58,869 bases of DNA from Acidimicrobiia bacterium (GTDB taxonomy: Bacteria > Actinomycetota > Acidimicrobiia > Acidimicrobiales > Bin134): the NCBI GenBank assembly GCA_022827405.1, contig JAJDTA010000073.1:1-58869 (forward strand). The letters run 5' to 3'. The number at the start of each line of letters is the position of its first letter. Within the stretch, counting starts at the first letter, position 1. Position numbers and translations under genes: made by a program. The notes beneath the pieces were generated by a model that saw nothing but the letters and a program-made list of their open reading frames with translations, was not told the DNA's origin and made no database searches. Positions 1 to 58,869 of the stretch are shown here, piece by piece.

Positions 1-528
1 TTCCACGAGCAGATCAGGGCGGAGGCCGATGCCCTGTTCGCCGACGGCGACCCCGACGTCGAGGCGCTCACCGGGCCGGGGGCTGACATCAGCCGCCGCT
101 TCATCATGGAGTGCTTGCGCATGTGGCCGACCCTCTCGATGTCGGTTCGCAACGTGATGAATGCGTGCGTGGTCGAAGGGTATGAGCTCGAAGAGGGAGT
201 GCGGGTCTTCATCGCCACCACAGCCACCCACTACTTGGACGACGTGTTTCCCGATCCGTTCACCTTCGATATCGACCGCTATAAGCCGCCGCGCAAGGAG
301 CACCTCGGTTCCACCTATGCCCCATACGGTTTGGGCACCCACACGTGCATGGGCTGGCGGATGGCGGAACTCCAGATGTTGATCGATCTGCTTATGATCG
401 CCCACTATTTCGACCTCGAAGTCGCCCCGAAGAACTACAAGTTCAAGATCTCCCCGTTCGCCTCGATGTCTCCGAACAAGAAGCTGAAGTTCCACATCGC
501 CGGCCAACGGCGCGAGCTGACTGGTTGA
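1..528 (+). CDS. cytochrome P450, C-terminal part (5' end outside window)
   Basis: Heme-thiolate monooxygenase; the reading frame is open from base 1, so only about the last 175 residues are present. Visible are the K-helix ExxR (ECLR, fragment residues 37-40), a PERF-like region (FDIDRY) and the heme loop YGLGTHTCMG with the thiolate Cys at fragment residue 116; the usual Phe at the start of the loop is Tyr. The I helix is outside the window. It converges on the FAD protein gene with only 7 bases between the stops. The adjacent FAD oxidoreductase and Rieske oxygenase suggest joint oxidation of a hydrophobic substrate, perhaps terpenoid or sterol-like, but the substrate cannot be read from the sequence. 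P450 assignment is firm; the subfamily is not. Confidence 0.92.
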   Translation, partial: FHEQIRAEADALFADGDPDVEALTGPGADISRRFIMECLRMWPTLSMSVRNVMNACVVEGYELEEGVRVFIATTATHYLDDVFPDPFTFDIDRYKPPRKEHLGSTYAPYGLGTHTCMGWRMAELQMLIDLLMIAHYFDLEVAPKNYKFKISPFASMSPNKKLKFHIAGQRRELTG

Positions 529-535
529 AGCAGCT

Positions 536-1924
536 CTAGCGCTTCGCCTTTTTGAAGCGCCAGCCGTACATGAGGCTCCCGTAGAAGTTGAAGGCGCGCC
601 TCGCGTCGGGATCGTTGAAGGGGTAGTCGGCGCCGAGCTGTCTGGCCGCGGCGAGTCCGGTGATGAAGCAGGTCTCCTGGCTGTTGATCAGCGTGTGGGC
701 GCCGCAGTGCCATGTTCGCCGCTTGCCTTGGACGAAGCGGAACAAGTTGACCAGCCAGGCGACGTGGCGCACATCGTGCACGATGTGCTGGAACCACCAC
801 TTCTTGACGACCTTGTCCTCGTCGATCGGCGAGATCGCGTTATAGGTCACCAGGCAGGGCTTGTCCGACCGGTTGGCCCACGGTTGCTGGTTGTGCATGA
901 TGTAGGTGATCTCGTCGTTGTCGGGCCGGGCGCCGTACTGCTCGATGTGGTTGCTGCGGGTGGTCAGCGGCTTCACCTCGTTGTCGGGAAGCACTGAGGA
1001 GTCGTGGTGGACGACGGTGTGGTTGTGGAGTTCGCTCTCATAGCGAATTGACGAGAGCAGATAGCGCTCAAGGGCGGTGGGCTTGTCGAGCATCATCATG
1101 GTCTGGTTGGCATTGCAGGCGAAGATGACCTCGTCGAACTCCTCCCGTACACCGGCTGTGTCTTCCACCACAACGCCGGACTTCGACCGGTACACCTTTC
1201 GAACCGTCCGGTTCAGATAGATCTTGTCTTGAAAATCAGCCGACAGGTGCCGGTAGATGTTCTGCGTTCCCTGGTCCCACGTCTGCATGGGCGTGGCCGC
1301 CTCTATGTCGAAGAACTCCAGATATCGGGCGAACAGCGATGCCGGCATGTCGAACACGTTCGTGGCCATTAGGAAGTTGACGAACATGGGCTTGAGAACC
1401 TTGTACCGGAAGTCCCCGGAGAATCCGCCCAGATTCAACAGCGTGCCCATGCTCACGTAGTTGTACGGGTTCAGAAGGCTCAGCACCTTCGACTGGGAAT
1501 TGGTGAGCCATCCGAACCGGTGCAGGCGCCGCAGGAGGCGCTGGAACTTGTCAATCTCAGGTTGCAGCTGCTCTCTGATCTCGGAATCGAAATCGTGGGC
1601 ATAGACCTGCCCGTCGTACTTGACGCTGTAGCTGAACTTGGTGTCGAGCAGCTCGATGTCGAACTGCTTCATCAACAGCAAGATGTGGTCGTACACCGAC
1701 GGGATGCACGCAGTGACTGAGATGTCGAAGGGAATCGAACTGCCGTCGTCTTGCGGCATGTTCACGGTAATCGCATTGCCGCCGAGCTGTTCTTGCGCCT
1801 CGTACAGTCGAAAGTCGAATCGGTCCGGCTGATGGTGCAGCCCCCACGCCGCGCCGAGCCCCGAAATGCCGCCACCGACGATGGCGATTTTCTGCTGCCC
1901 ACTTGATGTCTTGCCCTTGGCCAC
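536..1924 (-). CDS. FAD-dependent amine-oxidase-like oxidoreductase (NAD/FAD-binding protein)
   Basis: A 462-residue flavoprotein. The N-terminus has the dinucleotide-binding motif VGGGISGLGAAW (Gly17, 19, 22) followed by a YEAQEQLGG segment at the end of the second strand, typical of the amine oxidase/phytoene desaturase superfamily. The overall layout resembles the COG2907 group of predicted NAD/FAD-binding proteins, often found with fatty-acid or lipid modification genes. GTG start at 1924 is preceded by GAAGGA at 8 bases. It lies 18 bases downstream of the Rieske oxygenase gene on the same strand, so the two are probably co-transcribed. The role could be oxidation or desaturation of a lipid or isoprenoid; the substrate is unknown. 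The superfamily is confident, the exact reaction is not. Confidence 0.85.
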   Translation of the reverse strand: MAKGKTSSGQQKIAIVGGGISGLGAAWGLHHQPDRFDFRLYEAQEQLGGNAITVNMPQDDGSSIPFDISVTACIPSVYDHILLLMKQFDIELLDTKFSYSVKYDGQVYAHDFDSEIREQLQPEIDKFQRLLRRLHRFGWLTNSQSKVLSLLNPYNYVSMGTLLNLGGFSGDFRYKVLKPMFVNFLMATNVFDMPASLFARYLEFFDIEAATPMQTWDQGTQNIYRHLSADFQDKIYLNRTVRKVYRSKSGVVVEDTAGVREEFDEVIFACNANQTMMMLDKPTALERYLLSSIRYESELHNHTVVHHDSSVLPDNEVKPLTTRSNHIEQYGARPDNDEITYIMHNQQPWANRSDKPCLVTYNAISPIDEDKVVKKWWFQHIVHDVRHVAWLVNLFRFVQGKRRTWHCGAHTLINSQETCFITGLAAARQLGADYPFNDPDARRAFNFYGSLMYGWRFKKAKR

Positions 1925-1942
1925 TTTCGCAGTCCTTCTCCC

Positions 1943-3013
1943 TTAGTTGGCCGCAGCCTGGTCGGCGACCGTTGTGTCGCAGTCCGCGGTAGCAGACGTA
2001 TCGGAATAGAACTGGGCGCAGTAGGCGCGGTATTGGCCGATCTCGCCTTCAGAACGCGACAGGCGGGGACGGGGGCGGTACTGCTTGGCGCTCCAAATGG
2101 GAACGTCTTGCAAAACGTCTCGTTTCTCGAAGTAGGCCATGAACCTGTTGATGATGGGAGGTCGCAGCCTCTGGGGCAGAAATGCCAGACCCGCAATCCG
2201 GCGGTCTGGTTTGAGCAGAGGTCCCGTCTGCGACACCACCGTCAAGTCGATGTGAGTGCCGTCGACAGGCGTCGCCAATATCCAGAGGCGCATATCCAAT
2301 CCAATTGTCACCTCGCGCACCTCCACGTAGGAGTAGCCCAAACCGTAAATGAGCGCGTTGGCCTCAACGGAGAGCTTCAGCCGGGCGATCTTGGCGACTT
2401 TGCGGGTAGTGGCAAAGTCGAAACGGCTTCTGAGGAAGTGCCCCTCTATCTCCAATGGATCGACGCGGCTGACGCTGTCGTAGCCGTGGACGTGGGTCAG
2501 GTGGGCTAAGTCGACGGAGTTCTCCGTTGTCTCCTGGGGATGGCCGGGAAAGCGGGAAATCCAAATGTGGTGTCTGCTCCAGCCGGTTTGATCGGGCTCC
2601 CCGGCAGGCAGGTGCCACTGCGGTGCCCGTCCCTCGATGCCCCACCAGGCGAATATCAGACCGGCGATTTCCCGGGTCTCGTATACCCGAAGCCGAGCCG
2701 CCTTTGGGGCAGGGCCAAATGGAGTGGCGACGCACTGTCCTCCTGTGTCGTATTCGAATCCGTGGAAGGGGCAGACCAGCCGGCCGTCGCGGACACACCC
2801 TCCGACGTCGGGCCCCAGGTCGGCGCCCAAGTGCGGGCAATAGGCGTTGGCCACACAGACACCGCTGTTGTCGTCACACCAGACGATGATCTCCTCGCCC
2901 ATCCAGGTTTTCCGGATGAGATTGGCGCTTTTTTCCAGCGCTTGGCGACTTGCGACGAAGTACCAGCCCTCGGGAAAGGGAGAAAGTAGCGGGTTGTCCG
3001 CAGTTGCCGTCAT
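1943..3013 (-). CDS. Rieske [2Fe-2S] non-heme iron oxygenase, terminal oxygenase component
   Basis: A 356-residue oxygenase. The N-terminal Rieske domain has the cluster ligands C59-P-H61 and C81-P-F-H84. The catalytic domain carries the mononuclear iron motif D168-x2-H171-x4-H176 within NSVDLAHLTHVHG, with the conserved Asn165 before it. Single-subunit architecture and the CPFHGF sequence are closer to sterol oxygenases (KshA, Neverland/DAF-36 type) than to two-subunit arene dioxygenases; this comparison is from memory of the families. It needs a ferredoxin/reductase partner that is not seen in the window. It sits upstream of the FAD oxidoreductase and near a P450, so an oxidative step on a polycyclic or isoprenoid lipid is plausible. 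No clear Shine-Dalgarno precedes the ATG. Confidence 0.9.
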   Translation of the reverse strand: MTATADNPLLSPFPEGWYFVASRQALEKSANLIRKTWMGEEIIVWCDDNSGVCVANAYCPHLGADLGPDVGGCVRDGRLVCPFHGFEYDTGGQCVATPFGPAPKAARLRVYETREIAGLIFAWWGIEGRAPQWHLPAGEPDQTGWSRHHIWISRFPGHPQETTENSVDLAHLTHVHGYDSVSRVDPLEIEGHFLRSRFDFATTRKVAKIARLKLSVEANALIYGLGYSYVEVREVTIGLDMRLWILATPVDGTHIDLTVVSQTGPLLKPDRRIAGLAFLPQRLRPPIINRFMAYFEKRDVLQDVPIWSAKQYRPRPRLSRSEGEIGQYRAYCAQFYSDTSATADCDTTVADQAAAN

Positions 3014-3095
3014 ATTGCTCGAAAAACGCTACCCTCGTGGCCGCTGTCGTTGGAAGACGGAGGAAGCTACCGCGTTCGGAATGCCCGAGGAACGG

Positions 3096-3392
3096 TCAGG
3101 GGATCTCGTACTGGATTGCTGCCCGGTCGGTGATGGCTGGGCGGATGATGTCGAAGACGATCCGCTGGTGCTCGGGGTGGTCGCGGTAGGTCAAGTAGGC
3201 GTCTTGGTCGGCGAAGTCCCCGACAACGGCGAAGTCGAAGTTGCCCTCGGCCAAGCCTGCATCAGGCCCGATGGCGTAGGCCTCGGTCACGCCGGTGGCC
3301 TCGGGCATGGTGGCGATGGCGTCGTGTACCGCCTGGCGCTGAGCCTCGTCGGCGTCGTCTCGGAACTTGAACATCACAACGTGGCGGATCAT
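3096..3392 (-). CDS. Dabb (stress-responsive A/B barrel) domain protein
   Basis: A 98-residue protein with the typical Dabb opening MIRHVVMFKF, a central DFAVVGDFADQDAY segment and the HPEH(Q) motif. The family forms dimeric alpha+beta barrels; members range from plant stress proteins to small cyclases and catabolic helper proteins, so the function is open. The start is secured by AAAGGAG five bases upstream of the ATG. It follows the SDR gene by 15 bases on the same strand and is probably co-transcribed with the SDR and the CoA-transferase. In catabolic operons such proteins are often of unknown role. Confidence 0.85.
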   Translation of the reverse strand: MIRHVVMFKFRDDADEAQRQAVHDAIATMPEATGVTEAYAIGPDAGLAEGNFDFAVVGDFADQDAYLTYRDHPEHQRIVFDIIRPAITDRAAIQYEIP

Positions 3393-3407
3393 GTCTTCTC
3401 CTTTTGC

Positions 3408-4151
3408 CTATTGCAGGCCTGCGTAGAGGCCGCCATCCACCGGGAGGGCGGCTCCGGTAATGAACCGGGCGTGCTCAGAGCACAAGAAGGCGGCGACCCG
3501 GCCGAAGTCCGATGGGTCGCCCACCGAGTGGGCGGCGGCACTCGATTCCAGGTCGGACATCCGATCGCCGAACAGCTGCCGGAGCCGGTCGGTGGTGTGG
3601 TAGCCGGGCTGGAGGGAGTTGACGGTCACCCCGTCGGCGGCCACCTGGTTGGCCATGGTCTTGAGATAGCCGGTGACTCCGGCCCGAGCGGTGTTGGACA
3701 GTATGAGCATGTTCAGGGGCTGGCGAACCGATACCGAGGTGATGGCCAGTACTCGGCCCCAGCCTTGGGTCTGCATGGCGGGCACCGCCGCCTTGGTCAT
3801 GGCCACCACCGAAATGAGGTTCAACTCAAGAGCGGCCGCGTAGAGGCTGGTGTCGGTGTCGGCCCAGTTGCCCCCGGGCGGCCCGCCGGCGTTGGTGACC
3901 AGGATGTCGATGCCGCCCAAGGCCTCGGTGGCCGCATCCACCAATGCCGTTGCACCAGCCGCGTCGGACACGTCCCCCGCGATGGGGATGGCACCAGGCA
4001 CGCCGCCAGCCGCGTGGTTGAGGCGGTCGGAGTCGCGCCCGTTCATCACCACCCGGCACCCCTCATCGGCCAGTGCCACTGCGGTGGCCAGACCCAGTCC
4101 GGCTGATGAGGCAGCCACCAGCGCCCGTCGTCCGCTGATTCCTAAATCCAC
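3408..4151 (-). CDS. SDR family protein with atypical active site
   Basis: A 247-residue Rossmann protein of the classical short-chain dehydrogenase/reductase size. The cofactor-binding segment reads ASSAGLGLATA (a glycine-poor variant of TGxxxGxG) and the NAG motif (TNAGGPPGG) is present. The catalytic Ser is found in ITSVSV, but the YxxxK pair is replaced: the aligned segment is SNTARAG, giving Ser for Tyr and Arg for Lys. A group of bacterial SDRs with S-N-x-x-R at this place exists, so this may be a functional variant or a non-redox homologue. The C-terminus ends with the normal VDGG segment. It lies between the Dabb gene and the double CoA-transferase. Confidence 0.88.
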   Translation of the reverse strand: MDLGISGRRALVAASSAGLGLATAVALADEGCRVVMNGRDSDRLNHAAGGVPGAIPIAGDVSDAAGATALVDAATEALGGIDILVTNAGGPPGGNWADTDTSLYAAALELNLISVVAMTKAAVPAMQTQGWGRVLAITSVSVRQPLNMLILSNTARAGVTGYLKTMANQVAADGVTVNSLQPGYHTTDRLRQLFGDRMSDLESSAAAHSVGDPSDFGRVAAFLCSEHARFITGAALPVDGGLYAGLQ

Positions 4152-4206
4152 GGGACGAGGTTAGCGGTTACTCAACCGGGGTCAGGCTGCCGTTATCCAC
4201 GGTTCT

Positions 4207-6522
4207 TTAGCTGGGAAGGCCGTGTCCGATGGGCTTGGTCACTCCGGCATCGTGCAGTCGGGTGACCTCCTCATCTTCGATACCAAGTTCACCCAAAATT
4301 TTCGCTGTGGCCCAACCGAGGGGGAGTGAGGAGGCCGCGGGGGTGGAAGCAGACGAGAATTGCATGGTCGGCCCGGCCCGCCAGTACGAGCCCAGGCCGT
4401 CTTGTTCGGCTTCAACGGCCACGCCGCTGGTCCGCATGTGATTCTCGTTCAACATGTTGTGCAAGAAGTCACCTCGGTCAGCTTGGGCCGCGGGTACCCC
4501 GGCGGCCAGCAACCGGTCTTCCCAAGCCTCAGCCGAGTCTGAGCTGAGCACTTTGGTCAACTGGGTTGCGATTTCTGGGGAGGGCACCTTGGGAAGCTCG
4601 ACGCCGAGCACCGTGCCCAGGGCCTGACGCTCGCGGTCTCGGTGAACATCCAGCACCAGCCAGCCGTCGGCGGTCTCGTACAGCCGCTGGTAGGCGTGGA
4701 AGCCGTGTTGCCCTGAATCCACCACTGGCGCTTGGTGACCGGAGTGTTGGATCCCCCACTCGGCCACGGCGTAGGCGGTGGCGGTGAGCATGGTGGTCTC
4801 CAGCTTTTGTCCTCGTCCGGTGCGGCGGCAGGCCAGCACCCCAGCAATGATGGCCGCCGCGGTGGCCAAGGCTGCGGTGGGATCCCCGTAGGTGCGGTTG
4901 CGGGGTGGGTTCTGGTCACCCGACTCCACCACCCCGGCGCCGGCAATGGCGTTGGGTGACGAGTGGAAGCCGGCCTTGTGGGCCCACGGTCCCTGGCTGC
5001 CAAAGCACGAGGCATACACATAGAGCAGGCGGGGGTTGCGGGCCATCACGGAATCGGCGTCGATGCCTAGCCGCTCGGGCGTCCCCGGCCGGAAGTTGTG
5101 CAGGAACACGTCGGCCTTGTCGACCAGCCGATTCAGGATGTCGAGGCCTTCAGGAGTCTTGAGGTCTAACACGATGGACTCTTTGCCCACCTGCGACTTT
5201 ACGTAGTCGGTGATCCAGTTGCGCCGTCCCGGATCGCCAGTCGGCGGCTCCACTTTGATGATCCGAGCCCCGGCTTCGGCCAGAATCGTGGCGGCGAACG
5301 GGCAGGCGTAGAAGTAGCCGACGTCCAATACGGTCACATCGGCCAGGGGCTGCTCACCAGCGTCGTCGGCTCGGTCAGCAGTAAGGGTGAACGACGGCAT
5401 CGACGGCCAACTGCTCAGCACTTCGTCGGTGTGCTCGCCGAGTCGGGGAGCGGGTGGGCCTACTACCGATGGCGTGTCGGAGTACAGCCCGAGGGGGCCG
5501 ATCTGCACCGTCGGTCCGATGTCGGGATCGAGCACTTCTTGACGCCGCCCATTCTCGGTGCATTGGGAATGATCCAGGAACTCCCGGGGCGCCAGGAACG
5601 GATCGCCCCCAATGTCGTTGGCCGAGAAGACCTCCATCCACTCCTCGGCGGTGCGCTCTTGCATTCCGGCCTGGATGGCCTCGATGGCCTCGGCCAGCCG
5701 CGCCTCGCTGGGCCACAAGTCGGGGGCGTTGGCCAGCTCAGGGTCATCCAGCAATATCTCGAGCCCCAGCTCGACCAGCCACCGGCGGTAGTGGTGAGCT
5801 TGGCGGCTGCACATCTGGATGAATCGCCCGTCTTTGGTGGGCGCGGTCATGAACGGCACCCGCATAATGCCGTAGACCTGGCCTGGCGCCGGCGGGATGT
5901 TGGTGCGATTCCCGTGACCGCTGGTCATGTCATACACACTGAGGGCATGAAGCAGGCTGGTGTGAACTCGCTGGCCTCGGCCAGTGCTTTCTCGGGCCCA
6001 AATCCCGGCCATCAACCCCACCGCAGCCAGCATCCCCGCCCCGTAGGAGGCGATGGGCACCGGGGTGAATACCGGACCGGGGCGCACACCGTCGTAGGTT
6101 GTCATGCGTCCGCTCTTGGCTGCCACGATCTGCTCGTAGCCGGGAAGGTCTCGCCACGGCCCGGATTCGCCAAAGCCGGTGATGGCGGCGTACACCAGTT
6201 GGCCGTTCAGATCATTCAAGGTCTCGTAGTCCATGCCCAGCTTGTCGGCTGTGCCCGGTCGGAACGCCTCGATCAACCCGTCGGCTGCCTGGGCCAACTC
6301 GAAGAACCGACTGCGGTCTCCGGGGTCGGCCAAATCGAGGACGGCACTCTTCTTGGCCCGGTGCCAGACGGCGAATCCGGGTTGGCCCCGGCAGGGGTCG
6401 CCGCCGGGCGGCTCGATTTTGACCACCTCGGCGCCGTTCTCGGCCAAGACCATGCCGGCAATGCCCGCGGCCGTGCCATAGCCGAGTTCAAGGATCCGCA
6501 ACCCCTCTAGGGCGGTAGCCAC
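4207..6522 (-). CDS. tandem-domain family III CoA-transferase (CaiB/BaiF type)
   Basis: A 771-residue protein made of two complete CaiB/BaiF modules, about residues 1-375 and 390-771. Both start with the family pattern (LRILELGYG...AENGAEVVKIEPP and VTVLDVGYF...AEAGARIIKVEPP) and both have the FRPGT segment and the RxxTGRGQ segment. Family III enzymes move CoA between acyl-CoA and a free acid through an Asp-acyl anhydride. The Asp is visible in the second module (YGDPTAAL) but in the first the same place reads IASYGAGML, with Ser for Asp. So only the C-terminal half is predicted to be catalytic. It is the first gene of a minus-strand group with the SDR and Dabb genes and is divergent from the HsaA-like gene. 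Confidence 0.93.
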   Translation of the reverse strand: MATALEGLRILELGYGTAAGIAGMVLAENGAEVVKIEPPGGDPCRGQPGFAVWHRAKKSAVLDLADPGDRSRFFELAQAADGLIEAFRPGTADKLGMDYETLNDLNGQLVYAAITGFGESGPWRDLPGYEQIVAAKSGRMTTYDGVRPGPVFTPVPIASYGAGMLAAVGLMAGIWARESTGRGQRVHTSLLHALSVYDMTSGHGNRTNIPPAPGQVYGIMRVPFMTAPTKDGRFIQMCSRQAHHYRRWLVELGLEILLDDPELANAPDLWPSEARLAEAIEAIQAGMQERTAEEWMEVFSANDIGGDPFLAPREFLDHSQCTENGRRQEVLDPDIGPTVQIGPLGLYSDTPSVVGPPAPRLGEHTDEVLSSWPSMPSFTLTADRADDAGEQPLADVTVLDVGYFYACPFAATILAEAGARIIKVEPPTGDPGRRNWITDYVKSQVGKESIVLDLKTPEGLDILNRLVDKADVFLHNFRPGTPERLGIDADSVMARNPRLLYVYASCFGSQGPWAHKAGFHSSPNAIAGAGVVESGDQNPPRNRTYGDPTAALATAAAIIAGVLACRRTGRGQKLETTMLTATAYAVAEWGIQHSGHQAPVVDSGQHGFHAYQRLYETADGWLVLDVHRDRERQALGTVLGVELPKVPSPEIATQLTKVLSSDSAEAWEDRLLAAGVPAAQADRGDFLHNMLNENHMRTSGVAVEAEQDGLGSYWRAGPTMQFSSASTPAASSLPLGWATAKILGELGIEDEEVTRLHDAGVTKPIGHGLPS

Positions 6523-6589
6523 AGTCTCATTGTGGTTGCTCCCGTCGCTCGGTGCCTATCGGACCGCCATGATCAATGAGCAGACAAAA

Positions 6590-6613
6590 CGCTAACGTCG
6601 GGCCATGCCGCCG
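6590..6613 (+). promoter_or_regulatory. leaderless-type promoter element, copy 1
   Basis: The 24 bases contain TAACGT followed by six bases and an ATG, the layout of an actinobacterial -10 box feeding a leaderless transcript. The segment matches 7799-7822 at 22 of 24 positions. Here the ATG opens a 15-codon reading frame rather than the main gene, whose TTG start is at 6655. No convincing -35 box is visible. Confidence 0.4.
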
Positions 6614-6652
6614 TATGCCATTGGCAATACTGAGTTGGGGATGAGGGACTGA
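6605..6652 (+). CDS. possible 15-residue leader peptide
   Basis: A short frame, MPPYAIGNTELGMRD, begins at the ATG of the leaderless-type promoter element and stops two bases before the TTG start of the HsaA-like gene. The Shine-Dalgarno of the next gene (GAGGGA, 6643-6648) lies inside it. The arrangement would allow translational coupling. It could also be a decayed gene start left by duplication of the promoter that serves the gene at 7814. Nothing in the peptide indicates ribosome stalling. Confidence 0.25.
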   Translation: MPPYAIGNTELGMRD

Positions 6653-6654
6653 TT

Positions 6655-7770
6655 TTGACAGTTGATAGCTATATCGGCTCCGCGGCCCGCATCGCAGAAC
6701 AGGCGGCCAACGCTTCCGATCAGATCGAGCAGGAGCTTTCGTTGCCGCCGGCGCTGGTCGATGATCTGATTTCGTCGGGGCTCCTCCAGTTGTACTTGCG
6801 CCAATCGGTGGGCGGACCGGGTCAAGGCGCCATGGTCGCCTACCACTGCGTGGAGGCCATCGCCCGAGGTGACGGGTCCACGGCGTGGTGCGTGATGGTG
6901 GCGAGCACAACTGGGTATCTGACTGGCTGGCTCGATGCTGCGGTCCTGGCCGAGATGGTGGGGTCTCCCGCCGATTTCCGGGTCGCAGGTTCGTTCCGGC
7001 CACAGGGAACCGCAGTCGTGGCACCCGGTGGCTATCGGATCAGCGGGCAGTGGGACTTTTGCAGCGGCATCGAGCACGCAAATTGGGCCATGCTGGCGTG
7101 CTCGGTGGAGGGCGAGCCCACGCCCCGGGCCATGTTCGTTCCCGTCGAGGAGGTGGAGATCAATCGGACGTGGTCGGTGATGGGGATGGCTGGCACCGGG
7201 AGCCACGATGTCGCAGCCCATGATGTGTTCGTTCCCCAAGAGCGGACCGCTACCGGTGATGGCCCGCCCGATGAGGATCTGCGGCTGTACCACCCCAGGC
7301 TTCTGCGGATGGCGACTCATGCGCCGGTGGCCGCGGTGGTGTTGGGGCTGGCCCAGGGCGCCATCGATGGGGTGGTGGCCCTGTCCGCCAAGGCCGGGTC
7401 GAGCGGCTCGGGACTACTGCTGCAAGATCGCCCCGACGTCCAGTTGGCGGTGGGCGAGGCGTCCGCCGCGGTGGCTGCGGCCCGCTCCGGCGTGATCGAC
7501 GCCACCCAGCGGGCGTGGGACGATCCTGAAGACTCCATGGCGGTGGCCGAGGCCCGCCTGTTGTACGTCCACGCCGGCCATGCCTGCCTAAACGCCGTGC
7601 AGCGCCTGTTCCACGCGGTGGGAACGCCGGCGGCCATGAGGGCCAATCCCATAGAGCGCCGCCTGCGAGACCTCTATGTGGCAATGCAGTTCCCGGCGTT
7701 TCATCAATCGGTGGTCGCCGGCGGCGGACAGGCCGTGCTGGGTGTGGAACCAGAGGGAAGGGGCTGGTAG
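6655..7770 (+). CDS. acyl-CoA dehydrogenase-like flavin monooxygenase (HsaA/HpaB-like oxygenase)
   Basis: A 371-residue member of the acyl-CoA dehydrogenase fold. The family signs are the N-terminal helical bundle (GLLQLYLRQSVGG, DGSTAWCVMVAS), the middle beta domain (GGYRISGQWDFCSG) and the C-terminal helices with RLFHAVGT and FPAFHQS, as in two-component flavin monooxygenases of the HsaA type and dibenzothiophene monooxygenases. Such enzymes use reduced flavin from a separate reductase to hydroxylate aromatic or phenolic substrates; no reductase is adjacent. The TTG start at 6655 is chosen because GAGGGA lies six bases upstream and nothing upstream in frame is better. The amidohydrolase-fold gene follows after 43 bases. 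Confidence 0.82.
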   Translation: MTVDSYIGSAARIAEQAANASDQIEQELSLPPALVDDLISSGLLQLYLRQSVGGPGQGAMVAYHCVEAIARGDGSTAWCVMVASTTGYLTGWLDAAVLAEMVGSPADFRVAGSFRPQGTAVVAPGGYRISGQWDFCSGIEHANWAMLACSVEGEPTPRAMFVPVEEVEINRTWSVMGMAGTGSHDVAAHDVFVPQERTATGDGPPDEDLRLYHPRLLRMATHAPVAAVVLGLAQGAIDGVVALSAKAGSSGSGLLLQDRPDVQLAVGEASAAVAAARSGVIDATQRAWDDPEDSMAVAEARLLYVHAGHACLNAVQRLFHAVGTPAAMRANPIERRLRDLYVAMQFPAFHQSVVAGGGQAVLGVEPEGRGW

Positions 7771-7798
7771 CAACAACTCAAGTCCGCCTTGTCGTGAC

Positions 7799-7822
7799 CG
7801 CTAACTTCGGGGCATGCCGCCG
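7799..7822 (+). promoter_or_regulatory. leaderless-type promoter element, copy 2
   Basis: TAACTT at 7802-7807 is followed by six bases and the ATG of the downstream gene. There is no Shine-Dalgarno, which fits leaderless initiation. The segment is 22/24 identical to 6590-6613, suggesting that two consecutive genes share a promoter type or that one was copied. Confidence 0.4.
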
Positions 7823-8638
7823 AGAGCCATCGACTGCTGGGTGAACGTGAACATGGGCGATTACGAGCCCCCCGAATACCTGATCCGGGTCAAGGAGGAC
7901 TATCTCCACGGGGGCGCCGACTTCTTCCGCAGCTTCACCCCCGAGGAGCTGCTGCCGCTCATGGACGAACTCGGCGTGCAAAAGGCCATCATCCAGGCGA
8001 CGGTCGGCGAGGACAATCCTCGTCCCTTCGACTTCGTGGAGCGCTACCCCGAGCGATTCGCGCTGGCCCTCCATCTCGATCCCCGGGGAATGATGCCGGT
8101 GCTGTGGAAGCTGGAGGAGATGGTCAAGCAGTATCCGGTGGCGCTGGCCCGGGTGGTGCCGTTCGGGGTGGATGTGCCGCCCAGCGACCCGGTGTACTAC
8201 CCGCTCTACGCCAAGTGCACCGAGCTGGATCTGCCGTTGTCGATCAACACCGGCATACCCGGTCCGCCCATGCCCGGCGAGGGCCAAGACCCGATGCTGC
8301 TCGACCGCATCTGCCTGCGCTTTCCCGACCTGAAGCTGTGCATGGCCCATGGGGCCGACCCGTGGTGGGGGGTGGCCATGAGGTTGATGATCAAGTACAA
8401 GAACCTGCATCTGATGACCTCGGCGTACAGCCCCAAGCGGCTGCCGGACGAGTTCGTCCACTTCATGAACACCCGGGGTCAAGACAAGGTGATCTTCGCC
8501 TCCGATCACCCGGCCTTGGACATGCGCCGCTGCATCACCGAAGCGTGGGAATTGGATCTGCGCGACGGCGTACTCGACAAATACCTCTATGCCAACGCCG
8601 AGCGCCTGTTCTTCGGTCCCCGCAACCCTCGCTACTGA
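7814..8638 (+). CDS. amidohydrolase-fold protein lacking the N-terminal HxH metal motif
   Basis: A 274-residue protein of the amidohydrolase-2 (ACMSD-like) family. The barrel pattern is recognisable: the first strand AIDCWVNVNM, a central PLSINTGIPG strand, LKLCMAHGADPWW and the terminal DKVIFASDHPALD. In active members strand one carries D-x-H-x-H or D-x-H-x-x-E; here both metal-binding positions are occupied by Val/Asn (WVNVN). The later His and Asp are retained. It could be a metal-poor decarboxylase or hydrolase variant. The ATG start shows no ribosome-binding site and sits directly behind a leaderless-type promoter. It converges on another amidohydrolase with 27 bases between. Confidence 0.82.
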   Translation: MPPRAIDCWVNVNMGDYEPPEYLIRVKEDYLHGGADFFRSFTPEELLPLMDELGVQKAIIQATVGEDNPRPFDFVERYPERFALALHLDPRGMMPVLWKLEEMVKQYPVALARVVPFGVDVPPSDPVYYPLYAKCTELDLPLSINTGIPGPPMPGEGQDPMLLDRICLRFPDLKLCMAHGADPWWGVAMRLMIKYKNLHLMTSAYSPKRLPDEFVHFMNTRGQDKVIFASDHPALDMRRCITEAWELDLRDGVLDKYLYANAERLFFGPRNPRY

Positions 8639-8665
8639 AGCGGGTGCCTTTAGAACCCTGCCGGA

Positions 8666-9769
8666 CTAGTCGCCGAAGTCGTATAGCCGCTTAGCGTTGC
8701 CGCACAGTATGAGGTTCCGCTCGTCGCGGGGCATTCCGGCGAAAGCGCTTTGAATGCTGCGCCACGAATAGGGCCAGTCGGCGCTGATGTGGGGGTAGTC
8801 GCTCGACCACAGCAGCCGCTCGACGCCAATCCAACCACGGTTGGCAAGGCCGAAGTTGTCGGTCATGAAGCCGAACGAGAAGCACTCCTCGATGTACTCG
8901 CCGGGCGGTCGGACCAAGCCGAACTGGCTGACGGGATCGAGTCGCCGGAAGTTGTTGTCGATCTGCTCTCTCACAAAAGGTACCCAGCCGCAATCGGTCT
9001 CGGCGAACACCACGTGCAACGTGGGGAACCGGTCGAAGACTCCGGCGAAGATGAACTGGATCATCCGCTCGGGGGCGTCGAAGAACCGACCGTACCCCGG
9101 GAGTTTCTTGGTGTGGCGCCCAGGCATGGTTTGCGTCAGCGAGACATGGATGCTGAGGGGTATGCCTGCCTCGGCCAGCAATCCCCATACCTTGTCGTCT
9201 TCGGGTTCGATTTCCAGCGTCCCATTGGGATAACAGCCGATCATCGCCCCCCGGATTCCCGGCTGGCCGTACACCCGGTTGATCTCAGCCGCCGCGGCTT
9301 CTGCCCCCCGGTTGGGGACGAAGAGTGCTCCGCCAAACCGGTCAGGAGCATGGGCGACGTACTCGCAGAGCCAGTCGTTGTAGGCCCTCACCATGGCCAG
9401 GTGGTAGTCGGCGTCGGGATTGGCCGCGATGGCTTGCGCCAATCGGGGGGTGGGATAGAGAACCTCGGCGTCAACCCCGTCTCGGTCCATCTCCTCAAGG
9501 CGGGCGGCGGGGTCGTACCCGCCCCGGCGTATGTCCTCGAACCGGGCCCAGCCCCTCATCTCCTCAGGGGCCAAGCCGGCGCAAGCGTTCATTCCGAAGT
9601 TGATCGGGTCTTCGACTCCCTCCAGCACCCAGGCGTCGCCCTCGGAGAACTGCTGGATTCTCGGCGCCCGATCCCGCAGGCGGGCGGGCACCCGAGAGGT
9701 CCACAGATCGGGCGGCTCGTTGACGTGGCTGTCGGCGGAGATCAGTTGGTACCGGCTCACCTCGCTCAT
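8666..9769 (-). CDS. amidohydrolase-2 family metal-dependent hydrolase/decarboxylase
   Basis: A 367-residue TIM-barrel protein with the sub-family opening ISADSHVNEPPDLW (D-x-H-x-x-E metal site), HVVFAETDCGWVPF in the middle and LLWSSDYPHI near the end carrying the last Asp. Related proteins (ACMSD, LigW type) hydrolyse or decarboxylate carboxylated ring or ring-opened substrates. An earlier in-frame start would overlap the upstream gene by 160 bases; the ATG at 9769 is chosen because AGGAGG precedes it at a normal distance and the protein then starts where the family does. It is the last gene of the long minus-strand unit, 19 bases after the dienoyl-CoA-reductase-like gene. A paralogue lies at 19052-20158. 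Confidence 0.9.
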   Translation of the reverse strand: MSEVSRYQLISADSHVNEPPDLWTSRVPARLRDRAPRIQQFSEGDAWVLEGVEDPINFGMNACAGLAPEEMRGWARFEDIRRGGYDPAARLEEMDRDGVDAEVLYPTPRLAQAIAANPDADYHLAMVRAYNDWLCEYVAHAPDRFGGALFVPNRGAEAAAAEINRVYGQPGIRGAMIGCYPNGTLEIEPEDDKVWGLLAEAGIPLSIHVSLTQTMPGRHTKKLPGYGRFFDAPERMIQFIFAGVFDRFPTLHVVFAETDCGWVPFVREQIDNNFRRLDPVSQFGLVRPPGEYIEECFSFGFMTDNFGLANRGWIGVERLLWSSDYPHISADWPYSWRSIQSAFAGMPRDERNLILCGNAKRLYDFGD

Positions 9770-9788
9770 CTCGCTCCTCCTGGTGAGA

Positions 9789-11813
9789 TCACAGCGCCCT
9801 CCCAACTCGATGCCCCTCATAGTGGGCGTGTTCGACTCGGCGGGGGGTGACGCAGTCTCCAATGCGATGCAGGTCGGCGACGTTGTCCCGCAAATCGTAA
9901 TAGAGGGCGTTTCGGGGGACGTTTCCCATCGACAGCACAACGGCGTCCACATCGGTCACCGTGAACGCCTGCCCAGTCTGGGTGTCAGTCACATCAACCG
10001 TGTCGGGTCCAACGCCGGTGATCTTCGACCATGGGTGGAAGGTCACCGGACGGCCCTGGAGCAGGTCGATGAACTGGGGCCGGTCGTTGTACAGCATGTC
10101 GGCGGCAAATATGCCCAAGGTGCTCAAAGCGGTGACCTTGGCACCGCGCTCCACTAGGTATTCCAGGGGATCGGAGCTCTGGTAGTAGCCGTTTCCGTCG
10201 AGCAGCACGATGTGGTCTGCTCCGTCGGTCCGGCCGTTGAGCACATCCCAAGATGTGAACACCCGGCTCTGATCCGAGACGGGAATGCCCAATCGCTGGT
10301 GGGTTGACGGCGACCAGTGATCGGGCGGAGGGTGGTCGGTGCGGGGGGTGGAACCGGTGGCCACCACCACGGCGTCGGGGGCCATGTCCATGATCATTGC
10401 GGCCGACACGTCGATCCCCAGGTGCACGTCCACCCCATGTCGTTCCAGCTGCCTGATGCGCACATCCACGACCTGGGCGAATTCTGACCTCCGGTCTACC
10501 CGCCGGATGAGGTTAACTTGCCCGCCGACTTGGTCGCTTCGCTCGTACAGGGTGACCCGATGCCCTCGCCGGGCCGCGGTAATCGCCGCCTCCATGCCGG
10601 CCGGACCGCCGCCCACCACCACGACCTGTTTTGGCTTGGACGCCCGAATGAGGGTCCCGATGCCCATTTCCTGCTCTCTGCCCACGGTCGGATTCTGGGT
10701 GCAGGTGATCGGCATGTGCTGGTAGTGGCGGCCGATGCAGCCCTGGCTGGCGCCGATGCACCGCAGCACTTCGTCGGTCCGCCCCTCGGCCAGCTTGTTG
10801 GGATATTCCGGGTCGGCGATGGACTGGCGTCCCAGGGCCACCATGTCGGCCTTGCCGTCGGCGATTACCGAATTAGCCAGGTGGGGATCGACGATCCGGC
10901 TCACCACGAATACCGGGATCTTCGACTCGATGGCCGCCTTGATTCTGCCGGCGGCCGGAACCAGGTTTCCCTGTGGAGAGCCGGTGTTCATCAAGGCGAT
11001 CTCGTAGCCCCAGGCGCTCACGTTCAAGAAGTCCACCCACCCGGTATCAACCAGCCGGCGACTCACCTCCAGTGAGTCGTCAATGGTGAAACTGCCCTCA
11101 CCCAGACTCCACTCAGCGTTGAGACGCACTCCGACGGTGAAGTCGGTGCCCACCGCGGCCCGGACCGCCTCCAGCACTTCCAGTAGGAACCGCAACCGGT
11201 TCTCAAGGCTGCCGCCGTAGTGGTCGGTGCGGGCGTTGTAGGCCGGGGTCAAGAATTCTGACAACAGGTAGCTGTGGGCGGCATGGATCTCAACCCCGTC
11301 GAAACCGGCCTCGCGCATGTTGACGGCCGATTTTGCCCAGCCCTCCACGATCTCGGCGATTTCCCAGGTGTCGATCTCCTTGGTCAACTCCCCGCCAGCG
11401 CCGGGGTAGAACGAGGGCTCGGGCTTGGCGGTGAGTACCGGATCCCAGTCATCGGTGCCGCTGATGCGTCCCCGTCCGTTGTGGTTGAGCTGCATCACCA
11501 GTTTGGCCCCGTGTTGGTGGACGGCGTCGGCCAAGGGGCGGTACTCGTCCACCACCGCGTCCAGATACGCCGCAGGGCGGTTGGTGCCGCACGAAGGATG
11601 CACCATGGCCTGCCCCGCGGTGATGAGTCCGAAACCCCCTTTGGCCCGTTCCGCGTAGTAGTGGGCTGCCCGCGACCCGAGCATGTTCCACCGGTGGTAG
11701 CCCTCAGGGTCGAAACGCCACAGATCGTGGCTGATGGCGGTGGTGGCGAAGCGATTCCGAACCGACATGGTGCCGATCTGAATCGGTTCGAACAGCGCGC
11801 GATATTCGGTCAC
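9789..11813 (-). CDS. NADH:flavin oxidoreductase / 2,4-dienoyl-CoA reductase-like, with one Fe-S Cys missing
   Basis: A 674-residue protein with the FadH/BaiCD/trimethylamine dehydrogenase layout: an FMN-binding old-yellow-enzyme barrel (about 1-345; EIHAAHSYLL at 175-184, YGGSLENR at 199-206), a 4Fe-4S region, then an FAD/NAD domain with GGGPAG at 401-406. The cluster region reads C352-IG-A355-SQG-C359 and C371 in TCTQNP; the family has Cys where Ala355 stands. Three ligands could still hold a cluster, but this is unusual. These enzymes reduce enoyl or dienoyl compounds or demethylate amines. Its start overlaps the SMP-30 gene by four bases (ATGA). Confidence 0.92.
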   Translation of the reverse strand: MTEYRALFEPIQIGTMSVRNRFATTAISHDLWRFDPEGYHRWNMLGSRAAHYYAERAKGGFGLITAGQAMVHPSCGTNRPAAYLDAVVDEYRPLADAVHQHGAKLVMQLNHNGRGRISGTDDWDPVLTAKPEPSFYPGAGGELTKEIDTWEIAEIVEGWAKSAVNMREAGFDGVEIHAAHSYLLSEFLTPAYNARTDHYGGSLENRLRFLLEVLEAVRAAVGTDFTVGVRLNAEWSLGEGSFTIDDSLEVSRRLVDTGWVDFLNVSAWGYEIALMNTGSPQGNLVPAAGRIKAAIESKIPVFVVSRIVDPHLANSVIADGKADMVALGRQSIADPEYPNKLAEGRTDEVLRCIGASQGCIGRHYQHMPITCTQNPTVGREQEMGIGTLIRASKPKQVVVVGGGPAGMEAAITAARRGHRVTLYERSDQVGGQVNLIRRVDRRSEFAQVVDVRIRQLERHGVDVHLGIDVSAAMIMDMAPDAVVVATGSTPRTDHPPPDHWSPSTHQRLGIPVSDQSRVFTSWDVLNGRTDGADHIVLLDGNGYYQSSDPLEYLVERGAKVTALSTLGIFAADMLYNDRPQFIDLLQGRPVTFHPWSKITGVGPDTVDVTDTQTGQAFTVTDVDAVVLSMGNVPRNALYYDLRDNVADLHRIGDCVTPRRVEHAHYEGHRVGRAL

Positions 11814-12646
11814 AGCGAGACAACCTCCACCCAGCCGATTGATTGGCTGTCGGCGTCGAGGGATCGGTCGTTTCCCAGGCGAGTCAGGTTGGAAATGTCC
11901 ATGCGGCAGGTTGTCATCCAGAGCCGGCCGTCACCTACCGCGCAAGCCACCCCCCATCGTCCCGGCACCGAAACCCTGTGGGTTACAACTCCACCTTCGA
12001 GCACCCGGCAGAACTCCTCGGTGGGCGGCGAGCCGAACCAGACAGCTCCCTCGCTGTCGGCGCAAATTCCGTCGGGGTGAGTTCCGGGTACCTCCGCCCA
12101 AATCCTCCGCCCGCTCAGCCGCCCGGAGGGTCCGATCTGGTAGGCAGCCAGTCGGGCTTGGCTGGTTTCGGCCACCACCAGCGTGTCGTCGATGACGGCC
12201 ATTCCATTGGGCGACACCGTATCGTTGGCGGCGATCTCAGCTGATCCGTCGGGATGCACCAAAACGACCGAATCGGGATTGCGGGCCCCGATGTAAGCCC
12301 GGCCTCCACCGTCTGTCGCCATGTCGAGCAGAAATTCTGCGGGCAACCAGCTCAGATCGACCAGTGGGGCGGCCCGGCCATGGGCGATTTGGAGTAAGCG
12401 CTTGTCCAGCATGGAGACCACTAGTGGGGTGTCATCGGGCAGGAACCCCAAGCCGCCGGCACGGTCGTCCAATGTGGCCACCATCTGGCATGTGCCGTCG
12501 GGGTCGATGCGAAGCACCTGATGCCGGTGGATGTCGCAGAACCAAAGCTGCCCCCGGTGCCACCGGGGCGTTTCGGGAAATGTCAAGTCCCCGCACACTG
12601 CCACAGGAGTTGCGATGAGGCCGGTAGCCGCGGGTTCGCCCACCAT
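11810..12646 (-). CDS. SMP-30/gluconolactonase-like beta-propeller protein
   Basis: A 278-residue six-bladed propeller of the SMP-30/LRE family. Visible motifs are FPETPRWHRGQLWFCDI with the metal-binding Glu, DRAGGLGFLPDD, VSPNGMAVIDDTLVVAE with the Asn-Gly pair, and PDGICADSEGAVWF with the catalytic Asp. Family members are metal-dependent lactonases, including sugar lactonases. It overlaps the next gene by four bases and follows the SnoaL-like gene by 13, so it belongs to the operon. In this setting a lactone made from an oxidised substrate may be opened before the lyase step; that is inference. Confidence 0.9.
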   Translation of the reverse strand: MVGEPAATGLIATPVAVCGDLTFPETPRWHRGQLWFCDIHRHQVLRIDPDGTCQMVATLDDRAGGLGFLPDDTPLVVSMLDKRLLQIAHGRAAPLVDLSWLPAEFLLDMATDGGGRAYIGARNPDSVVLVHPDGSAEIAANDTVSPNGMAVIDDTLVVAETSQARLAAYQIGPSGRLSGRRIWAEVPGTHPDGICADSEGAVWFGSPPTEEFCRVLEGGVVTHRVSVPGRWGVACAVGDGRLWMTTCRMDISNLTRLGNDRSLDADSQSIGWVEVVSL

Positions 12647-12659
12647 CTGAGCCGGTGAA

Positions 12660-13217
12660 CTAGGCGGCAGAGCCTATGTAGGAGTCGGGGAGATCCTCGG
12701 GGCGAAGCTTGGTGATGCGCTCCGGGGTGAACATGAGCCCGTCGGAATAGCTGTCCTCCCCGATGAGCTTGCCCTCTTCGTCGTAGGGCCAAAACAGCAC
12801 CAGCCGCATCGACAAGGCATAGGGGCTGGCGGGATCGTCCACCTCGAGGCCCCGGGCCAGCAGAACGCTTCCCGGATAAACCTGGTGAAACTCTCCCTCG
12901 GTCACGATGCAATAGTCGTCCACCACGATCCGCTCGATGTCGTACTGCACGGTGTTGCGCCCCTCCTCATAGAGCTGCGTGTAGTGAGCGGTAACTGCGT
13001 CGAGGCCTTTGGGCCCAGAGTCGAAACCGGCGTCAGCGATCCAGAAATGGTATTGGGGGTCGTCTGACAGGGTGGACAGCAATCGAGCGAAGTCCTTTGT
13101 GGCTTCGGCTTCTAGGTGGTCCAGCAGCACTTGGAGGAGGTGGCGATGCCGGGGATTGTCGGTTTTTGCCAGCCGGTCTGCTACCGCGGCCCAACTGCGA
13201 GTGGGATCGATTTTCAT
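12660..13217 (-). CDS. SnoaL-like (NTF2 fold) protein
   Basis: A 185-residue protein with the pattern of SnoaL/NTF2-like alpha+beta barrels: an N-terminal helix, LLSTLSDDPQYHFWI, the GLDAVTAHYTQLYEEG helix and an alternating C-terminal sheet (IVVDDYCIVTEGEFHQ, ALSMRLVLFWPYDEEGKLIGEDSY). The family includes small isomerases, hydrolases and hydroxylases for polyketides and steroids, and many orphans. The actual reaction cannot be told. It lies between the DapA-type gene (62 bases) and the SMP-30 gene (13 bases) on the same strand. Confidence 0.8.
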   Translation of the reverse strand: MKIDPTRSWAAVADRLAKTDNPRHRHLLQVLLDHLEAEATKDFARLLSTLSDDPQYHFWIADAGFDSGPKGLDAVTAHYTQLYEEGRNTVQYDIERIVVDDYCIVTEGEFHQVYPGSVLLARGLEVDDPASPYALSMRLVLFWPYDEEGKLIGEDSYSDGLMFTPERITKLRPEDLPDSYIGSAA

Positions 13218-13279
13218 GGGTACCTCCCAGGTTGATCATGGAGATTCACGGTGAAGGCGCTGCCTGTCGTTGCGTGAGG

Positions 13280-14158
13280 TCATCGGTCAGAAACGTAGCC
13301 CATACGAGCCAAACCGGCTTTGAGTTGGCTGTCTTCGGTGGCAGAGATGTCGAGCAGGGGCGGGCGCAAACCGCCAGCAGGTAGACCCATGGCTCGCAAG
13401 GCCGCCTTGATCGAGCGGGGATTGCCTGAGCGAGACAGCAAATCGTTGAGGGCCAGCAGCTGGCCGAACTGCTCGAGGGAGAAATCCGACCAGACGCTGG
13501 GCACCAGAGCAGGATCCACATTGGGCTCAAAGCACAGAACCCCGTGACCGCCCAGCGCGGCCACCACCGGGAGGTGGCCCACAATGCCCACCCTCACTTC
13601 CAGCCGACCGGCCAAGGCCTCGACCACCGGCGCCAACGCGGGGACAGCAGGATCCGACCAATTGAGTCCCTTCAGGTGGGGGTAGTCGGTCGCCAGCGTC
13701 TCTATCAGCTTCACCGGCAGCGGATAGCCGGCCAGATACAAGTTGTGCGACAGGTACATGGGGCAGTCCAGCGCCTCAAGCAGCACCCGGCAGTAGCGCT
13801 CCAGCTCCACCGGGCGGGGGGGAGCGGCCCCGATTCGGGGGGGAAGTACCTGGACTGCGTCCACCCCGGCACGAACCGCCCTAGAACCCAACGACAAAGT
13901 GGCGGCGGTGTCACCCAGCCCTATGCCAGCGGCGTGTACCGGAACCCTCCCTCCAACGGAGTCCACCGCCACCTCGTATGCCCGAATCTTCTCATCGCTG
14001 CTCAGCAAGTGGCCCTCGCCGCTGCCCTGGCTGGCCACATAGACGCCGACCCCCCCGTCCGCCAGCCGGCTCAAGTGGGTTCGAAACCCCGCTTCATCCA
14101 CATCGCCATCGGGGCCGAACGGCGTTATCGACATGCAGAAGACCGCGGGCGAAGTCAT
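13280..14158 (-). CDS. DapA-family (dihydrodipicolinate synthase/N-acetylneuraminate lyase) aldolase
   Basis: A 292-residue class I aldolase barrel. The Schiff-base Lys is in HLKGLNWSDP and the preceding YLSHN segment takes the place of the catalytic Tyr loop. The N-terminal loop, which in true DapA reads GTTGE, is QGSGEGHLLS here, so the substrate is probably not a standard DapA substrate. Family members cleave or form 2-keto acids with aldehydes. Its start overlaps the upstream ABC ATPase stop by ATGA, tying it to the transporter operon. It may act on the compound brought in by that transporter. A second, distant DapA-like gene is at 37840. Confidence 0.88.
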   Translation of the reverse strand: MTSPAVFCMSITPFGPDGDVDEAGFRTHLSRLADGGVGVYVASQGSGEGHLLSSDEKIRAYEVAVDSVGGRVPVHAAGIGLGDTAATLSLGSRAVRAGVDAVQVLPPRIGAAPPRPVELERYCRVLLEALDCPMYLSHNLYLAGYPLPVKLIETLATDYPHLKGLNWSDPAVPALAPVVEALAGRLEVRVGIVGHLPVVAALGGHGVLCFEPNVDPALVPSVWSDFSLEQFGQLLALNDLLSRSGNPRSIKAALRAMGLPAGGLRPPLLDISATEDSQLKAGLARMGYVSDR

Positions 14159-15213
14159 GTAATCCGCAATTGGGTCACCGATTCGCCGGCCAACGCGGGA
14201 CCGTCTTCATGAAGGTGGCAGGCAACCGACCCGTCGCTGAATGGCGACAGGGCAGGTTCTTCGGTCTTGCACCTCTCGAAGACGTAGGGGCAGCGGGTTT
14301 GGAACCGGCAGCCGGTGGGTATGTCGGTAGCGCTGGGCACCTCGCCCTTCAGGACGATCCGGTTGCGGCTGCGGTCTACTTCGGGGTCGGGGTGGGGGAC
14401 GGCCGACAGCAGCGCCTCGGTATAGGGATGGCGGGGGTGGGAATAGATCTGCTCGGCGGTCCCCAATTCCACAATCGCGCCCAGATACATGACCGCAATG
14501 CGATGGCTCACATGGTGGACCACGAACAGATCGTGGGCCACCAGCAGGTAGGCCACGCCGAGTCGGTCCTGAAGATCGCTCAGCAGGTTGATGGCCTGGG
14601 ACTGGGTGGAGACGTCAAGGGCGCTCACCGGCTCGTCCAGCACTATCAGCTCCGGCTCCACTGCCAGCGCCCGGGCCAGTCCAACCCGCTGGCGCTGCCC
14701 CCCCGACAGCTCGTAGGGGTAGCGACCGAGGTGGTAGCTGGACAATCCGACCAGCTCCAGCAGTTCTGTGGCCTGATCCGTCTGATCGGCCCGGCCAAGA
14801 TTCTGGTGGAACTTGAGCGGTTCCCCGATTATCTGTCTGACGGTCATCTTCGGGTTGAGCGACCCAGTGATGTCTTGGAATACCGCCTGCATCGATCGGC
14901 GCAGTTCCCGCAACTCTGCCCCGGAGACATTGGTGATGTCCCGGCCGTCGAACGCAATGCGCCCTTCGGTGGGGTCGATGAGCCGGAGCACCATACGCCC
15001 GGTGGTGGACTTGCCCGAGCCGCTTTCGCCCACCAGCCCCAGGGTTTCCCCTTTGCCGATGGTGAAGCTGACCCCGTCTACCGCCACCGTGTCGGGTGAC
15101 CTTCTCCGGCCGCCAAACACCTTGCGAAGGTTCTCGGCTACCACCAACTCTTCGTTGGCCGGCGAGCCTTGACCAGCGCCGGGTACCGTCGTCACCGGAG
15201 TTTCCCCGCTCAT
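14155..15213 (-). CDS. peptide/nickel-type ABC transporter ATP-binding protein (DppF/OppF-like)
   Basis: A 352-residue ATPase with Walker A GESGSGKST, signature LSGGQRQRVGLARAL, Walker B LIVLDEPVSALD and the C-terminal oligopeptide/dipeptide extension with the cysteine-containing TGCRFQTRCPYVFERC segment typical of OppF/DppF. It powers the two permeases encoded upstream in the operon. It overlaps the DppD-like gene by four bases (ATGA) at its start and the aldolase at its end. The cluster lacks peptidase genes, and catabolic genes surround it, so a non-peptide substrate such as a glycoside, opine or acidic sugar derivative is possible. Confidence 0.95.
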   Translation of the reverse strand: MSGETPVTTVPGAGQGSPANEELVVAENLRKVFGGRRRSPDTVAVDGVSFTIGKGETLGLVGESGSGKSTTGRMVLRLIDPTEGRIAFDGRDITNVSGAELRELRRSMQAVFQDITGSLNPKMTVRQIIGEPLKFHQNLGRADQTDQATELLELVGLSSYHLGRYPYELSGGQRQRVGLARALAVEPELIVLDEPVSALDVSTQSQAINLLSDLQDRLGVAYLLVAHDLFVVHHVSHRIAVMYLGAIVELGTAEQIYSHPRHPYTEALLSAVPHPDPEVDRSRNRIVLKGEVPSATDIPTGCRFQTRCPYVFERCKTEEPALSPFSDGSVACHLHEDGPALAGESVTQLRIT

Positions 15214-16214
15214 GGGCGACCCAAGCTCAATTGTGCTTGGCGGACGCAGCGAACCACACCACCGTCCTCAACTGCTTCCAGCGCCGGCGGCTGCTGACAG
15301 GCGTCGACTGCGTATGCGCAGCGGGGGGCGAATCGGCATCCTTCGGGATATCGGCCGGGACGGGGCGGCGCGCCGGGCACAACCGGCAGCCGTCCGCCCC
15401 GTTGGTCGGGATGGGGCGCTGCTTGGATCAGAACATCGGCATACGGGTGACGTGGGCGGCGCAAGATCGTCTCGGTAGGCGCCACCTCCACGATCTGGCC
15501 GGCATACATGATCATCAGGGTCTCAGAGAGCTGCGACAGGAGGCCCAAATCGTGGGTAACGAACAACACGGCCATGCCGAATTGCTGTTGCAGGTCCTGG
15601 AGCAGCTCGACGATCTGCGCCTGGATGGTCACATCCAGTGCGGTGGTGGGCTCATCGGCGATTATGAGCTTGGGACCGCAGGCCAGTGCCATGGCAAGCA
15701 TGGCTCGCTGCTGCATCCCGCCGGAGAATTCGAAGGAATAATGGCCAATCCGGTCTTCCGGGTTGGGAATCCCGACGATGTCGAGCAATTCCGCTGCTCG
15801 TCGACGGGCGCTCTTGCGGTCGACCTTAAGGTGTCGACGGACAGTCTCGGCGATCTGCTCTCCGATGGTGTAGGCCGGATGGAGACTGGTCATGGGCTCC
15901 TGGAAGACCATGCTGACTTGCGATCCCCGGATACTTTGCAGCTCCCTTCGAGGCAGGGCGAGCAGGTCTCGCCCCTCAAGGAGGATCCGTCCCTCGGCCC
16001 GAGGCTTGCGGGTGGGAAGAAGGCCCATAACCGCCAAGGCCGTCATGGTCTTGCCGGAGCCGCTCTCTCCCGCCAATCCCACCATCTCTCCGCGGTGGAT
16101 TGAGAACGATACGTCGTCCAGCACTCGGACATAGCCCCCTTCGGTGGGCAGGTCCACCGACAGCCCCTCTACCTCCAGCAGCAGCTCAGAGCCCGTTGAG
16201 GCCGCCGCAGTCAC
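15210..16214 (-). CDS. peptide/nickel-type ABC transporter ATP-binding protein (DppD/OppD-like)
   Basis: A 334-residue ATPase with Walker A GESGSGKT, signature FSGGMQQRAMLAMAL, Walker B LIIADEPTTALD and a C-terminal GCRFAPRCAYAVDAC segment, as in OppD/DppD. The GTG start at 16214 overlaps the stop of the upstream permease gene (GTGA), indicating translational coupling. It pairs with the DppF-like ATPase to form the heterodimeric motor of the importer. Confidence 0.95.
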   Translation of the reverse strand: MTAAASTGSELLLEVEGLSVDLPTEGGYVRVLDDVSFSIHRGEMVGLAGESGSGKTMTALAVMGLLPTRKPRAEGRILLEGRDLLALPRRELQSIRGSQVSMVFQEPMTSLHPAYTIGEQIAETVRRHLKVDRKSARRRAAELLDIVGIPNPEDRIGHYSFEFSGGMQQRAMLAMALACGPKLIIADEPTTALDVTIQAQIVELLQDLQQQFGMAVLFVTHDLGLLSQLSETLMIMYAGQIVEVAPTETILRRPRHPYADVLIQAAPHPDQRGGRLPVVPGAPPRPGRYPEGCRFAPRCAYAVDACQQPPALEAVEDGGVVRCVRQAQLSLGRP

Positions 16215-17143
16215 TGCTCTACTCTCCCGAGGGCGTCTCTAAGGCCGTCGCCGAATACGTTGACGGCCAGCACGGTGAGAGCAATGGCGCTGCCGGGCAC
16301 GAAAATTGGCCAAGTTCGCCGTTCGATCTCATCGAAGCTGGTTCGCAGCATGTTCCCCCAACTGGCGTTGGGCGGGGTGATGCCCAACCCCAAAAAGCTC
16401 AGGCTGGTCTCCGCCAAGATCGCCGTGCCCACGGCCAAAGAGGCCTGCACGATAAGCGGGGCGGAAATTACCGGCAGCACATGGCGCCACATGATGTAGG
16501 GCGTGGAAACACCGACCGAGATCTCGGCCTCGATCAGCTGCGACTTGCGCACTGTGCGCACTTCTCCTCGGATTAGGCGAATGAACATCGGCGTGAAGAA
16601 GATGGCCAGCGCAATGACCGCATTCCTCAGTCCTGCGCCCAGCGTGCCCGCAATGGCGAACACCATAATGAGCGGTGGTATCGACAAAAGCGCGTCCACG
16701 AATCGCATGAACAGGTTGTCAACCCGGCCTTCGTAATAGCCGGCGATCATGCCCACCGGCAGGGCGATGACCAACGTGGCTGAGATCGTTCCCAGCCCGG
16801 CCAAAAGCGATGCCCGAGCTCCGAATATCAGGCGGCTGAACAGGTCTCGGCCCAGATCGTCGGTCCCCAGCAGATGGCCGTCGGTGCCGGGTCGCAGGTT
16901 CCGCTCCATAAGCTCGGCGTTGTTGGGGTCGTCGGTGGCGATCAGGGGGGCGAACACCCCAAGCACGATCACCAGCAACAAGAACAAGGAGGCGATGATG
17001 GCGCCCTTGTTGCGCAAGAAGGCCCGCAGGCGTCTACCGCTTATCGGCTCATCCAAAGTGGCAGCCAGCACTGCGTCGTGATCGATCCCCCCGAATTCTC
17101 CCACCGGGGTGGTCGCGCCGTGGACTGGGGTGTCAGGCGGCAT
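16211..17143 (-). CDS. ABC transporter permease (DppC/OppC-like)
   Basis: About 310 residues with the DppC layout: a cytoplasmic N-terminus, a first membrane segment (IIASLFLLLVIVLGVFAPLI), the DDPN and GTDDLGRD periplasmic motifs, and the BPD permease core ending with an EAA-like loop (EISVGVSTPYIMWRHVLP). The ATG at 17143 overlaps the upstream stop as TGATG; a TTG one codon earlier is possible. It is the second of two permease subunits and lies between DppB and DppD genes. Confidence 0.95.
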   Translation of the reverse strand: MPPDTPVHGATTPVGEFGGIDHDAVLAATLDEPISGRRLRAFLRNKGAIIASLFLLLVIVLGVFAPLIATDDPNNAELMERNLRPGTDGHLLGTDDLGRDLFSRLIFGARASLLAGLGTISATLVIALPVGMIAGYYEGRVDNLFMRFVDALLSIPPLIMVFAIAGTLGAGLRNAVIALAIFFTPMFIRLIRGEVRTVRKSQLIEAEISVGVSTPYIMWRHVLPVISAPLIVQASLAVGTAILAETSLSFLGLGITPPNASWGNMLRTSFDEIERRTWPIFVPGSAIALTVLAVNVFGDGLRDALGRVEQ

Positions 17144-18087
17144 CAAGCCCCCTCGGCCCGCAGTCGGGGGTTGAGCTTCAAGAACGCCAGATCAGACAGC
17201 AGGCTCATGAACACCGCCACCAGCACTGCCAGAGGCACGATCCCCTGGATCACCGGAAAGTCCTGGTTGAACACGGCATCGACGGTGTACTCCCCCAGAC
17301 CGCCCATGCTGAACACAAGTTCCACCACCACCGCGCCGCCGAACAGCCGGGTGACTTGAACGGCCAGCACCGAGATGGTGGGAAGCACGGCGAGGCGAAG
17401 AGCGTGCTTCATGATGATGGTCCGCTCTCGGAGGCCCTTGGCCCGAGCGGTTCGCACGTAGTCCTGCTCCAAGGTGTCGGCCAGCGCAGAGCGGAGTTGC
17501 CGGGTGACCTCGGCCACCATCGACCCGGACAACGCCAGCACGGGGATCACCAGATGCTTGAACCACTCCAAGTAGCCGGCCTTGTCCACCGGGGAGTAAT
17601 CGGCAAAGGGCAACAAGTCCAGGTAGATGGCAAACACCACCAGTAAGAAGATCCCGATCACGAAGTGGGGGATCGACACTCCCATCGTGGCCAGCAGGGT
17701 GGCCCCTCTATCTACCCAGCCTCCTTTGTTGCGGCCGGCGATGATGCCCAGTGGTACCCCCACAACCACCGCTACAAGGAGCGCGCCCACCACCAGCGAA
17801 GCGGTAATCGGCCAGCGAGATGCAATGTCGTCAACCACGGGTCGCCGGGAGAAGAACGAGCGGCCCAGGTCGCCCTGTACTGCGTCGGTCGTCCAGTCCC
17901 ACCACCTTTCCCACACCGAGCGGTCGATGCGCAGGATCTCTTTGACCTCAGCGATGCGCTCGGCGTCGGCGTCGGGTCCAGCGAGGGTTACCGCAATATT
18001 GCCGGGGAGAAAGGTGGACAGCAGCGACACCATGAAGGTGACGACCAGCAAGAGGGGAATGATCGAGAGAATGCGCCTCCAGATCAA
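17143..18087 (-). CDS. ABC transporter permease (DppB/OppB-like)
   Basis: A permease of about 314 residues. It has the DppB hallmarks: an N-terminal membrane segment followed by a periplasmic loop, GIIAGRNKGG, and the EAA loop ending in RTARAKGLRERTIIMKHALR. The TTG start at 18087 is preferred because it overlaps the upstream stop by four bases (TTGA), like the other joints of this operon, and gives the canonical short start MIWRRILSIIPLLL; an ATG at 18114 would add nine residues and a 31-base overlap. Confidence 0.93.
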   Translation of the reverse strand: MIWRRILSIIPLLLVVTFMVSLLSTFLPGNIAVTLAGPDADAERIAEVKEILRIDRSVWERWWDWTTDAVQGDLGRSFFSRRPVVDDIASRWPITASLVVGALLVAVVVGVPLGIIAGRNKGGWVDRGATLLATMGVSIPHFVIGIFLLVVFAIYLDLLPFADYSPVDKAGYLEWFKHLVIPVLALSGSMVAEVTRQLRSALADTLEQDYVRTARAKGLRERTIIMKHALRLAVLPTISVLAVQVTRLFGGAVVVELVFSMGGLGEYTVDAVFNQDFPVIQGIVPLAVLVAVFMSLLSDLAFLKLNPRLRAEGA

Positions 18088-19046
18088 TCGATCACACCTA
18101 GGTCGCGAGCCCATTGGAGACCCAAGCGGGCCGAACCGACGTGGGCGATGTGGACCACATGGCCTTCGCCCTGGTTAGGGTCGCCGTAAGTGATGGGTCC
18201 GACCCCGCGGGCCTCGGCATCGGCGGCCAGCTGATCCAGGTCTTGCCAGTAGGAGATGTCTTCGGAGGTCGGGGTAAACAGCTCCTTTACCAACGGTACG
18301 TGGCTCGGCTCGCCCAGCATCATGCCGAAATAGCCCAGGTCGCGTAGTTGGTTTGCCCATGCAATCAACCCATCGAGATCGTCGTTGTCGCCCCCCCACA
18401 TGCCGCTAACCGGGTAGCGGATGCCCGCGGCGCGGGCGTCTACGAGGACTTTGGAGCGAAGGAACAGGCTCTCTTGGCCCTCCGGTGTCCAACGGAACCG
18501 CAGAGCCTGGCAGATATCGCCAAATCGGGACACCGCCCCGCCTAGGTAGGCCACCCGCTCGGATGCGGTTGCGATTTCATAGGCCAGACGGAGCCCCTGG
18601 GCTGTTTCCAAAATCGGGTATATGGCGGTTGTGCCCACATCCCGACCGAGATCGGTCTCCACATTCGTCAACAGGGCATCGGCCGCGATTACGTCGTGCG
18701 CCCCGGTGACCTTGGGAAGCATGATCCCGGTCAGTGCGGGGTGCATGACCGCCCGCAAGTCTGCCAGCGTCTGTCCGGTGGAAGGCGGCTGCACCCGCAC
18801 GAAAATCGCAGGTCCCTCGTCGGGCGACCGGCTGGCGAGAAACTCCCCGGTTTGGGCTCGGGCCCGCTCTCGCACCTCAGGGGTGTAGGGAGTCTCGGGC
18901 TCCTCGACATCGATCACCAAACCATCGGTGCCCGATGCCGCTGCTGCCTCGATACTGGACTGTATGGAGCCAGCCGAGAACAGCACGGTGCGCAGAGGGC
19001 GGGCTCGGGACTTAGGCGAGTTATCCATGATGCTGGTCGGCGACAT
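18084..19046 (-). CDS. HpcH/HpaI aldolase / citrate lyase beta-like protein
   Basis: About 320 residues of the metal-dependent class II HpcH/CitE barrel. Recognised parts are GLVIDVEEPETPYTP near the start, IFVRVQPPSTG with the substrate Arg, GIMLPKV, PILETAQGL with a metal Glu, and the acidic GDICQAL segment with the second metal ligand. Family members cleave 2-keto-3-deoxy acids or malyl-CoA-like thioesters. The ATG at 19046 is chosen because longer in-frame starts would run deep into the preceding amidohydrolase; an ATG at 19028 is an alternative. It sits five bases after the amidohydrolase and is coupled to the permease gene, so it likely processes the imported compound. Confidence 0.88.
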   Translation of the reverse strand: MSPTSIMDNSPKSRARPLRTVLFSAGSIQSSIEAAAASGTDGLVIDVEEPETPYTPEVRERARAQTGEFLASRSPDEGPAIFVRVQPPSTGQTLADLRAVMHPALTGIMLPKVTGAHDVIAADALLTNVETDLGRDVGTTAIYPILETAQGLRLAYEIATASERVAYLGGAVSRFGDICQALRFRWTPEGQESLFLRSKVLVDARAAGIRYPVSGMWGGDNDDLDGLIAWANQLRDLGYFGMMLGEPSHVPLVKELFTPTSEDISYWQDLDQLAADAEARGVGPITYGDPNQGEGHVVHIAHVGSARLGLQWARDLGVID

Positions 19047-19051
19047 CGTGG

Positions 19052-20158
19052 TCAGAAGCGGTAAAGGGATTGGCAGTTGTCCCGGCAGATTGCGTTGCGC
19101 ACTTCGGGGGGCGTGTCGGCAAAATGCTCGTCGAGTACCGACTGAGAATTCGGCCAGGTGCTCACATGATGGGGAAAGTCGTTGCCCCACATCATGGTCT
19201 CCAAGCCGATCACATCCCGGGCCAGCACCCCAGTGCGGTCTCGCATGAACGTGACGCGGATGTTGCTGTGGAAGTGTTCGCTGGGCAGTTTGCTGATCGC
19301 CGTGCCGTGGCGCTCTTCCATGATCCGCTGATTGCGCTGAACCCAGAAGTCGGCCCGCTCCAACATATTCCCTGCCCAGCCGACATCAGACTCGGCTGAC
19401 ACCACCATCAGATCGGGATGCCGATCGAACACGCCGTGCAGGATCATGTCTAGGAGCACTCGCATTACCTGGCCAGGGCTCATGATGGAATCTGTCGGCG
19501 TCCCCTTGTTCCACGCTTTGGAGCGATCTCGCGTGGTAGCGGCGTGGAGGCTGACCGGCATCTCGTGCTCGGTTGCCGCAGCCCACAGTGGATCGTAGAA
19601 CGAACTGTGGTATGGGTTGTCCTCACCGGGGTACAGCGGCACCATGACTCCCGACAAGCCGATGTCCGCAGCCCGCTTCAGTTCCTCGATGGAACCGTCG
19701 ACATCGGTGTTGGACAGCATGGCGATGCCCTTGAACCGATCCGGGTACGCGGCGCAAAACTCTTCGCCCAGCCATGTGTTGTAGGCCCGAAACAGCGCCC
19801 ACTGGAAGTCTTGGTCTTCGATAGGGTACATCTGCATGGCGATGGTGGGGTACAAGATCTCGGCGTCGATCCCATCGCGATCCAAGTCGGCCAGTCGGAC
19901 GGTAGCGTCGTAGCCGCCCCTGAACACATCGACGTCCCAACGCCCCTCCGTGCGCACCTCGTCGTCTCCGCGGGCGCAACCGGCCAGCAGGCCCACCGGG
20001 GGAAGGTCGGCCATGTCGCAAACCAACCGGTCGGTTTCAGCATCCGACACCAGCTTCGGAGCCCGACTTCGGAATTGCTGGGGCACAAGCCTCTGCCACA
20101 GGTCGTGGGGTTCGATGACATGTGAATCCGATGAAATCACCCGGTAGTTGACGCTCAC
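19052..20158 (-). CDS. amidohydrolase-2 family metal-dependent hydrolase/decarboxylase
   Basis: A 368-residue paralogue of the protein encoded at 8666-9769. It opens with VISSDSHVIEPHDLW (D-x-H-x-x-E site), and has MVVSAESDVGW and MMWGNDFPHHVSTWP with the conserved C-terminal Asp. The GTG start at 20158 is supported by AAGGAG five bases upstream. It lies between the solute-binding-protein gene, from which it is separated by a strong hairpin, and the HpcH-like gene. Hydrolysis or decarboxylation of an imported acid is the likely task. Confidence 0.9.
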   Translation of the reverse strand: MSVNYRVISSDSHVIEPHDLWQRLVPQQFRSRAPKLVSDAETDRLVCDMADLPPVGLLAGCARGDDEVRTEGRWDVDVFRGGYDATVRLADLDRDGIDAEILYPTIAMQMYPIEDQDFQWALFRAYNTWLGEEFCAAYPDRFKGIAMLSNTDVDGSIEELKRAADIGLSGVMVPLYPGEDNPYHSSFYDPLWAAATEHEMPVSLHAATTRDRSKAWNKGTPTDSIMSPGQVMRVLLDMILHGVFDRHPDLMVVSAESDVGWAGNMLERADFWVQRNQRIMEERHGTAISKLPSEHFHSNIRVTFMRDRTGVLARDVIGLETMMWGNDFPHHVSTWPNSQSVLDEHFADTPPEVRNAICRDNCQSLYRF

Positions 20159-20198
20159 AGAGGCTCCTTGGTCTGGGTTGTAGGTGGCGGGGAAACCA

Positions 20199-20227
20199 GG
20201 GCGGGCCGCCGTGGCGGCGACCCGCCC
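20199..20227 (-). promoter_or_regulatory. strong intergenic stem-loop after the binding-protein gene
   Basis: GGGCGGG at 20199-20205 pairs exactly with CCCGCCC at 20221-20227, and inside it CCGCC can pair with GGCGG, giving a very GC-rich hairpin six bases after the binding-protein stop. On the transcribed minus strand it is followed by a weak T tract (TGGTTT). Hairpins here are known in ABC operons (for example malE-malF) to protect the upstream mRNA or partly end transcription, so that the binding protein is made in excess. Confidence 0.6.
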
Positions 20228-20233
20228 AGTTCC

Positions 20234-21994
20234 CTAGTTCTTGGCTATGTAGATGGGGTCGAGGAAGTTGCCCTGCTCGCAAGTGGTGTAGCCCCGACCT
20301 ATGCCCTTAACTTCAGGCCGGAACACCGACAAGCCCGAGTTGTGGTAGATGGGCACGGCTAGCGCCTCGTCCATCAGGGCCTTTTCGGCTTGGGCGTAGA
20401 GCGCGGCGCGCTCGGCGCTGTCCACATTGGAGAACGACTCGGCCAGAAGGTCGTCAAACCCCTCTGGAGCGATTCCCGAGGGGTTGGTGGCCCCAGTCGA
20501 GCTGTAGCGAGTCTCCAGGGTGAGGCCAGGCTCGCCCTGGCCCAGCGTGGCGGTGAACGCAGCGTCGAGTTCTTGGCGCTGGTAGAGGGCCTTGTTGATC
20601 TCAGTCCCAACCACCGAATACAGCTCCACATTGAATCCTGAATCCCTCAGCATGTCTTGGAGTGCCGCGGCATAGCGGGTGTAGTAGGCGTGTTCGATCT
20701 GGGCCACTCGGAGGTCCAGGCCGTCCGGGTAGCCAGCCTCAGCCAGCAGTTGCCGGGCCCTGTCCGGGTCGTATGGATAGGGGTTTTCAGCAACGCCCTT
20801 GGCCGGACTCGTCGGAGCAATCGGGCCATACGACTCTGAACCGGGCACTCCGGTCACAAACTCGGCGGCCACCGGCCTGTTGATGGCGTGGTTGAGAGCT
20901 TGGCGCACCAAGATGTTGTCAAACGGCTCGACACTGGCCTTGATGAACAGCTCGCCGTATTGCACCGTCGAGGTAATGAGGAACTCCACATCCCCGTCGT
21001 CGGCTGCTTCTTGGGCCAGAGGCAGGTCGGTGTCTTTCATGGTCGAGAAATCGACCTCGCCGTCTTTGATCCGCTCGATCTGGAATTCGCTGGCCGAGCC
21101 CAAAAAGTCGATACCGGCCAACAAGATGTTGCCGGCATCCCAGTGGTCGGGATTGCGGTTGACGTGGGCTTCCTCGTCGGGAATGTGGCTGTCGTAGACG
21201 TAGGGGCCGGCGCCCACCGCGTTGTCGACGCCATAGTCCTCGCCTTCAGCCGACACCGCAGACGGTGACGGGACCATGCCGGCGCGACCGTTGAGGATCG
21301 ACGGCATGATTCCCGCTCGCGGTTGGTTGAGGTTGAACTGCACGGTCAGGTTGTCGACCACGACCACATCTTCAACCATCTCCAGTACTGGCGACAGCGT
21401 GGAGAGCTCTTCGCTCTTGGCCCGGTCAATATGAGCCTTTACCGCCTCGGCGTTGAACGGAGTCCCGTCGTGGAAGGACACGCCGTCACGCAGCTTGAGC
21501 ACGAAAGTGGTTTCGTCGGGTGCCGACCATTCCACCGCCAACCCCGGAATCAGCGCACCTTCTGGAGTGTTGCGAACCAGAATGTCGTACACCGTGGAGA
21601 GCTGAGGTGCGTCGCATCGGCTTACGGTTAGCACGGGATCCCACTGCGGTGGGGCGGCCGCGCCCAGAACCCGCATGCGGGCTTCGAGGTCGGCATCGGG
21701 CGGTGCGCTCGACTCCTCTTGTGGCGCTTCCGTCGGCGCTGGCGACTCGCCAGCATCGGAATCAGACGTGTCGGCACCAGCCGTGTCTGAGCTGTCGGAC
21801 GAAGGTTCGGCATCGCCGTCACCGCTAGATGCCGGAGCCTCTTGGGCGGCAGCGGTGGGAGCGCTGGTTGCCGGCGCCTCTTCGGCGGCAGTGACCGGCC
21901 CATCATCATCATCGTTGCCGCAAGCCGCGGCGACGAGGACAAGGCCAAAGACTATGGCCAGCAACCTCAAGATGGGCTTTCGCGAATAGAACAT
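20234..21994 (-). CDS. peptide/nickel-type ABC transporter solute-binding lipoprotein (SBP_bac_5)
   Basis: A 586-residue lipoprotein. The signal peptide ends in the lipobox LVAAAC with Cys25, followed by an acidic Ala/Ser/Pro-rich tether up to about residue 105, then the family 5 binding domain (RLRDGVSFHDGTPFNAEAVK, VDNLTVQFNL, RQALNHAINRP, NPYPYDPDRARQLLAEAGYP). The ATG at 21994 has GGGGAGG upstream; a longer in-frame start would add an unrelated basic stretch. It delivers the substrate to the Dpp-type permeases encoded downstream. The gene is first in the Dpp part of the unit, 80 bases after the LivHMG fusion. Confidence 0.94.
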   Translation of the reverse strand: MFYSRKPILRLLAIVFGLVLVAAACGNDDDDGPVTAAEEAPATSAPTAAAQEAPASSGDGDAEPSSDSSDTAGADTSDSDAGESPAPTEAPQEESSAPPDADLEARMRVLGAAAPPQWDPVLTVSRCDAPQLSTVYDILVRNTPEGALIPGLAVEWSAPDETTFVLKLRDGVSFHDGTPFNAEAVKAHIDRAKSEELSTLSPVLEMVEDVVVVDNLTVQFNLNQPRAGIMPSILNGRAGMVPSPSAVSAEGEDYGVDNAVGAGPYVYDSHIPDEEAHVNRNPDHWDAGNILLAGIDFLGSASEFQIERIKDGEVDFSTMKDTDLPLAQEAADDGDVEFLITSTVQYGELFIKASVEPFDNILVRQALNHAINRPVAAEFVTGVPGSESYGPIAPTSPAKGVAENPYPYDPDRARQLLAEAGYPDGLDLRVAQIEHAYYTRYAAALQDMLRDSGFNVELYSVVGTEINKALYQRQELDAAFTATLGQGEPGLTLETRYSSTGATNPSGIAPEGFDDLLAESFSNVDSAERAALYAQAEKALMDEALAVPIYHNSGLSVFRPEVKGIGRGYTTCEQGNFLDPIYIAKN

Positions 21995-22041
21995 TGGTGG
22001 TCCTCCCCTCGGCCCGGGATTCGGGCATGGGTATTGTTTAC

Positions 22042-22060
22042 CACCGATGGCGAATCGGTG
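22042..22060. promoter_or_regulatory. perfect inverted repeat upstream of the binding-lipoprotein gene
   Basis: CACCGAT (22042-22048) and ATCGGTG (22054-22060) form a perfect 7-bp inverted repeat with a five-base centre, in the 80-base gap between the LivHMG stop and the start of the binding-lipoprotein gene. No T run follows on either strand, so an operator is as likely as a terminator. TAAACAAT just downstream on the minus strand could hold a -10 box. Confidence 0.4.
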
Positions 22061-22074
22061 CCGGAAAACCCTGC

Positions 22075-24966
22075 TCAGCCGTCGCTGATGGCGATGGCGC
22101 GTTCGTCGGTGCCCAGATAGCTGGCGATCACCAGCGGGTCGTTGCGGACCTCGGAGGGAGATCCCTCGGCGATGACCTTGCCGGCCTCCAGGCAATACAC
22201 CCGGTCGCTGATGCTCATGATGAGGGGCATGTCGTGCTCGATGATCAACATGGCCGCCCCCAGTTCTCGGCGGATGTTGACGATGAGGGGGCCGAAGGCC
22301 TCGGTTTCCCGCTGGGCCACTCCAGCGGTGGGCTCGTCGAGGCAAAGCACCCGGGTGCCCAGGGCCAGCAACCCGGTGATCTCGACGATGCGACGGGTCC
22401 CGGTGGACAGATCGCTGATATAGGAGTCCGCGTAGCGCCCTAGCCCCAGGTAGTCGATGAGCTCGTCGGCCTCGGCCCGACGCCGCCGTTCCAAGGCAAA
22501 GGTGTGGGGGAGGTGTAGAGCGGTGCTCACAAGGGGCGTGCGGCCCCGGGCCTCCAAGGCCACCTGCACCGTTTCTCGAACCGTCAGCTCCGGGAACAGC
22601 GACGCGGTCTGGAAGGTGCGCCCCAATCCGGCTCGGGCCCGACGGGATGCCGAAAGCCGGGTGATGTCGGTGCCGAGCAGCTCTACTCGGCCGCTGGACG
22701 GCACGTAGCCTCCCACCGCATTCATGAACGTGGACTTTCCGGCGCCGTTGGTGCCGATGAGGCCCACAATCTCGTCGGGATGGACCACCACGGTGGCCTC
22801 CGAAACCGCATTCACTCCGCCGAACCGCACGCTGATGTCGTGCCCGGCCAGCATGGGATCGGTGGCGGGCCGGGGATCGTCAACCCGGGTCAGGCTGGTG
22901 GGAGCGGCTTGGACGGTCTTGCCGCCGGGATCGGGTCCGAGTCGCCGCTCGGCCAAGCCGATGAGGGCGTTTCGCGCGCTGTAGCCGATCTGAATGAGTC
23001 CGCCCGGAAAGTACATCAGCACCAGCAGCAGCCCGATGCTGGAGGAGAACAGGGCAACGGTTTCCGCATTGTTGAACAGATTCGGAAGGCCGTAGACCCA
23101 AATCGCCCCCAGCACCGCGCCAACCGACGAGCCGAGACCCCCAATCACCACCATGCCCACAAGCTGCAATGAGTCCTCCACCTGGAAGAACCGCTCGCTG
23201 ATCGGGACGTTCTGCACTAGGCCGGCCAGCATTGCTCCGCCCAATCCGGCGATGCCCCCGGCCAACGCGAACGAAGCCAGCTTGGAGCGCACCGGCCCAA
23301 TCGTGTAGCCCGAGGCGGAGTCGGCGTTGTCGCGCACTGCGATGATGGTGCGGCCAACCCCCGATCGACGCAGTCGGCTGACGATGATCACCGCAATCAG
23401 CAATAGGGCCAGACACACGTAGTAGTAGGTCTTCTGCGACTTGAGGTCGAGGCCGAACAGCTCGCCCCGGCGGAACGACACCGACGACGTGTTGCCCCCG
23501 GTGAAGAACGGCCTGCGATAGAGGTACTGCTGGGCGGCCAGGGCGAAGACAAAGGTGGTAACCGCCAGATAGAGGCCGCGAACTCGAAGTGATCCGACCC
23601 CGATCACCGCCGCCACTAGTGCGGAGAACAGCGCCGTCACCGGAATGGCCACCATGAACGGGATGCCGCCGGTCTCGAACTGGACGTCGAAAAAGTCGTA
23701 CGACAGCGCGTCGCCGGGCAAGAATCCGGTTCCCACGGTGAAGTCCATGGACAGTCCCCGTTTGAGGCTCGCGGCGAACAGCGCCCCCATGCCGGCGAAG
23801 GTCATCTGGGCCAGGGAGAGCTGGCCGGCCCAGCCCGTGATGATGGTGACCGACAGTCCGGCGACCGCAAAGCACAACACGGTGGCGTACAGCAACTGGC
23901 GGGAAGGCAGGTTGGAGATGCCGGGGAGCTGCACTAGCACGATGCCGAGCACCAAAAGCGCCCCCAAGGCGATCTTGGACAGGTGTCGCAGCCACCACAC
24001 CTGGCGCAGCCGCTCGGGGATGGCCCGCACCTTGGGGGCGAATGAGAACACACCGGTCTCGCCCTGGCCGCGGCTCTGGAAATACACCGCCACCAGCACG
24101 GCCAAGAAGATGACGAAGTCGATGAGACCGGTTTCGGTGAAGAAGTTGAACCGGAACAGGGCGTCGAGGAAACCGATCAACATCCCGGCCACCATGGCCC
24201 GCGGGAACGAGACCATCGAGGCCAGCACGGCGGCCACCATGGCCTTGCCCAGCGTCTGCGGTCCCAGGTTGGCCAGGCCGGCAATCTGTCCGGTGGACCC
24301 GGAGAGCATGATCATCGACAGCGAGGCCAACAGCCCGGCCATCACCCATACGAAGGTGGACACTGTTTTGGGATTGATCCCCGACAGCCGGGAGAGGTCG
24401 GGATTGTTGGCCGACGCGGCCACCGATTTGCCGAACGAGGTTCGGTTCATCAACCAGCCCAACAGCAGGGCCAATACCGGCACCGCTATGAGGATGATGA
24501 GCTGGGGACCGCGTACCCGGATTTCGGTAAACCAAACGTCTTCCCAGACTGAACCGACCACCACCGGATATTTCTGGCCGGCGGCCTCGATGTCGGGAAG
24601 CTGGGAGATCACCAGCTGGGCCAGCTGGGCGATGCCGACCGTGGCCACCAACACGATCACTCGGGGAGAGTTGAACAGCCGACGGATCACCGTCAGCTCC
24701 ACGGCGGCGGCGAACAAGACCCCCAGCACCAGCGACAGCGCCAGTGCCAACCAGAATCCCCAGCCGTAGTTCAGCACCAATAGCGCCATCATCGAGGCGG
24801 AGATGATGCCCATGTTGCCCACCGCGAAGTTGATGACCCGGGTGGACCGGTAGATCAGGACGATCCCCAACGCCACCAGCCCGGTCACCAGGCCGTTGAC
24901 CACTCCGTTGAAGGCCAACTGCTGCGTGATCCAGGTCCCGACCACCGACGCGGAGGCGAATTCCAT
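22075..24966 (-). CDS. LivH-LivM-LivG fusion: branched-chain-type ABC permease-permease-ATPase
   Basis: A 963-residue polypeptide holding what are normally three subunits. LivH-like membrane part at about 1-300 (starts FNGVVNGLVTGLVALGIVLI), LivM-like part at about 320-665 (LSLAQMTFAGMGALFAA, VRGLYLAVTTFVFALAAQQ), and LivG-like ATPase from about 710: Walker A GTNGAGKS (738-745), signature LSTGTRR (853-859) instead of LSGGQ, and Walker B LCLDEP. The signature variant is shared with the paralogue at 43560. The only ATPase partner nearby is the LivF domain fused to an MFS protein in the preceding gene, with which the ATG overlaps the stop (TGATG). The binding protein is probably the one encoded divergently at 28884. 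Confidence 0.95.
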   Translation of the reverse strand: MEFASASVVGTWITQQLAFNGVVNGLVTGLVALGIVLIYRSTRVINFAVGNMGIISASMMALLVLNYGWGFWLALALSLVLGVLFAAAVELTVIRRLFNSPRVIVLVATVGIAQLAQLVISQLPDIEAAGQKYPVVVGSVWEDVWFTEIRVRGPQLIILIAVPVLALLLGWLMNRTSFGKSVAASANNPDLSRLSGINPKTVSTFVWVMAGLLASLSMIMLSGSTGQIAGLANLGPQTLGKAMVAAVLASMVSFPRAMVAGMLIGFLDALFRFNFFTETGLIDFVIFLAVLVAVYFQSRGQGETGVFSFAPKVRAIPERLRQVWWLRHLSKIALGALLVLGIVLVQLPGISNLPSRQLLYATVLCFAVAGLSVTIITGWAGQLSLAQMTFAGMGALFAASLKRGLSMDFTVGTGFLPGDALSYDFFDVQFETGGIPFMVAIPVTALFSALVAAVIGVGSLRVRGLYLAVTTFVFALAAQQYLYRRPFFTGGNTSSVSFRRGELFGLDLKSQKTYYYVCLALLLIAVIIVSRLRRSGVGRTIIAVRDNADSASGYTIGPVRSKLASFALAGGIAGLGGAMLAGLVQNVPISERFFQVEDSLQLVGMVVIGGLGSSVGAVLGAIWVYGLPNLFNNAETVALFSSSIGLLLVLMYFPGGLIQIGYSARNALIGLAERRLGPDPGGKTVQAAPTSLTRVDDPRPATDPMLAGHDISVRFGGVNAVSEATVVVHPDEIVGLIGTNGAGKSTFMNAVGGYVPSSGRVELLGTDITRLSASRRARAGLGRTFQTASLFPELTVRETVQVALEARGRTPLVSTALHLPHTFALERRRRAEADELIDYLGLGRYADSYISDLSTGTRRIVEITGLLALGTRVLCLDEPTAGVAQRETEAFGPLIVNIRRELGAAMLIIEHDMPLIMSISDRVYCLEAGKVIAEGSPSEVRNDPLVIASYLGTDERAIAISDG

Positions 24967-27167
24967 CAGCCGCCCTCGGTGCCCAGGAAGACCGCCCGAG
25001 CCAGATCGTCTCGTTCGGCCAGCTCCTGGGCCGGGCCCTCAAAGCGCACCTGCCCCTTTTCCAGGAACACGGCCCGGTCGGAGATGGCCAGCGCCACATT
25101 CAGCGACTGCTCCACGATGATCATGGTCTGGCCCTGGTCTTTGAGCTCCTCGACTGTCTCCAAGAGCGACTGCACCACCACTGGGGCCAATCCCAGCGAC
25201 AGCTCGTCGATCATCAGCACCTCGGGTTCGTGCAGCATCACCCGGGCCAGCGCCAGCATCTGCTGCTGGCCACCCGAGAGGTTTCCGGCCCGCTCGTTGG
25301 GCCGTTTGCCGAGGTCGGGGAACATTTCGAGCACCTTTTCGATGCGCCGGTCCCGGTCGCTGGCATCCCTGCGGTAGGCGTAGGCCCCCATAAGCAGGTT
25401 GTCGCGAATCGAGAGTTCGCTCCACACCCCGGCTCCGCCGGGCAGCATGTGCAGGCCCATGGCGGCCCGCTGCTCGGGGGTGGCATAGGTGATGGTTTGG
25501 CCATGCAGACGCACCACTCCCCGCTCCGGGGTGACCAGCCCGGTGATCACTTTGAGCGCGGTGGACTTCCCCGCACCGTTGGTGCCCAACAAAGCCAGCG
25601 TCTCCTGTTTGCGCACTTCGAATCCAAGATCGAAGAGAACCTGTACCTGTCCATAGCTGAAATCAACATCGACCAACTGGATGGCCGGGATGTCGTCGGG
25701 GTCGGTTTCAGCTTGGCGGCGCTCCTCGTTCTGTTCTTCCCGCAGCTCGCCGACCACCAGCGAGAGATCGCGCCGCAGCCGGCCGGCCCCTCGCAGCACG
25801 AAGTAGGCGCCGATAGGCATGGCTACCGCGGTGATGATGGTGATGGCGGTTTGCTCGCCCAATTCGTTTTGGAGGAAGCCGGCGATGATGCTGCCTCCCA
25901 CACCGCCCACCATGACCATGAAGAAGGTCAAGATGGCGGTGCCCATGCCCCGCAGCCGGTAGGGGAATACCGCTTGCATGGCGGGCTGCACCATGGCAAA
26001 GGCCCCACCCAGGAAGGTGGAGTTGATGGCGGACAGAATCATGAACAAGGCGAGATTGGGCATGGCGTACTGGATGGGAACCAGCACGCCGATGGGCAAC
26101 AAGAGGATGCCGATGAGCCGCACTGCCCGGTCGGGGTCCCTTCGGAAGGTGGCATCGAACCGGCGCCCGACAAACGGCAGGAGCAAGATCAGCCCGAACC
26201 CTGCGGGGGCAACCGCCAGGCCGCGCTCCAAGGCGTCGAGGCCGAATTCTTCCTCCAAGAAGAACGACTGAATCGAGCCGGCTGGGAAAAGGGCGAAGCC
26301 CATGGCGGCGAACGCGATGGTCATGTTGCGGATGGTGTCGATGTTCCAGATGCGGGTGAAGGCGGCCTCCACCGAGATAGGCATCTTTTTGTCTTGTTTC
26401 AGCCCGGCGCCCAGCACATGCTCTTGTTCCCATTGGCCACGGGGCGGCTCTCGCAAGAAGAAGGCCAAGAAGGCCAGGGCGGCAGTGGGCAGCCCCAGCA
26501 GATAGAAGGCCCAACGCCAGCCGTCGTCGCCGCCGATCCACACCGCGATGCCCCCGGCCAGGATGGGGCTGACTGCTGAGAAGACGCGCCCCACCCCGGC
26601 GTTGGTGGCGTACATGCGGCCCCGGGTCTGAAGCGGATAGGTGTCGGCCAGCATGCTGGGATGCACGGTGATGGTGTTGGCTTTGGACATGCCGGCGAAG
26701 AACCGCATGAAGAAGAACATCAGGGCGTTCACCGCCGCCCCCGACAGGGCGCTGAACGCGGCGAAGGCGCCGCTGGCGATGCCCACGATGGGACCGCGGC
26801 GGAAACGGTCGGCCAGCCAACCCATCGGCCCGGCGCCCAGCACGAAGAACATGAGCGACGCGGTGCTGATGGCAGTGATCGCCCCGTCGCTCACCCCGAA
26901 GCTCTCGCCAATGTCGGGGCCCAAGATGGCCACCGCACTGTTCTCCAGCTCGTCGAGGCTGTTCAGCGCCAGCAGCACGACGAAGGTCTGGAATCCGCCT
27001 TTGCGCAGGCCCTCCTTGAGGGTGGTCTGCTCGCCCCCCACCCCGGGCAACAAGTCGTCGGGAAACAGCACCTCGGCCTTCCGGGCGTCGCGCCGAGCAG
27101 CCTCGCCCTCGAGCACCGTTGTGGCCAGTGCGTCTATCGACTCGCCCTGGGCATGTTCCTCGGCCAA
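24966..27167 (-). CDS. MFS transporter-LivF ATPase fusion
   Basis: A 733-residue fusion. Residues about 45-485 form a major facilitator-type membrane domain (GFQTFVVLLALNSLDELENS, GWLADRFRRGP as the loop 2-3 motif, then about 12 hydrophobic segments). Residues about 494-733 form a LivF ATPase: Walker A GTNGAGKST at 528, signature LSGGQQQMLALARV at 630, Walker B VLMIDE at 650, and the LivF-type IVEQSLNVAL. MFS carriers normally use ion gradients and have no ATPase, so this architecture is unusual; a second copy is at 46433. The TTG start at 27167 has GGGGGGA shortly upstream. It is coupled to the LivHMG gene and should complete its motor. Confidence 0.92.
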   Translation of the reverse strand: MAEEHAQGESIDALATTVLEGEAARRDARKAEVLFPDDLLPGVGGEQTTLKEGLRKGGFQTFVVLLALNSLDELENSAVAILGPDIGESFGVSDGAITAISTASLMFFVLGAGPMGWLADRFRRGPIVGIASGAFAAFSALSGAAVNALMFFFMRFFAGMSKANTITVHPSMLADTYPLQTRGRMYATNAGVGRVFSAVSPILAGGIAVWIGGDDGWRWAFYLLGLPTAALAFLAFFLREPPRGQWEQEHVLGAGLKQDKKMPISVEAAFTRIWNIDTIRNMTIAFAAMGFALFPAGSIQSFFLEEEFGLDALERGLAVAPAGFGLILLLPFVGRRFDATFRRDPDRAVRLIGILLLPIGVLVPIQYAMPNLALFMILSAINSTFLGGAFAMVQPAMQAVFPYRLRGMGTAILTFFMVMVGGVGGSIIAGFLQNELGEQTAITIITAVAMPIGAYFVLRGAGRLRRDLSLVVGELREEQNEERRQAETDPDDIPAIQLVDVDFSYGQVQVLFDLGFEVRKQETLALLGTNGAGKSTALKVITGLVTPERGVVRLHGQTITYATPEQRAAMGLHMLPGGAGVWSELSIRDNLLMGAYAYRRDASDRDRRIEKVLEMFPDLGKRPNERAGNLSGGQQQMLALARVMLHEPEVLMIDELSLGLAPVVVQSLLETVEELKDQGQTMIIVEQSLNVALAISDRAVFLEKGQVRFEGPAQELAERDDLARAVFLGTEGG

Positions 27168-27265
27168 CGGTCCCCCCGAATTGAACAGGCTTATTCCGCC
27201 TGCGATGGCCCATGAGACTAGCGTGACCAGATCGACTCGATGCCAGAGCCAACCCAGGAGATGTG

Positions 27266-28843
27266 ATGAGCGGACCTTCCAACGTCGCGGTCGTTTTGCT
27301 GGATTCGCTGAATCGGCACATGTTGGGGAGCTACGGGGGCACCGAGTTCGAGACGCCGAACCTGGACCGGTTCGCCGCCGAGCGGGCTACTCGGTTCACC
27401 CGCCATGTGACTGGGTCGCTGCCGTGCATGCCGGCTCGCCACGACATTTTGTGCGGGGCGCTGGACTTCTTGTGGAAGCCGTGGGGGTCGATCGAGCTGT
27501 GGGAGGAGCCCATCACCCGGGTACTGCGCCATCAGGGGGTGACCACCGCGCTGGTCACCGATCATCCCCATCTGTTTGAGACCGGCGGGGAGAACTACCA
27601 CACCGACTTCCACTGCTGGGACTACTTGCGGGGCCATGAGGGCGATCCGTGGCGCACTTACTACGACCCCTCCTGGGCCGGAACTCCGACCATACCGGCC
27701 CGCAAGGGCGGCTGGTGGTGGGCCAAGATGTGGGGGATTGAGGACATCGATCGGGCCTACGACCGGTCGCGCACGTTCTTCCGGGCCGAGGAGGATTATC
27801 CCGGGCCGATGACGATGAGCGCGGCGGCCCGGTTCTTGGCCCAGGACACGCCCCATCACGACCGGTGGTTCATGTTCGTGGACGAGTTCGATCCCCACGA
27901 GCCGTTCGACACGCCGGCGCCGTGGGCCGGCCGCTATCACGACGAGCCGTGGGGGGACGAAGAGTGGATCATCTGGCCGCCCTACGTTGACGGGGGCATC
28001 GCCTCGGGCCACTTCTCGGAGAAGGAGGGCCGCCACGTGCGGGCCAACTACGGGGCCAAGCTGTCGATGATCGACCACTGGTTCGGTCAGATCCTCGACC
28101 GCTTCGACGAGCAGAACCTTTGGGATGACACCGCGCTGATCGTGTGTACTGACCACGGCCACTACCTGGGTGATGAGCGGGAGGGCCGCGATGTCTGGGG
28201 CAAGCCCGGCGTGCCCCAGTACGAGCCACTGGGCCACACTCCGCTGTTGATTTCCTGGCCGGGCAAGCCCGGGGGAGGAGCGTGCGAGGCGCTGACCACC
28301 AACGTGGACATCTTCGCCACCGTGGCCGACGTCTTCGATGCCGAGGTGATGCAGACAACCCACGGCCGTTCCATGGCCCCGCTGCTGAGCGGCGAGGCCG
28401 AGTCCATCAGAGAGTGGGCGCTGGGCGGTGTATTCGGCGGCTGGGTGCAGGTGACCGATGGCCAGCACAAGTACGCCCGAGGAGCGGAGGGCGAGAACTT
28501 CCCCATCTCCATGTGGTCCAACCGGTGGTCCACCATGCCGTTCGGCGACATCGGCATGCCCGGTCTGCCCCCGCCCGACCACCGGGCCTGGCTCGACAAC
28601 ATGCCGGGTTCGGAGGTTCCGGTGATCCGCCAGCCCTACGAGCCGGGTGACAGTCTCCCCCTGTGGATAGCGGTGAATGCCTGCAACGACCGCCACTTCC
28701 TGTTCGATCTCGACGTCGACCCCAACGAGCAGGAGAACCGCAGCCGCGAGCCATCGGCCGAAGAGATGATCGATCTGCTCCACACCGCGCTCAACGAGGT
28801 TGACGCTCCCGATGAGCAATACGCTCGTTTGGGGCTCAAATGA
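27266..28843 (+). CDS. sulfatase family protein (Cys-type)
   Basis: A 525-residue alkaline-phosphatase-fold sulfatase. The N-terminus has the first metal-binding strand VAVVLLDSLNRHMLGSYGG; the formylglycine motif is C54-M-P-A-R58; TDHGHYLGDE carries the second metal pair. No signal peptide is seen, so it may be cytosolic and act on imported sulfated compounds. The ATG at 27266 is chosen with AGGAG five bases upstream; a GTG one codon earlier is less well placed. It is divergent from the MFS-LivF gene across 98 bases and is followed by a branched-chain-type binding lipoprotein after 40 bases. The activating FGE or anSME is not in the window. A phosphodiesterase or phosphonate hydrolase activity is possible within this fold. 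Confidence 0.92.
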   Translation: MSGPSNVAVVLLDSLNRHMLGSYGGTEFETPNLDRFAAERATRFTRHVTGSLPCMPARHDILCGALDFLWKPWGSIELWEEPITRVLRHQGVTTALVTDHPHLFETGGENYHTDFHCWDYLRGHEGDPWRTYYDPSWAGTPTIPARKGGWWWAKMWGIEDIDRAYDRSRTFFRAEEDYPGPMTMSAAARFLAQDTPHHDRWFMFVDEFDPHEPFDTPAPWAGRYHDEPWGDEEWIIWPPYVDGGIASGHFSEKEGRHVRANYGAKLSMIDHWFGQILDRFDEQNLWDDTALIVCTDHGHYLGDEREGRDVWGKPGVPQYEPLGHTPLLISWPGKPGGGACEALTTNVDIFATVADVFDAEVMQTTHGRSMAPLLSGEAESIREWALGGVFGGWVQVTDGQHKYARGAEGENFPISMWSNRWSTMPFGDIGMPGLPPPDHRAWLDNMPGSEVPVIRQPYEPGDSLPLWIAVNACNDRHFLFDLDVDPNEQENRSREPSAEEMIDLLHTALNEVDAPDEQYARLGLK

Positions 28844-28883
28844 CGTGCCTACACCTATCCAGCCACAGCATGGGAGAAAGAAC

Positions 28884-30386
28884 ATGCCCGGCATGAACAG
28901 AGGTTCCAAGACCCTTAGGAAATGGTGGTGGCTGCTGGTCGCCGTGGCGTTGGTGGCCGCGGCCTGCGGCGGAAATGACGATGACAGGTCGGCCGACACC
29001 GCGGAGCCGGCCGCGGCCCAAGAGCAGACGGCTGTACCGGCTGAGGAAACCGCAGAGGAGCCCGCAGAGGAGCCCGCCGAGGTCCCCGCAGAGGAGCCTG
29101 CTGAGGAGCCCGCCGAACAACCGGCCGACGAGCCAGCCGAGGAGCCCGCCGAGGCTCCCGCAGAGCCGACACCAGCCCCCACGCCGGTGGAACTCATTGC
29201 CAGCTACCAGGGGGTAACGGAATCCGAGATCGCCATCGGCGTGGCCGCCATCGATCCGGTGCAGATCAATGAGATGTTCGGCATCGACATCGGCATCTTC
29301 CCGGTGCAGGACCTGTACGCCGCCCTGTCCGAAGACCTCAATGAGCGGGGCGGCATCCACGGCCGCAACGTTGTTGTCCATGTGGTTTCCTTCCTGCCCA
29401 TTGGAACCGCCGACAGCGAGCGGGTGTGTACCGAGTTGATCGAGGACAAGAGGGTGTTTGTGGTGATCGGCCAGTTCCTCGAAGACAACGCCCTGTGCAT
29501 TACCGAGCTGCACGGGCACCCCTACGTGGGCCACTTCGGGGAGAACACCGAGCGCCAGGAGCGGTCCAACGGCCTGTTCTTCGCCACTGAGATGAAGCAA
29601 ACCCGCCAAAGGGTCGGCGGGACAACCGAGATGATCCGGGCCGGCGATCTCGACGGATATCGCGTGGGCGTCTACTACGAGGCACCTCCCGACAAGGAGT
29701 ATGCCGATGCGGTGCAGCCATTGTTGGAAGAGGCGGGCATCAACGTCGTCGGTGTCTATTCCCCAGGTGCTCCCACCACTGACACAGTTCAGAACGAGCA
29801 GAATACCGATGCCATCTCCACTCGAATGGAGGCCGACGGGGTTGATCTGATCCTCAACCTCTCCAACGTGTACGGCATCATCGGGTCGGTACAGCGCATT
29901 GGCTGGGAGGTTCGCATTGCCCACACCAATGGACAGGCGGCCGACCGCTTGACCATCGCCGACGATCAAGGCCTTGAAGACGAGTACATGGCCCGCACCT
30001 TTGCCGTCACCACCAACAAGCCGACCAGCGAGGAAGCACTGGCCGATCCCGGCGTCCAGCAATGCCTGGCCACGTTTGAAGAGCGATCCAGCGACGAGCC
30101 CCTCGATACCACCAACGACGACATCGTCAACGGTGTGGTCAACCACTGCCGGACCTTCGCCCTCACCGTGAAGATCCTGGAGGCCGCCGGCGGCAACATC
30201 ACCCCGGAGACATTCAAGGCCGCGGCTGAGGCGCTCGGCACGTTCGACCTCCCCGCCATGATCGGGGCCAGCCTCTCGCCCGAGAAGCACTCAGCCGGGT
30301 CGCTGGTGCGCCGATACGAGTACTTCCCCGAAGTCAGAACCTACTTGCCGGTTGGCGATCCCATTCCGACCGAGCCCGTTGAGTAA
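28884..30386 (+). CDS. branched-chain-type ABC solute-binding lipoprotein (Peripla_BP_6)
   Basis: A 500-residue lipoprotein with lipobox LVAAAC (Cys28), then a long Glu-Pro-Ala repeat tether (to about residue 100) and a LivJ-like binding domain (SEIAIGVAAIDPVQ, LNERGGIHGRNVVVHVV, KRVFVVIGQF, GYRVGVYYEAPP). The ATG at 28884 follows GGGAGAAAG; longer in-frame starts overlap the sulfatase. The LivHMG and MFS-LivF genes on the other strand have no other nearby LivJ-type binding protein, so this is probably their partner. The gene is followed after 13 bases by the redoxin-like gene. Confidence 0.93.
   Translation: MPGMNRGSKTLRKWWWLLVAVALVAAACGGNDDDRSADTAEPAAAQEQTAVPAEETAEEPAEEPAEVPAEEPAEEPAEQPADEPAEEPAEAPAEPTPAPTPVELIASYQGVTESEIAIGVAAIDPVQINEMFGIDIGIFPVQDLYAALSEDLNERGGIHGRNVVVHVVSFLPIGTADSERVCTELIEDKRVFVVIGQFLEDNALCITELHGHPYVGHFGENTERQERSNGLFFATEMKQTRQRVGGTTEMIRAGDLDGYRVGVYYEAPPDKEYADAVQPLLEEAGINVVGVYSPGAPTTDTVQNEQNTDAISTRMEADGVDLILNLSNVYGIIGSVQRIGWEVRIAHTNGQAADRLTIADDQGLEDEYMARTFAVTTNKPTSEEALADPGVQQCLATFEERSSDEPLDTTNDDIVNGVVNHCRTFALTVKILEAAGGNITPETFKAAAEALGTFDLPAMIGASLSPEKHSAGSLVRRYEYFPEVRTYLPVGDPIPTEPVE
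29041..29172 (+). repeat. Glu-Pro-Ala codon repeat in lipoprotein tether
   Basis: Degenerate repeats of the 12-base type GAGCCCGCNGAG encode EEPAEEPAE-like stretches. They form a flexible acidic spacer between the lipid anchor and the binding domain and are prone to length change. Confidence 0.7.
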
Positions 30387-30399
30387 AGGAGTTCCCGTC

Positions 30400-31428
30400 A
30401 TGACAACGATCACCGTCCTCGGCGATGAGGTCGCCACCACCACCGGAGAGTGGGCTGATGGACGGCCGCTGATCGACCCGGAAAGGCTCGCTGCTGCGGT
30501 CGGCTGGACGCTGAAGCCAGAGGGGCTCTGCCGCGACGATCAGTGCGTGCTGGTGGGAGACGGCTCGGCCATCAAAGTGGGCGACAAGCTCGACCTGGCC
30601 GCGGTGGCCAATGCGGTGGACCAGCCCACCGTGGTTGACCCCGACGCCGGCATCGTAGTGCTGGGCCAGCCCAACGGCTCTCGCCGGGCAGCCCTGCAAG
30701 ATCGCCAAGCGCCCGACTTCACTCTCTCCGATCTCGACGGCACCAGCCACAGGCTGTCGGACTACGCCGGCAAAAAGCGCCTGCTGGTCGCCTTCTCCAG
30801 TTGGTGAGGATGCGCCTTCGACCTGCCCGGGTGGCAGGAACTGTACGACGAGTTGGCCGACGACGGCTTCCTGGTTGTGGCGGTGGCCATCGACGAAAAC
30901 ATCGACGAGGTGCGGAGCCTGGCCGAAAACATCACCTATCCGGTGCTCATGGATCCCGACCACATCCTCACCGAGCTGTACGCCATCAGCAATGTGCCCG
31001 CGGTGGTGTGGATCGACGAGGAGGGTCGCATTGCCCGACCCAACGCCTACGAGTTCGGGAGCGACCTGCTCAGCGAGTTCACCGGTCGAACTTGCGCGGG
31101 CCACTTCGACCAGATCCGAGAGTGGGTCCACAACGGGGCTGTCCCCGAAGATGCCAGCAGCCAGATCGCCGATCTCAGCGATGACGAGGTCGCTGCTCGG
31201 CTGCACTTCCGCCTGGCGGCCCACTTGCGCCGCAACGGCGACGAGGATGGCGCGGCCCGGCATTTTGAGGCGGCCGCCCAACTGGCGCCGCTGGACTTCA
31301 CCGTTGTCCGGGCCGCCATGCCGCTTCAGGGCGAGAGTCCCTTCGGCGAGGAGTTCTTCAAGATTCTGGCGGAGTATGAAGCTGCTGGAACCCCGTTTCA
31401 CGGCATCATTCCGGCCAGCGAGGCTTGA
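30400..31428 (+). CDS. TlpA/redoxin-like protein, probable selenoprotein (in-frame TGA = Sec136)
   Basis: Read through the TGA at 30805-30807, the gene encodes 342 residues. Residues 1-105 are an unassigned domain (EGLCRDDQCVLVGDG). Residues about 108-235 are a TlpA/AhpC-type thioredoxin fold: APDFTLSDLDG, LSDYAGKKRLLVAFSSW, then TGA, then GCAFDLPGWQELYDELADDG, and the cis-Pro strand NVPAVVWIDEEGRIA. The TGA stands where the family has the first redox Cys after Trp, giving W-U-G-C. Reading frame and codon use continue unchanged after it, and a stem-loop of the bacterial SECIS kind follows. A helical, TPR-like tail ends the protein. AAGGAG precedes the ATG. A truncating mutation is the alternative. 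The stop overlaps the next start. Confidence 0.75.
30808..30838 (+). promoter_or_regulatory. putative bacterial SECIS element
   Basis: Immediately after the in-frame TGA, CCTGCC (30822-30827) and GGCAGG (30833-30838) form a perfect 6-bp stem with a five-base loop CGGGT. The loop lies 20-24 bases after the TGA and has G at its second position, which fits the known bacterial SECIS pattern (GC-rich apical stem, small G-containing loop, 16-37 bases from UGA). The stem bases are also coding. Confidence 0.6.
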
Positions 31429-32990
31429 TGATCGTCCACTCCAGCCCGTTGCCCGATGAGCCGCTGAGCTCGCGGCCAGTGTCCGGGTTCGTGCTGGAAC
31501 GGGCCGGGGAACTGGCCGACAAGGAGGCGGTGATCGACGGGCCGGGGGAGTGGTCGCTCACGTTCGGCCAGCTTGAGCAGGCGGTTTACTCCCTGGCTGG
31601 GGGACTGGCCGCCGACGGGTTTCAGCGGGGAGACGTGGTCGCGCTTATCGCGCCCAATTCCCCGTGGTATCCGGTGGTGTTCCACGCGGTGGCCGTCGCA
31701 GGAGGGGCGGTCACCACGGTCAATCCCACCTACGGAGCAGAGGAGATCGCCTTTCAGCTCACCGACTCGCAGGCGAGGAGGGTTTTCGCCGCTGGTGGGT
31801 TTGCCGCTCAGACCCGCGAGGCCATGGACCAGGCCGGTGTGGCGGGTGATTTGGTGGTGATCGACAGCGACAGCCCGACCGAGGGCGTTCCCATGCAGTC
31901 GCTGATGGGAGACCCGATCGCCCAGGTTGACGTAGATCCCCACGACGACGTGGTGGTCCTGCCCTACTCCTCGGGCACCACCGGGTTGCCCAAGGGGGTA
32001 ATGCTCACCCATGCCAATCTGGTGAACAACATCGAGCAGTGCGCCTCGTCGGTGGCGTCCCAGGCCAGCGATGTGGTGTTGGCAGTGCTGCCGTTCTTCC
32101 ACATCTACGGCATGCAAGTGGTAATGAACGATCAACTGCACCACGGGGCCACGCTGGTGACCATGCCCCGGTTCGACTTGGCTCAGGCGCTGTCGTTGAT
32201 CGAGCGCCATCAGGTGACCCGGTTCTTCGCCGTTCCCCCCATTGTGCTGGCCCTGGCCAAGCACCCGGCAGTGGCTGATTTTGATTTGTCGTCGCTGCGC
32301 CAGGTGCTGTCGGGAGCGGCGCCGCTGGGGGCCGAAGTAGCCGAGGAGGCATCGGCCCGAATCGGCTGCGAGGTGGTGCAGGGCTATGGAATGACCGAGC
32401 TCAGCCCGATCTCCCACGCCACCCCGCCGGGCAACTACAAGCCCGGTTCGGTGGGGCTGACGGCGGCTAACTCAGAGATCAGGATCGTGGACCCCAATTC
32501 CGGCCAGGATCTTCCGGCCGGTCCCGAGGGGGAATTGTGGATTCGCGGCCCCCAGGTAATGAAGGGCTACCTCAACAACCCAGAGGCCACCGCCGAGACC
32601 ATCGACCCCGACGGCTGGCTCCACACCGGCGACATCGCCCGGGTTGATGATGACGGCCATGTCTACGTCGTCGACCGGCTGAAGGAGCTCATCAAGGTGA
32701 AGGGATTCCAAGTGGCCCCCGCCGAGTTGGAGGCCCTGCTGGTGGACCATCCGCAGATCACCGATGCCGCGGTGGTCGGTCGAACCGACGACGAGAGCGG
32801 GGAAGTGCCGCTGGCGTTCGTGGTGGCCGTGGCTGATTCCGGCCTTGATGAGGAGGCGGTCAAGGCCTTCGTGGCTAGCCATGTGGCCACCTATAAGCAC
32901 TTGGGTGAGGTGCGGTTTGCCGAGGCCATTCCCAAGTCGGCTTCGGGCAAGATCCTCCGCCGGGAACTGAGAGAGCTGATCGGTGGCTGA
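31428..32990 (+). CDS. AMP-forming acyl-CoA synthetase (4-coumarate-CoA ligase-like)
   Basis: A 520-residue ANL-superfamily ligase. The P-loop is YSSGTTGLPKGVMLTH, the adenine-binding segment GYGMTELSPIS, the hinge region GWLHTGDIA with DRLKELIKVKGFQV, and the C-terminal catalytic Lys is in PKSASGKILRREL. It activates a carboxylic acid, likely an aryl or fatty acid, to its CoA ester through an acyl adenylate. The ATG overlaps the stop of the upstream gene (TGATG). It supplies CoA esters for the beta-oxidation-like enzymes encoded nearby, such as the enoyl-CoA hydratase at 33463. Confidence 0.95.
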   Translation: MIVHSSPLPDEPLSSRPVSGFVLERAGELADKEAVIDGPGEWSLTFGQLEQAVYSLAGGLAADGFQRGDVVALIAPNSPWYPVVFHAVAVAGGAVTTVNPTYGAEEIAFQLTDSQARRVFAAGGFAAQTREAMDQAGVAGDLVVIDSDSPTEGVPMQSLMGDPIAQVDVDPHDDVVVLPYSSGTTGLPKGVMLTHANLVNNIEQCASSVASQASDVVLAVLPFFHIYGMQVVMNDQLHHGATLVTMPRFDLAQALSLIERHQVTRFFAVPPIVLALAKHPAVADFDLSSLRQVLSGAAPLGAEVAEEASARIGCEVVQGYGMTELSPISHATPPGNYKPGSVGLTAANSEIRIVDPNSGQDLPAGPEGELWIRGPQVMKGYLNNPEATAETIDPDGWLHTGDIARVDDDGHVYVVDRLKELIKVKGFQVAPAELEALLVDHPQITDAAVVGRTDDESGEVPLAFVVAVADSGLDEEAVKAFVASHVATYKHLGEVRFAEAIPKSASGKILRRELRELIGG

Positions 32991-33450
32991 GAAGAAGAGG
33001 CCCACGGTGCGGATGTCGTCTGAGGAGTGCTGGGAGATGCTGGAGACCTCGGTGAACGGCACTCTGACCACACTGCGGGCCAACGGCCAGCCGATCTCCC
33101 TTCCTGTCTGGTACGTGGTGCTGGATCAGAAGATCTACATGGTGACTCGGGGCAAGAAGGTGATACGGGTGCGCAATGACCAGCGCTGTTCCTTCTTGGT
33201 GGAATCGGGCGAGAGGTGGGCCGAGCTGCGGGCGGTGCATGTGGAGTGCGTCGGCCGGGTGATCAAGCCCTCAGAGGAATTGGCCCAGCGGATCGCCCGG
33301 GCTCTGGACGAGAAGTATGCCCCCTACCGAACCGCCCGCGACGTGATGCCCCAGCAAACCCAGGACTATTACGAAAGAAACCTCAACGCCACCCTCGAGC
33401 TCACCCCGGTGGGCAAGATGCTCAACTGGGACAACAGCAAGCTCTTCTGA
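32983..33450 (+). CDS. PPOX-class FMN/F420-binding split-barrel protein
   Basis: A 155-residue pyridoxamine-5'-phosphate-oxidase-fold protein. The pattern NGTLTTLRANGQPISLPVWYVVLDQKIYMVT followed by KKVIRVRNDQRCSFLVE is characteristic of actinobacterial PPOX/F420-dependent families. Such proteins reduce or oxidise flavin- or F420-linked substrates; the substrate here is unknown. The GTG start overlaps the end of the ligase gene by eight bases. The gene ends the plus-strand unit and converges on the enoyl-CoA hydratase with 12 bases between. Confidence 0.87.
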   Translation: MAEKKRPTVRMSSEECWEMLETSVNGTLTTLRANGQPISLPVWYVVLDQKIYMVTRGKKVIRVRNDQRCSFLVESGERWAELRAVHVECVGRVIKPSEELAQRIARALDEKYAPYRTARDVMPQQTQDYYERNLNATLELTPVGKMLNWDNSKLF

Positions 33451-33462
33451 TCAGAATCGCCC

Positions 33463-34242
33463 TTATTGCCACTTGTAGTCGGGGTCGCGCTTTTCCCGGA
33501 AGGCGCGGCGGGCCTCTCGGGAGTCGTCGAAGCGCATAAGACGGGTGGTGTAGTCCTGCTCGGTTCGATAGCCCTCTCGCAGTTCCATGTTCTCGATCCG
33601 GTTCATCGACTCCTTGGCCATGCGCAGGGCGATGGGACTCTTGGCGGCCAGTTCTTGGGCCAGCTCCCGCGCGGTGTCCATGAGTTTGTCGGAGGAGGTC
33701 ACCTCGCGGACGGCGCCGATGCGGTACATCTCCTGGGCCGACACCTGCTCGCCGGTGAAGAACATCTCCCGGGCCTTGTGACGGCCCATCATCAACGAGA
33801 GGTGAGCGCTGGCCCCGAGCAGCCCGACATTTATTTCGGGAGTACTGAAGCGGGCGTTCTCGGAGGCCACCAGCATGTCGCAGCAGGCTGCATAGGCCAG
33901 ACCGGCGCCCAGCGCGTAGCCGTTGATGGCCCCGATCACCGGTACAGCACAGTCGATGATGGCCCACATGGCCTCTCGGGCCACCAATCCAGGGTCGGTA
34001 AGTTCCTTGGGGGGTCGTTGGTCGCGGGGCTCGGTTCCAGAGGTCTTCAGATCGACGCCCGCTACGAACGACTTGTCGCCGGCACCGGTGAAGATGGCGA
34101 CCCGCACATCCCGGTCGTCGCCCAATGTGGAGAACACATCTCGGATCTCGGCCATGGTGGCGGTGGTGACCGCGTTGACCGGGGGGCGGTCGAGGGTGAC
34201 GGTGACGATGTGGTCGCGCTTTTCTACCAGGAGATCGGGCAC
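33463..34242 (-). CDS. enoyl-CoA hydratase/isomerase family protein
   Basis: A crotonase of about 259 residues. Visible are the N-terminal TVTLDRPPVNAV segment, the oxyanion-hole region FVAGVDLKTSG and the second oxyanion strand GAINGYALGAGLAYAACCD; the hydratase Glu positions fall near NVGLLGASAHLSLMMGR. The first catalytic Glu is not obvious (LLGASAH), so isomerase or other crotonase activity is possible. The GTG at 34242 is preferred because AGG lies six bases upstream and the protein then begins like the family; a GTG at 34278 would add 12 residues with no ribosome-binding site. It lies downstream of the P450 gene on the same strand. Confidence 0.9.
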   Translation of the reverse strand: MPDLLVEKRDHIVTVTLDRPPVNAVTTATMAEIRDVFSTLGDDRDVRVAIFTGAGDKSFVAGVDLKTSGTEPRDQRPPKELTDPGLVAREAMWAIIDCAVPVIGAINGYALGAGLAYAACCDMLVASENARFSTPEINVGLLGASAHLSLMMGRHKAREMFFTGEQVSAQEMYRIGAVREVTSSDKLMDTARELAQELAAKSPIALRMAKESMNRIENMELREGYRTEQDYTTRLMRFDDSREARRAFREKRDPDYKWQ

Positions 34243-34305
34243 TTCTCGCCTGCCTTTGCTGCTGAGTCCGGACCCCACAGTATCGGGGGGAAGGAGCGAA
34301 AAAAG

Positions 34306-35589
34306 CTAGGCAGCCTGGGCGGCGACCACCGGACCGTAGCGCACCGGGAGGTGCTTGATTCCGTTGATGGTGAGATCGCGCAGCCGCTCGGGTGGGCCGA
34401 TCACCTCGATGTCGGGGAGGCGGTTGATCAGCGTTTCGAACATGACCTCCAACTCCAGCTTGGCCAGGTTGGCGCCCAGGCAATAGTGGGCGCCACCGCC
34501 GCCGAAGGCCAGGTGGGGGTTCGGCGTGCGGGTGATGTCGAAGCGGTGGGGGTCGTCGAACACCTCGGGGTCGCGGTTGCCCGCGGTGTACCACAGCGCA
34601 ATCTTTTCTCCCGCTCGGATCTGCGCCCCGCCCAGTTCCAGGTCTTCAGCCGCGGTACGGCGGAAGTACCGGACCGGTGTGCCGTATCGCAGAATCTCGT
34701 CCACCGCCCTGGGCATCAGCTCGGGATGACGGCGCAGCAGTTCCCACTGATCGGGGAACTCTTGGAAGGCGACCAGCCCGTGGGTGATTGAATTGCGGGT
34801 GGTTTCGTTGCCGGCGATCACTAGCAAGGTGAAAAAGAGCGATAGCTCCAGATCGTTGAGTTCGGTTACCGACCCGTCGGCCATGGTCACCTCGGCCTGC
34901 GCCAGCTTGGTCATCAGGTCGTCGCGGGGGCAGCGGCGCTTCTCCTCGGTGAGCTGCTGGGCGTAGATGGTCATGTTGAAGGCGTCCATCGTCCCATTTT
35001 GCGGCGAGTAGGGATCGTGCTCGTTCAGGAATTCGGGATCGAACCGCCCGATGGCCGAATTTGTCCACTCGAACAGCTTGTGGCGGTCTTCCTGGGGGAC
35101 CCCGATGATCTCGGCGATGGCCATGAGTGGAAGCTCGGAGGCCAAGTTGACCACGAAATCGCCCTCAGAGCGACCGTCGAGCGCATCGATGATGAGGTGG
35201 CTGCGAATGCGGAGCCAGTCCTCCAGCTTGCGCACCATCCGAGGGGTGAACCCCCTGCTCACTAGCTTTCGGTAGCGGGTGTGATCGGGCGGGTCGGTCA
35301 TGATCATCATGATTCCGGGGCCCATCTCGACGTCGGGGAGGGTGATTCCGCCGGCACCGTCTCGGCCCGGACCGGTTTGATGGGAGAGCACCGGGCCCAT
35401 CCGGTGGGCCTTGGTGATGAGGTCGTGGGATGTGACCAGCCAGAATGGCTCCTCATGGGTGGCGGTTGCGGGATGGCGCCAGATGGGGGAGTGGGCTCGC
35501 AGCTCGTCATACACCTCGTAGGGCTCGCGTACGGCGAACATGTCCATGTCGGTCAGGTCGATCGCGGTGGCTAGTGTGGAGGGTGACAT
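34306..35589 (-). CDS. cytochrome P450 (bacterial class I, CYP125/CYP124-like region)
   Basis: A 427-residue soluble P450. The I-helix motif is AGNETTRN (259-266), the K-helix E298-I-L-R301, and the heme loop FGGGGAHYCLG with Cys370. TDPPDHTRYRKLVSRGFTPR is the normal C-helix region. The general pattern resembles mycobacterial steroid or lipid terminal hydroxylases, but the substrate is only a guess. The ATG at 35589 has GGAG nine bases upstream. A longer in-frame extension consists of repeating heptads that are just the reverse reading of the 21-bp operator-like array and is rejected. It is divergent from the TetR gene and likely controlled by it. Confidence 0.93.
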   Translation of the reverse strand: MSPSTLATAIDLTDMDMFAVREPYEVYDELRAHSPIWRHPATATHEEPFWLVTSHDLITKAHRMGPVLSHQTGPGRDGAGGITLPDVEMGPGIMMIMTDPPDHTRYRKLVSRGFTPRMVRKLEDWLRIRSHLIIDALDGRSEGDFVVNLASELPLMAIAEIIGVPQEDRHKLFEWTNSAIGRFDPEFLNEHDPYSPQNGTMDAFNMTIYAQQLTEEKRRCPRDDLMTKLAQAEVTMADGSVTELNDLELSLFFTLLVIAGNETTRNSITHGLVAFQEFPDQWELLRRHPELMPRAVDEILRYGTPVRYFRRTAAEDLELGGAQIRAGEKIALWYTAGNRDPEVFDDPHRFDITRTPNPHLAFGGGGAHYCLGANLAKLELEVMFETLINRLPDIEVIGPPERLRDLTINGIKHLPVRYGPVVAAQAA

Positions 35590-35607
35590 AACCCGCTTCT
35601 CCTTGGT

Positions 35608-35754
35608 GAGAACCCCATTCTTGCACGCGAGAACTACAATATCAACTATGAGAACAGGAAAGACATGCCTGAGAACATAGATATTGACACTGAGAACAAA
35701 GATGTCGATGTTGAGAACATAGATATCCAGGTAGAGAACGTAGATTCCGAGCTG
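35608..35754. repeat. array of seven 21-bp units with invariant GAGAAC (operator-like)
   Basis: GAGAAC occurs at 35608, 35629, 35650, 35671, 35692, 35713 and 35734, exactly every 21 bases. The remainder of each unit is degenerate (consensus near ATAGATATCGACGTT). Around several units a pseudo-palindrome TGTT-GAG-AACA is visible, best at 35709-35719. The array covers the P450-TetR intergenic region and the first 30 codons of the TetR gene, where it encodes heptads with Glu-Asn every seven residues. Two helical turns of spacing would put bound dimers on one face of the DNA. Confidence 0.85.
35617..35645 (-). promoter_or_regulatory. candidate promoter for the P450 gene
   Basis: On the minus strand TTGATA (35645-35640) and AAGAAT (35622-35617) are 17 bases apart, reasonable -35 and -10 boxes 28 bases upstream of the P450 start. 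The boxes are interleaved with the GAGAAC units, so a bound repressor would block the polymerase. Confidence 0.35.
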
Positions 35755-36408
35755 GCTGCGCTCAGTTCTTGGGAACAGCGAATGCTCGAGCGGTCGTTGG
35801 ACAGCGCTCGGGTCCAGGCCTTGGCACGCAGCGGCGAATTTGTTCACGCCGCGCTGGCCCTTCTCGAAGAGGAGGGATCGGTGGATTTCACCGTGCAAGA
35901 CGTGGTGCAGCGCTCGGGAGGCTCGCTGCGGCGCTTCTACCAGCTGTTCTCTTCCAAAGACGACCTCGTCTTGGCGCTGTTCGAGGAGCTGATCACCCAG
36001 CTTGTGGAACATGTCCCCGACACTGTTCAGGGTGGAGCCCCTCCGCTGGTCAGGCTTGAGACTTGTGTCCGGACTCTGTGGGACTTCATTCGAGGCCAAG
36101 ATGCGCCCCCAGCGAAGATCGTCCGCTCTATGGCCACTCTGCACAACCAATTGGCCGCCACTCGGCCCGAAGGACTGCGGCTGGCCTGGGATCCCCTGCG
36201 GCAGCTCATATCCGGAATCATCGCCGACGGGGTGGCCGACGGATCAGTCCGATCGGACATCGAGGTGGAGCAACTGTCCGATCTCTTCTTCGATGTCTCG
36301 CTGGCCGCCCATATTTTTGCCCTCGGTCGAGTGGGCTCCACTCACACCCGGTTCGATGGACTATGGGGCTTTTGCCTGGGGGCGCTCCGGCCTCCCCCCG
36401 AGGGCTGA
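35665..36408 (+). CDS. TetR/AcrR family regulator with repeat-encoded N-terminal tail
   Basis: A 247-residue regulator. Residues 1-28 are a heptad-like acidic tail (ENIDID, ENKDVD, ENIDIQ, ENVDSE) encoded by the 21-bp repeat array. The HTH domain follows at about 50-100 (FVHAALALLEEEG, FTVQDVVQRSGGSLRRFYQLFSSKDDLVLALF). The C-terminal ligand domain has no recognisable ligand signature. The ATG at 35665 has AGGA five bases upstream; an ATG at 35782 would leave the whole array non-coding and still keep the HTH. It is divergent from the P450 and probably represses both genes and itself. Confidence 0.9.
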   Translation: MPENIDIDTENKDVDVENIDIQVENVDSELAALSSWEQRMLERSLDSARVQALARSGEFVHAALALLEEEGSVDFTVQDVVQRSGGSLRRFYQLFSSKDDLVLALFEELITQLVEHVPDTVQGGAPPLVRLETCVRTLWDFIRGQDAPPAKIVRSMATLHNQLAATRPEGLRLAWDPLRQLISGIIADGVADGSVRSDIEVEQLSDLFFDVSLAAHIFALGRVGSTHTRFDGLWGFCLGALRPPPEG

Positions 36409-36423
36409 CTTGATTCTCGGCGT

Positions 36424-37836
36424 TCAGCGCAGGCGGGCCTTGGCCTCTTTCTTGAACGCCGCGAGCTGAATGCGTTCTTCTCGCTGCTTGTAGAAGTCGT
36501 CCAGTGGGTAGCACCCCGAGATCAGTCCGCTGCGGGGGGCGGTGGTGCAGTCGGAGAAGGTGCGGCAGATGAGGCGGCGGTCGAGCTCACGACCGGCCAG
36601 CACATCGGCTGGCAGGTGCGAGTACGACAGGATCATGCGGCCCAGGCCGACGGCGTCGGCGGTCCCCGCGGCCACCAGGGCTTGGCCAACGGCGGGCAGC
36701 CATTCCTGGAGGTACGACAGGCCTGCGGCCACCACCGTCATGTTCGGATGCTGGCTGGCTATTTCAGCGGTGGCGTCGATCAGGCGGGCCACGCCGACCA
36801 AGGGGTCTTCAGGGGGCTGATAGCCGTCGGAGGGTGGGAAGTAGGCGGGCCGCTGGATGTGGGGCACGTAGTAAGGGCTGCCCGCTGAGGCGCACACCAA
36901 TCCGACGCCCAACTCGGCCAGCATGTCGAGCAACTGGTGGGTTTCGGTCAGGTCGACGCCCACTCCCGATCCGTCGCCGCCGAAGGCCAGCGGGTAAGGG
37001 TCGAGAATTTCGGGGGTGCCGACGCCGCCGGTGCCCGCGGTATGGGGGACGAAGTCGAACAGCGACAGGCGCACAGCCACGCCCAGGGAGGGGGCTTTGG
37101 CGCGGATACCAGTGATGATGGATCGCAGGAAGCGAGTGCGGCCCTCCAGATCGCCACCGTAGGGACCGGGGCGGTCGATGGCGGATAGGAACTCGTGGCC
37201 CAGGTAGCCGTGGCAGGCCTTGATGTCCACAAAGTCGAACCCGGCTTGGCGGGCCAGCACCGCTCGGTGAATGAACTGCTCGACCAGCTCGTCGAGCTCG
37301 TCATCGGTGAGTACCTCGGCCTGTCCTGAAGCCACCCGCGCATCCAGCAGGGGGTGCTGGTACACCGTTTTGGGGGCCGGACCCGTCGCGGTGGGCCGGG
37401 CATAGCGCCCGGAGTGGGTGAGTTGGAGCACCGTCACTTGTGAGGGGTCGAGCCGATCTCGTAGGGCAGCGAGATCATCAACGGTGGTCTCACTCAGCAC
37501 CAGCTGGCGGGGGTTGGCTCGACCGTCGGGACGCACCGCGGTGGCCTCGCCCCAGACCAAGCCGGCGCCGCTGGTCGCGAATCGGTCCCAGCGGCGGCGG
37601 ACCAGATCAGACGGCCTCCCGTCGGTTTCTCCGTCCCAGCCCTCCATGGGCAGTACCGCCCAGCGATTGGGCGAGATGTAGGTGCCGGCTGAGCCGTCGG
37701 TGATCTCCATCGGCCGGGCCAGCGCGCCGGCGGGGTCCACCTCGTCGTCGATTGGAATCTCGATCCCGAGATCTCCCAAGTAGTCGCGCAGCGCGGCCAA
37801 GCTGGTCAGGTTTTTCACCTGCTTGAACCGGGGCAT
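36424..37836 (-). CDS. old yellow enzyme family NADH:flavin oxidoreductase
   Basis: A 470-residue FMN barrel. Visible are the first-strand segment YISPNRWAVLPMEGWDG, VLQLTHSGRYARP with the FMN-side His, FDFVDIKACHGYLGHEFLSA with the substrate His/His-type segment, and GDLEGRTRF matching the family YGGSxxNRxRF. The C-terminal region holds CRTFSDCTTAPRSGLISGC, cysteines like those of Fe-S-containing members, but no FAD/NAD domain follows. It probably reduces an enone or enoyl substrate. It is the last gene of the unit that starts at 48712, three bases after the DapA-like gene. Confidence 0.9.
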   Translation of the reverse strand: MPRFKQVKNLTSLAALRDYLGDLGIEIPIDDEVDPAGALARPMEITDGSAGTYISPNRWAVLPMEGWDGETDGRPSDLVRRRWDRFATSGAGLVWGEATAVRPDGRANPRQLVLSETTVDDLAALRDRLDPSQVTVLQLTHSGRYARPTATGPAPKTVYQHPLLDARVASGQAEVLTDDELDELVEQFIHRAVLARQAGFDFVDIKACHGYLGHEFLSAIDRPGPYGGDLEGRTRFLRSIITGIRAKAPSLGVAVRLSLFDFVPHTAGTGGVGTPEILDPYPLAFGGDGSGVGVDLTETHQLLDMLAELGVGLVCASAGSPYYVPHIQRPAYFPPSDGYQPPEDPLVGVARLIDATAEIASQHPNMTVVAAGLSYLQEWLPAVGQALVAAGTADAVGLGRMILSYSHLPADVLAGRELDRRLICRTFSDCTTAPRSGLISGCYPLDDFYKQREERIQLAAFKKEAKARLR

Positions 37837-37839
37837 CAG

Positions 37840-38763
37840 CTAGAGCACTCCGAGGCGCTCGCCGATGTCGCGCAGGATCTCGCGATCGCTGTCGGGACGG
37901 GTGGGGGCGCCGCGGGGGACGGCTTCGCTATTGGCCCAGCCTCGCATCTCCAAAAACATGGCCGCGCTGTGGCGGTAGGCCGGTACCGGCGGGCGGAAGG
38001 TGAAATGGCCCAAATACTGGAGTATGTCGTTGAGCTGGTGGAAGCCAGGGTCACCTTCGGCCCACAGGCGGTCGCGCTCGGCGAACTGGTCGGGGGCGAA
38101 GGTGGAGAGGCCCAGCAGGTAGTCGGAGCCGTACATCACCATGTCGATGGCCAGGTCGTTGCCGGTGAGCACCAGAAAGTCCGGGCGCACCTCGTTTCGC
38201 AGCGCCAGCCGGTCCCATTCCAGTTCCCTGTTGAGCGACGAGTGCTTGGCCCCGATGCACTGAGGCAGCTCCAACAGTCCTCGATAGGTGTCCAGCGACA
38301 CGATGCGCCCGTAGGGCACGAACATGGGGCCGAGCTCAAACCCGATGAACCGGTCCAGATGGGTGGCAATCTGGCCGTGGGCGTCGAGCCAGGCGGCGTC
38401 GCCGTGGTTGTTCAATCCATGCGACGGGAAGATCACGGGAAGCCCGCCCCGGAGGGTGATCTCATCGGCGGCTCGCCGGTAGGCATCGAGGTCGAATGCC
38501 GCCTTTGGCTCGTCAGCAACGAAGGCCCCGGCCACGAAATCGCTCCCGGCGATGGCCGAGGCGCGGTCTAGCACCTGCGCCCGAGTGTCGGTGTCGAGTA
38601 GCTGGACGTAGCCGGTGTCCATGTTCACCGCTGGTGTGAGCCCCGCCTCGTGGGTGCGGGCGATGTGGGCATCCAGTGAGACCCAGTCCACCGTGGCCGA
38701 GTCGAGATGGGGCAACAAGATGGCCGACATCCCGGTGATGGCCCGTCCGGGCAATAGCTGCAC
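37840..38763 (-). CDS. dihydrodipicolinate synthase (DapA) family protein, divergent
   Basis: A 307-residue barrel with DapA-like features: an N-terminal ITGMSAILLPHLDS, the presumed Schiff-base Lys in QCIGAKHSSLNR, and FLVLTGNDLAIDMVMYGSDYLLGLSTFAP, which matches the G-x-D/phosphate-side loop of the family. The Tyr-containing loop is not clear, so the reaction may differ. The GTG start overlaps the sulfatase stop (TAGTG), and the stop lies three bases before the OYE-like gene. It could cleave the carbon skeleton released by desulfation. Confidence 0.75.
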   Translation of the reverse strand: MQLLPGRAITGMSAILLPHLDSATVDWVSLDAHIARTHEAGLTPAVNMDTGYVQLLDTDTRAQVLDRASAIAGSDFVAGAFVADEPKAAFDLDAYRRAADEITLRGGLPVIFPSHGLNNHGDAAWLDAHGQIATHLDRFIGFELGPMFVPYGRIVSLDTYRGLLELPQCIGAKHSSLNRELEWDRLALRNEVRPDFLVLTGNDLAIDMVMYGSDYLLGLSTFAPDQFAERDRLWAEGDPGFHQLNDILQYLGHFTFRPPVPAYRHSAAMFLEMRGWANSEAVPRGAPTRPDSDREILRDIGERLGVL

Positions 38764-40286
38764 TAGTCGTTGACTCCAAGGCTCTCCAGCACATCATTGG
38801 GGATCCCAGACAGGCCGGTGGATGTGGGGTCGACTGGATGGCGCTCTCGCAGGATTGCCGCCGCGTCTGACCGGCCGGTGGCTTCGAGCCGCTCCAGGTA
38901 CTCGGGCAGGTGCCCTTTGCAATGGAAAGGGCCGCCCTCGGCCAACACGATCTTTAGGGGATCGACGGGGGAGTAGCTGCGGGTCATCTGGTCGTCGGTC
39001 CACGACAGCAGTTGGTCTTGGCCCTCGGCCAGCACCGAGGGGGCCTGGTCGGCCAGATCGGTGGTCTCGTGGGGATCGGCGGCGATGTCGAACAGCATCT
39101 CCTCGTTCCAGGCCGCGTGGTAGCCGTCGTGCCAGGTGCGGAGGTAGAGGTGGTCGCCCCAGCGGACCCCCCGTTGCACCGACCAAGCCCCCTGGGACAA
39201 CACCAGGTAGTCCCGTCCGCCGTGATTGCCGGAGCGGACATCCTCGGCGACCGACCGGCCGTCCCATCCGAAGGGGATGTCGATACCGGCCAGGTCGACG
39301 ACGGTGGCGCCGATGTCAAGGTGGTAGAGCAGCCCGTCGTGGACTTGGGGCTCGATTCCCGGCCAGCGCAGCACTGAGGGGATGTGGCAGGTTGCCTCGT
39401 CGGCGCCCTGGTGGTCGGCGTATACGCCCAGCTCGCCGAAGGCCTCGCCGTGGTCGGAGGAGACAAGGATGGCGGTGTCGTCCAGCACGCCGTGGTCGGC
39501 CAGCGTGTTGACCAGCGTTCCCACCGCGTCGTCGGCGTAGCGGATTCCGGTGTCGTAGCCGTCGAAAGTCTGCTTCACCTCGTCCATGTTCGACAGGTTC
39601 CAGGGGTGGCGGGGCGGAGGAGGACCCCACTCGTCGGGCTTGAATCCCCAGGGCTCCTGGGCGGAGTGCGGGCCGGCCAGCGGCCAGTTGCGGGCCCGCA
39701 CCTCCTCGGTATGCCAGGCCGGGGACGGATCGCCCTCGAACGGGTTCCCGTACTCCTCAGGGGCGTTGTAGGGGGTGTGGGGATCCCAAAGGTGTACGTG
39801 GAGGAACCAGTCTTCTTGGGCGGCGTTGTCGTTGAGCCAGCGCAGCGCTCCGGGCAGCACCTGGTCGGCCCGCTCGCCGCCGAAGCCCCGCATCAGGTTC
39901 AGTGACTCCATGAATCCGCTGTTCCACCAGGTGGCCGAATGGCGGAACGGAAAGCTGGAAATCGACGCGGTGTGGTATCCCGACCAGTAGAAGCGAGACG
40001 CCCAGGAATTGGCCGCTATGCCGGAGAAGAAGCTGCGCTCCGCCCCCTGGGGCCGCAGGTCGGCAGCCATCCCCCCGTGGTTGGCCACCCCGTTGCGGAT
40101 CCCGAACATCCCGGTGATGAGCGCGGTGCGGCTCGGCAGACAGGGCACGTCGGACGCATACACGTTTGAGAACCGCACCCCCTCGGCGGCCAGCGCGTCG
40201 ATGTTCGGGGTGGTGTTGCGGTGATACCCCGCACACCCCAGGTGATCAGCCCGCAGGGTGTCGATGTCGATGTAGAGGATTCGCAT
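38763..40286 (-). CDS. sulfatase (Cys-type, CLPSR)
   Basis: A 507-residue sulfatase with the metal-binding start ILYIDIDTLRADHLGCAGY, the formylglycine motif C49-L-P-S-R53, and SSDHGEAFGELGVYADH for the second metal and substrate side. WYDP-like and HVHLWDPHTPY segments are normal for arylsulfatases and choline or glycan sulfatases. There is no signal peptide, so cytosolic action is expected. The ATG at 40286 is chosen because the earlier in-frame codons read as an unrelated Pro/Arg-rich shadow of the neighbouring gene; AAGGA lies ten bases upstream. It is second of two sulfatases in the unit and is coupled to the DapA-like gene. Confidence 0.94.
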   Translation of the reverse strand: MRILYIDIDTLRADHLGCAGYHRNTTPNIDALAAEGVRFSNVYASDVPCLPSRTALITGMFGIRNGVANHGGMAADLRPQGAERSFFSGIAANSWASRFYWSGYHTASISSFPFRHSATWWNSGFMESLNLMRGFGGERADQVLPGALRWLNDNAAQEDWFLHVHLWDPHTPYNAPEEYGNPFEGDPSPAWHTEEVRARNWPLAGPHSAQEPWGFKPDEWGPPPPRHPWNLSNMDEVKQTFDGYDTGIRYADDAVGTLVNTLADHGVLDDTAILVSSDHGEAFGELGVYADHQGADEATCHIPSVLRWPGIEPQVHDGLLYHLDIGATVVDLAGIDIPFGWDGRSVAEDVRSGNHGGRDYLVLSQGAWSVQRGVRWGDHLYLRTWHDGYHAAWNEEMLFDIAADPHETTDLADQAPSVLAEGQDQLLSWTDDQMTRSYSPVDPLKIVLAEGGPFHCKGHLPEYLERLEATGRSDAAAILRERHPVDPTSTGLSGIPNDVLESLGVND

Positions 40287-40326
40287 AAGGGTGGTTCCTT
40301 CGCCGATTGCTTCAAGTATGGGCCAT

Positions 40327-42003
40327 TTATTCGACGATGAACGTGGCCACTGACTCGGGGCTGCGCCGGTAGCCGATGCGGTGGGCGACGGCTCGGATGC
40401 GGGTCTCGCCGATGGGCAGCCGCAGGGGCTCGTGGTAGAGCAGGCGGCGTGGGGGGTCGCCGCCGCGGGGGTCGTGGCCCAGCGCGGCCGCAAACTGGGC
40501 ATCGAGATCGGCCGGCGGGTCGGGCAAGGGGTCGTCTTCGAAGGTGTAGGCGATGGAGGCCCCCTGGGTGCTGCTCTGCATCTGGAGGATGGCCGGGCCC
40601 TTGAACGAGCCGCCTTCGGGGCTGGCCTCGGTGCCGTGGTACTCGGCGCCCACCACGATGAACTTGGGGGCGTCGGTGGTGGGCTGCACTCCTCCCGGCC
40701 ACATCTGGGCCACCATCATTTCCTCGGGCATCATGCCCAGATCGCCCACTTCGCGCTGCCACTGCTCCAGTGCATTCCGGTGGCGCTCCAGCACCTCGCG
40801 AAAGGCCGGGTCGTCGGCCAGGTTGTGAATCTCGTGGGGGTCGGCCTCGGTGTCGTACAGCTCCTCGGCCGGGCGTTTGTCGGCCATGGCCTGCGCCGGG
40901 GGGCCTTCAAGTTCGCCCGCCGCGTACAGCCGCCACATCTCCTGCATGATGGGGTGGTTGTTCCGAAAGGAGTTCCACATCATGTAGGGCCGGGCGGGGT
41001 CGTAATGGCGGATGTACTTGAACCGCTGGTCCCGGCTGGCCCGCACGGTGTCGTACATCTCGTCGTAGCGATCTCGGGAGATGAATACGTAGTCGCGCCC
41101 TCCGTGGGCATCGGGGCCGACGAACGGCCGACCGTGAAGGTGTCGGGGCACTTCGGTGCCGCAGATCGACAGCACCGTCGGCCCCAAGTCCATGGTGCTA
41201 ACCAGCTCGTCGCTGACCGTCCCGGGTTCGATCATCCCTGGCCAGCGGACGATGAGGGGGCTGTGGATGCCGCTGTCGTAGGGCCACCGCTTGCCCCGAG
41301 GCAGCGGTCCGTGGTCGGTCCACACGAACACCGCGGTGGAGTCGGCCAGTCCGTCCTCGTCTAGTTCGGCGAGAATGTCGCCCAGCCGCCGGTCGCAGTG
41401 CTCGATGGCGGTGTACACCCGGGCCAGCGACTCCCGCACCCGAGGAGTGTCGGGGAAATAGGGCGGCACTTCGATGGAACCCAGGTCGATGTCGTTGTCG
41501 CCGAAGAAGCTCCCCTCCCATCCCGCCATCTCATGGGTTTCGTCCAGGTTGAACACCGAGAAGAACGGTTGGTCGGGATCAGGCCGGTCGCGCCAGTGGC
41601 CGCCAGGCAAGTCCCAGGCAGTGATGGGCGGAATGAACTGGTAGTCGGTCTTACTGCGGTTGGTGCAGAAGTAGCCGGCCGCCCGCAGGTATTCGGGGAA
41701 GCAGCGCACATAGTGGGGGACAACCGCCTCGTAGCGGGGGACGCCCTTCCCGCCGTGATGCGGGCCGCTGTTGGTGCGCATGTGGTGGGTGCCGAGCGTC
41801 ACCGGGTGCATACCAATGATCACCGCACTGCGAGACGGAGCGCACACTGGCGCAGTGGTGAAGGCCTTGGTCCAGAGGCCGCCCTCTGAGGCCAGCCGGT
41901 CGAGGTTGGGGGTGCGGGCCACCGGGTCGCCGTAGCAGCCGAACCGGGGCGAGCAGTCCTCGAATGACACCCACAAAACGTTGGGGCGTGTGGTTTTCTT
42001 CAT
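40327..42003 (-). CDS. sulfatase (Cys-type, CAPSR)
   Basis: A 558-residue sulfatase: RPNVLWVSFEDCSPRFGCYG at the start, formylglycine motif C54-A-P-S-R58, the active-site FVWTDHGPLPRGKRWPYDSG segment with the second metal pair, and an extra C-terminal domain of about 70 residues after residue 485 (AILQMQSSTQGASIAYTFED) resembling the beta-strand tail seen in many environmental sulfatases. No signal peptide is seen. It begins three bases after the binding-lipoprotein stop, which links it to the importer; its product likely acts on the imported sulfate ester. Confidence 0.94.
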   Translation of the reverse strand: MKKTTRPNVLWVSFEDCSPRFGCYGDPVARTPNLDRLASEGGLWTKAFTTAPVCAPSRSAVIIGMHPVTLGTHHMRTNSGPHHGGKGVPRYEAVVPHYVRCFPEYLRAAGYFCTNRSKTDYQFIPPITAWDLPGGHWRDRPDPDQPFFSVFNLDETHEMAGWEGSFFGDNDIDLGSIEVPPYFPDTPRVRESLARVYTAIEHCDRRLGDILAELDEDGLADSTAVFVWTDHGPLPRGKRWPYDSGIHSPLIVRWPGMIEPGTVSDELVSTMDLGPTVLSICGTEVPRHLHGRPFVGPDAHGGRDYVFISRDRYDEMYDTVRASRDQRFKYIRHYDPARPYMMWNSFRNNHPIMQEMWRLYAAGELEGPPAQAMADKRPAEELYDTEADPHEIHNLADDPAFREVLERHRNALEQWQREVGDLGMMPEEMMVAQMWPGGVQPTTDAPKFIVVGAEYHGTEASPEGGSFKGPAILQMQSSTQGASIAYTFEDDPLPDPPADLDAQFAAALGHDPRGGDPPRRLLYHEPLRLPIGETRIRAVAHRIGYRRSPESVATFIVE

Positions 42004-42006
42004 CGG

Positions 42007-43563
42007 TCAGCCCGCGGTGTCGATCAAGTCGGAGTAAACGACGAATTCGCCACCGTCCTCATCACCGGCTTTGGGATCCCATTTCATGAGAACAACGCCA
42101 TCTCGGGTGTCGTATTTGCCGACACCTAGCGACGCGAACGCCTCGTTGGGCAGCTCGATTGGCCCGAAGCTGTCGATCGCCGCCTGCAAGGTCTCGTTGT
42201 TGAGATTTGGACCGGCGGCTGCGGCCAGCTGTACGAAGAGGTCGAATACCTGGCAAACGTTTCGCACCGGAATAAACCAGTTGGTCTCCTCCTCCGGCAA
42301 CAGCGAATTGGGAATCACCTCAATGCCCGATTGGCGCTCGAAGCCCTGAATGCAGTCTTCCATCCTCGGGTTGTTGTCCTCGGCGGTGTAGGGCGAGCCG
42401 AGTGTGTAAGCCTCGAAATAGCCGGGGTCGCTGGAGTCTTGCAACCCAAAGGTGAACGTGTTGCGTTCCGCGTTGAACAGCGTGACATCGAGGCCGCCCT
42501 GGATGAGCTGCTCTACCCCGAAGATGCTGTCGCCATCGAGGAAGACTGTGTTGATGTCGGCGTTCCGGTAGATCTCCACGAACGTACGCCACACCGCCGC
42601 CCCGGCTTGGGTGTCGCCCGCGGGAACATCAATCACGGTCCGCTCGGCAACGTCCACCCCAGCGGCTTCAAGGGCGGGGACGAGCACGTTGTCAACCAAT
42701 TCTTGGCGTCCGGCACCGGAGTGTACGGCCACATTCCCGGCATCGGCGAGCAGGCCAGCCTTGTCCAGGGCGGACACGAACACCTCCAGCACCCGGTCGG
42801 TGGCGATTCCCAGGCTCACCCAGGGGGCATTGGCCCGGGCTCGATCATCGGCGGTGAACGGAGCACCAATGAGTGCCGTGTTGTGGGTCTCCGTTACACA
42901 GATATTTCCGGCTGCCACTCTGGTGAAGCTGCCCAAGACCGCAAAGACCTCCTCGTCCTCGGTGAAGTACACGCAACCGGCTAGCGAGGTGTCGGTACCG
43001 AAGGGGAGGAACTTGTAGGTCACGGTCTCGAGCATGCGGCCGCAGATGCCACCGTTGGCGTTGAGTTCGGCGGTCAGAGCCTCATAGATGACGTCATAGC
43101 CGCCTCGGTCGATCCGAGCAAGGCCCAGGTTGGCCAGTTCCTCGTAGTCAACCTGGGGTGCGCCGATCTTGATCGTCTCTGCGGTGACGCCGGTGGCGGT
43201 GGCGCTCAGGTCACCTTCCCCCCGGCACGTCGGCTGGAAGACGGGATCGGAGATGGCCGCCACTTCCTCGTCCGCTGAAACATCATCGGAGGGCTCTGGG
43301 CTGGCGGTGTCTTCGGGGGCATCGCCAGCCCCGTCGTCACCCGTTGGTTGCGGTGTGCCAGTGCTATCGCTGGTGCCAGTGTCATCGGAGGTGCCAGTGT
43401 CATCGGGCGCGGGGGCCTCGGCAGCTTGGGTCGCGGGTGGGGCGTCGGGCGCGGCGCTGTCCCTATCGCTGGCCCTATTGCTGGCCTCGCTGCCGGAGTC
43501 ACCCCCACCACAGGCCGCAACCAGCAGGACGAAGGCTGCGAAGAGAACGAGCTGCTTTTTCAT
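42007..43563 (-). CDS. branched-chain-type ABC solute-binding lipoprotein (Peripla_BP_6)
   Basis: A 518-residue lipoprotein with lipobox LVAAC (Cys18), an Asp/Ser/Thr/Pro-rich tether to about residue 105 and a LivJ-like domain (ETIKIGAPQVDYEEL, LNANGGICGRMLETV, EEVFAVLGSF). It binds the substrate of the LivHMG/MFS-LivF pair encoded just upstream; the start overlaps the LivHMG stop by ATGA. It is not close in sequence to the binding protein at 28884 apart from the fold, so the two importers may take different substrates. Confidence 0.94.
   Translation of the reverse strand: MKKQLVLFAAFVLLVAACGGGDSGSEASNRASDRDSAAPDAPPATQAAEAPAPDDTGTSDDTGTSDSTGTPQPTGDDGAGDAPEDTASPEPSDDVSADEEVAAISDPVFQPTCRGEGDLSATATGVTAETIKIGAPQVDYEELANLGLARIDRGGYDVIYEALTAELNANGGICGRMLETVTYKFLPFGTDTSLAGCVYFTEDEEVFAVLGSFTRVAAGNICVTETHNTALIGAPFTADDRARANAPWVSLGIATDRVLEVFVSALDKAGLLADAGNVAVHSGAGRQELVDNVLVPALEAAGVDVAERTVIDVPAGDTQAGAAVWRTFVEIYRNADINTVFLDGDSIFGVEQLIQGGLDVTLFNAERNTFTFGLQDSSDPGYFEAYTLGSPYTAEDNNPRMEDCIQGFERQSGIEVIPNSLLPEEETNWFIPVRNVCQVFDLFVQLAAAAGPNLNNETLQAAIDSFGPIELPNEAFASLGVGKYDTRDGVVLMKWDPKAGDEDGGEFVVYSDLIDTAG
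43353..43406 (-). repeat. three 18-bp tandem units in the lipoprotein tether
   Basis: Units at 43353-43370, 43371-43388 and 43389-43406; the last two differ at one base, the first is more diverged. They encode the Thr-Gly-Thr-Ser-Asp-Asp type repeats of the flexible spacer. Confidence 0.65.
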
Positions 43564-46433
43564 GATTCCCCCTCGTTGGGAACAGTAGTCGTCGCTGGAA
43601 AATGAGCTTCTTGGTGTGAAGCGGCTGCCCCCGACCGGCGGATGGCCCGCTCATCGGTACCGAGGTAGGAAGCGATGACCCCCGGATTGGCGCGAACTTC
43701 AGCGGGCGAGCCCACCGCGATCACGCGGCCTGCCTCCAGGCAGTAGATCCGGTCGCTGATCTGCATGATCATGGGCATGTCGTGTTCGATCACCAGCATG
43801 GCGGCGCCGAGCAGGTCTTTGATCGACAACAACAAGGGGGCGAACGCCTCGACCTCGCGCTGGGCCACCCCCCCGGTGGGCTCGTCGAGGCACAGCACTC
43901 GAGCTTTTAGAGCCAAAAGGCAGCCGAGTTCGACGATGCGACGGGTGCCGGTGGAAAGCTCGGAGGTGAACTTGTCGGCGTAGGGGCCGAGTCCGAGGAA
44001 GTCGGCGATGTCTTGGGCGTGAGCTCGCTGGGCCCGGTCGCGGCGATAGCCGGTGGGAAGATGGGCCACCGCGGTGGTGAACGAGGTTCGCTGGCGCGAT
44101 TCGGCCGCCACCGCCAGGGTCTCGAGCACGGTCAGATCGGGAAACAGCCGCGACTGCTGAAACGCTCGGCCCAAACCGAGCGCAGCTCGCCGGTCGGCGG
44201 CCATTTTCTCGACGGGACGGCCCTCGAGCTCGATTCGACCGGAGCTCGGGACGAATCCGCTGATGGCATTCATCAGTGTGGTCTTGCCCGCCCCGTTGGT
44301 TCCGATAAGGCCCACCACCTCCCCGGCATCGACTCGAATAGAGGCGTTGTCCACTGCGGTCAGGCCTCCGAAAGCTACGGTCACCTCCTCGGCAACCAGC
44401 ACCGATCCGGAGGAGGCAGGAGTGGCCCCTGATCGAGAAACCACGCTGGCCACCTCGCGTTTGAACGGCGGCCCGGGTTCGCGAAGACGGTCGGCATACC
44501 AGGCCAGGAAGCGGTCGCGTGCGGTGAGCACCACCTGGGCGAACCCGCCGGGAAAGTACATCAGGAGAATCAGCAACCCGATTGATGACGTCAAGAGCGG
44601 TACCAAGTCGTTGGCTGGCCAGACCGCGGGGAGGCCCACGATCCACAGGGCGCCGAGAATCGGCCCGACCACGGTGCCCGCGCCCCCGATCACCGCGATG
44701 GCGACAACCTTGATGGAATCTTGGAGCTGGAATCGCTCGGTCAGCCCGATGGAAACGTACAGCCCGGCCAACAGACCACCGCCGAGGCCGGCGATCACCC
44801 CGGAAACCACGAACGCCTGAATTCCCGCTCGAGATGGCGAGATCGTGTACGCCGACGCGGCGGTGCTGTTGTCTCGTACCGCCAGCCACCGGCGCCCAAC
44901 CCCAGTGCCTCGCATCCTGGCCACCAGAATGATCACCACCACCAGGGCAATCAGGGAGAAGAAGTAGTAGTTGCGCTGGTCGGCCAGGTCGACTGGTCCC
45001 GTGGCTCGGGGGAGGGAAACGGTGTAGGAATCGCCGGACAGGAATGGTCGCCGCCAGAGAAATTGCTGCCCCAGGAGGGCCAGCGCCAAAGTGGCGATGG
45101 CGAGGTGAAAGCCCCGAATCCGCAACGCGCCCAACCCGATGATCACCGCGACGGCGCCTGTTACGGCCGCGCCCGCCAGCAGGGCCAACAAGAAGTGGAG
45201 GTGGGGAAGGGGGAGGGTGAACGACGTTCCGCCAACGCCGACCCCGATATCGCGCCCCGCCACCAGCGCAGCGGTGGTCAGACCGCCGATGCCGGCCAGC
45301 GCGGCCTGCCCCAGCGAGATCTGGCCGGTCCATCCTGAGAGCACCACCAACGAGATTCCGATCAGGGCGAAAAGCAGCACTTCGCTGAACAGGAGTTGGC
45401 GCGATGCCAGGGTAACCAGGAAGGGGAGAATGGCCGCGCCCGCAATGAGCAGGCCAATGCCGATGCGGGAGGAGTGGCGGACCCACCAGAGGCGGGCCAC
45501 CGCGTGGGGAAGCGGGCGGGTGGTGGGCACGAACGAGAACGACTCGTCGGTGCCCGAGAGTCGCTGGCTGGCCACCAGTGTGGTAGCGATGACGATCAGG
45601 AAGAGCGATCCGTCGTAGAGCCCCACGGTGGTCGGCCAGTTGAACACCAGAAGCGATCGGAGCAGGCCGAGGGCCACTCCGGCGATCATCGCCATCGGGA
45701 AGTTGCGAAGCCGCCCGATCAGGGCTGCGGCCAGAACCTGGACCAGGGTGGCCGCCCCCAGCGACCGGAAGCCGCTGGGTTGGCCGTTGATTCCCGCCAC
45801 GAAGATCAACGCCACCGCCGCCAGCAGACCCGCAATGATCCAAGTGATGGTCGAGATGATCTTGGGGCTGATGGCGGTGAGCCGGGCCAGGTCGGGGTTG
45901 GAGGCCGCGGCCCGAACTGCCCGTCCTTGCGCCGTGCGCTGGAGATAGTAGGTGAGGGCCGCGGTGAGGACGGGGACAACGATGATCACGATCAGCTCGG
46001 CGCCACGCACTCGGAGCCCGAGAATCTCCCACCGGCCGGAGAGCGCCACCGGGTACCGGCTCGCTATCGACACTTCGATGTCGGGCAGCGCGACCTGGAG
46101 CAGCTCGCAGAATTGGGCGATTCCAATGGTGGCGACCAGGAGAATGACCCTTGGGGCGCGGAACAGCCGGGTGATCACGGTGAGTTCCAGAGCGGCGGCG
46201 GCCAGGCCGCCCGCTACCACCGAGATAATGGCCGCGGGCCAGAATGGCCAGCCGTAGGTGAGCACCAACAGGGCCAGCAGGCTGGCCGACAGCATGCCGA
46301 GCGCTCCCACCGCGAAGTTGATGACCCCGCTAGCCCGGTAGATCAGCACGACGCCGAGAGCCAGCAAGCCGATGAGCAAGCCGTCGATCACCCCGAGGTA
46401 GACGATCTGGCTGGTCAGCGTGATGGCCAGCAT
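43560..46433 (-). CDS. LivH-LivM-LivG fusion: branched-chain-type ABC permease-permease-ATPase, second copy
   Basis: A 957-residue paralogue of the protein at 22075-24966 with the same order: LivH-like part (IDGLLIGLLALGVVLIYRAS), LivM-like part (ISLGQAALAGIGGLTTAALV, IRGFHLAIATLALALLGQQ), and LivG-like ATPase with Walker A GTNGAGKT (711-718), LSTGTRR at about 826 in place of LSGGQ, and LCLDEPTGGV. The ATPase is followed by a 25-residue polar tail absent from the first copy. The ATG at 46433 overlaps the stop of the MFS-LivF gene by one base. Loss of separate subunit genes fixes their stoichiometry. Confidence 0.95.
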   Translation of the reverse strand: MLAITLTSQIVYLGVIDGLLIGLLALGVVLIYRASGVINFAVGALGMLSASLLALLVLTYGWPFWPAAIISVVAGGLAAAALELTVITRLFRAPRVILLVATIGIAQFCELLQVALPDIEVSIASRYPVALSGRWEILGLRVRGAELIVIIVVPVLTAALTYYLQRTAQGRAVRAAASNPDLARLTAISPKIISTITWIIAGLLAAVALIFVAGINGQPSGFRSLGAATLVQVLAAALIGRLRNFPMAMIAGVALGLLRSLLVFNWPTTVGLYDGSLFLIVIATTLVASQRLSGTDESFSFVPTTRPLPHAVARLWWVRHSSRIGIGLLIAGAAILPFLVTLASRQLLFSEVLLFALIGISLVVLSGWTGQISLGQAALAGIGGLTTAALVAGRDIGVGVGGTSFTLPLPHLHFLLALLAGAAVTGAVAVIIGLGALRIRGFHLAIATLALALLGQQFLWRRPFLSGDSYTVSLPRATGPVDLADQRNYYFFSLIALVVVIILVARMRGTGVGRRWLAVRDNSTAASAYTISPSRAGIQAFVVSGVIAGLGGGLLAGLYVSIGLTERFQLQDSIKVVAIAVIGGAGTVVGPILGALWIVGLPAVWPANDLVPLLTSSIGLLILLMYFPGGFAQVVLTARDRFLAWYADRLREPGPPFKREVASVVSRSGATPASSGSVLVAEEVTVAFGGLTAVDNASIRVDAGEVVGLIGTNGAGKTTLMNAISGFVPSSGRIELEGRPVEKMAADRRAALGLGRAFQQSRLFPDLTVLETLAVAAESRQRTSFTTAVAHLPTGYRRDRAQRAHAQDIADFLGLGPYADKFTSELSTGTRRIVELGCLLALKARVLCLDEPTGGVAQREVEAFAPLLLSIKDLLGAAMLVIEHDMPMIMQISDRIYCLEAGRVIAVGSPAEVRANPGVIASYLGTDERAIRRSGAAASHQEAHFPATTTVPNEGES

Positions 46434-48712
46434 CAGGTCTCGTCCGGATTAGTTTGCCGTCCGGTAGCCGCGTCGCGGCCCAAGAACACGGCGCGGGCCA
46501 AGTCATCGCGCTCCAAGAGGCTCTGGGCCGACCCGGTGAACCGCACATGGCCCTTTTCCATGAACACGGCGCGATCGGCCAGTGTAAGGGCGACATTGAG
46601 CGACTGCTCCACGATGATCATCGTCTGGCCAGCGTCGCGGAGACGTTGGACCACGGTCAGCAGATCTTGGACGACGACGGGAGCGAGGCCAAGGGAGAGC
46701 TCGTCGATGATGAGCACCTCTGGGTCGTGCATGATCACCCGGGCTAGGGCCAGCATCTGCTGCTGCCCGCCGCTGAGGTCGTGAGCCAACGCCTTTGGCC
46801 GCTGGGCGAGCACCGGGAACAGTTCGAACGCCCGATCTAACCGCTCGGCGATGTCGGGCTTGGTGCCAGCGCCGCTGCGGATGACTGCCGCCGATGTCTC
46901 TAGGTTCTCGAGCACTGTGAGGTGGGGAAACACTCCTTGGCCGCCCGGCAGCAAGAAGACGCCCTCCCTCACTCGCTGCTCGGGCGACGCCAAGGTCATG
47001 TTGCGGCCGTTGAGCCGCACTACTCCCCGGGAGGGAATACCAAGGCCGGCGGCCACCCGCAGGGCGGTTGACTTGCCCGCGCCGTTGGTGCCGAGCAGAG
47101 CCAAGGTCTCACCTCGGGCCACTTCGAGATCGACGTCGAACAGAACCTGCACTGGGCCGTAGGAGAAGTCGATGTTGTGGAGCTGGAGCACCGGGATGTC
47201 GCTGGGGTCAGCTCTCATCCGGTCTCGCTCGGCCTTCTCCTCCTGAATCTCCTCGACCACCAGGGTGAGGTCGGCCCGGATGTGCCGGGCGCCGTTGATG
47301 GTCAACAGACCGCCCACGATCATGGCTCCGGGAACAACGGCCAACAGGGCGGTGCGGGGCGAAGTGGCATCGGAGATGAGGCCCATCAAGGTGGCCCCGC
47401 CGAGACCGCCGACCCCGAATACCAGCGAAGTCCCAATGGCCGAGCCCAGCGCCCGCATGCGATAGGGGTTGATGTTGGCCAGGGTCGGCCCCAAGAGCGA
47501 GAGGGCCGGAGCGGCGAACAGCGCTTTGAGCCCGGTCATCACCGCGAAACTCACCGGTGATGGCATCAAAAGCTGGAGCACGGTGAAAAACGCCATTGGA
47601 AAGAACAGCGCCCCTAGCAAGGCCATGGCCTGCGGTGGGGTGCGGCGGTAGAAGCCGTCGTACCACTTGGCCACAAAGGGGATCATGAACAGGGCAATCA
47701 CCCCGGGCGTGCTGTTGGCCAGGGCCCGCTCGAACGGTCCGAGTTCGAAGCGCTCGTCGAGGTAGAGATTGAGGAAGAGTCCGTCGGATATCAGGCTGAA
47801 GCCGAGGGCCACTGCGGCCATCAGCGCCCACTTCATGGTCCGCACCTTGAAGAGCCGCTGGAAGGCGGCACCGAGCGAGATTGGTCCCGGCTTCATATCG
47901 GTGAGCGTTTCGCCAATAGTGGAGCGCTGCTCGAACTGTCCCCGCGGCGGGTCTGTGAGGAACAGGATGGCCGCGCCGACGATCAGCGTGGGGATCGACG
48001 CGGCGATGAACCCCCAGCGCCAGGCATCGTCTCCGCCGATCAACGAGACCAGCCCGCCGACGGCCAACGGAGCGATGAATGCACCCGATCGACCAGCCAC
48101 GTCCTTGGCGGCATACACCCGGGCTCGGGCCTCGATGGGATAGCTGTCGGCCATGATGGCGCCCTGCACCGGATGGGTCTGCGATCGGCCGAAGGCGATG
48201 GCGCAATTGACGATGAAGAACCAGAACGCGGTTTGCATGAAACCGAGCAACAAGGTCATGGCCGACCAGAAGATGGTGGCCAGAGCCACCAATCTGACCC
48301 GGTTGCTGTTGTCGGCGATCCGGGACAGCAACAGGCCGCCGGCCACGATGAACACGTTGCCCCCCGCGGTGATGGTGCCCAGAACGGCGTCGCTGACCCC
48401 CAGCGATTCTTGGATGTCAGGGCCCAGGAGTCCCAGTGCGCTGATTCCAAGGGCGTCGGTGGCGTCGAGGGCTCCCAGCAAAACGATGGTGGACACCCCG
48501 CCAATTGAGATGGCTTCTTTCACCGAGATTTCTTTGGCGCCGACCCCGGGAAGCTGCTCGTCGTCGAGGATCACCGGTTCTGCGGCCAGTTCTGCTTGGC
48601 GCTCAGCCTCCGCAGCCAGGATTTGGTCGCTCAAGGCGCTGGCTTCGGACGGATCGGCGTGGTCCTCTGTCATCCCAGGGAGTGTTTGCTTCTTGCCGAC
48701 TCGTCGCGGCAT
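46433..48712 (-). CDS. MFS transporter-LivF ATPase fusion, second copy
   Basis: A 759-residue paralogue of the protein at 24966-27167. The membrane part (about 70-490) starts GVSTIVLLGALDATDALGIS and has about 12 hydrophobic segments; WRWGFIAASIPTL and LTDPPRGQFEQ match the first copy. The ATPase (about 507-759) has Walker A GTNGAGKST at 541, LSGGQQQMLALARV at 646, Walker B VLIIDE and the IVEQSLNVAL segment. The ATG at 48712 is chosen for its GAGGAG six bases upstream; an earlier in-frame TTG/ATG would lengthen the N-terminus by 39 residues without such a site. It heads the second importer-sulfatase unit and is divergent from the fourth sulfatase. Confidence 0.92.
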   Translation of the reverse strand: MPRRVGKKQTLPGMTEDHADPSEASALSDQILAAEAERQAELAAEPVILDDEQLPGVGAKEISVKEAISIGGVSTIVLLGALDATDALGISALGLLGPDIQESLGVSDAVLGTITAGGNVFIVAGGLLLSRIADNSNRVRLVALATIFWSAMTLLLGFMQTAFWFFIVNCAIAFGRSQTHPVQGAIMADSYPIEARARVYAAKDVAGRSGAFIAPLAVGGLVSLIGGDDAWRWGFIAASIPTLIVGAAILFLTDPPRGQFEQRSTIGETLTDMKPGPISLGAAFQRLFKVRTMKWALMAAVALGFSLISDGLFLNLYLDERFELGPFERALANSTPGVIALFMIPFVAKWYDGFYRRTPPQAMALLGALFFPMAFFTVLQLLMPSPVSFAVMTGLKALFAAPALSLLGPTLANINPYRMRALGSAIGTSLVFGVGGLGGATLMGLISDATSPRTALLAVVPGAMIVGGLLTINGARHIRADLTLVVEEIQEEKAERDRMRADPSDIPVLQLHNIDFSYGPVQVLFDVDLEVARGETLALLGTNGAGKSTALRVAAGLGIPSRGVVRLNGRNMTLASPEQRVREGVFLLPGGQGVFPHLTVLENLETSAAVIRSGAGTKPDIAERLDRAFELFPVLAQRPKALAHDLSGGQQQMLALARVIMHDPEVLIIDELSLGLAPVVVQDLLTVVQRLRDAGQTMIIVEQSLNVALTLADRAVFMEKGHVRFTGSAQSLLERDDLARAVFLGRDAATGRQTNPDET

Positions 48713-48850
48713 CCGGGGCTCCTCAGCTCGGTCGGTGGCTCGCGGACTCCAGATCCCCGATGGTAGTGGTCCGTCTGCAAATTGGTCAGGGTGTCCTGCT
48801 AGGCATCGACGCTCTTCCTCAGCCAGCATTTGGTGGCCTCAAGGAGAGTC

Positions 48851-50269
48851 ATGAGCCCTAGGCAGCCGAACGTGTTGTGGATCATGTGCGACGAACTGCG
48901 CTCAGACGCGGTCGGTGTTTACGGCAACGAATACGCGCCGATCGAGACACCCAACATCGACTCGATCGCCGAGGAAGGCGTGCGTTTCGACCGGTTCTAT
49001 GTCGACTCGCCGGTGTGCGTGTCGGCCCGGTCGGCATACAAGTCCGGGCTGTTGCCGACCACCACGGGGATCTACCACAACCACGGTCGAGGTATTGGTG
49101 CCGCAGTCCCGGTCGAGTCGTTTACCGAAGTCTTCACACGGGCTGGCTATCGCACGGTCAACCTCGGCAAGGAGCACGTCCCCGACGCTCTCCTCGGGTT
49201 CGAACGATCAGAATACGACGGCGCCGACCAGTTTGAGCTGATGATCGCCACCGGTGAGAACCGCGACCGGCTCGGGCTGATTACCGAGGGAGTAAGCATG
49301 AACGCCGCGACCTGGCCAGACGATCTCGCCTTCCCGGCGCGGCGTCTCACCGACAATGCGGTGAACTGGCTCGAGCGGGAGAGACCGACCGACCAGCCCT
49401 GGCTGCTGCGGGTTAGCTTCCTCCAACCCCATACGCCGGTGGTCGCACCGGAACCGTGGGCGTCGAAGTACGACGATGCACCCTGGCCCGACTCGTTCGA
49501 TGCTTTCGGCCCGACCGAGGGGCTCTCGGAGTTCGAGAGGGTCTTCGGTCAGATCCCGCCCCGCGATCTCACGCCGGCACAGATAGTCGCCGCCCAGTCC
49601 CGTTACCACGGCCTCACGAACTGGATCGATGACCAGATCGGTGAGATCTTGGCGGCGCTGCACCGCCAGGGGCAGCGAGGGGACACGATCATTGTGTTCA
49701 GCAGCGACCACGGCGCCCACCTGGGCGAGCTTGGCGGGGCCTACTCGAAGCAGACCTTCTCGCCGTGGTCGCACCGCGTTCCCTTCTTGCTGTCGTGGCC
49801 CGGTGAGTTGGATGCCGGCGCGGTGAATCGAGAGCTCGCTTCCGGGGTCGACCTCGGTCCGACGCTGCTGGACCTGTGCGGCCTCGAAGCTCGAGTGGGC
49901 GACGGGCGGTCGCTGGTGTCTGGCGAAGAGCCGGATCACCTTATCTCGGCCATTGGGTTCGGACTGTCGGGCATGGCCGCAATGGCCGCCCTCGGCAAGG
50001 GCTTGTGGACCGACGGCGGCGGCTGGCCCCAGCGCTTCTGCGTCCGCACCCGCCGGTGGCGCTACGACCGCTCCACCCGGCGTAACGGAGAGACCCTCCC
50101 ACCGGCCGAGTTCGACGCGTTTCTCGCCGACTGTGACGCAGATGCCCGGGAGGGGCACAACGTGATCAACGAACATGCGGCTATTGCCAGCGAATTCGAG
50201 GCCATCGTGGCCGCGACCTACGCGACGGCACCGCAGACCACCATCGATGACTGGCAGAATGCACTTTGA
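48851..50269 (+). CDS. sulfatase family protein with CVSAR active-site variant
   Basis: A 472-residue sulfatase-fold protein: QPNVLWIMCDELRSDAVGVYG for the first metal site, C56-V-S-A-R60 at the formylglycine position, and FSSDHGAHLGELGG for the second metal site. The usual CxPxR or CxAxR has Ser at the third place, which may affect activation by FGE; the Cys and Arg are kept. The ATG at 48851 has AAGGAG four bases upstream. It is divergent from the MFS-LivF gene over 138 bases. Like the other three it lacks a signal peptide. Confidence 0.9.
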   Translation: MSPRQPNVLWIMCDELRSDAVGVYGNEYAPIETPNIDSIAEEGVRFDRFYVDSPVCVSARSAYKSGLLPTTTGIYHNHGRGIGAAVPVESFTEVFTRAGYRTVNLGKEHVPDALLGFERSEYDGADQFELMIATGENRDRLGLITEGVSMNAATWPDDLAFPARRLTDNAVNWLERERPTDQPWLLRVSFLQPHTPVVAPEPWASKYDDAPWPDSFDAFGPTEGLSEFERVFGQIPPRDLTPAQIVAAQSRYHGLTNWIDDQIGEILAALHRQGQRGDTIIVFSSDHGAHLGELGGAYSKQTFSPWSHRVPFLLSWPGELDAGAVNRELASGVDLGPTLLDLCGLEARVGDGRSLVSGEEPDHLISAIGFGLSGMAAMAALGKGLWTDGGGWPQRFCVRTRRWRYDRSTRRNGETLPPAEFDAFLADCDADAREGHNVINEHAAIASEFEAIVAATYATAPQTTIDDWQNAL

Positions 50270-50312
50270 ACTGCCCTGGATGCCTCGCCATGGTGAGGTC
50301 GCGAGCCGGCCT

Positions 50313-50929
50313 CTAGCTGGCAGGGAGGACGGCGTCGAGAATCGCCTCTATTGCCAGGTCGAACGCGGCATCGTGGTGATCGAAGTCCGTCAGCCCTCGC
50401 CACGCCCCTTCCGACAGAGCATCTGGAGCCGGCCCGTCGGCTGCTCGTTCCGGGCGTCGCACTTCTACCGTGGTGAAGCCTGAGACCACTGCGAGGAGCG
50501 AGACGGTGGCGAAGCCTGCGTCGAGACCGTCCACGCCTGCGGCCTCGATCTCCGATGCGATCGCCACCGCGAGCGGGCGGATCAACTGGTTCTCGGCCCC
50601 GATCTCGAACGCGAGGATGGCAACCGATGCGCTCGTGGCGATGGCCGCCCGCGCTCGATGGACTCCATCGGCCACCCGAGCGCGAGGTGTGCTGCCCTTG
50701 AGCTGGACCCCTGCGATCCCTTCGGCCTTCTCGCGACCATCGCGGACAAAAGGCTCTCGCGGTTTCCGACGTGCCAGTAGACGGTGTTCGGGTTCACCCC
50801 GAGCCTCGCGCTCAGCTGGCGCATGGTGAGTGCCGCGGGACCTTCTGACTCGACGATGCGAATGGCTTCGGCCACGATCTCATCGCGGTCAAGCCCAGCT
50901 CGTGGATGCGGCTTACGCTACGACGTCAT
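50313..50929 (-). pseudogene. TetR family regulator, disrupted by an early stop and a frameshift
   Basis: The HTH half is clear in one frame (EIVAEAIRIVESEGPAALTM, RQLSARLGVNPNTVYWHVGN, starting from codons just after 50918). Upstream in the same frame an ATG at 50929 gives Met-Thr-Ser then TAG at 50918-50920. After the HTH, near 50715-50755, the frame breaks: the ligand-domain part (EKAEGIAGVQLKGSTPRARV, ADGVHRARAAIATSASVAIL) continues in another frame to the stop at 50313. A start at GTG 50875 would avoid the TAG but not the frameshift. Either a true pseudogene or an assembly error; two lesions favour decay. It would have controlled the divergent gene at 50953. Confidence 0.7.
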
Positions 50930-50952
50930 ATCGAATGGTACCGTCGGGGGCG

Positions 50953-51912
50953 ATGCATGTTTCAGACCCGCCGATTCTGCTGACTGATGTGCTCGACGAT
51001 GTCGGGGCTGCGATCAAGCTGCTGGCCCAAGAGGCCCCCTATGTGCCGTTGGGGGGTTGGTACAACCCTGGGGCCGATCCCCACGCTCGCACCCGTCCGC
51101 TGTGGTTCCGGGACGACTGGGTGAACGAGACCATCGCCGTGCCGGGGTCGGAGGTGTTTCTGAGCAATCCGGCCTACATCGACTCAGCCAAAGCCTTCTA
51201 CAACGCCGAAATCGTGGAGCCCCACAGCGTGTATGTGAACCAGATGATGGCCATTCCCCAAGCCGGGCCGGCTCACACCGACAACCCCCGCTTCGCGGGC
51301 CGCGACCGCACCAACACCCCGATGTGGCTGCTTAGGGCCATGCTGTGGTCGGGTCTGTTCGAAGACCTGTCGTTCCCGCAGGCCACGGCCATTTGGTGGC
51401 TCAACGATGTGGACGGGGGCGGTATCCGCTACTGGCCCTACGGTCCCGACCAACCGCCCGAGGAGCACGTGGGCAACATGGCCAACACCGCGCTCATGGG
51501 CGACAACCACGGCATGTTCCACCAGGTCAACGCCATTGGCCCATTCGATATCGGCACGCCCATGGTCACTCCGATGGCCGAGTTTGCCCCGGCGGGCAGC
51601 CCCGATGGCGACTGGGTGGTCACCGACCACGGTGAGGAGGTCTACCGCACGCCGCTGGCCGACGTCCGGATCAGCGTGCTGTGGAAGGCCGACGTGTACA
51701 TTGATGCCGATCACAAGAACCGACTGGCCTCCAATCCCCTGAGTCGCGACGACATCGCCGCTCGCTTCAACGCCGACTTGGAAGAGCGGGGGATCGCCGC
51801 TCGCTTCGATCCCAACCGCATCGACGACGACCCCGACCACGCGGCCATGATCGCCGAGCACTACCCCGAGGCCCGCCCCATGGACGCGCTGCCCTCGGTG
51901 TTCGACTACTGA
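50953..51912 (+). CDS. 2OG-Fe(II) oxygenase-like protein of unknown function
   Basis: A 319-residue protein not firmly recognised. It contains H108-T-D110, then about 80 residues later a His in GMFHQV (190), and later VRISVLWKA with an Arg, an order compatible with the HxD...H metal site and the 2-oxoglutarate Arg of prolyl-4-hydroxylase-like dioxygenases; GGGIRYWPYGP recalls the loop after the first metal strands. The ATG at 50953 is chosen with a G-rich stretch just upstream; an ATG at 50935 would add six residues. It is divergent from the decayed TetR gene. The last 33 bases, including the stop codon, are duplicated directly downstream. Confidence 0.6.
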   Translation: MHVSDPPILLTDVLDDVGAAIKLLAQEAPYVPLGGWYNPGADPHARTRPLWFRDDWVNETIAVPGSEVFLSNPAYIDSAKAFYNAEIVEPHSVYVNQMMAIPQAGPAHTDNPRFAGRDRTNTPMWLLRAMLWSGLFEDLSFPQATAIWWLNDVDGGGIRYWPYGPDQPPEEHVGNMANTALMGDNHGMFHQVNAIGPFDIGTPMVTPMAEFAPAGSPDGDWVVTDHGEEVYRTPLADVRISVLWKADVYIDADHKNRLASNPLSRDDIAARFNADLEERGIAARFDPNRIDDDPDHAAMIAEHYPEARPMDALPSVFDY

Positions 51913-51953
51913 TCCGCGGGCGCGTTGTCCTCGGTGTTCAACTACTGATCCGC
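51885..51953 (+). repeat. tandem duplication of the gene 3' end
   Basis: Bases 51885-51917 and 51921-51953 match at 30 of 33 positions with a period of 36. Both copies read in the same frame to a TGA (ALPSVFDY and ALSSVFNY), so the second copy is a downstream duplicate of the C-terminal codons. Confidence 0.8.
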
Positions 51954-51966
51954 CGCCGTTTCTGAG

Positions 51967-53133
51967 TCAGCCCAGATCGGAGATTCGCACCAGCTTCGTG
52001 GTGATCTCCGGGATCGACTCGTGCTCCACGAATCGCAGCCCCATCACGCCATGGTCGCGGTCCGCGGGGTCGACCCAGACGCCCGACGCCGGCTTCTCAG
52101 CCGCCACCACCAGCCGCACCACTCCGTCGGCGTCGGCCTCCACGTCTTGGGACGATGCGTAGCCCTGGCCGGTGAAGTAGTTGGCCAGGTTCTCCATCCA
52201 GTGGTTGCACAGCTGGAAGTTCCAATGGCGGCACACCGGGGGCTTGAACTCCACCACCAGCGCCTCGCCCTCGCCGATGCGCCAATAGCCGAACTCGAAG
52301 TGGCGGTCGTCGGGGGAGCCGCCCACTCGGAGATAGTGCTCGGTGGTGAGCTGTAACTGGTTCTCTTCCTTGAGCAGCGTGTCGGTCCAGTCGGAGTAGT
52401 CGGATTGCACCGAAAGCACCATCTGGGCCGCGAGGGCCAGCCGCTTCGACATTTCGGCCGCGTCCGGCGTGTGAATCACCGGAGTGGGCTCGAGGGGCTC
52501 GATCATCAGACGAGGCGCCGACTGAGCGTCGCGGTCGTCGTAGACGATTCGCATCATCAGCTCTCGGGTCTCCGGGGCAACTGCCATCCAGTTGTCGACG
52601 CCGGGATCGTCCACCGAAAGCACAAAATCGACGTTTCCGGCGCCGTCGGTGAACTCGTCGAGCAGGGCGGTGAACGGCGTTTGCGACCAGCTCGGGTTGA
52701 ACTCCTCCAGCACCGCGACAGCCCGCTCGCCCACTGATTCCACCCCGACCCAGTCGGGCACCTTCGGGGTCCACGCCGACATGTGGACGTAGGGGGCCGA
52801 GCCCCGCTGGCCGGTGACCCGGTACCGCTTGGTGGAGTCGATGTGCTGGACCACGTGATCCTGGTCGGGCGACTGGACCCCCTGGCCGCCTTTCATGGGG
52901 GCTGGGATGATCCAAATCGACGTCTTCTCCATCGGGGGGAGGCTCTCGATGCAGCGCATATAGGCCATCAACGACATGCGGGTCAGGTAGCGGAATCCCT
53001 CCACCCGGTCTTGCTCGTTGGCGTCGGGAGTGCGTTCGACCACCACCTGGCCCGCGGCTCGCAGCGTGTCGCAAAAGTCGTTCCACGCCTCCCCGGTCAT
53101 CAACCGATCTCGTGCCGCAGCCTCATTCGTCAT
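51967..53133 (-). CDS. DUF1214-like protein
   Basis: A 388-residue cytosolic protein. The N-terminal part (NEQDRVEGFRYLTRMSLMAY) and the C-terminal CRHWNFQLCNHWMENLANY segment are of the kind found in DUF1214/DUF1254 proteins of actinobacteria, whose biochemical role is not established. The ATG at 53133 is chosen because AAAGG lies seven bases upstream; a start six codons earlier lacks one. No signal peptide or membrane segment is seen. Such genes are often near oxygenase and sterol or lipid catabolism genes; here the neighbour is the 2OG-like gene, converging on it with 54 bases between, which contain the duplicated gene tail. Confidence 0.65.
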   Translation of the reverse strand: MTNEAAARDRLMTGEAWNDFCDTLRAAGQVVVERTPDANEQDRVEGFRYLTRMSLMAYMRCIESLPPMEKTSIWIIPAPMKGGQGVQSPDQDHVVQHIDSTKRYRVTGQRGSAPYVHMSAWTPKVPDWVGVESVGERAVAVLEEFNPSWSQTPFTALLDEFTDGAGNVDFVLSVDDPGVDNWMAVAPETRELMMRIVYDDRDAQSAPRLMIEPLEPTPVIHTPDAAEMSKRLALAAQMVLSVQSDYSDWTDTLLKEENQLQLTTEHYLRVGGSPDDRHFEFGYWRIGEGEALVVEFKPPVCRHWNFQLCNHWMENLANYFTGQGYASSQDVEADADGVVRLVVAAEKPASGVWVDPADRDHGVMGLRFVEHESIPEITTKLVRISDLG

Positions 53134-53200
53134 GGTTTGACCTTTCTCCACTCGGCGCTCACTCTATGTGTGCTCAGTGTGGAAAATAGAGGTGTCGGAC

Positions 53201-53611
53201 CTATCTTTGGCGGGCATCCACAACTCGTACGGGGCCGTTCCAGTCGATCATCTGGTCATCTGTGGTTACCAGTTGGCTGTTGGTGAGTATGGCGGTAGCC
53301 ATAATGAACCGGTCGGCGGGATCCTTTTCGTCCCATTCCCTACGAAGCTGAACGGCGCGGGTGGCGATTTTCCCGTCAATGGGGATGATGATCACCCGGT
53401 CTTCTGCAAGACGATCCATGAACAAGGCAAGATCAATTTGAAGCTTGCCCTTGTCGGCTTGCTCCCCGATTTCCCAGATTGTGGCCGCGCTGATGGCAGC
53501 CTCACCTCGCCGCTGCGAATCGACAACAAAATCTCGGGTGCTCCGAGAGACCTCTTCTGTGCCCAACTCGTTAGTGGTGCGCAGGATCACATTGGTATCC
53601 AGGATGATCAT
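53201..53611 (-). CDS. vapC: PIN-domain ribonuclease toxin (VapC-like)
   Basis: A 136-residue PIN domain. The acidic cluster is complete: D5 in LDTNVIL, E47 in ATIWEIG, D97/D100 in KDPADRFIMA and D118/D119 in VTTDDQMI. VapC toxins cleave tRNA or rRNA with Mg2+ and are held in check by the partner antitoxin. It starts four bases inside the antitoxin gene, the usual order antitoxin-toxin with coupling. Confidence 0.9.
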   Translation of the reverse strand: MIILDTNVILRTTNELGTEEVSRSTRDFVVDSQRRGEAAISAATIWEIGEQADKGKLQIDLALFMDRLAEDRVIIIPIDGKIATRAVQLRREWDEKDPADRFIMATAILTNSQLVTTDDQMIDWNGPVRVVDARQR

Positions 53612-53964
53612 GCTGTTCGATCACTGCTATCGGCCATGTACTGCCGGTAGTTCACTGAGCGCTCCCAGCTTGCGTCCATCTGCTCCTCCCAGTCGTCGTC
53701 AAAGGCGCTGAGGTTGTCGAGGTCGACTCCGTCGGGAATGTGGATGATGTCTGCGTAGCAGCCCTCGAACGACGGCACCAGGTACTTCGGGGGCAGAATG
53801 TGGGCCACGATCTTGCCGTTCTTGGTGAGCGTGATTTCCTTGTACTCCTCGCCGAGTTCGTCGAGGAGTTCGGCGAGATTGGCCCGGAACTTGCTCACCG
53901 GAACGCTGAGCACCTCGATTGCGAATTTCGATGAGTCGGTTTGGCCGGTGTAATCGGAAGCCAT
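53608..53964 (-). CDS. Phd/YefM-family antitoxin
   Basis: A 118-residue antitoxin. The DNA-binding Phd/YefM fold is visible in VLSVPVSKFRANLAELLDEL followed by ITLTKNGKIVAHILPP. The acidic C-terminal part (about residues 70-118, rich in Asp and Trp) is the toxin-binding region and is longer than in many Phd proteins. The 29-bp palindrome just upstream is the likely autoregulatory operator. Confidence 0.88.
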   Translation of the reverse strand: MASDYTGQTDSSKFAIEVLSVPVSKFRANLAELLDELGEEYKEITLTKNGKIVAHILPPKYLVPSFEGCYADIIHIPDGVDLDNLSAFDDDWEEQMDASWERSVNYRQYMADSSDRTA

Positions 53965-53967
53965 GAC

Positions 53968-53996
53968 CCTAGATTGTACAAAGCGTACAAACTAGG
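53968..53996. promoter_or_regulatory. 29-bp palindromic operator of the toxin-antitoxin pair
   Basis: Twelve-base arms 53968-53979 and 53985-53996 are inverted repeats with one mismatch around a five-base centre; the core is TTGTAC-N5-GTACAA. It lies three bases upstream of the antitoxin ATG, so bound Phd/VapC complex would cover the promoter or start. The position suggests a very short or absent 5' leader. Confidence 0.7.
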
Positions 53997-54024
53997 GCAA
54001 CAGCATTTTTTGTGAGTCGTCGGG

Positions 54025-54037
54025 TACAGTCCGGTCC
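54025..54037 (+). promoter_or_regulatory. leaderless-type -10 element
   Basis: TACAGT at 54025-54030 is followed by seven bases and the GTG start of the dehydratase gene. No Shine-Dalgarno is seen, which fits a leaderless transcript starting at the GTG. Confidence 0.4.
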
Positions 54038-55315
54038 GTGTCGGACGGGGGTGCGATAACCGACGAGGCTATTGCCCGGCTGCGGGCTCGGATTGGGATC
54101 GCTCAGCCGCATCCTCAGCCTCCTTGGTATCGCGAGCCAAACACTGATGCGTTTCGCCAGGTGGCGGAGGCATTTGGCGACGACAATCCGCTGTGGTGCG
54201 ATCCAGACTACGGCGCGGGCACCGTTTGGGGAGGGACGATCTCGTCGCCCAACATGAACGGGGGCGACACGCTCATTGGGGAGAACGAGGTTGAGAAGCT
54301 CGACCCCGACACCAAGGCGCTGCTCAAGGGTGATCCCCTCAAGGGCGCCCACGCCTACTACTCGGGCAGCTACCGGGAGTGGTGGGCGCCGCTTCGCCCG
54401 GGGATGCGGGTCACCCGGCGGAATGCCCTGGTGGGCGTGCACGACAAGAAGAGCGAGTTCGCGGCCCGCACCGTACACGAGTGGACCGCGGAGGTGTTCG
54501 CCACCCAGGGAGCGGTGCTGTCGGCCCAGTACCGGCTGATGATCCGAACCGACCGGGGGGCAGTGGAACGGAAGGCCGAAGAGGGCAAGGGCAAGTACAC
54601 CGACGTCGAGATCGAGCCCTACACCGATGAGCAGATCGCCGAGATCACTGAGGCGGTTCGCAGCGAGTCCGAGCGACGCCGGGGGGCCGAGCCTCGCTGG
54701 TGGGAGGATGTCGACGAGGGCGACGAACTGCCGCCGCTGGTCAAGGGGCCCATGCGGGTCACCGACATGGTGGTGTGGCACACCGGAATGGGCATGGGCC
54801 TGTACGGGGTAAAGGCGCTGCGGCTGGGCGTGCAGCAGCGCCAGCGGGTGCCGGGGTTCTTCCGCCCTGACGATCTCAACGTCCCCGACGTCCAACAGCG
54901 GGTCCACTGGGAGCCCGAGTGGGCCCGGCGGGCGGGCAACCCGGCGATATACGACTACGGCCGGATGCGCGAGACCTGGCTGGTACACCTGTGTACCGAC
55001 TGGATGGGTGACGACGCCTGGCTGGCCGCCCTTGATGTGGAATTCCGCCGGTTCAACTATGTGGGCGACACTCACTGGATGCGGGGCACGGTGACCCGTA
55101 AGTACCGCACCGACGAAGGCGCCCCCGCCGTCGACCTCGACATCTACGGCGAGAACCAGCGGGGCGAGACCACCTGCCCCGGACACGCCACCATCCTGCT
55201 GCCGAGCCGGGAGCACGGACCGGTGAGGTTGCCCACCCCGCCGGGAGGGGCCACCACCGCGGCCGAGGCACTCGATGCGCTCGTCGAGCGGTTCGAGGTG
55301 ATGTCGGCAGAATGA
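54038..55315 (+). CDS. MaoC/FAS1-like double hot-dog acyl dehydratase
   Basis: A 425-residue protein with two hot-dog domains. The N-terminal one (VAEAFGDDNPLWCDPDYGAG) resembles the FAS1-like dehydratase domain, and the C-terminal one (ETWLVHLCTDWMGDDAWLAA, RRFNYVGDTHWMRGTVTRKY) resembles MaoC-like hydratases. The family hydrates enoyl-CoA or dehydrates 3-hydroxyacyl-CoA. The GTG start at 54038 follows a leaderless-type -10 box. It overlaps the acyl-CoA dehydrogenase gene by ATGA, forming a beta-oxidation pair with it. Confidence 0.87.
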   Translation: MSDGGAITDEAIARLRARIGIAQPHPQPPWYREPNTDAFRQVAEAFGDDNPLWCDPDYGAGTVWGGTISSPNMNGGDTLIGENEVEKLDPDTKALLKGDPLKGAHAYYSGSYREWWAPLRPGMRVTRRNALVGVHDKKSEFAARTVHEWTAEVFATQGAVLSAQYRLMIRTDRGAVERKAEEGKGKYTDVEIEPYTDEQIAEITEAVRSESERRRGAEPRWWEDVDEGDELPPLVKGPMRVTDMVVWHTGMGMGLYGVKALRLGVQQRQRVPGFFRPDDLNVPDVQQRVHWEPEWARRAGNPAIYDYGRMRETWLVHLCTDWMGDDAWLAALDVEFRRFNYVGDTHWMRGTVTRKYRTDEGAPAVDLDIYGENQRGETTCPGHATILLPSREHGPVRLPTPPGGATTAAEALDALVERFEVMSAE

Positions 55316-56586
55316 ACTCCGAGCGGCTGTCGATTGACGCGTCGAGCAGTGACGATGAGATTAGGGCCGCGGTCACGGAGTGGGTGGCCGAGCACGTCCC
55401 CCAGGCGTGGCGCGACGCCGCTCCCCGTGGGCGGCGGGCCATCCGGGAAGTGAGGCCAAGGAAGGACTATGAGGCCTGGTATCCCGTGTTTGCCGCTTCC
55501 GGGCTGGCGGTGGCCACTTGGCCGGTCGAATACGGGGGTCTCGATCTGCCGCTGGCCAAGGCCCGGGTAGCAGAAACCGTCATCGTCCCTCTCAACCTGG
55601 GGCGGTTGAATCCACTCGGATTGCACAACACGGCCCCGGCGCTGTTCGCCCACGGCACCGAGGAGCAGCGCCTGCGCTTTCTGCCCCCCATGGTGGCCAA
55701 CCAAGAGCGGTGGTGCCAGATGTTCAGCGAGCCCGGCGCGGGCTCCGATCTGGCCTCGTTGGCCATGCGGGCCGAGCCCGATGGAGACGAGTGGATTCTC
55801 ACCGGACAGAAGGTGTGGAGTACCTGGGCCCACGAGTCGGAGTTCGCCATCTGCCTGGCCCGCACCGATCCCACCGTCGCCAAGCGCCGGGGCATCACCT
55901 ACTTCCTGGTCGACTTGTCGTCGCCTGGTGTGGAAGTGCGCCCCTTGCGCCACATCGGCGGCGAGGTCGACTTCAACGAGGTGTGGCTGGGGGAGGTCCG
56001 GGTTCCCGACTTCCACCGGGTCGGCACCGCTGGCGACGGGTGGCGGGTGGCGGGAGCCACGCTGGCTGGCGAACGTCAGATGGTGGCTGGGGCCGGCTCG
56101 GGCGGCGTCGACCGCATCGGCGGCGGGGGAATCGACAGCCTCCTCAACCAGGCTCGACAGGCTGGCGTCGGCTCGGTGGAGCGCGACCGGCTCATGCGGC
56201 TCTATTCCGAGGAGAAGATTCGGGCGTGGACCAACGATCGCGTTCGGGCCACAGTCAAGGCCGGAGGCACGCCGGGGCCAGCGGCGTCCATCGGCAAGGT
56301 GCAGCAAAGCCGGCTCAACCAGGCACTCCAACTGGCCGCTGCGGATCTGGCGGGCATGGACTCGGTGGCCTGGATACCCGGCGAGCCGTCCGAGGGGCGA
56401 GACTCCATCGAAGCTTGGGCCGCTCACATGCCCTATGTGGCAAAGGGCATGCTGCGCAGCCGGGCCAACACCATCGAGGGGGGCACCACCGAGGTCAACA
56501 AGAACGTGATCGGCGAAAAAGTACTCGGACTGCCCCGCGAGCCCGACCCCTACCACGGCATGGCCTGGCAGGATGTCCCCAGGTAA
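55312..56586 (+). CDS. acyl-CoA dehydrogenase
   Basis: A 424-residue flavoenzyme. The pattern is complete: WPVEYGGLDLP, the CQMFSEPGAGSDLASL flavin loop, LTGQKVWSTWAHESEF, and the C-terminal NTIEGGTTEVNKNVIGEKVLGLPRE, with the Glu near 398 in the place of the catalytic base. It oxidises an acyl-CoA to the enoyl-CoA; chain preference cannot be told. It is coupled to the dehydratase gene, and an SDR gene follows after 28 bases. Confidence 0.94.
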   Translation: MNSERLSIDASSSDDEIRAAVTEWVAEHVPQAWRDAAPRGRRAIREVRPRKDYEAWYPVFAASGLAVATWPVEYGGLDLPLAKARVAETVIVPLNLGRLNPLGLHNTAPALFAHGTEEQRLRFLPPMVANQERWCQMFSEPGAGSDLASLAMRAEPDGDEWILTGQKVWSTWAHESEFAICLARTDPTVAKRRGITYFLVDLSSPGVEVRPLRHIGGEVDFNEVWLGEVRVPDFHRVGTAGDGWRVAGATLAGERQMVAGAGSGGVDRIGGGGIDSLLNQARQAGVGSVERDRLMRLYSEEKIRAWTNDRVRATVKAGGTPGPAASIGKVQQSRLNQALQLAAADLAGMDSVAWIPGEPSEGRDSIEAWAAHMPYVAKGMLRSRANTIEGGTTEVNKNVIGEKVLGLPREPDPYHGMAWQDVPR

Positions 56587-56614
56587 CAAGCACAAATGCA
56601 AAGGAGCAACACAT

Positions 56615-57352
56615 ATGTTCGATCTTGACGGCAAAACGGCGCTGGTGACTGGCGCGGGCCAGAATGTCGGCGCAGGTATCGCACGCACTCTGGCGTCCCA
56701 AGGTGCCCACGTGCTGGTCAACGACATCGTGCCCGATCGGGCCGATGAAGTGGCCGGCGCCATTGTGGAAGCCGGGCGTTCAGCTGAAGCCCTGGCCTTC
56801 GACGTCACCGATGGCGAAGCGGTGCGGGCGGCCATTGCCGAGCGCCCCATCAACATTCTGGTCAACAACGCCGGCAATGGGGGAGCCGAGATGATGCAAG
56901 TCAAGCCCTTCGCGGAGACTGAACCGGCAGATTGGATCGGGCCTATAGCTGTCAATCTCGGAGGCGTCTTGAACTGCACCCGCGCCGTGCTCCCCGGGAT
57001 GATCGAGCGGGGTTGGGGCCGTGTCATCGGGGTGGTCTCGGGGGCCGGTACCGTCGGCGTGAATATCGGCGTGGCAGCCTATTCGGCGGGCAAGGGCGGC
57101 GCAGCCGGGCTTCTCCGCTCCGTGGCGCTGGAGGTCGCTCAGACGGGAGTCACGGTGAACTCCATCGCCCTCGGCCTGATGTCCAACACCGGTGACACTG
57201 GTGTCACCGACCAATTGGCCAGGGCCATTCCCACCCGGCGGCTGGGCACCCCCGAAGACGTCGCCGCGCTATGCGCCTACCTCGCCTCTGAGGAAGCCTC
57301 CTGGATGACCGCCCAAACCATCCCCCTCGCCGGCGGCTCCATCACCAGCTGA
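56615..57352 (+). CDS. short-chain dehydrogenase/reductase (probable 3-hydroxyacyl-CoA type)
   Basis: A 245-residue classical SDR with cofactor motif TGAGQNVGAGIA, LVNNAGNGG, and the catalytic Ser in VVSGAG with Y-S-A-G-K. It probably oxidises the 3-hydroxy intermediate formed by the dehydratase. The ATG at 56615 has AAGGAG eight bases upstream; a frame upstream is continuous but would overlap the previous gene. The stop is followed in frame by a toxin-gene remnant. Confidence 0.93.
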   Translation: MFDLDGKTALVTGAGQNVGAGIARTLASQGAHVLVNDIVPDRADEVAGAIVEAGRSAEALAFDVTDGEAVRAAIAERPINILVNNAGNGGAEMMQVKPFAETEPADWIGPIAVNLGGVLNCTRAVLPGMIERGWGRVIGVVSGAGTVGVNIGVAAYSAGKGGAAGLLRSVALEVAQTGVTVNSIALGLMSNTGDTGVTDQLARAIPTRRLGTPEDVAALCAYLASEEASWMTAQTIPLAGGSITS

Positions 57353-57466
57353 CACCGGATACGCGTCTGCGACAATAAGGTCATATACGAAGTGCTCGAC
57401 ATTGAACTGGTAGTCCTCGTCATGAGGGAGGGCTTCTACCAGCGCGGCGAATTGCAGTCCCGATGA
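57353..57466 (+). pseudogene. remnant of a RelE/ParE-family toxin gene (C-terminal end)
   Basis: Directly after the SDR stop, in the same frame, 37 codons read YEVLDIELVVLVMREGFYQR-like sequence with RIRV before it, the usual C-terminal strands of RelE toxins (RIRY-E-V-D-D-x-L-V-V-L-V-x-R). There is no start codon, no N-terminal part and no antitoxin. It overlaps the start of the CoA-transferase gene by four bases. It is judged a relic; a longer SDR reading is blocked by the TGA at 57350. Confidence 0.6.
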
Positions 57467-58664
57467 GGCAGCCTCTGGCCGGGATCAGGGTGCTCGATAT
57501 GGGTACCCGTGTGGCGGCCCCGTTCTGCGCCGGGATCCTGGGTGAGCAGGGCGCGGAGGTGATCAAGATCGAGGATCCCGATCGCGGCGACAAAACCCGT
57601 CTGAACGGGCCCTTCACCGTTGATGACGACGGCAACGCTTACTCCCTCTATTGGTCGGTGGAGGGCCGGGGCCGCAAGTCGGTGACCATCAACCTTCGAA
57701 GCCCTGAGGGCCAGGATCTGTTTCGGCGCCTGGCTTCGGTGTCCGATGTGGTGTGCGAGAACTTCCGCCCCGGCACATTGGAGCGCTGGAATATCGACCC
57801 GAGCCAGCTCGACCCGAGGCTGGTCACGGCCCGCATCAGCCTGTACGGCCAGCAGGGGCCCAAGTCCCTGTACAACGGCTTCGACCACAACGCCGTCGCG
57901 TTCGCCGGGCTTACGCACCTGACCGGACAGCCCGACGGGCCCCAACGCGGCCGGCCCTTCCCGTTTCCGACTACTTGACCGGTGTGTTCGCAGCTCAGGC
58001 CGTGACGAGCCTGCTCTATGAGCGCGACGCCAAGGGCACAGGAACTGGAGGCGTGATAGACGCTTACCTTTACGGTTCGGTGCTGCGGATCATGGAGTGG
58101 ACGATTGCCGCCTACGACCGCCTGGACTCGGTGCGCCAACGCACGGGCAACCGATCAAACAACGCTGCGCCGCTCGACAACTTCCAGAGCCGGGACGGCC
58201 GGTATGTGTGCATCGTGGCCGTGCGCCAGGCAGTGTTCGAACTCCTCTGTGAGGCGATGGGCCGGCCGGAGTTGCTTGCCGACGAGCGCTTCGCCACCCC
58301 GAAGGCGCGTCGTCTCAACCGGGATGTCGTCAACCAGACCGTCGCCGAGTGGGCATCCGGGCTCGACGCTGCCACCATCGAAGAGCGCTGCCTCAGCCAT
58401 GGCGTGCCCGTCAGCGTCATCTACGACGTGGCGGATGTGGTTGCCGACGACCAGGTGCAGGCCCGCGGGGATGTCTGCACCGTTGACGATCCTGTCATCG
58501 GCCCGGTCCGCCAGCAGGCTCCTTACCCCCGCTTTGATGGCGACCCGCTTCCGGTCCCAGCGGGCGCCCCCCGGTTGGGCGAGCACACCGATGAGGTGCT
58601 CTCGGGCCTACTGGAACTCTCAGAAGCCCAGATCGCTGGCCTGCGAGAGCGCAACGTAATCTGA
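57463..58664 (+). pseudogene. family III CoA-transferase interrupted by a single frameshift
   Basis: The N-terminal part (LAGIRVLDMGTRVAAPFCAG, EVIKIEDPDRGDK, FRPGTLERW) runs in one frame to a TGA at 57978. The C-terminal part continues in the next frame from about 57955 (PVSDYLTGVFAAQAVTSLLY) to 58664 and ends with RLGEHTDEVL as in intact enzymes. The catalytic Asp is just past the break (SDYLTG). One missing base in the C/T-rich stretch near 57958-57966 would restore about 400 residues. It could be a sequencing or assembly slip, a real mutation or a recoding site. A paralogue begins at 58699. Confidence 0.85.
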
Positions 58665-58698
58665 GTGTGGCGCATATGGCGGTGGATTGGAGTATGCG

Positions 58699-58869
58699 AT
58701 GAGACGCCCTTTGGAAGGATTGCGAGTTATCGACCTGGGTTCTCGGGTCTCGGCGCCTTTCTGCGCGGCGATATTGGGCGAGCAAGGGGCCGAGATAATC
58801 AAAATTGAGGATCCCGGACGAGGCGATAGCCTGCGCTATCTCGGCCCCTACGTCGACAACGACGATCAG
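58699..58869 (+). CDS. family III CoA-transferase, N-terminal part (cut by window end)
   Basis: Fifty-seven codons are in the window: LEGLRVIDLGSRVSAPFCAA, ILGEQGAEIIKIEDPGRGDS. The sequence closely resembles the start of the gene at 57463 (LGEQGAE-x-IKIEDP shared), so the two are a tandem pair. GGAG lies six bases upstream of the ATG. The rest, including the Asp, is outside the window. Confidence 0.88.
   Translation, partial: MRRPLEGLRVIDLGSRVSAPFCAAILGEQGAEIIKIEDPGRGDSLRYLGPYVDNDDQ

Follow-up and report, generated by a model that had tools for sequence, protein, structure and literature searches.

Thiol-disulfide oxidoreductases of the ResA/TlpA type carry a CxxC active site together with an export signal or membrane anchor. 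A selenoprotein kind with the motif UGC has been recorded several times. One UXC member of a Prx-like family was already shown in 2005 (PMC1088965), and the family table of a 2008 survey of ocean DNA lists "Prx-like (UGC-containing)", assigned to pfam00578, among 51 previously described families, counting 855 Cys homologues and, across 15 samples, 46 selenoproteins (PMC2398784). PMC9312934 likewise lists a UGC-containing kind, and PMC13188914 (2026) includes it as a UGC-containing TlpA disulfide reductase family protein. We found no paper on selenoproteins or selenocysteine under the stem Acidimicrobi-, nothing combining any two of WAxxUGC, ResA-like and selenoprotein and, judged from listings, no description of the clade treated below; PMC12013277 makes no mention of redoxin, ResA, TlpA, AhpC, Actino or sponge.

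Here we examined a stretch of 58,869 nucleotides (the window) from an Acidimicrobiia bacterium (GCA_022827405.1), in which an actinobacterial gene that an internal stop codon seems to break is very probably whole and codes for a redox protein containing selenium. Translation of positions 30400 to 31428 on the plus strand gives 135 residues ending in FSSW, a TGA, Gly-Cys and then 204 further residues. This is a single open frame but for the TGA, which is its only internal stop and lies exactly where the original prediction had placed it, within the motif W-U-G-C (U-G-C being residues 136-138). The features of the locus are as follows.

30386 to 30391, plus strand: AAGGAG, 8 nt upstream of the ATG, on direct reading a probable ribosome-binding site.
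30400 to 31428, plus strand: predicted selenoprotein gene, complete, 342 residues followed by the TGA stop at 31426-31428.
30400 to 30693, plus strand: N-terminal domain, about residues 1-98.
30529 to 30546, plus strand: C44-x4-C49, a cysteine pair invariant in 24 of 24 sequences.
30703 to 31035, plus strand: redoxin domain of AhpC-TSA or ResA/TlpA type, spanning the TGA, from Pfam and PDB profile matches.
30805 to 30807, plus strand: in-frame TGA, codon 136, predicted to be read as selenocysteine from translation, conservation, selection and association with selB.
30811 to 30813, plus strand: Cys138 of W-U-G-C, invariant in 24 of 24 sequences, probable resolving cysteine.
30822 to 30838, plus strand: hairpin CCTGCC-CGGGT-GGCAGG, probable SECIS element, from covariation, synonymous conservation and published rules.
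31195 to 31290, plus strand: TPR-like helical repeat, residues 266-297, below the Pfam cut-off (21.9 of 27 bits).
31428 to 32990, plus strand: acyl-CoA ligase (AMP-binding enzyme) from a domain match, its start overlapping the preceding stop (TGATG).

Pfam AhpC-TSA matches residues 102-212 at 2.1e-16 (60.4 bits against a cut-off of 26) and Pfam Redoxin matches the same residues at 8.5e-14, also over its cut-off, so that one domain extends across residue 136 as had been claimed. When 24 family members were used for a profile search of the PDB, the best redoxin matches were ResA, TlpA and related thioredoxin-family proteins (2f9s, 1st9 and 1jfu among others), which bears out a TlpA/AhpC-like fold; the very top match was an engineered TPR protein, reached through the repeat-like end. 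Twenty positions are invariant in these 24 members, including W36, K39, C44, C49, U/C136, G137 and C138. A structure prediction from six sequences was poor (pLDDT 48.9), and no claim made here rests on it.

By domain and motif, the predicted protein is a member of the known UGC-containing AhpC/TlpA-type selenoproteins. It shares with Prx-like (UGC-containing) an AhpC-TSA domain over the cut-off and the UGC motif, a likeness drawn from the features that the table of the 2008 survey gives. The original prediction had called the selenoprotein new; as a kind it is not, having been listed since 2008, and NCBI has a model for WAxxUGC proteins. That model, NF041054 (WAxxUGC_long, ResA-like WAxxUGC motif-containing protein), is the nearest curated one and gave the best NCBIfam match (2.1e-61). 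Its members have an N-terminal CxxxxC domain, a (W/Y)-U-G-C redoxin domain and a helical end in the same order, but the window protein differs in the length of the part after the redoxin domain and scores 208.2 bits, below the cut-off of 300. NF041054 members over the cut-off occur in 5 of 41 genomes, in seven matches with one TGA each. In a tree of 79 proteins (56 from outside the genus, 14 of the 17 same-genus copies and 9 of the WAxxUGC group), a 99% branch parts the window's side (70 rows) from the nine WAxxUGC-group rows, six of which exceed the cut-off. The clade of the window adjoins WAxxUGC_long in the tree. The locus adds this clade to the probable selenoproteins; its genes appear divided when read in the ordinary way, and the window protein falls short of every NCBIfam cut-off.

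Compared with ResA/TlpA oxidoreductases, to which it corresponds in fold by sequence profile, the window protein has U-x-C in place of CxxC and two extra regions, and reading of its N-terminus, MTTITVLGDEVATTTGEW, by eye revealed no hydrophobic anchor or export signal; the product is probably cytosolic. The N-terminal domain itself drew no Pfam match at E up to 0.1, and a PDB search for it gave nothing credible (best E 1.5). Of 396 genomes of the phylum, its profile matched 19, including 8 from beyond the order. We fetched 20 loci there and read 13 of them downstream: eleven continue into (W/Y)-TGA-GC, one into Cys (L201, genome G654), and one (L198) is cut by a contig end. In the 12 loci legible past it, the domain therefore always precedes a UGC or CGC redoxin. 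One locus (L197) has an additional TAG inside the N-terminal domain.

The alternative that survives best accepts a selenoprotein and changes its function from thiol-disulfide oxidoreductase to peroxidase (peroxiredoxin). Both Pfam matches over their cut-offs agree with this, and the 2008 survey table names the kind Prx-like (PMC2398784). Selenocysteine peroxiredoxins of the TxxU type share Pfam AhpC-TSA with the window protein, and the source genome has two with TGA (on contigs C14 and C123). The window protein, however, lacks TxxU and has Sec followed by Gly-Cys; the PxxxTxxC/U motif is absent, the residues before U136 being VAFSSW, and peroxiredoxins are far weaker relatives among solved structures than the ResA/TlpA-type redoxins. 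A peroxidase is accordingly possible but unlikely, and reduction of a disulfide would be somewhat favoured over that of a peroxide.

A second alternative is that UGA encodes an ordinary residue here, either tryptophan by codon reassignment or cysteine through a tRNA-Cys with a UCA anticodon. In its favour are homologues with Cys at the site and the failure to find selC in the draft assembly. Yet TGA terminates the window gene itself and five of the eight neighbouring gene models, so UGA still means stop, and selA, selB and selD of the selenium machinery are present. selB was found over the cut-off on contigs C226 and C163, a frame named selA from its position and sequence adjoins it on both, and selD was found over the cut-off on contig C40 (L088), itself carrying a TGA, in GAG-U. 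TGA homologues, moreover, track selB, as detailed below. We rejected UGA reassignment on these grounds and consider an ordinary residue very improbable.

The search for selA, selB, selC and selD proposed with the original prediction thus succeeded for three of the four. No tRNA-Sec passed the cut-off in the draft assembly (150 of 803 candidates scored), and a DNA search with the tRNA-Sec of the nearest relative and its flanks gave short matches only, off the tRNA. Of 41 genomes, 29 had a tRNA-Sec over the cut-off, the source genome not being one of them. The nearest relative, G015, has it on its contig C60 at 5193-5284, some 16 kb away from selB. The alignment of contig C226 to that contig runs down as far as 6026, and C226 continues for 137 bases more, so that it stops about 0.6 kb short of the expected place of selC. 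The missing gene is best explained as an effect of the contig end, with selC a candidate for presence in the genome. Absence of selB and selC from the complete genome had been named as telling against a selenoprotein; because the contig of this draft assembly ends before the place of selC, that is not what was found.

Of the two selA-selB contigs, C163 is 99.98% identical to G015 over 5,828 bases; the long alignments of C226 to G015 are 86.6-87.3% identical, and the window is 89.9% identical to it over 13,991 bases. Since C163 nearly equals G015 while C226 and the window have both diverged from it, the genome to which the window belongs is better judged from C226, and C163 is probably derived from a different strain within the bin. 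The bin accordingly holds two selA-selB copies (L025 on C163, L024 on C226).

Four further genes of the source genome have TGA at sites of known selenoprotein types (TxxU twice, UxxC and SelD). Besides selD, these are probable selenoprotein genes for TxxU peroxiredoxin-like proteins on C14 (L002) and C123 (L003) and, on C236 (L008), for a UxxC TlpA-like protein with an N-terminus that reads as lipoprotein-like.

We also examined the distribution of the codon across the order. Matches at 1e-25 or better were returned by 117 of 298 genomes, a count that includes other UGC paralogues. For the outside-genus comparison we took the 57 genomes with a match at 3.3e-65 or better and retained 56, leaving out G301, whose gene lies in pieces on two contigs; Sec or Cys was assigned by reading the codon itself in each genome (G065, for example, proved to have Cys). 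TGA occupies the site in 41 genomes and Cys (TGC or TGT) in 15. selB was over the cut-off in 38 of the TGA genomes and missing from 3, and in the Cys genomes it was present in 2 and missing from 13 (Fisher 2.7e-8, ignoring kinship). Cysteine therefore does stand at the TGA position in relatives, as the original prediction required, and mostly in those where selB was not found. The three TGA genomes without selB, G229, G074 and G117, are drafts of 110, 770 and 520 contigs, respectively. The two Cys genomes with selB, G160 (L150) and G296 (L159), could represent recent Sec-to-Cys changes. G160 retains all six pairs of the hairpin and G296 five.

Kinship was considered by placing the U/C label on the tree, where it requires 6 changes, at least 4 of them on well-supported branches. 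Among the four independent U/C pairs on such branches, selB agrees in 3.0 and opposes in 0.1 on average; the median p is 0.25, four pairs being too few for the test to reach significance. Repeated exchange of Sec and Cys alongside the presence or absence of selB makes the family well suited to studying why selenium is retained.

The Cys genomes also bear on the possibility that the locus holds two genes, one for an N-terminal protein that stops at the TGA and another starting at TTG 30853. Each piece is indeed an open reading frame, the listing without read-through giving 30352-30807 (151 aa) and 30853-31428 (191 aa), and ordinary gene finders would be expected to cut the selenoprotein gene in just this way. 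The break, however, falls in the active site of the redoxin domain, with the second frame beginning past the motif, and in all 15 Cys genomes the aligned gene runs on with no interrupting stop. A split gene was rejected for these reasons and is scarcely credible.

Still less probable is a pseudogene, in which the TGA would be a nonsense mutation or a sequencing error. A gene that is normal apart from a lone in-frame stop does resemble a fresh pseudogene. The source genome is a 3.77 Mb draft (237 contigs, 95.7% complete, 5.3% contaminated), the window being its contig C147. Searching 21 same-genus relatives yielded 16 full-length copies, and in the window and all 16 of these the TGA stands at the identical codon, as it does in 41 of the 56 genomes outside the genus. 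The remaining 5 relatives (G004, G008, G009, G016 and G021) had no such copy; G008 has another UGC paralogue with TGA. Over the 17 copies, dN/dS was 0.139 upstream of the TGA and 0.126 downstream, so that selection against amino-acid change is similar before and after it. Close protein relatives, 80-95% identical, occur in five records, all metagenome-assembled. With the TGA conserved across so many separately assembled genomes, we rejected a pseudogene, to which we give almost no chance. The 355-residue antisense frame at 30334-31401 on the minus strand, proposed as the real gene with the plus frame incidental, is open across the whole gene in the window and stop-free in 6 of the 17 copies, the window included, but was rejected as a negligible prospect since 11 of the 17 have one or more stops and it is the plus frame that a Pfam match and a dN/dS near 0.13 support.

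We return to the selenoprotein reading and to the hairpin that would direct it. The stem arms lie at 30822-30827 and 30833-30838 around the loop at 30828-30832, and the hairpin folded on its own has an energy of -9.3 kcal/mol. According to the bacterial SECIS rules given in PMC13188914, the loop has 3-9 nt with a G in its first two positions, the stem 4-16 bp, the distance from the TGA is 16-37 nt and the energy -7.5 or lower. Applied to the sequence by hand, all of these agree: the loop is 5 nt (CGGGU) with G second, the stem 6 bp and the spacing from TGA to loop 20 nt, the proper distance that had been predicted.

Codon-level conservation points to the same place. Among the window and 16 same-genus copies, mean synonymous divergence across stretches of 15 codons is 0.451, and the lowest value, 0.175, belongs to the stretch that begins three codons before the TGA. 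In the 343-codon alignment, three or more successive invariant codons occur just once, as a run of six, +5 to +10, which holds the entire hairpin minus its last base. Together with the TGA kept in all 17 copies, this invariant run shows that a hairpin at this position is more than chance.

Covariation was evaluated in two sets. The first comprised 42 TGA sequences (the window and 41 from other genera; 41 distinct), in which pairing was 98.0% of 246 cells against 94.5% for shuffles and three of the six pairs had compensatory changes on both sides; neither value was matched by any of 500 shuffles. The second comprised 30 sequences (22 distinct), including same-genus copies and the WAxxUGC group. 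There pairing was 98.5%, a figure reached by 8 of 500 shuffles, and one pair had changes on both sides, as did 157 of 500 shuffles, so that covariation in this set is weak. The six-pair stem is complete in 36 of the 41 TGA genomes as against 5 of the 15 Cys genomes (Fisher 1.5e-4, kinship disregarded). Its retention in those five Cys genes means either that the protein sequence DLPGWQ partly forces the hairpin or that a remnant persists; remnant SECIS-like structures in Cys homologues have a precedent in PMC1794560. Over the 54 nt that start at the TGA, the folding energy did not improve on shuffled sequences (z +0.36), and an Rfam search of 30700-31000 gave no match at E up to 1. Support for the hairpin therefore comes from covariation and synonymous conservation, not from folding energy relative to shuffles.

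Taken with selA, selB and selD in the genome and Cys homologues mostly without selB, these results strongly support the predicted selenoprotein. We hold selenocysteine at residue 136 to be highly probable. The best explanation of the whole, a 342-residue thiol-disulfide oxidoreductase of ResA/TlpA/AhpC type with a hairpin-directed Sec136, we regard as very likely. In the mechanism we propose, SelB and tRNA-Sec would insert selenocysteine at the UGA of codon 136 under the direction of the downstream hairpin. The selenol of U136 would then reduce a disulfide or peroxide, and Cys138 would close a selenenylsulfide with it; the cysteine two residues past U136 is present as originally described, and its resolving role is our suggestion from position. 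A dithiol, either the protein's own C44/C49 pair or an external thioredoxin-like reductant, would reopen the selenenylsulfide, and binding of a partner would fall to the TPR-like end. A more speculative and doubtful version makes the CxxxxC domain a built-in reductant, giving a single-chain selenoenzyme that carries its own electron relay and a partner-binding end, unlike stand-alone UGC redoxins. The three-part layout and the extra invariant cysteine pair make a specific redox mechanism testable.

The acyl-CoA ligase lies directly downstream of the selenoprotein gene in 15 of 16 same-genus relatives. In the four loci checked from other genera (L046-L049), only a distant ligase match (32% identical) was seen, near L048. 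The linkage is local and tells little of the function.

Several minor observations were made. A gene finder might annotate the antisense frame that overlies the selenoprotein gene. Genome G025 has five UGC-type genes or fragments with TGA, on contigs C193, C140, C164, C156 and C176 (L049, L102, L123). Elsewhere in the window, a minus-strand frame at 24966-27167 joins an MFS transporter domain and an ABC ATPase domain in what looks like an unusual fusion.
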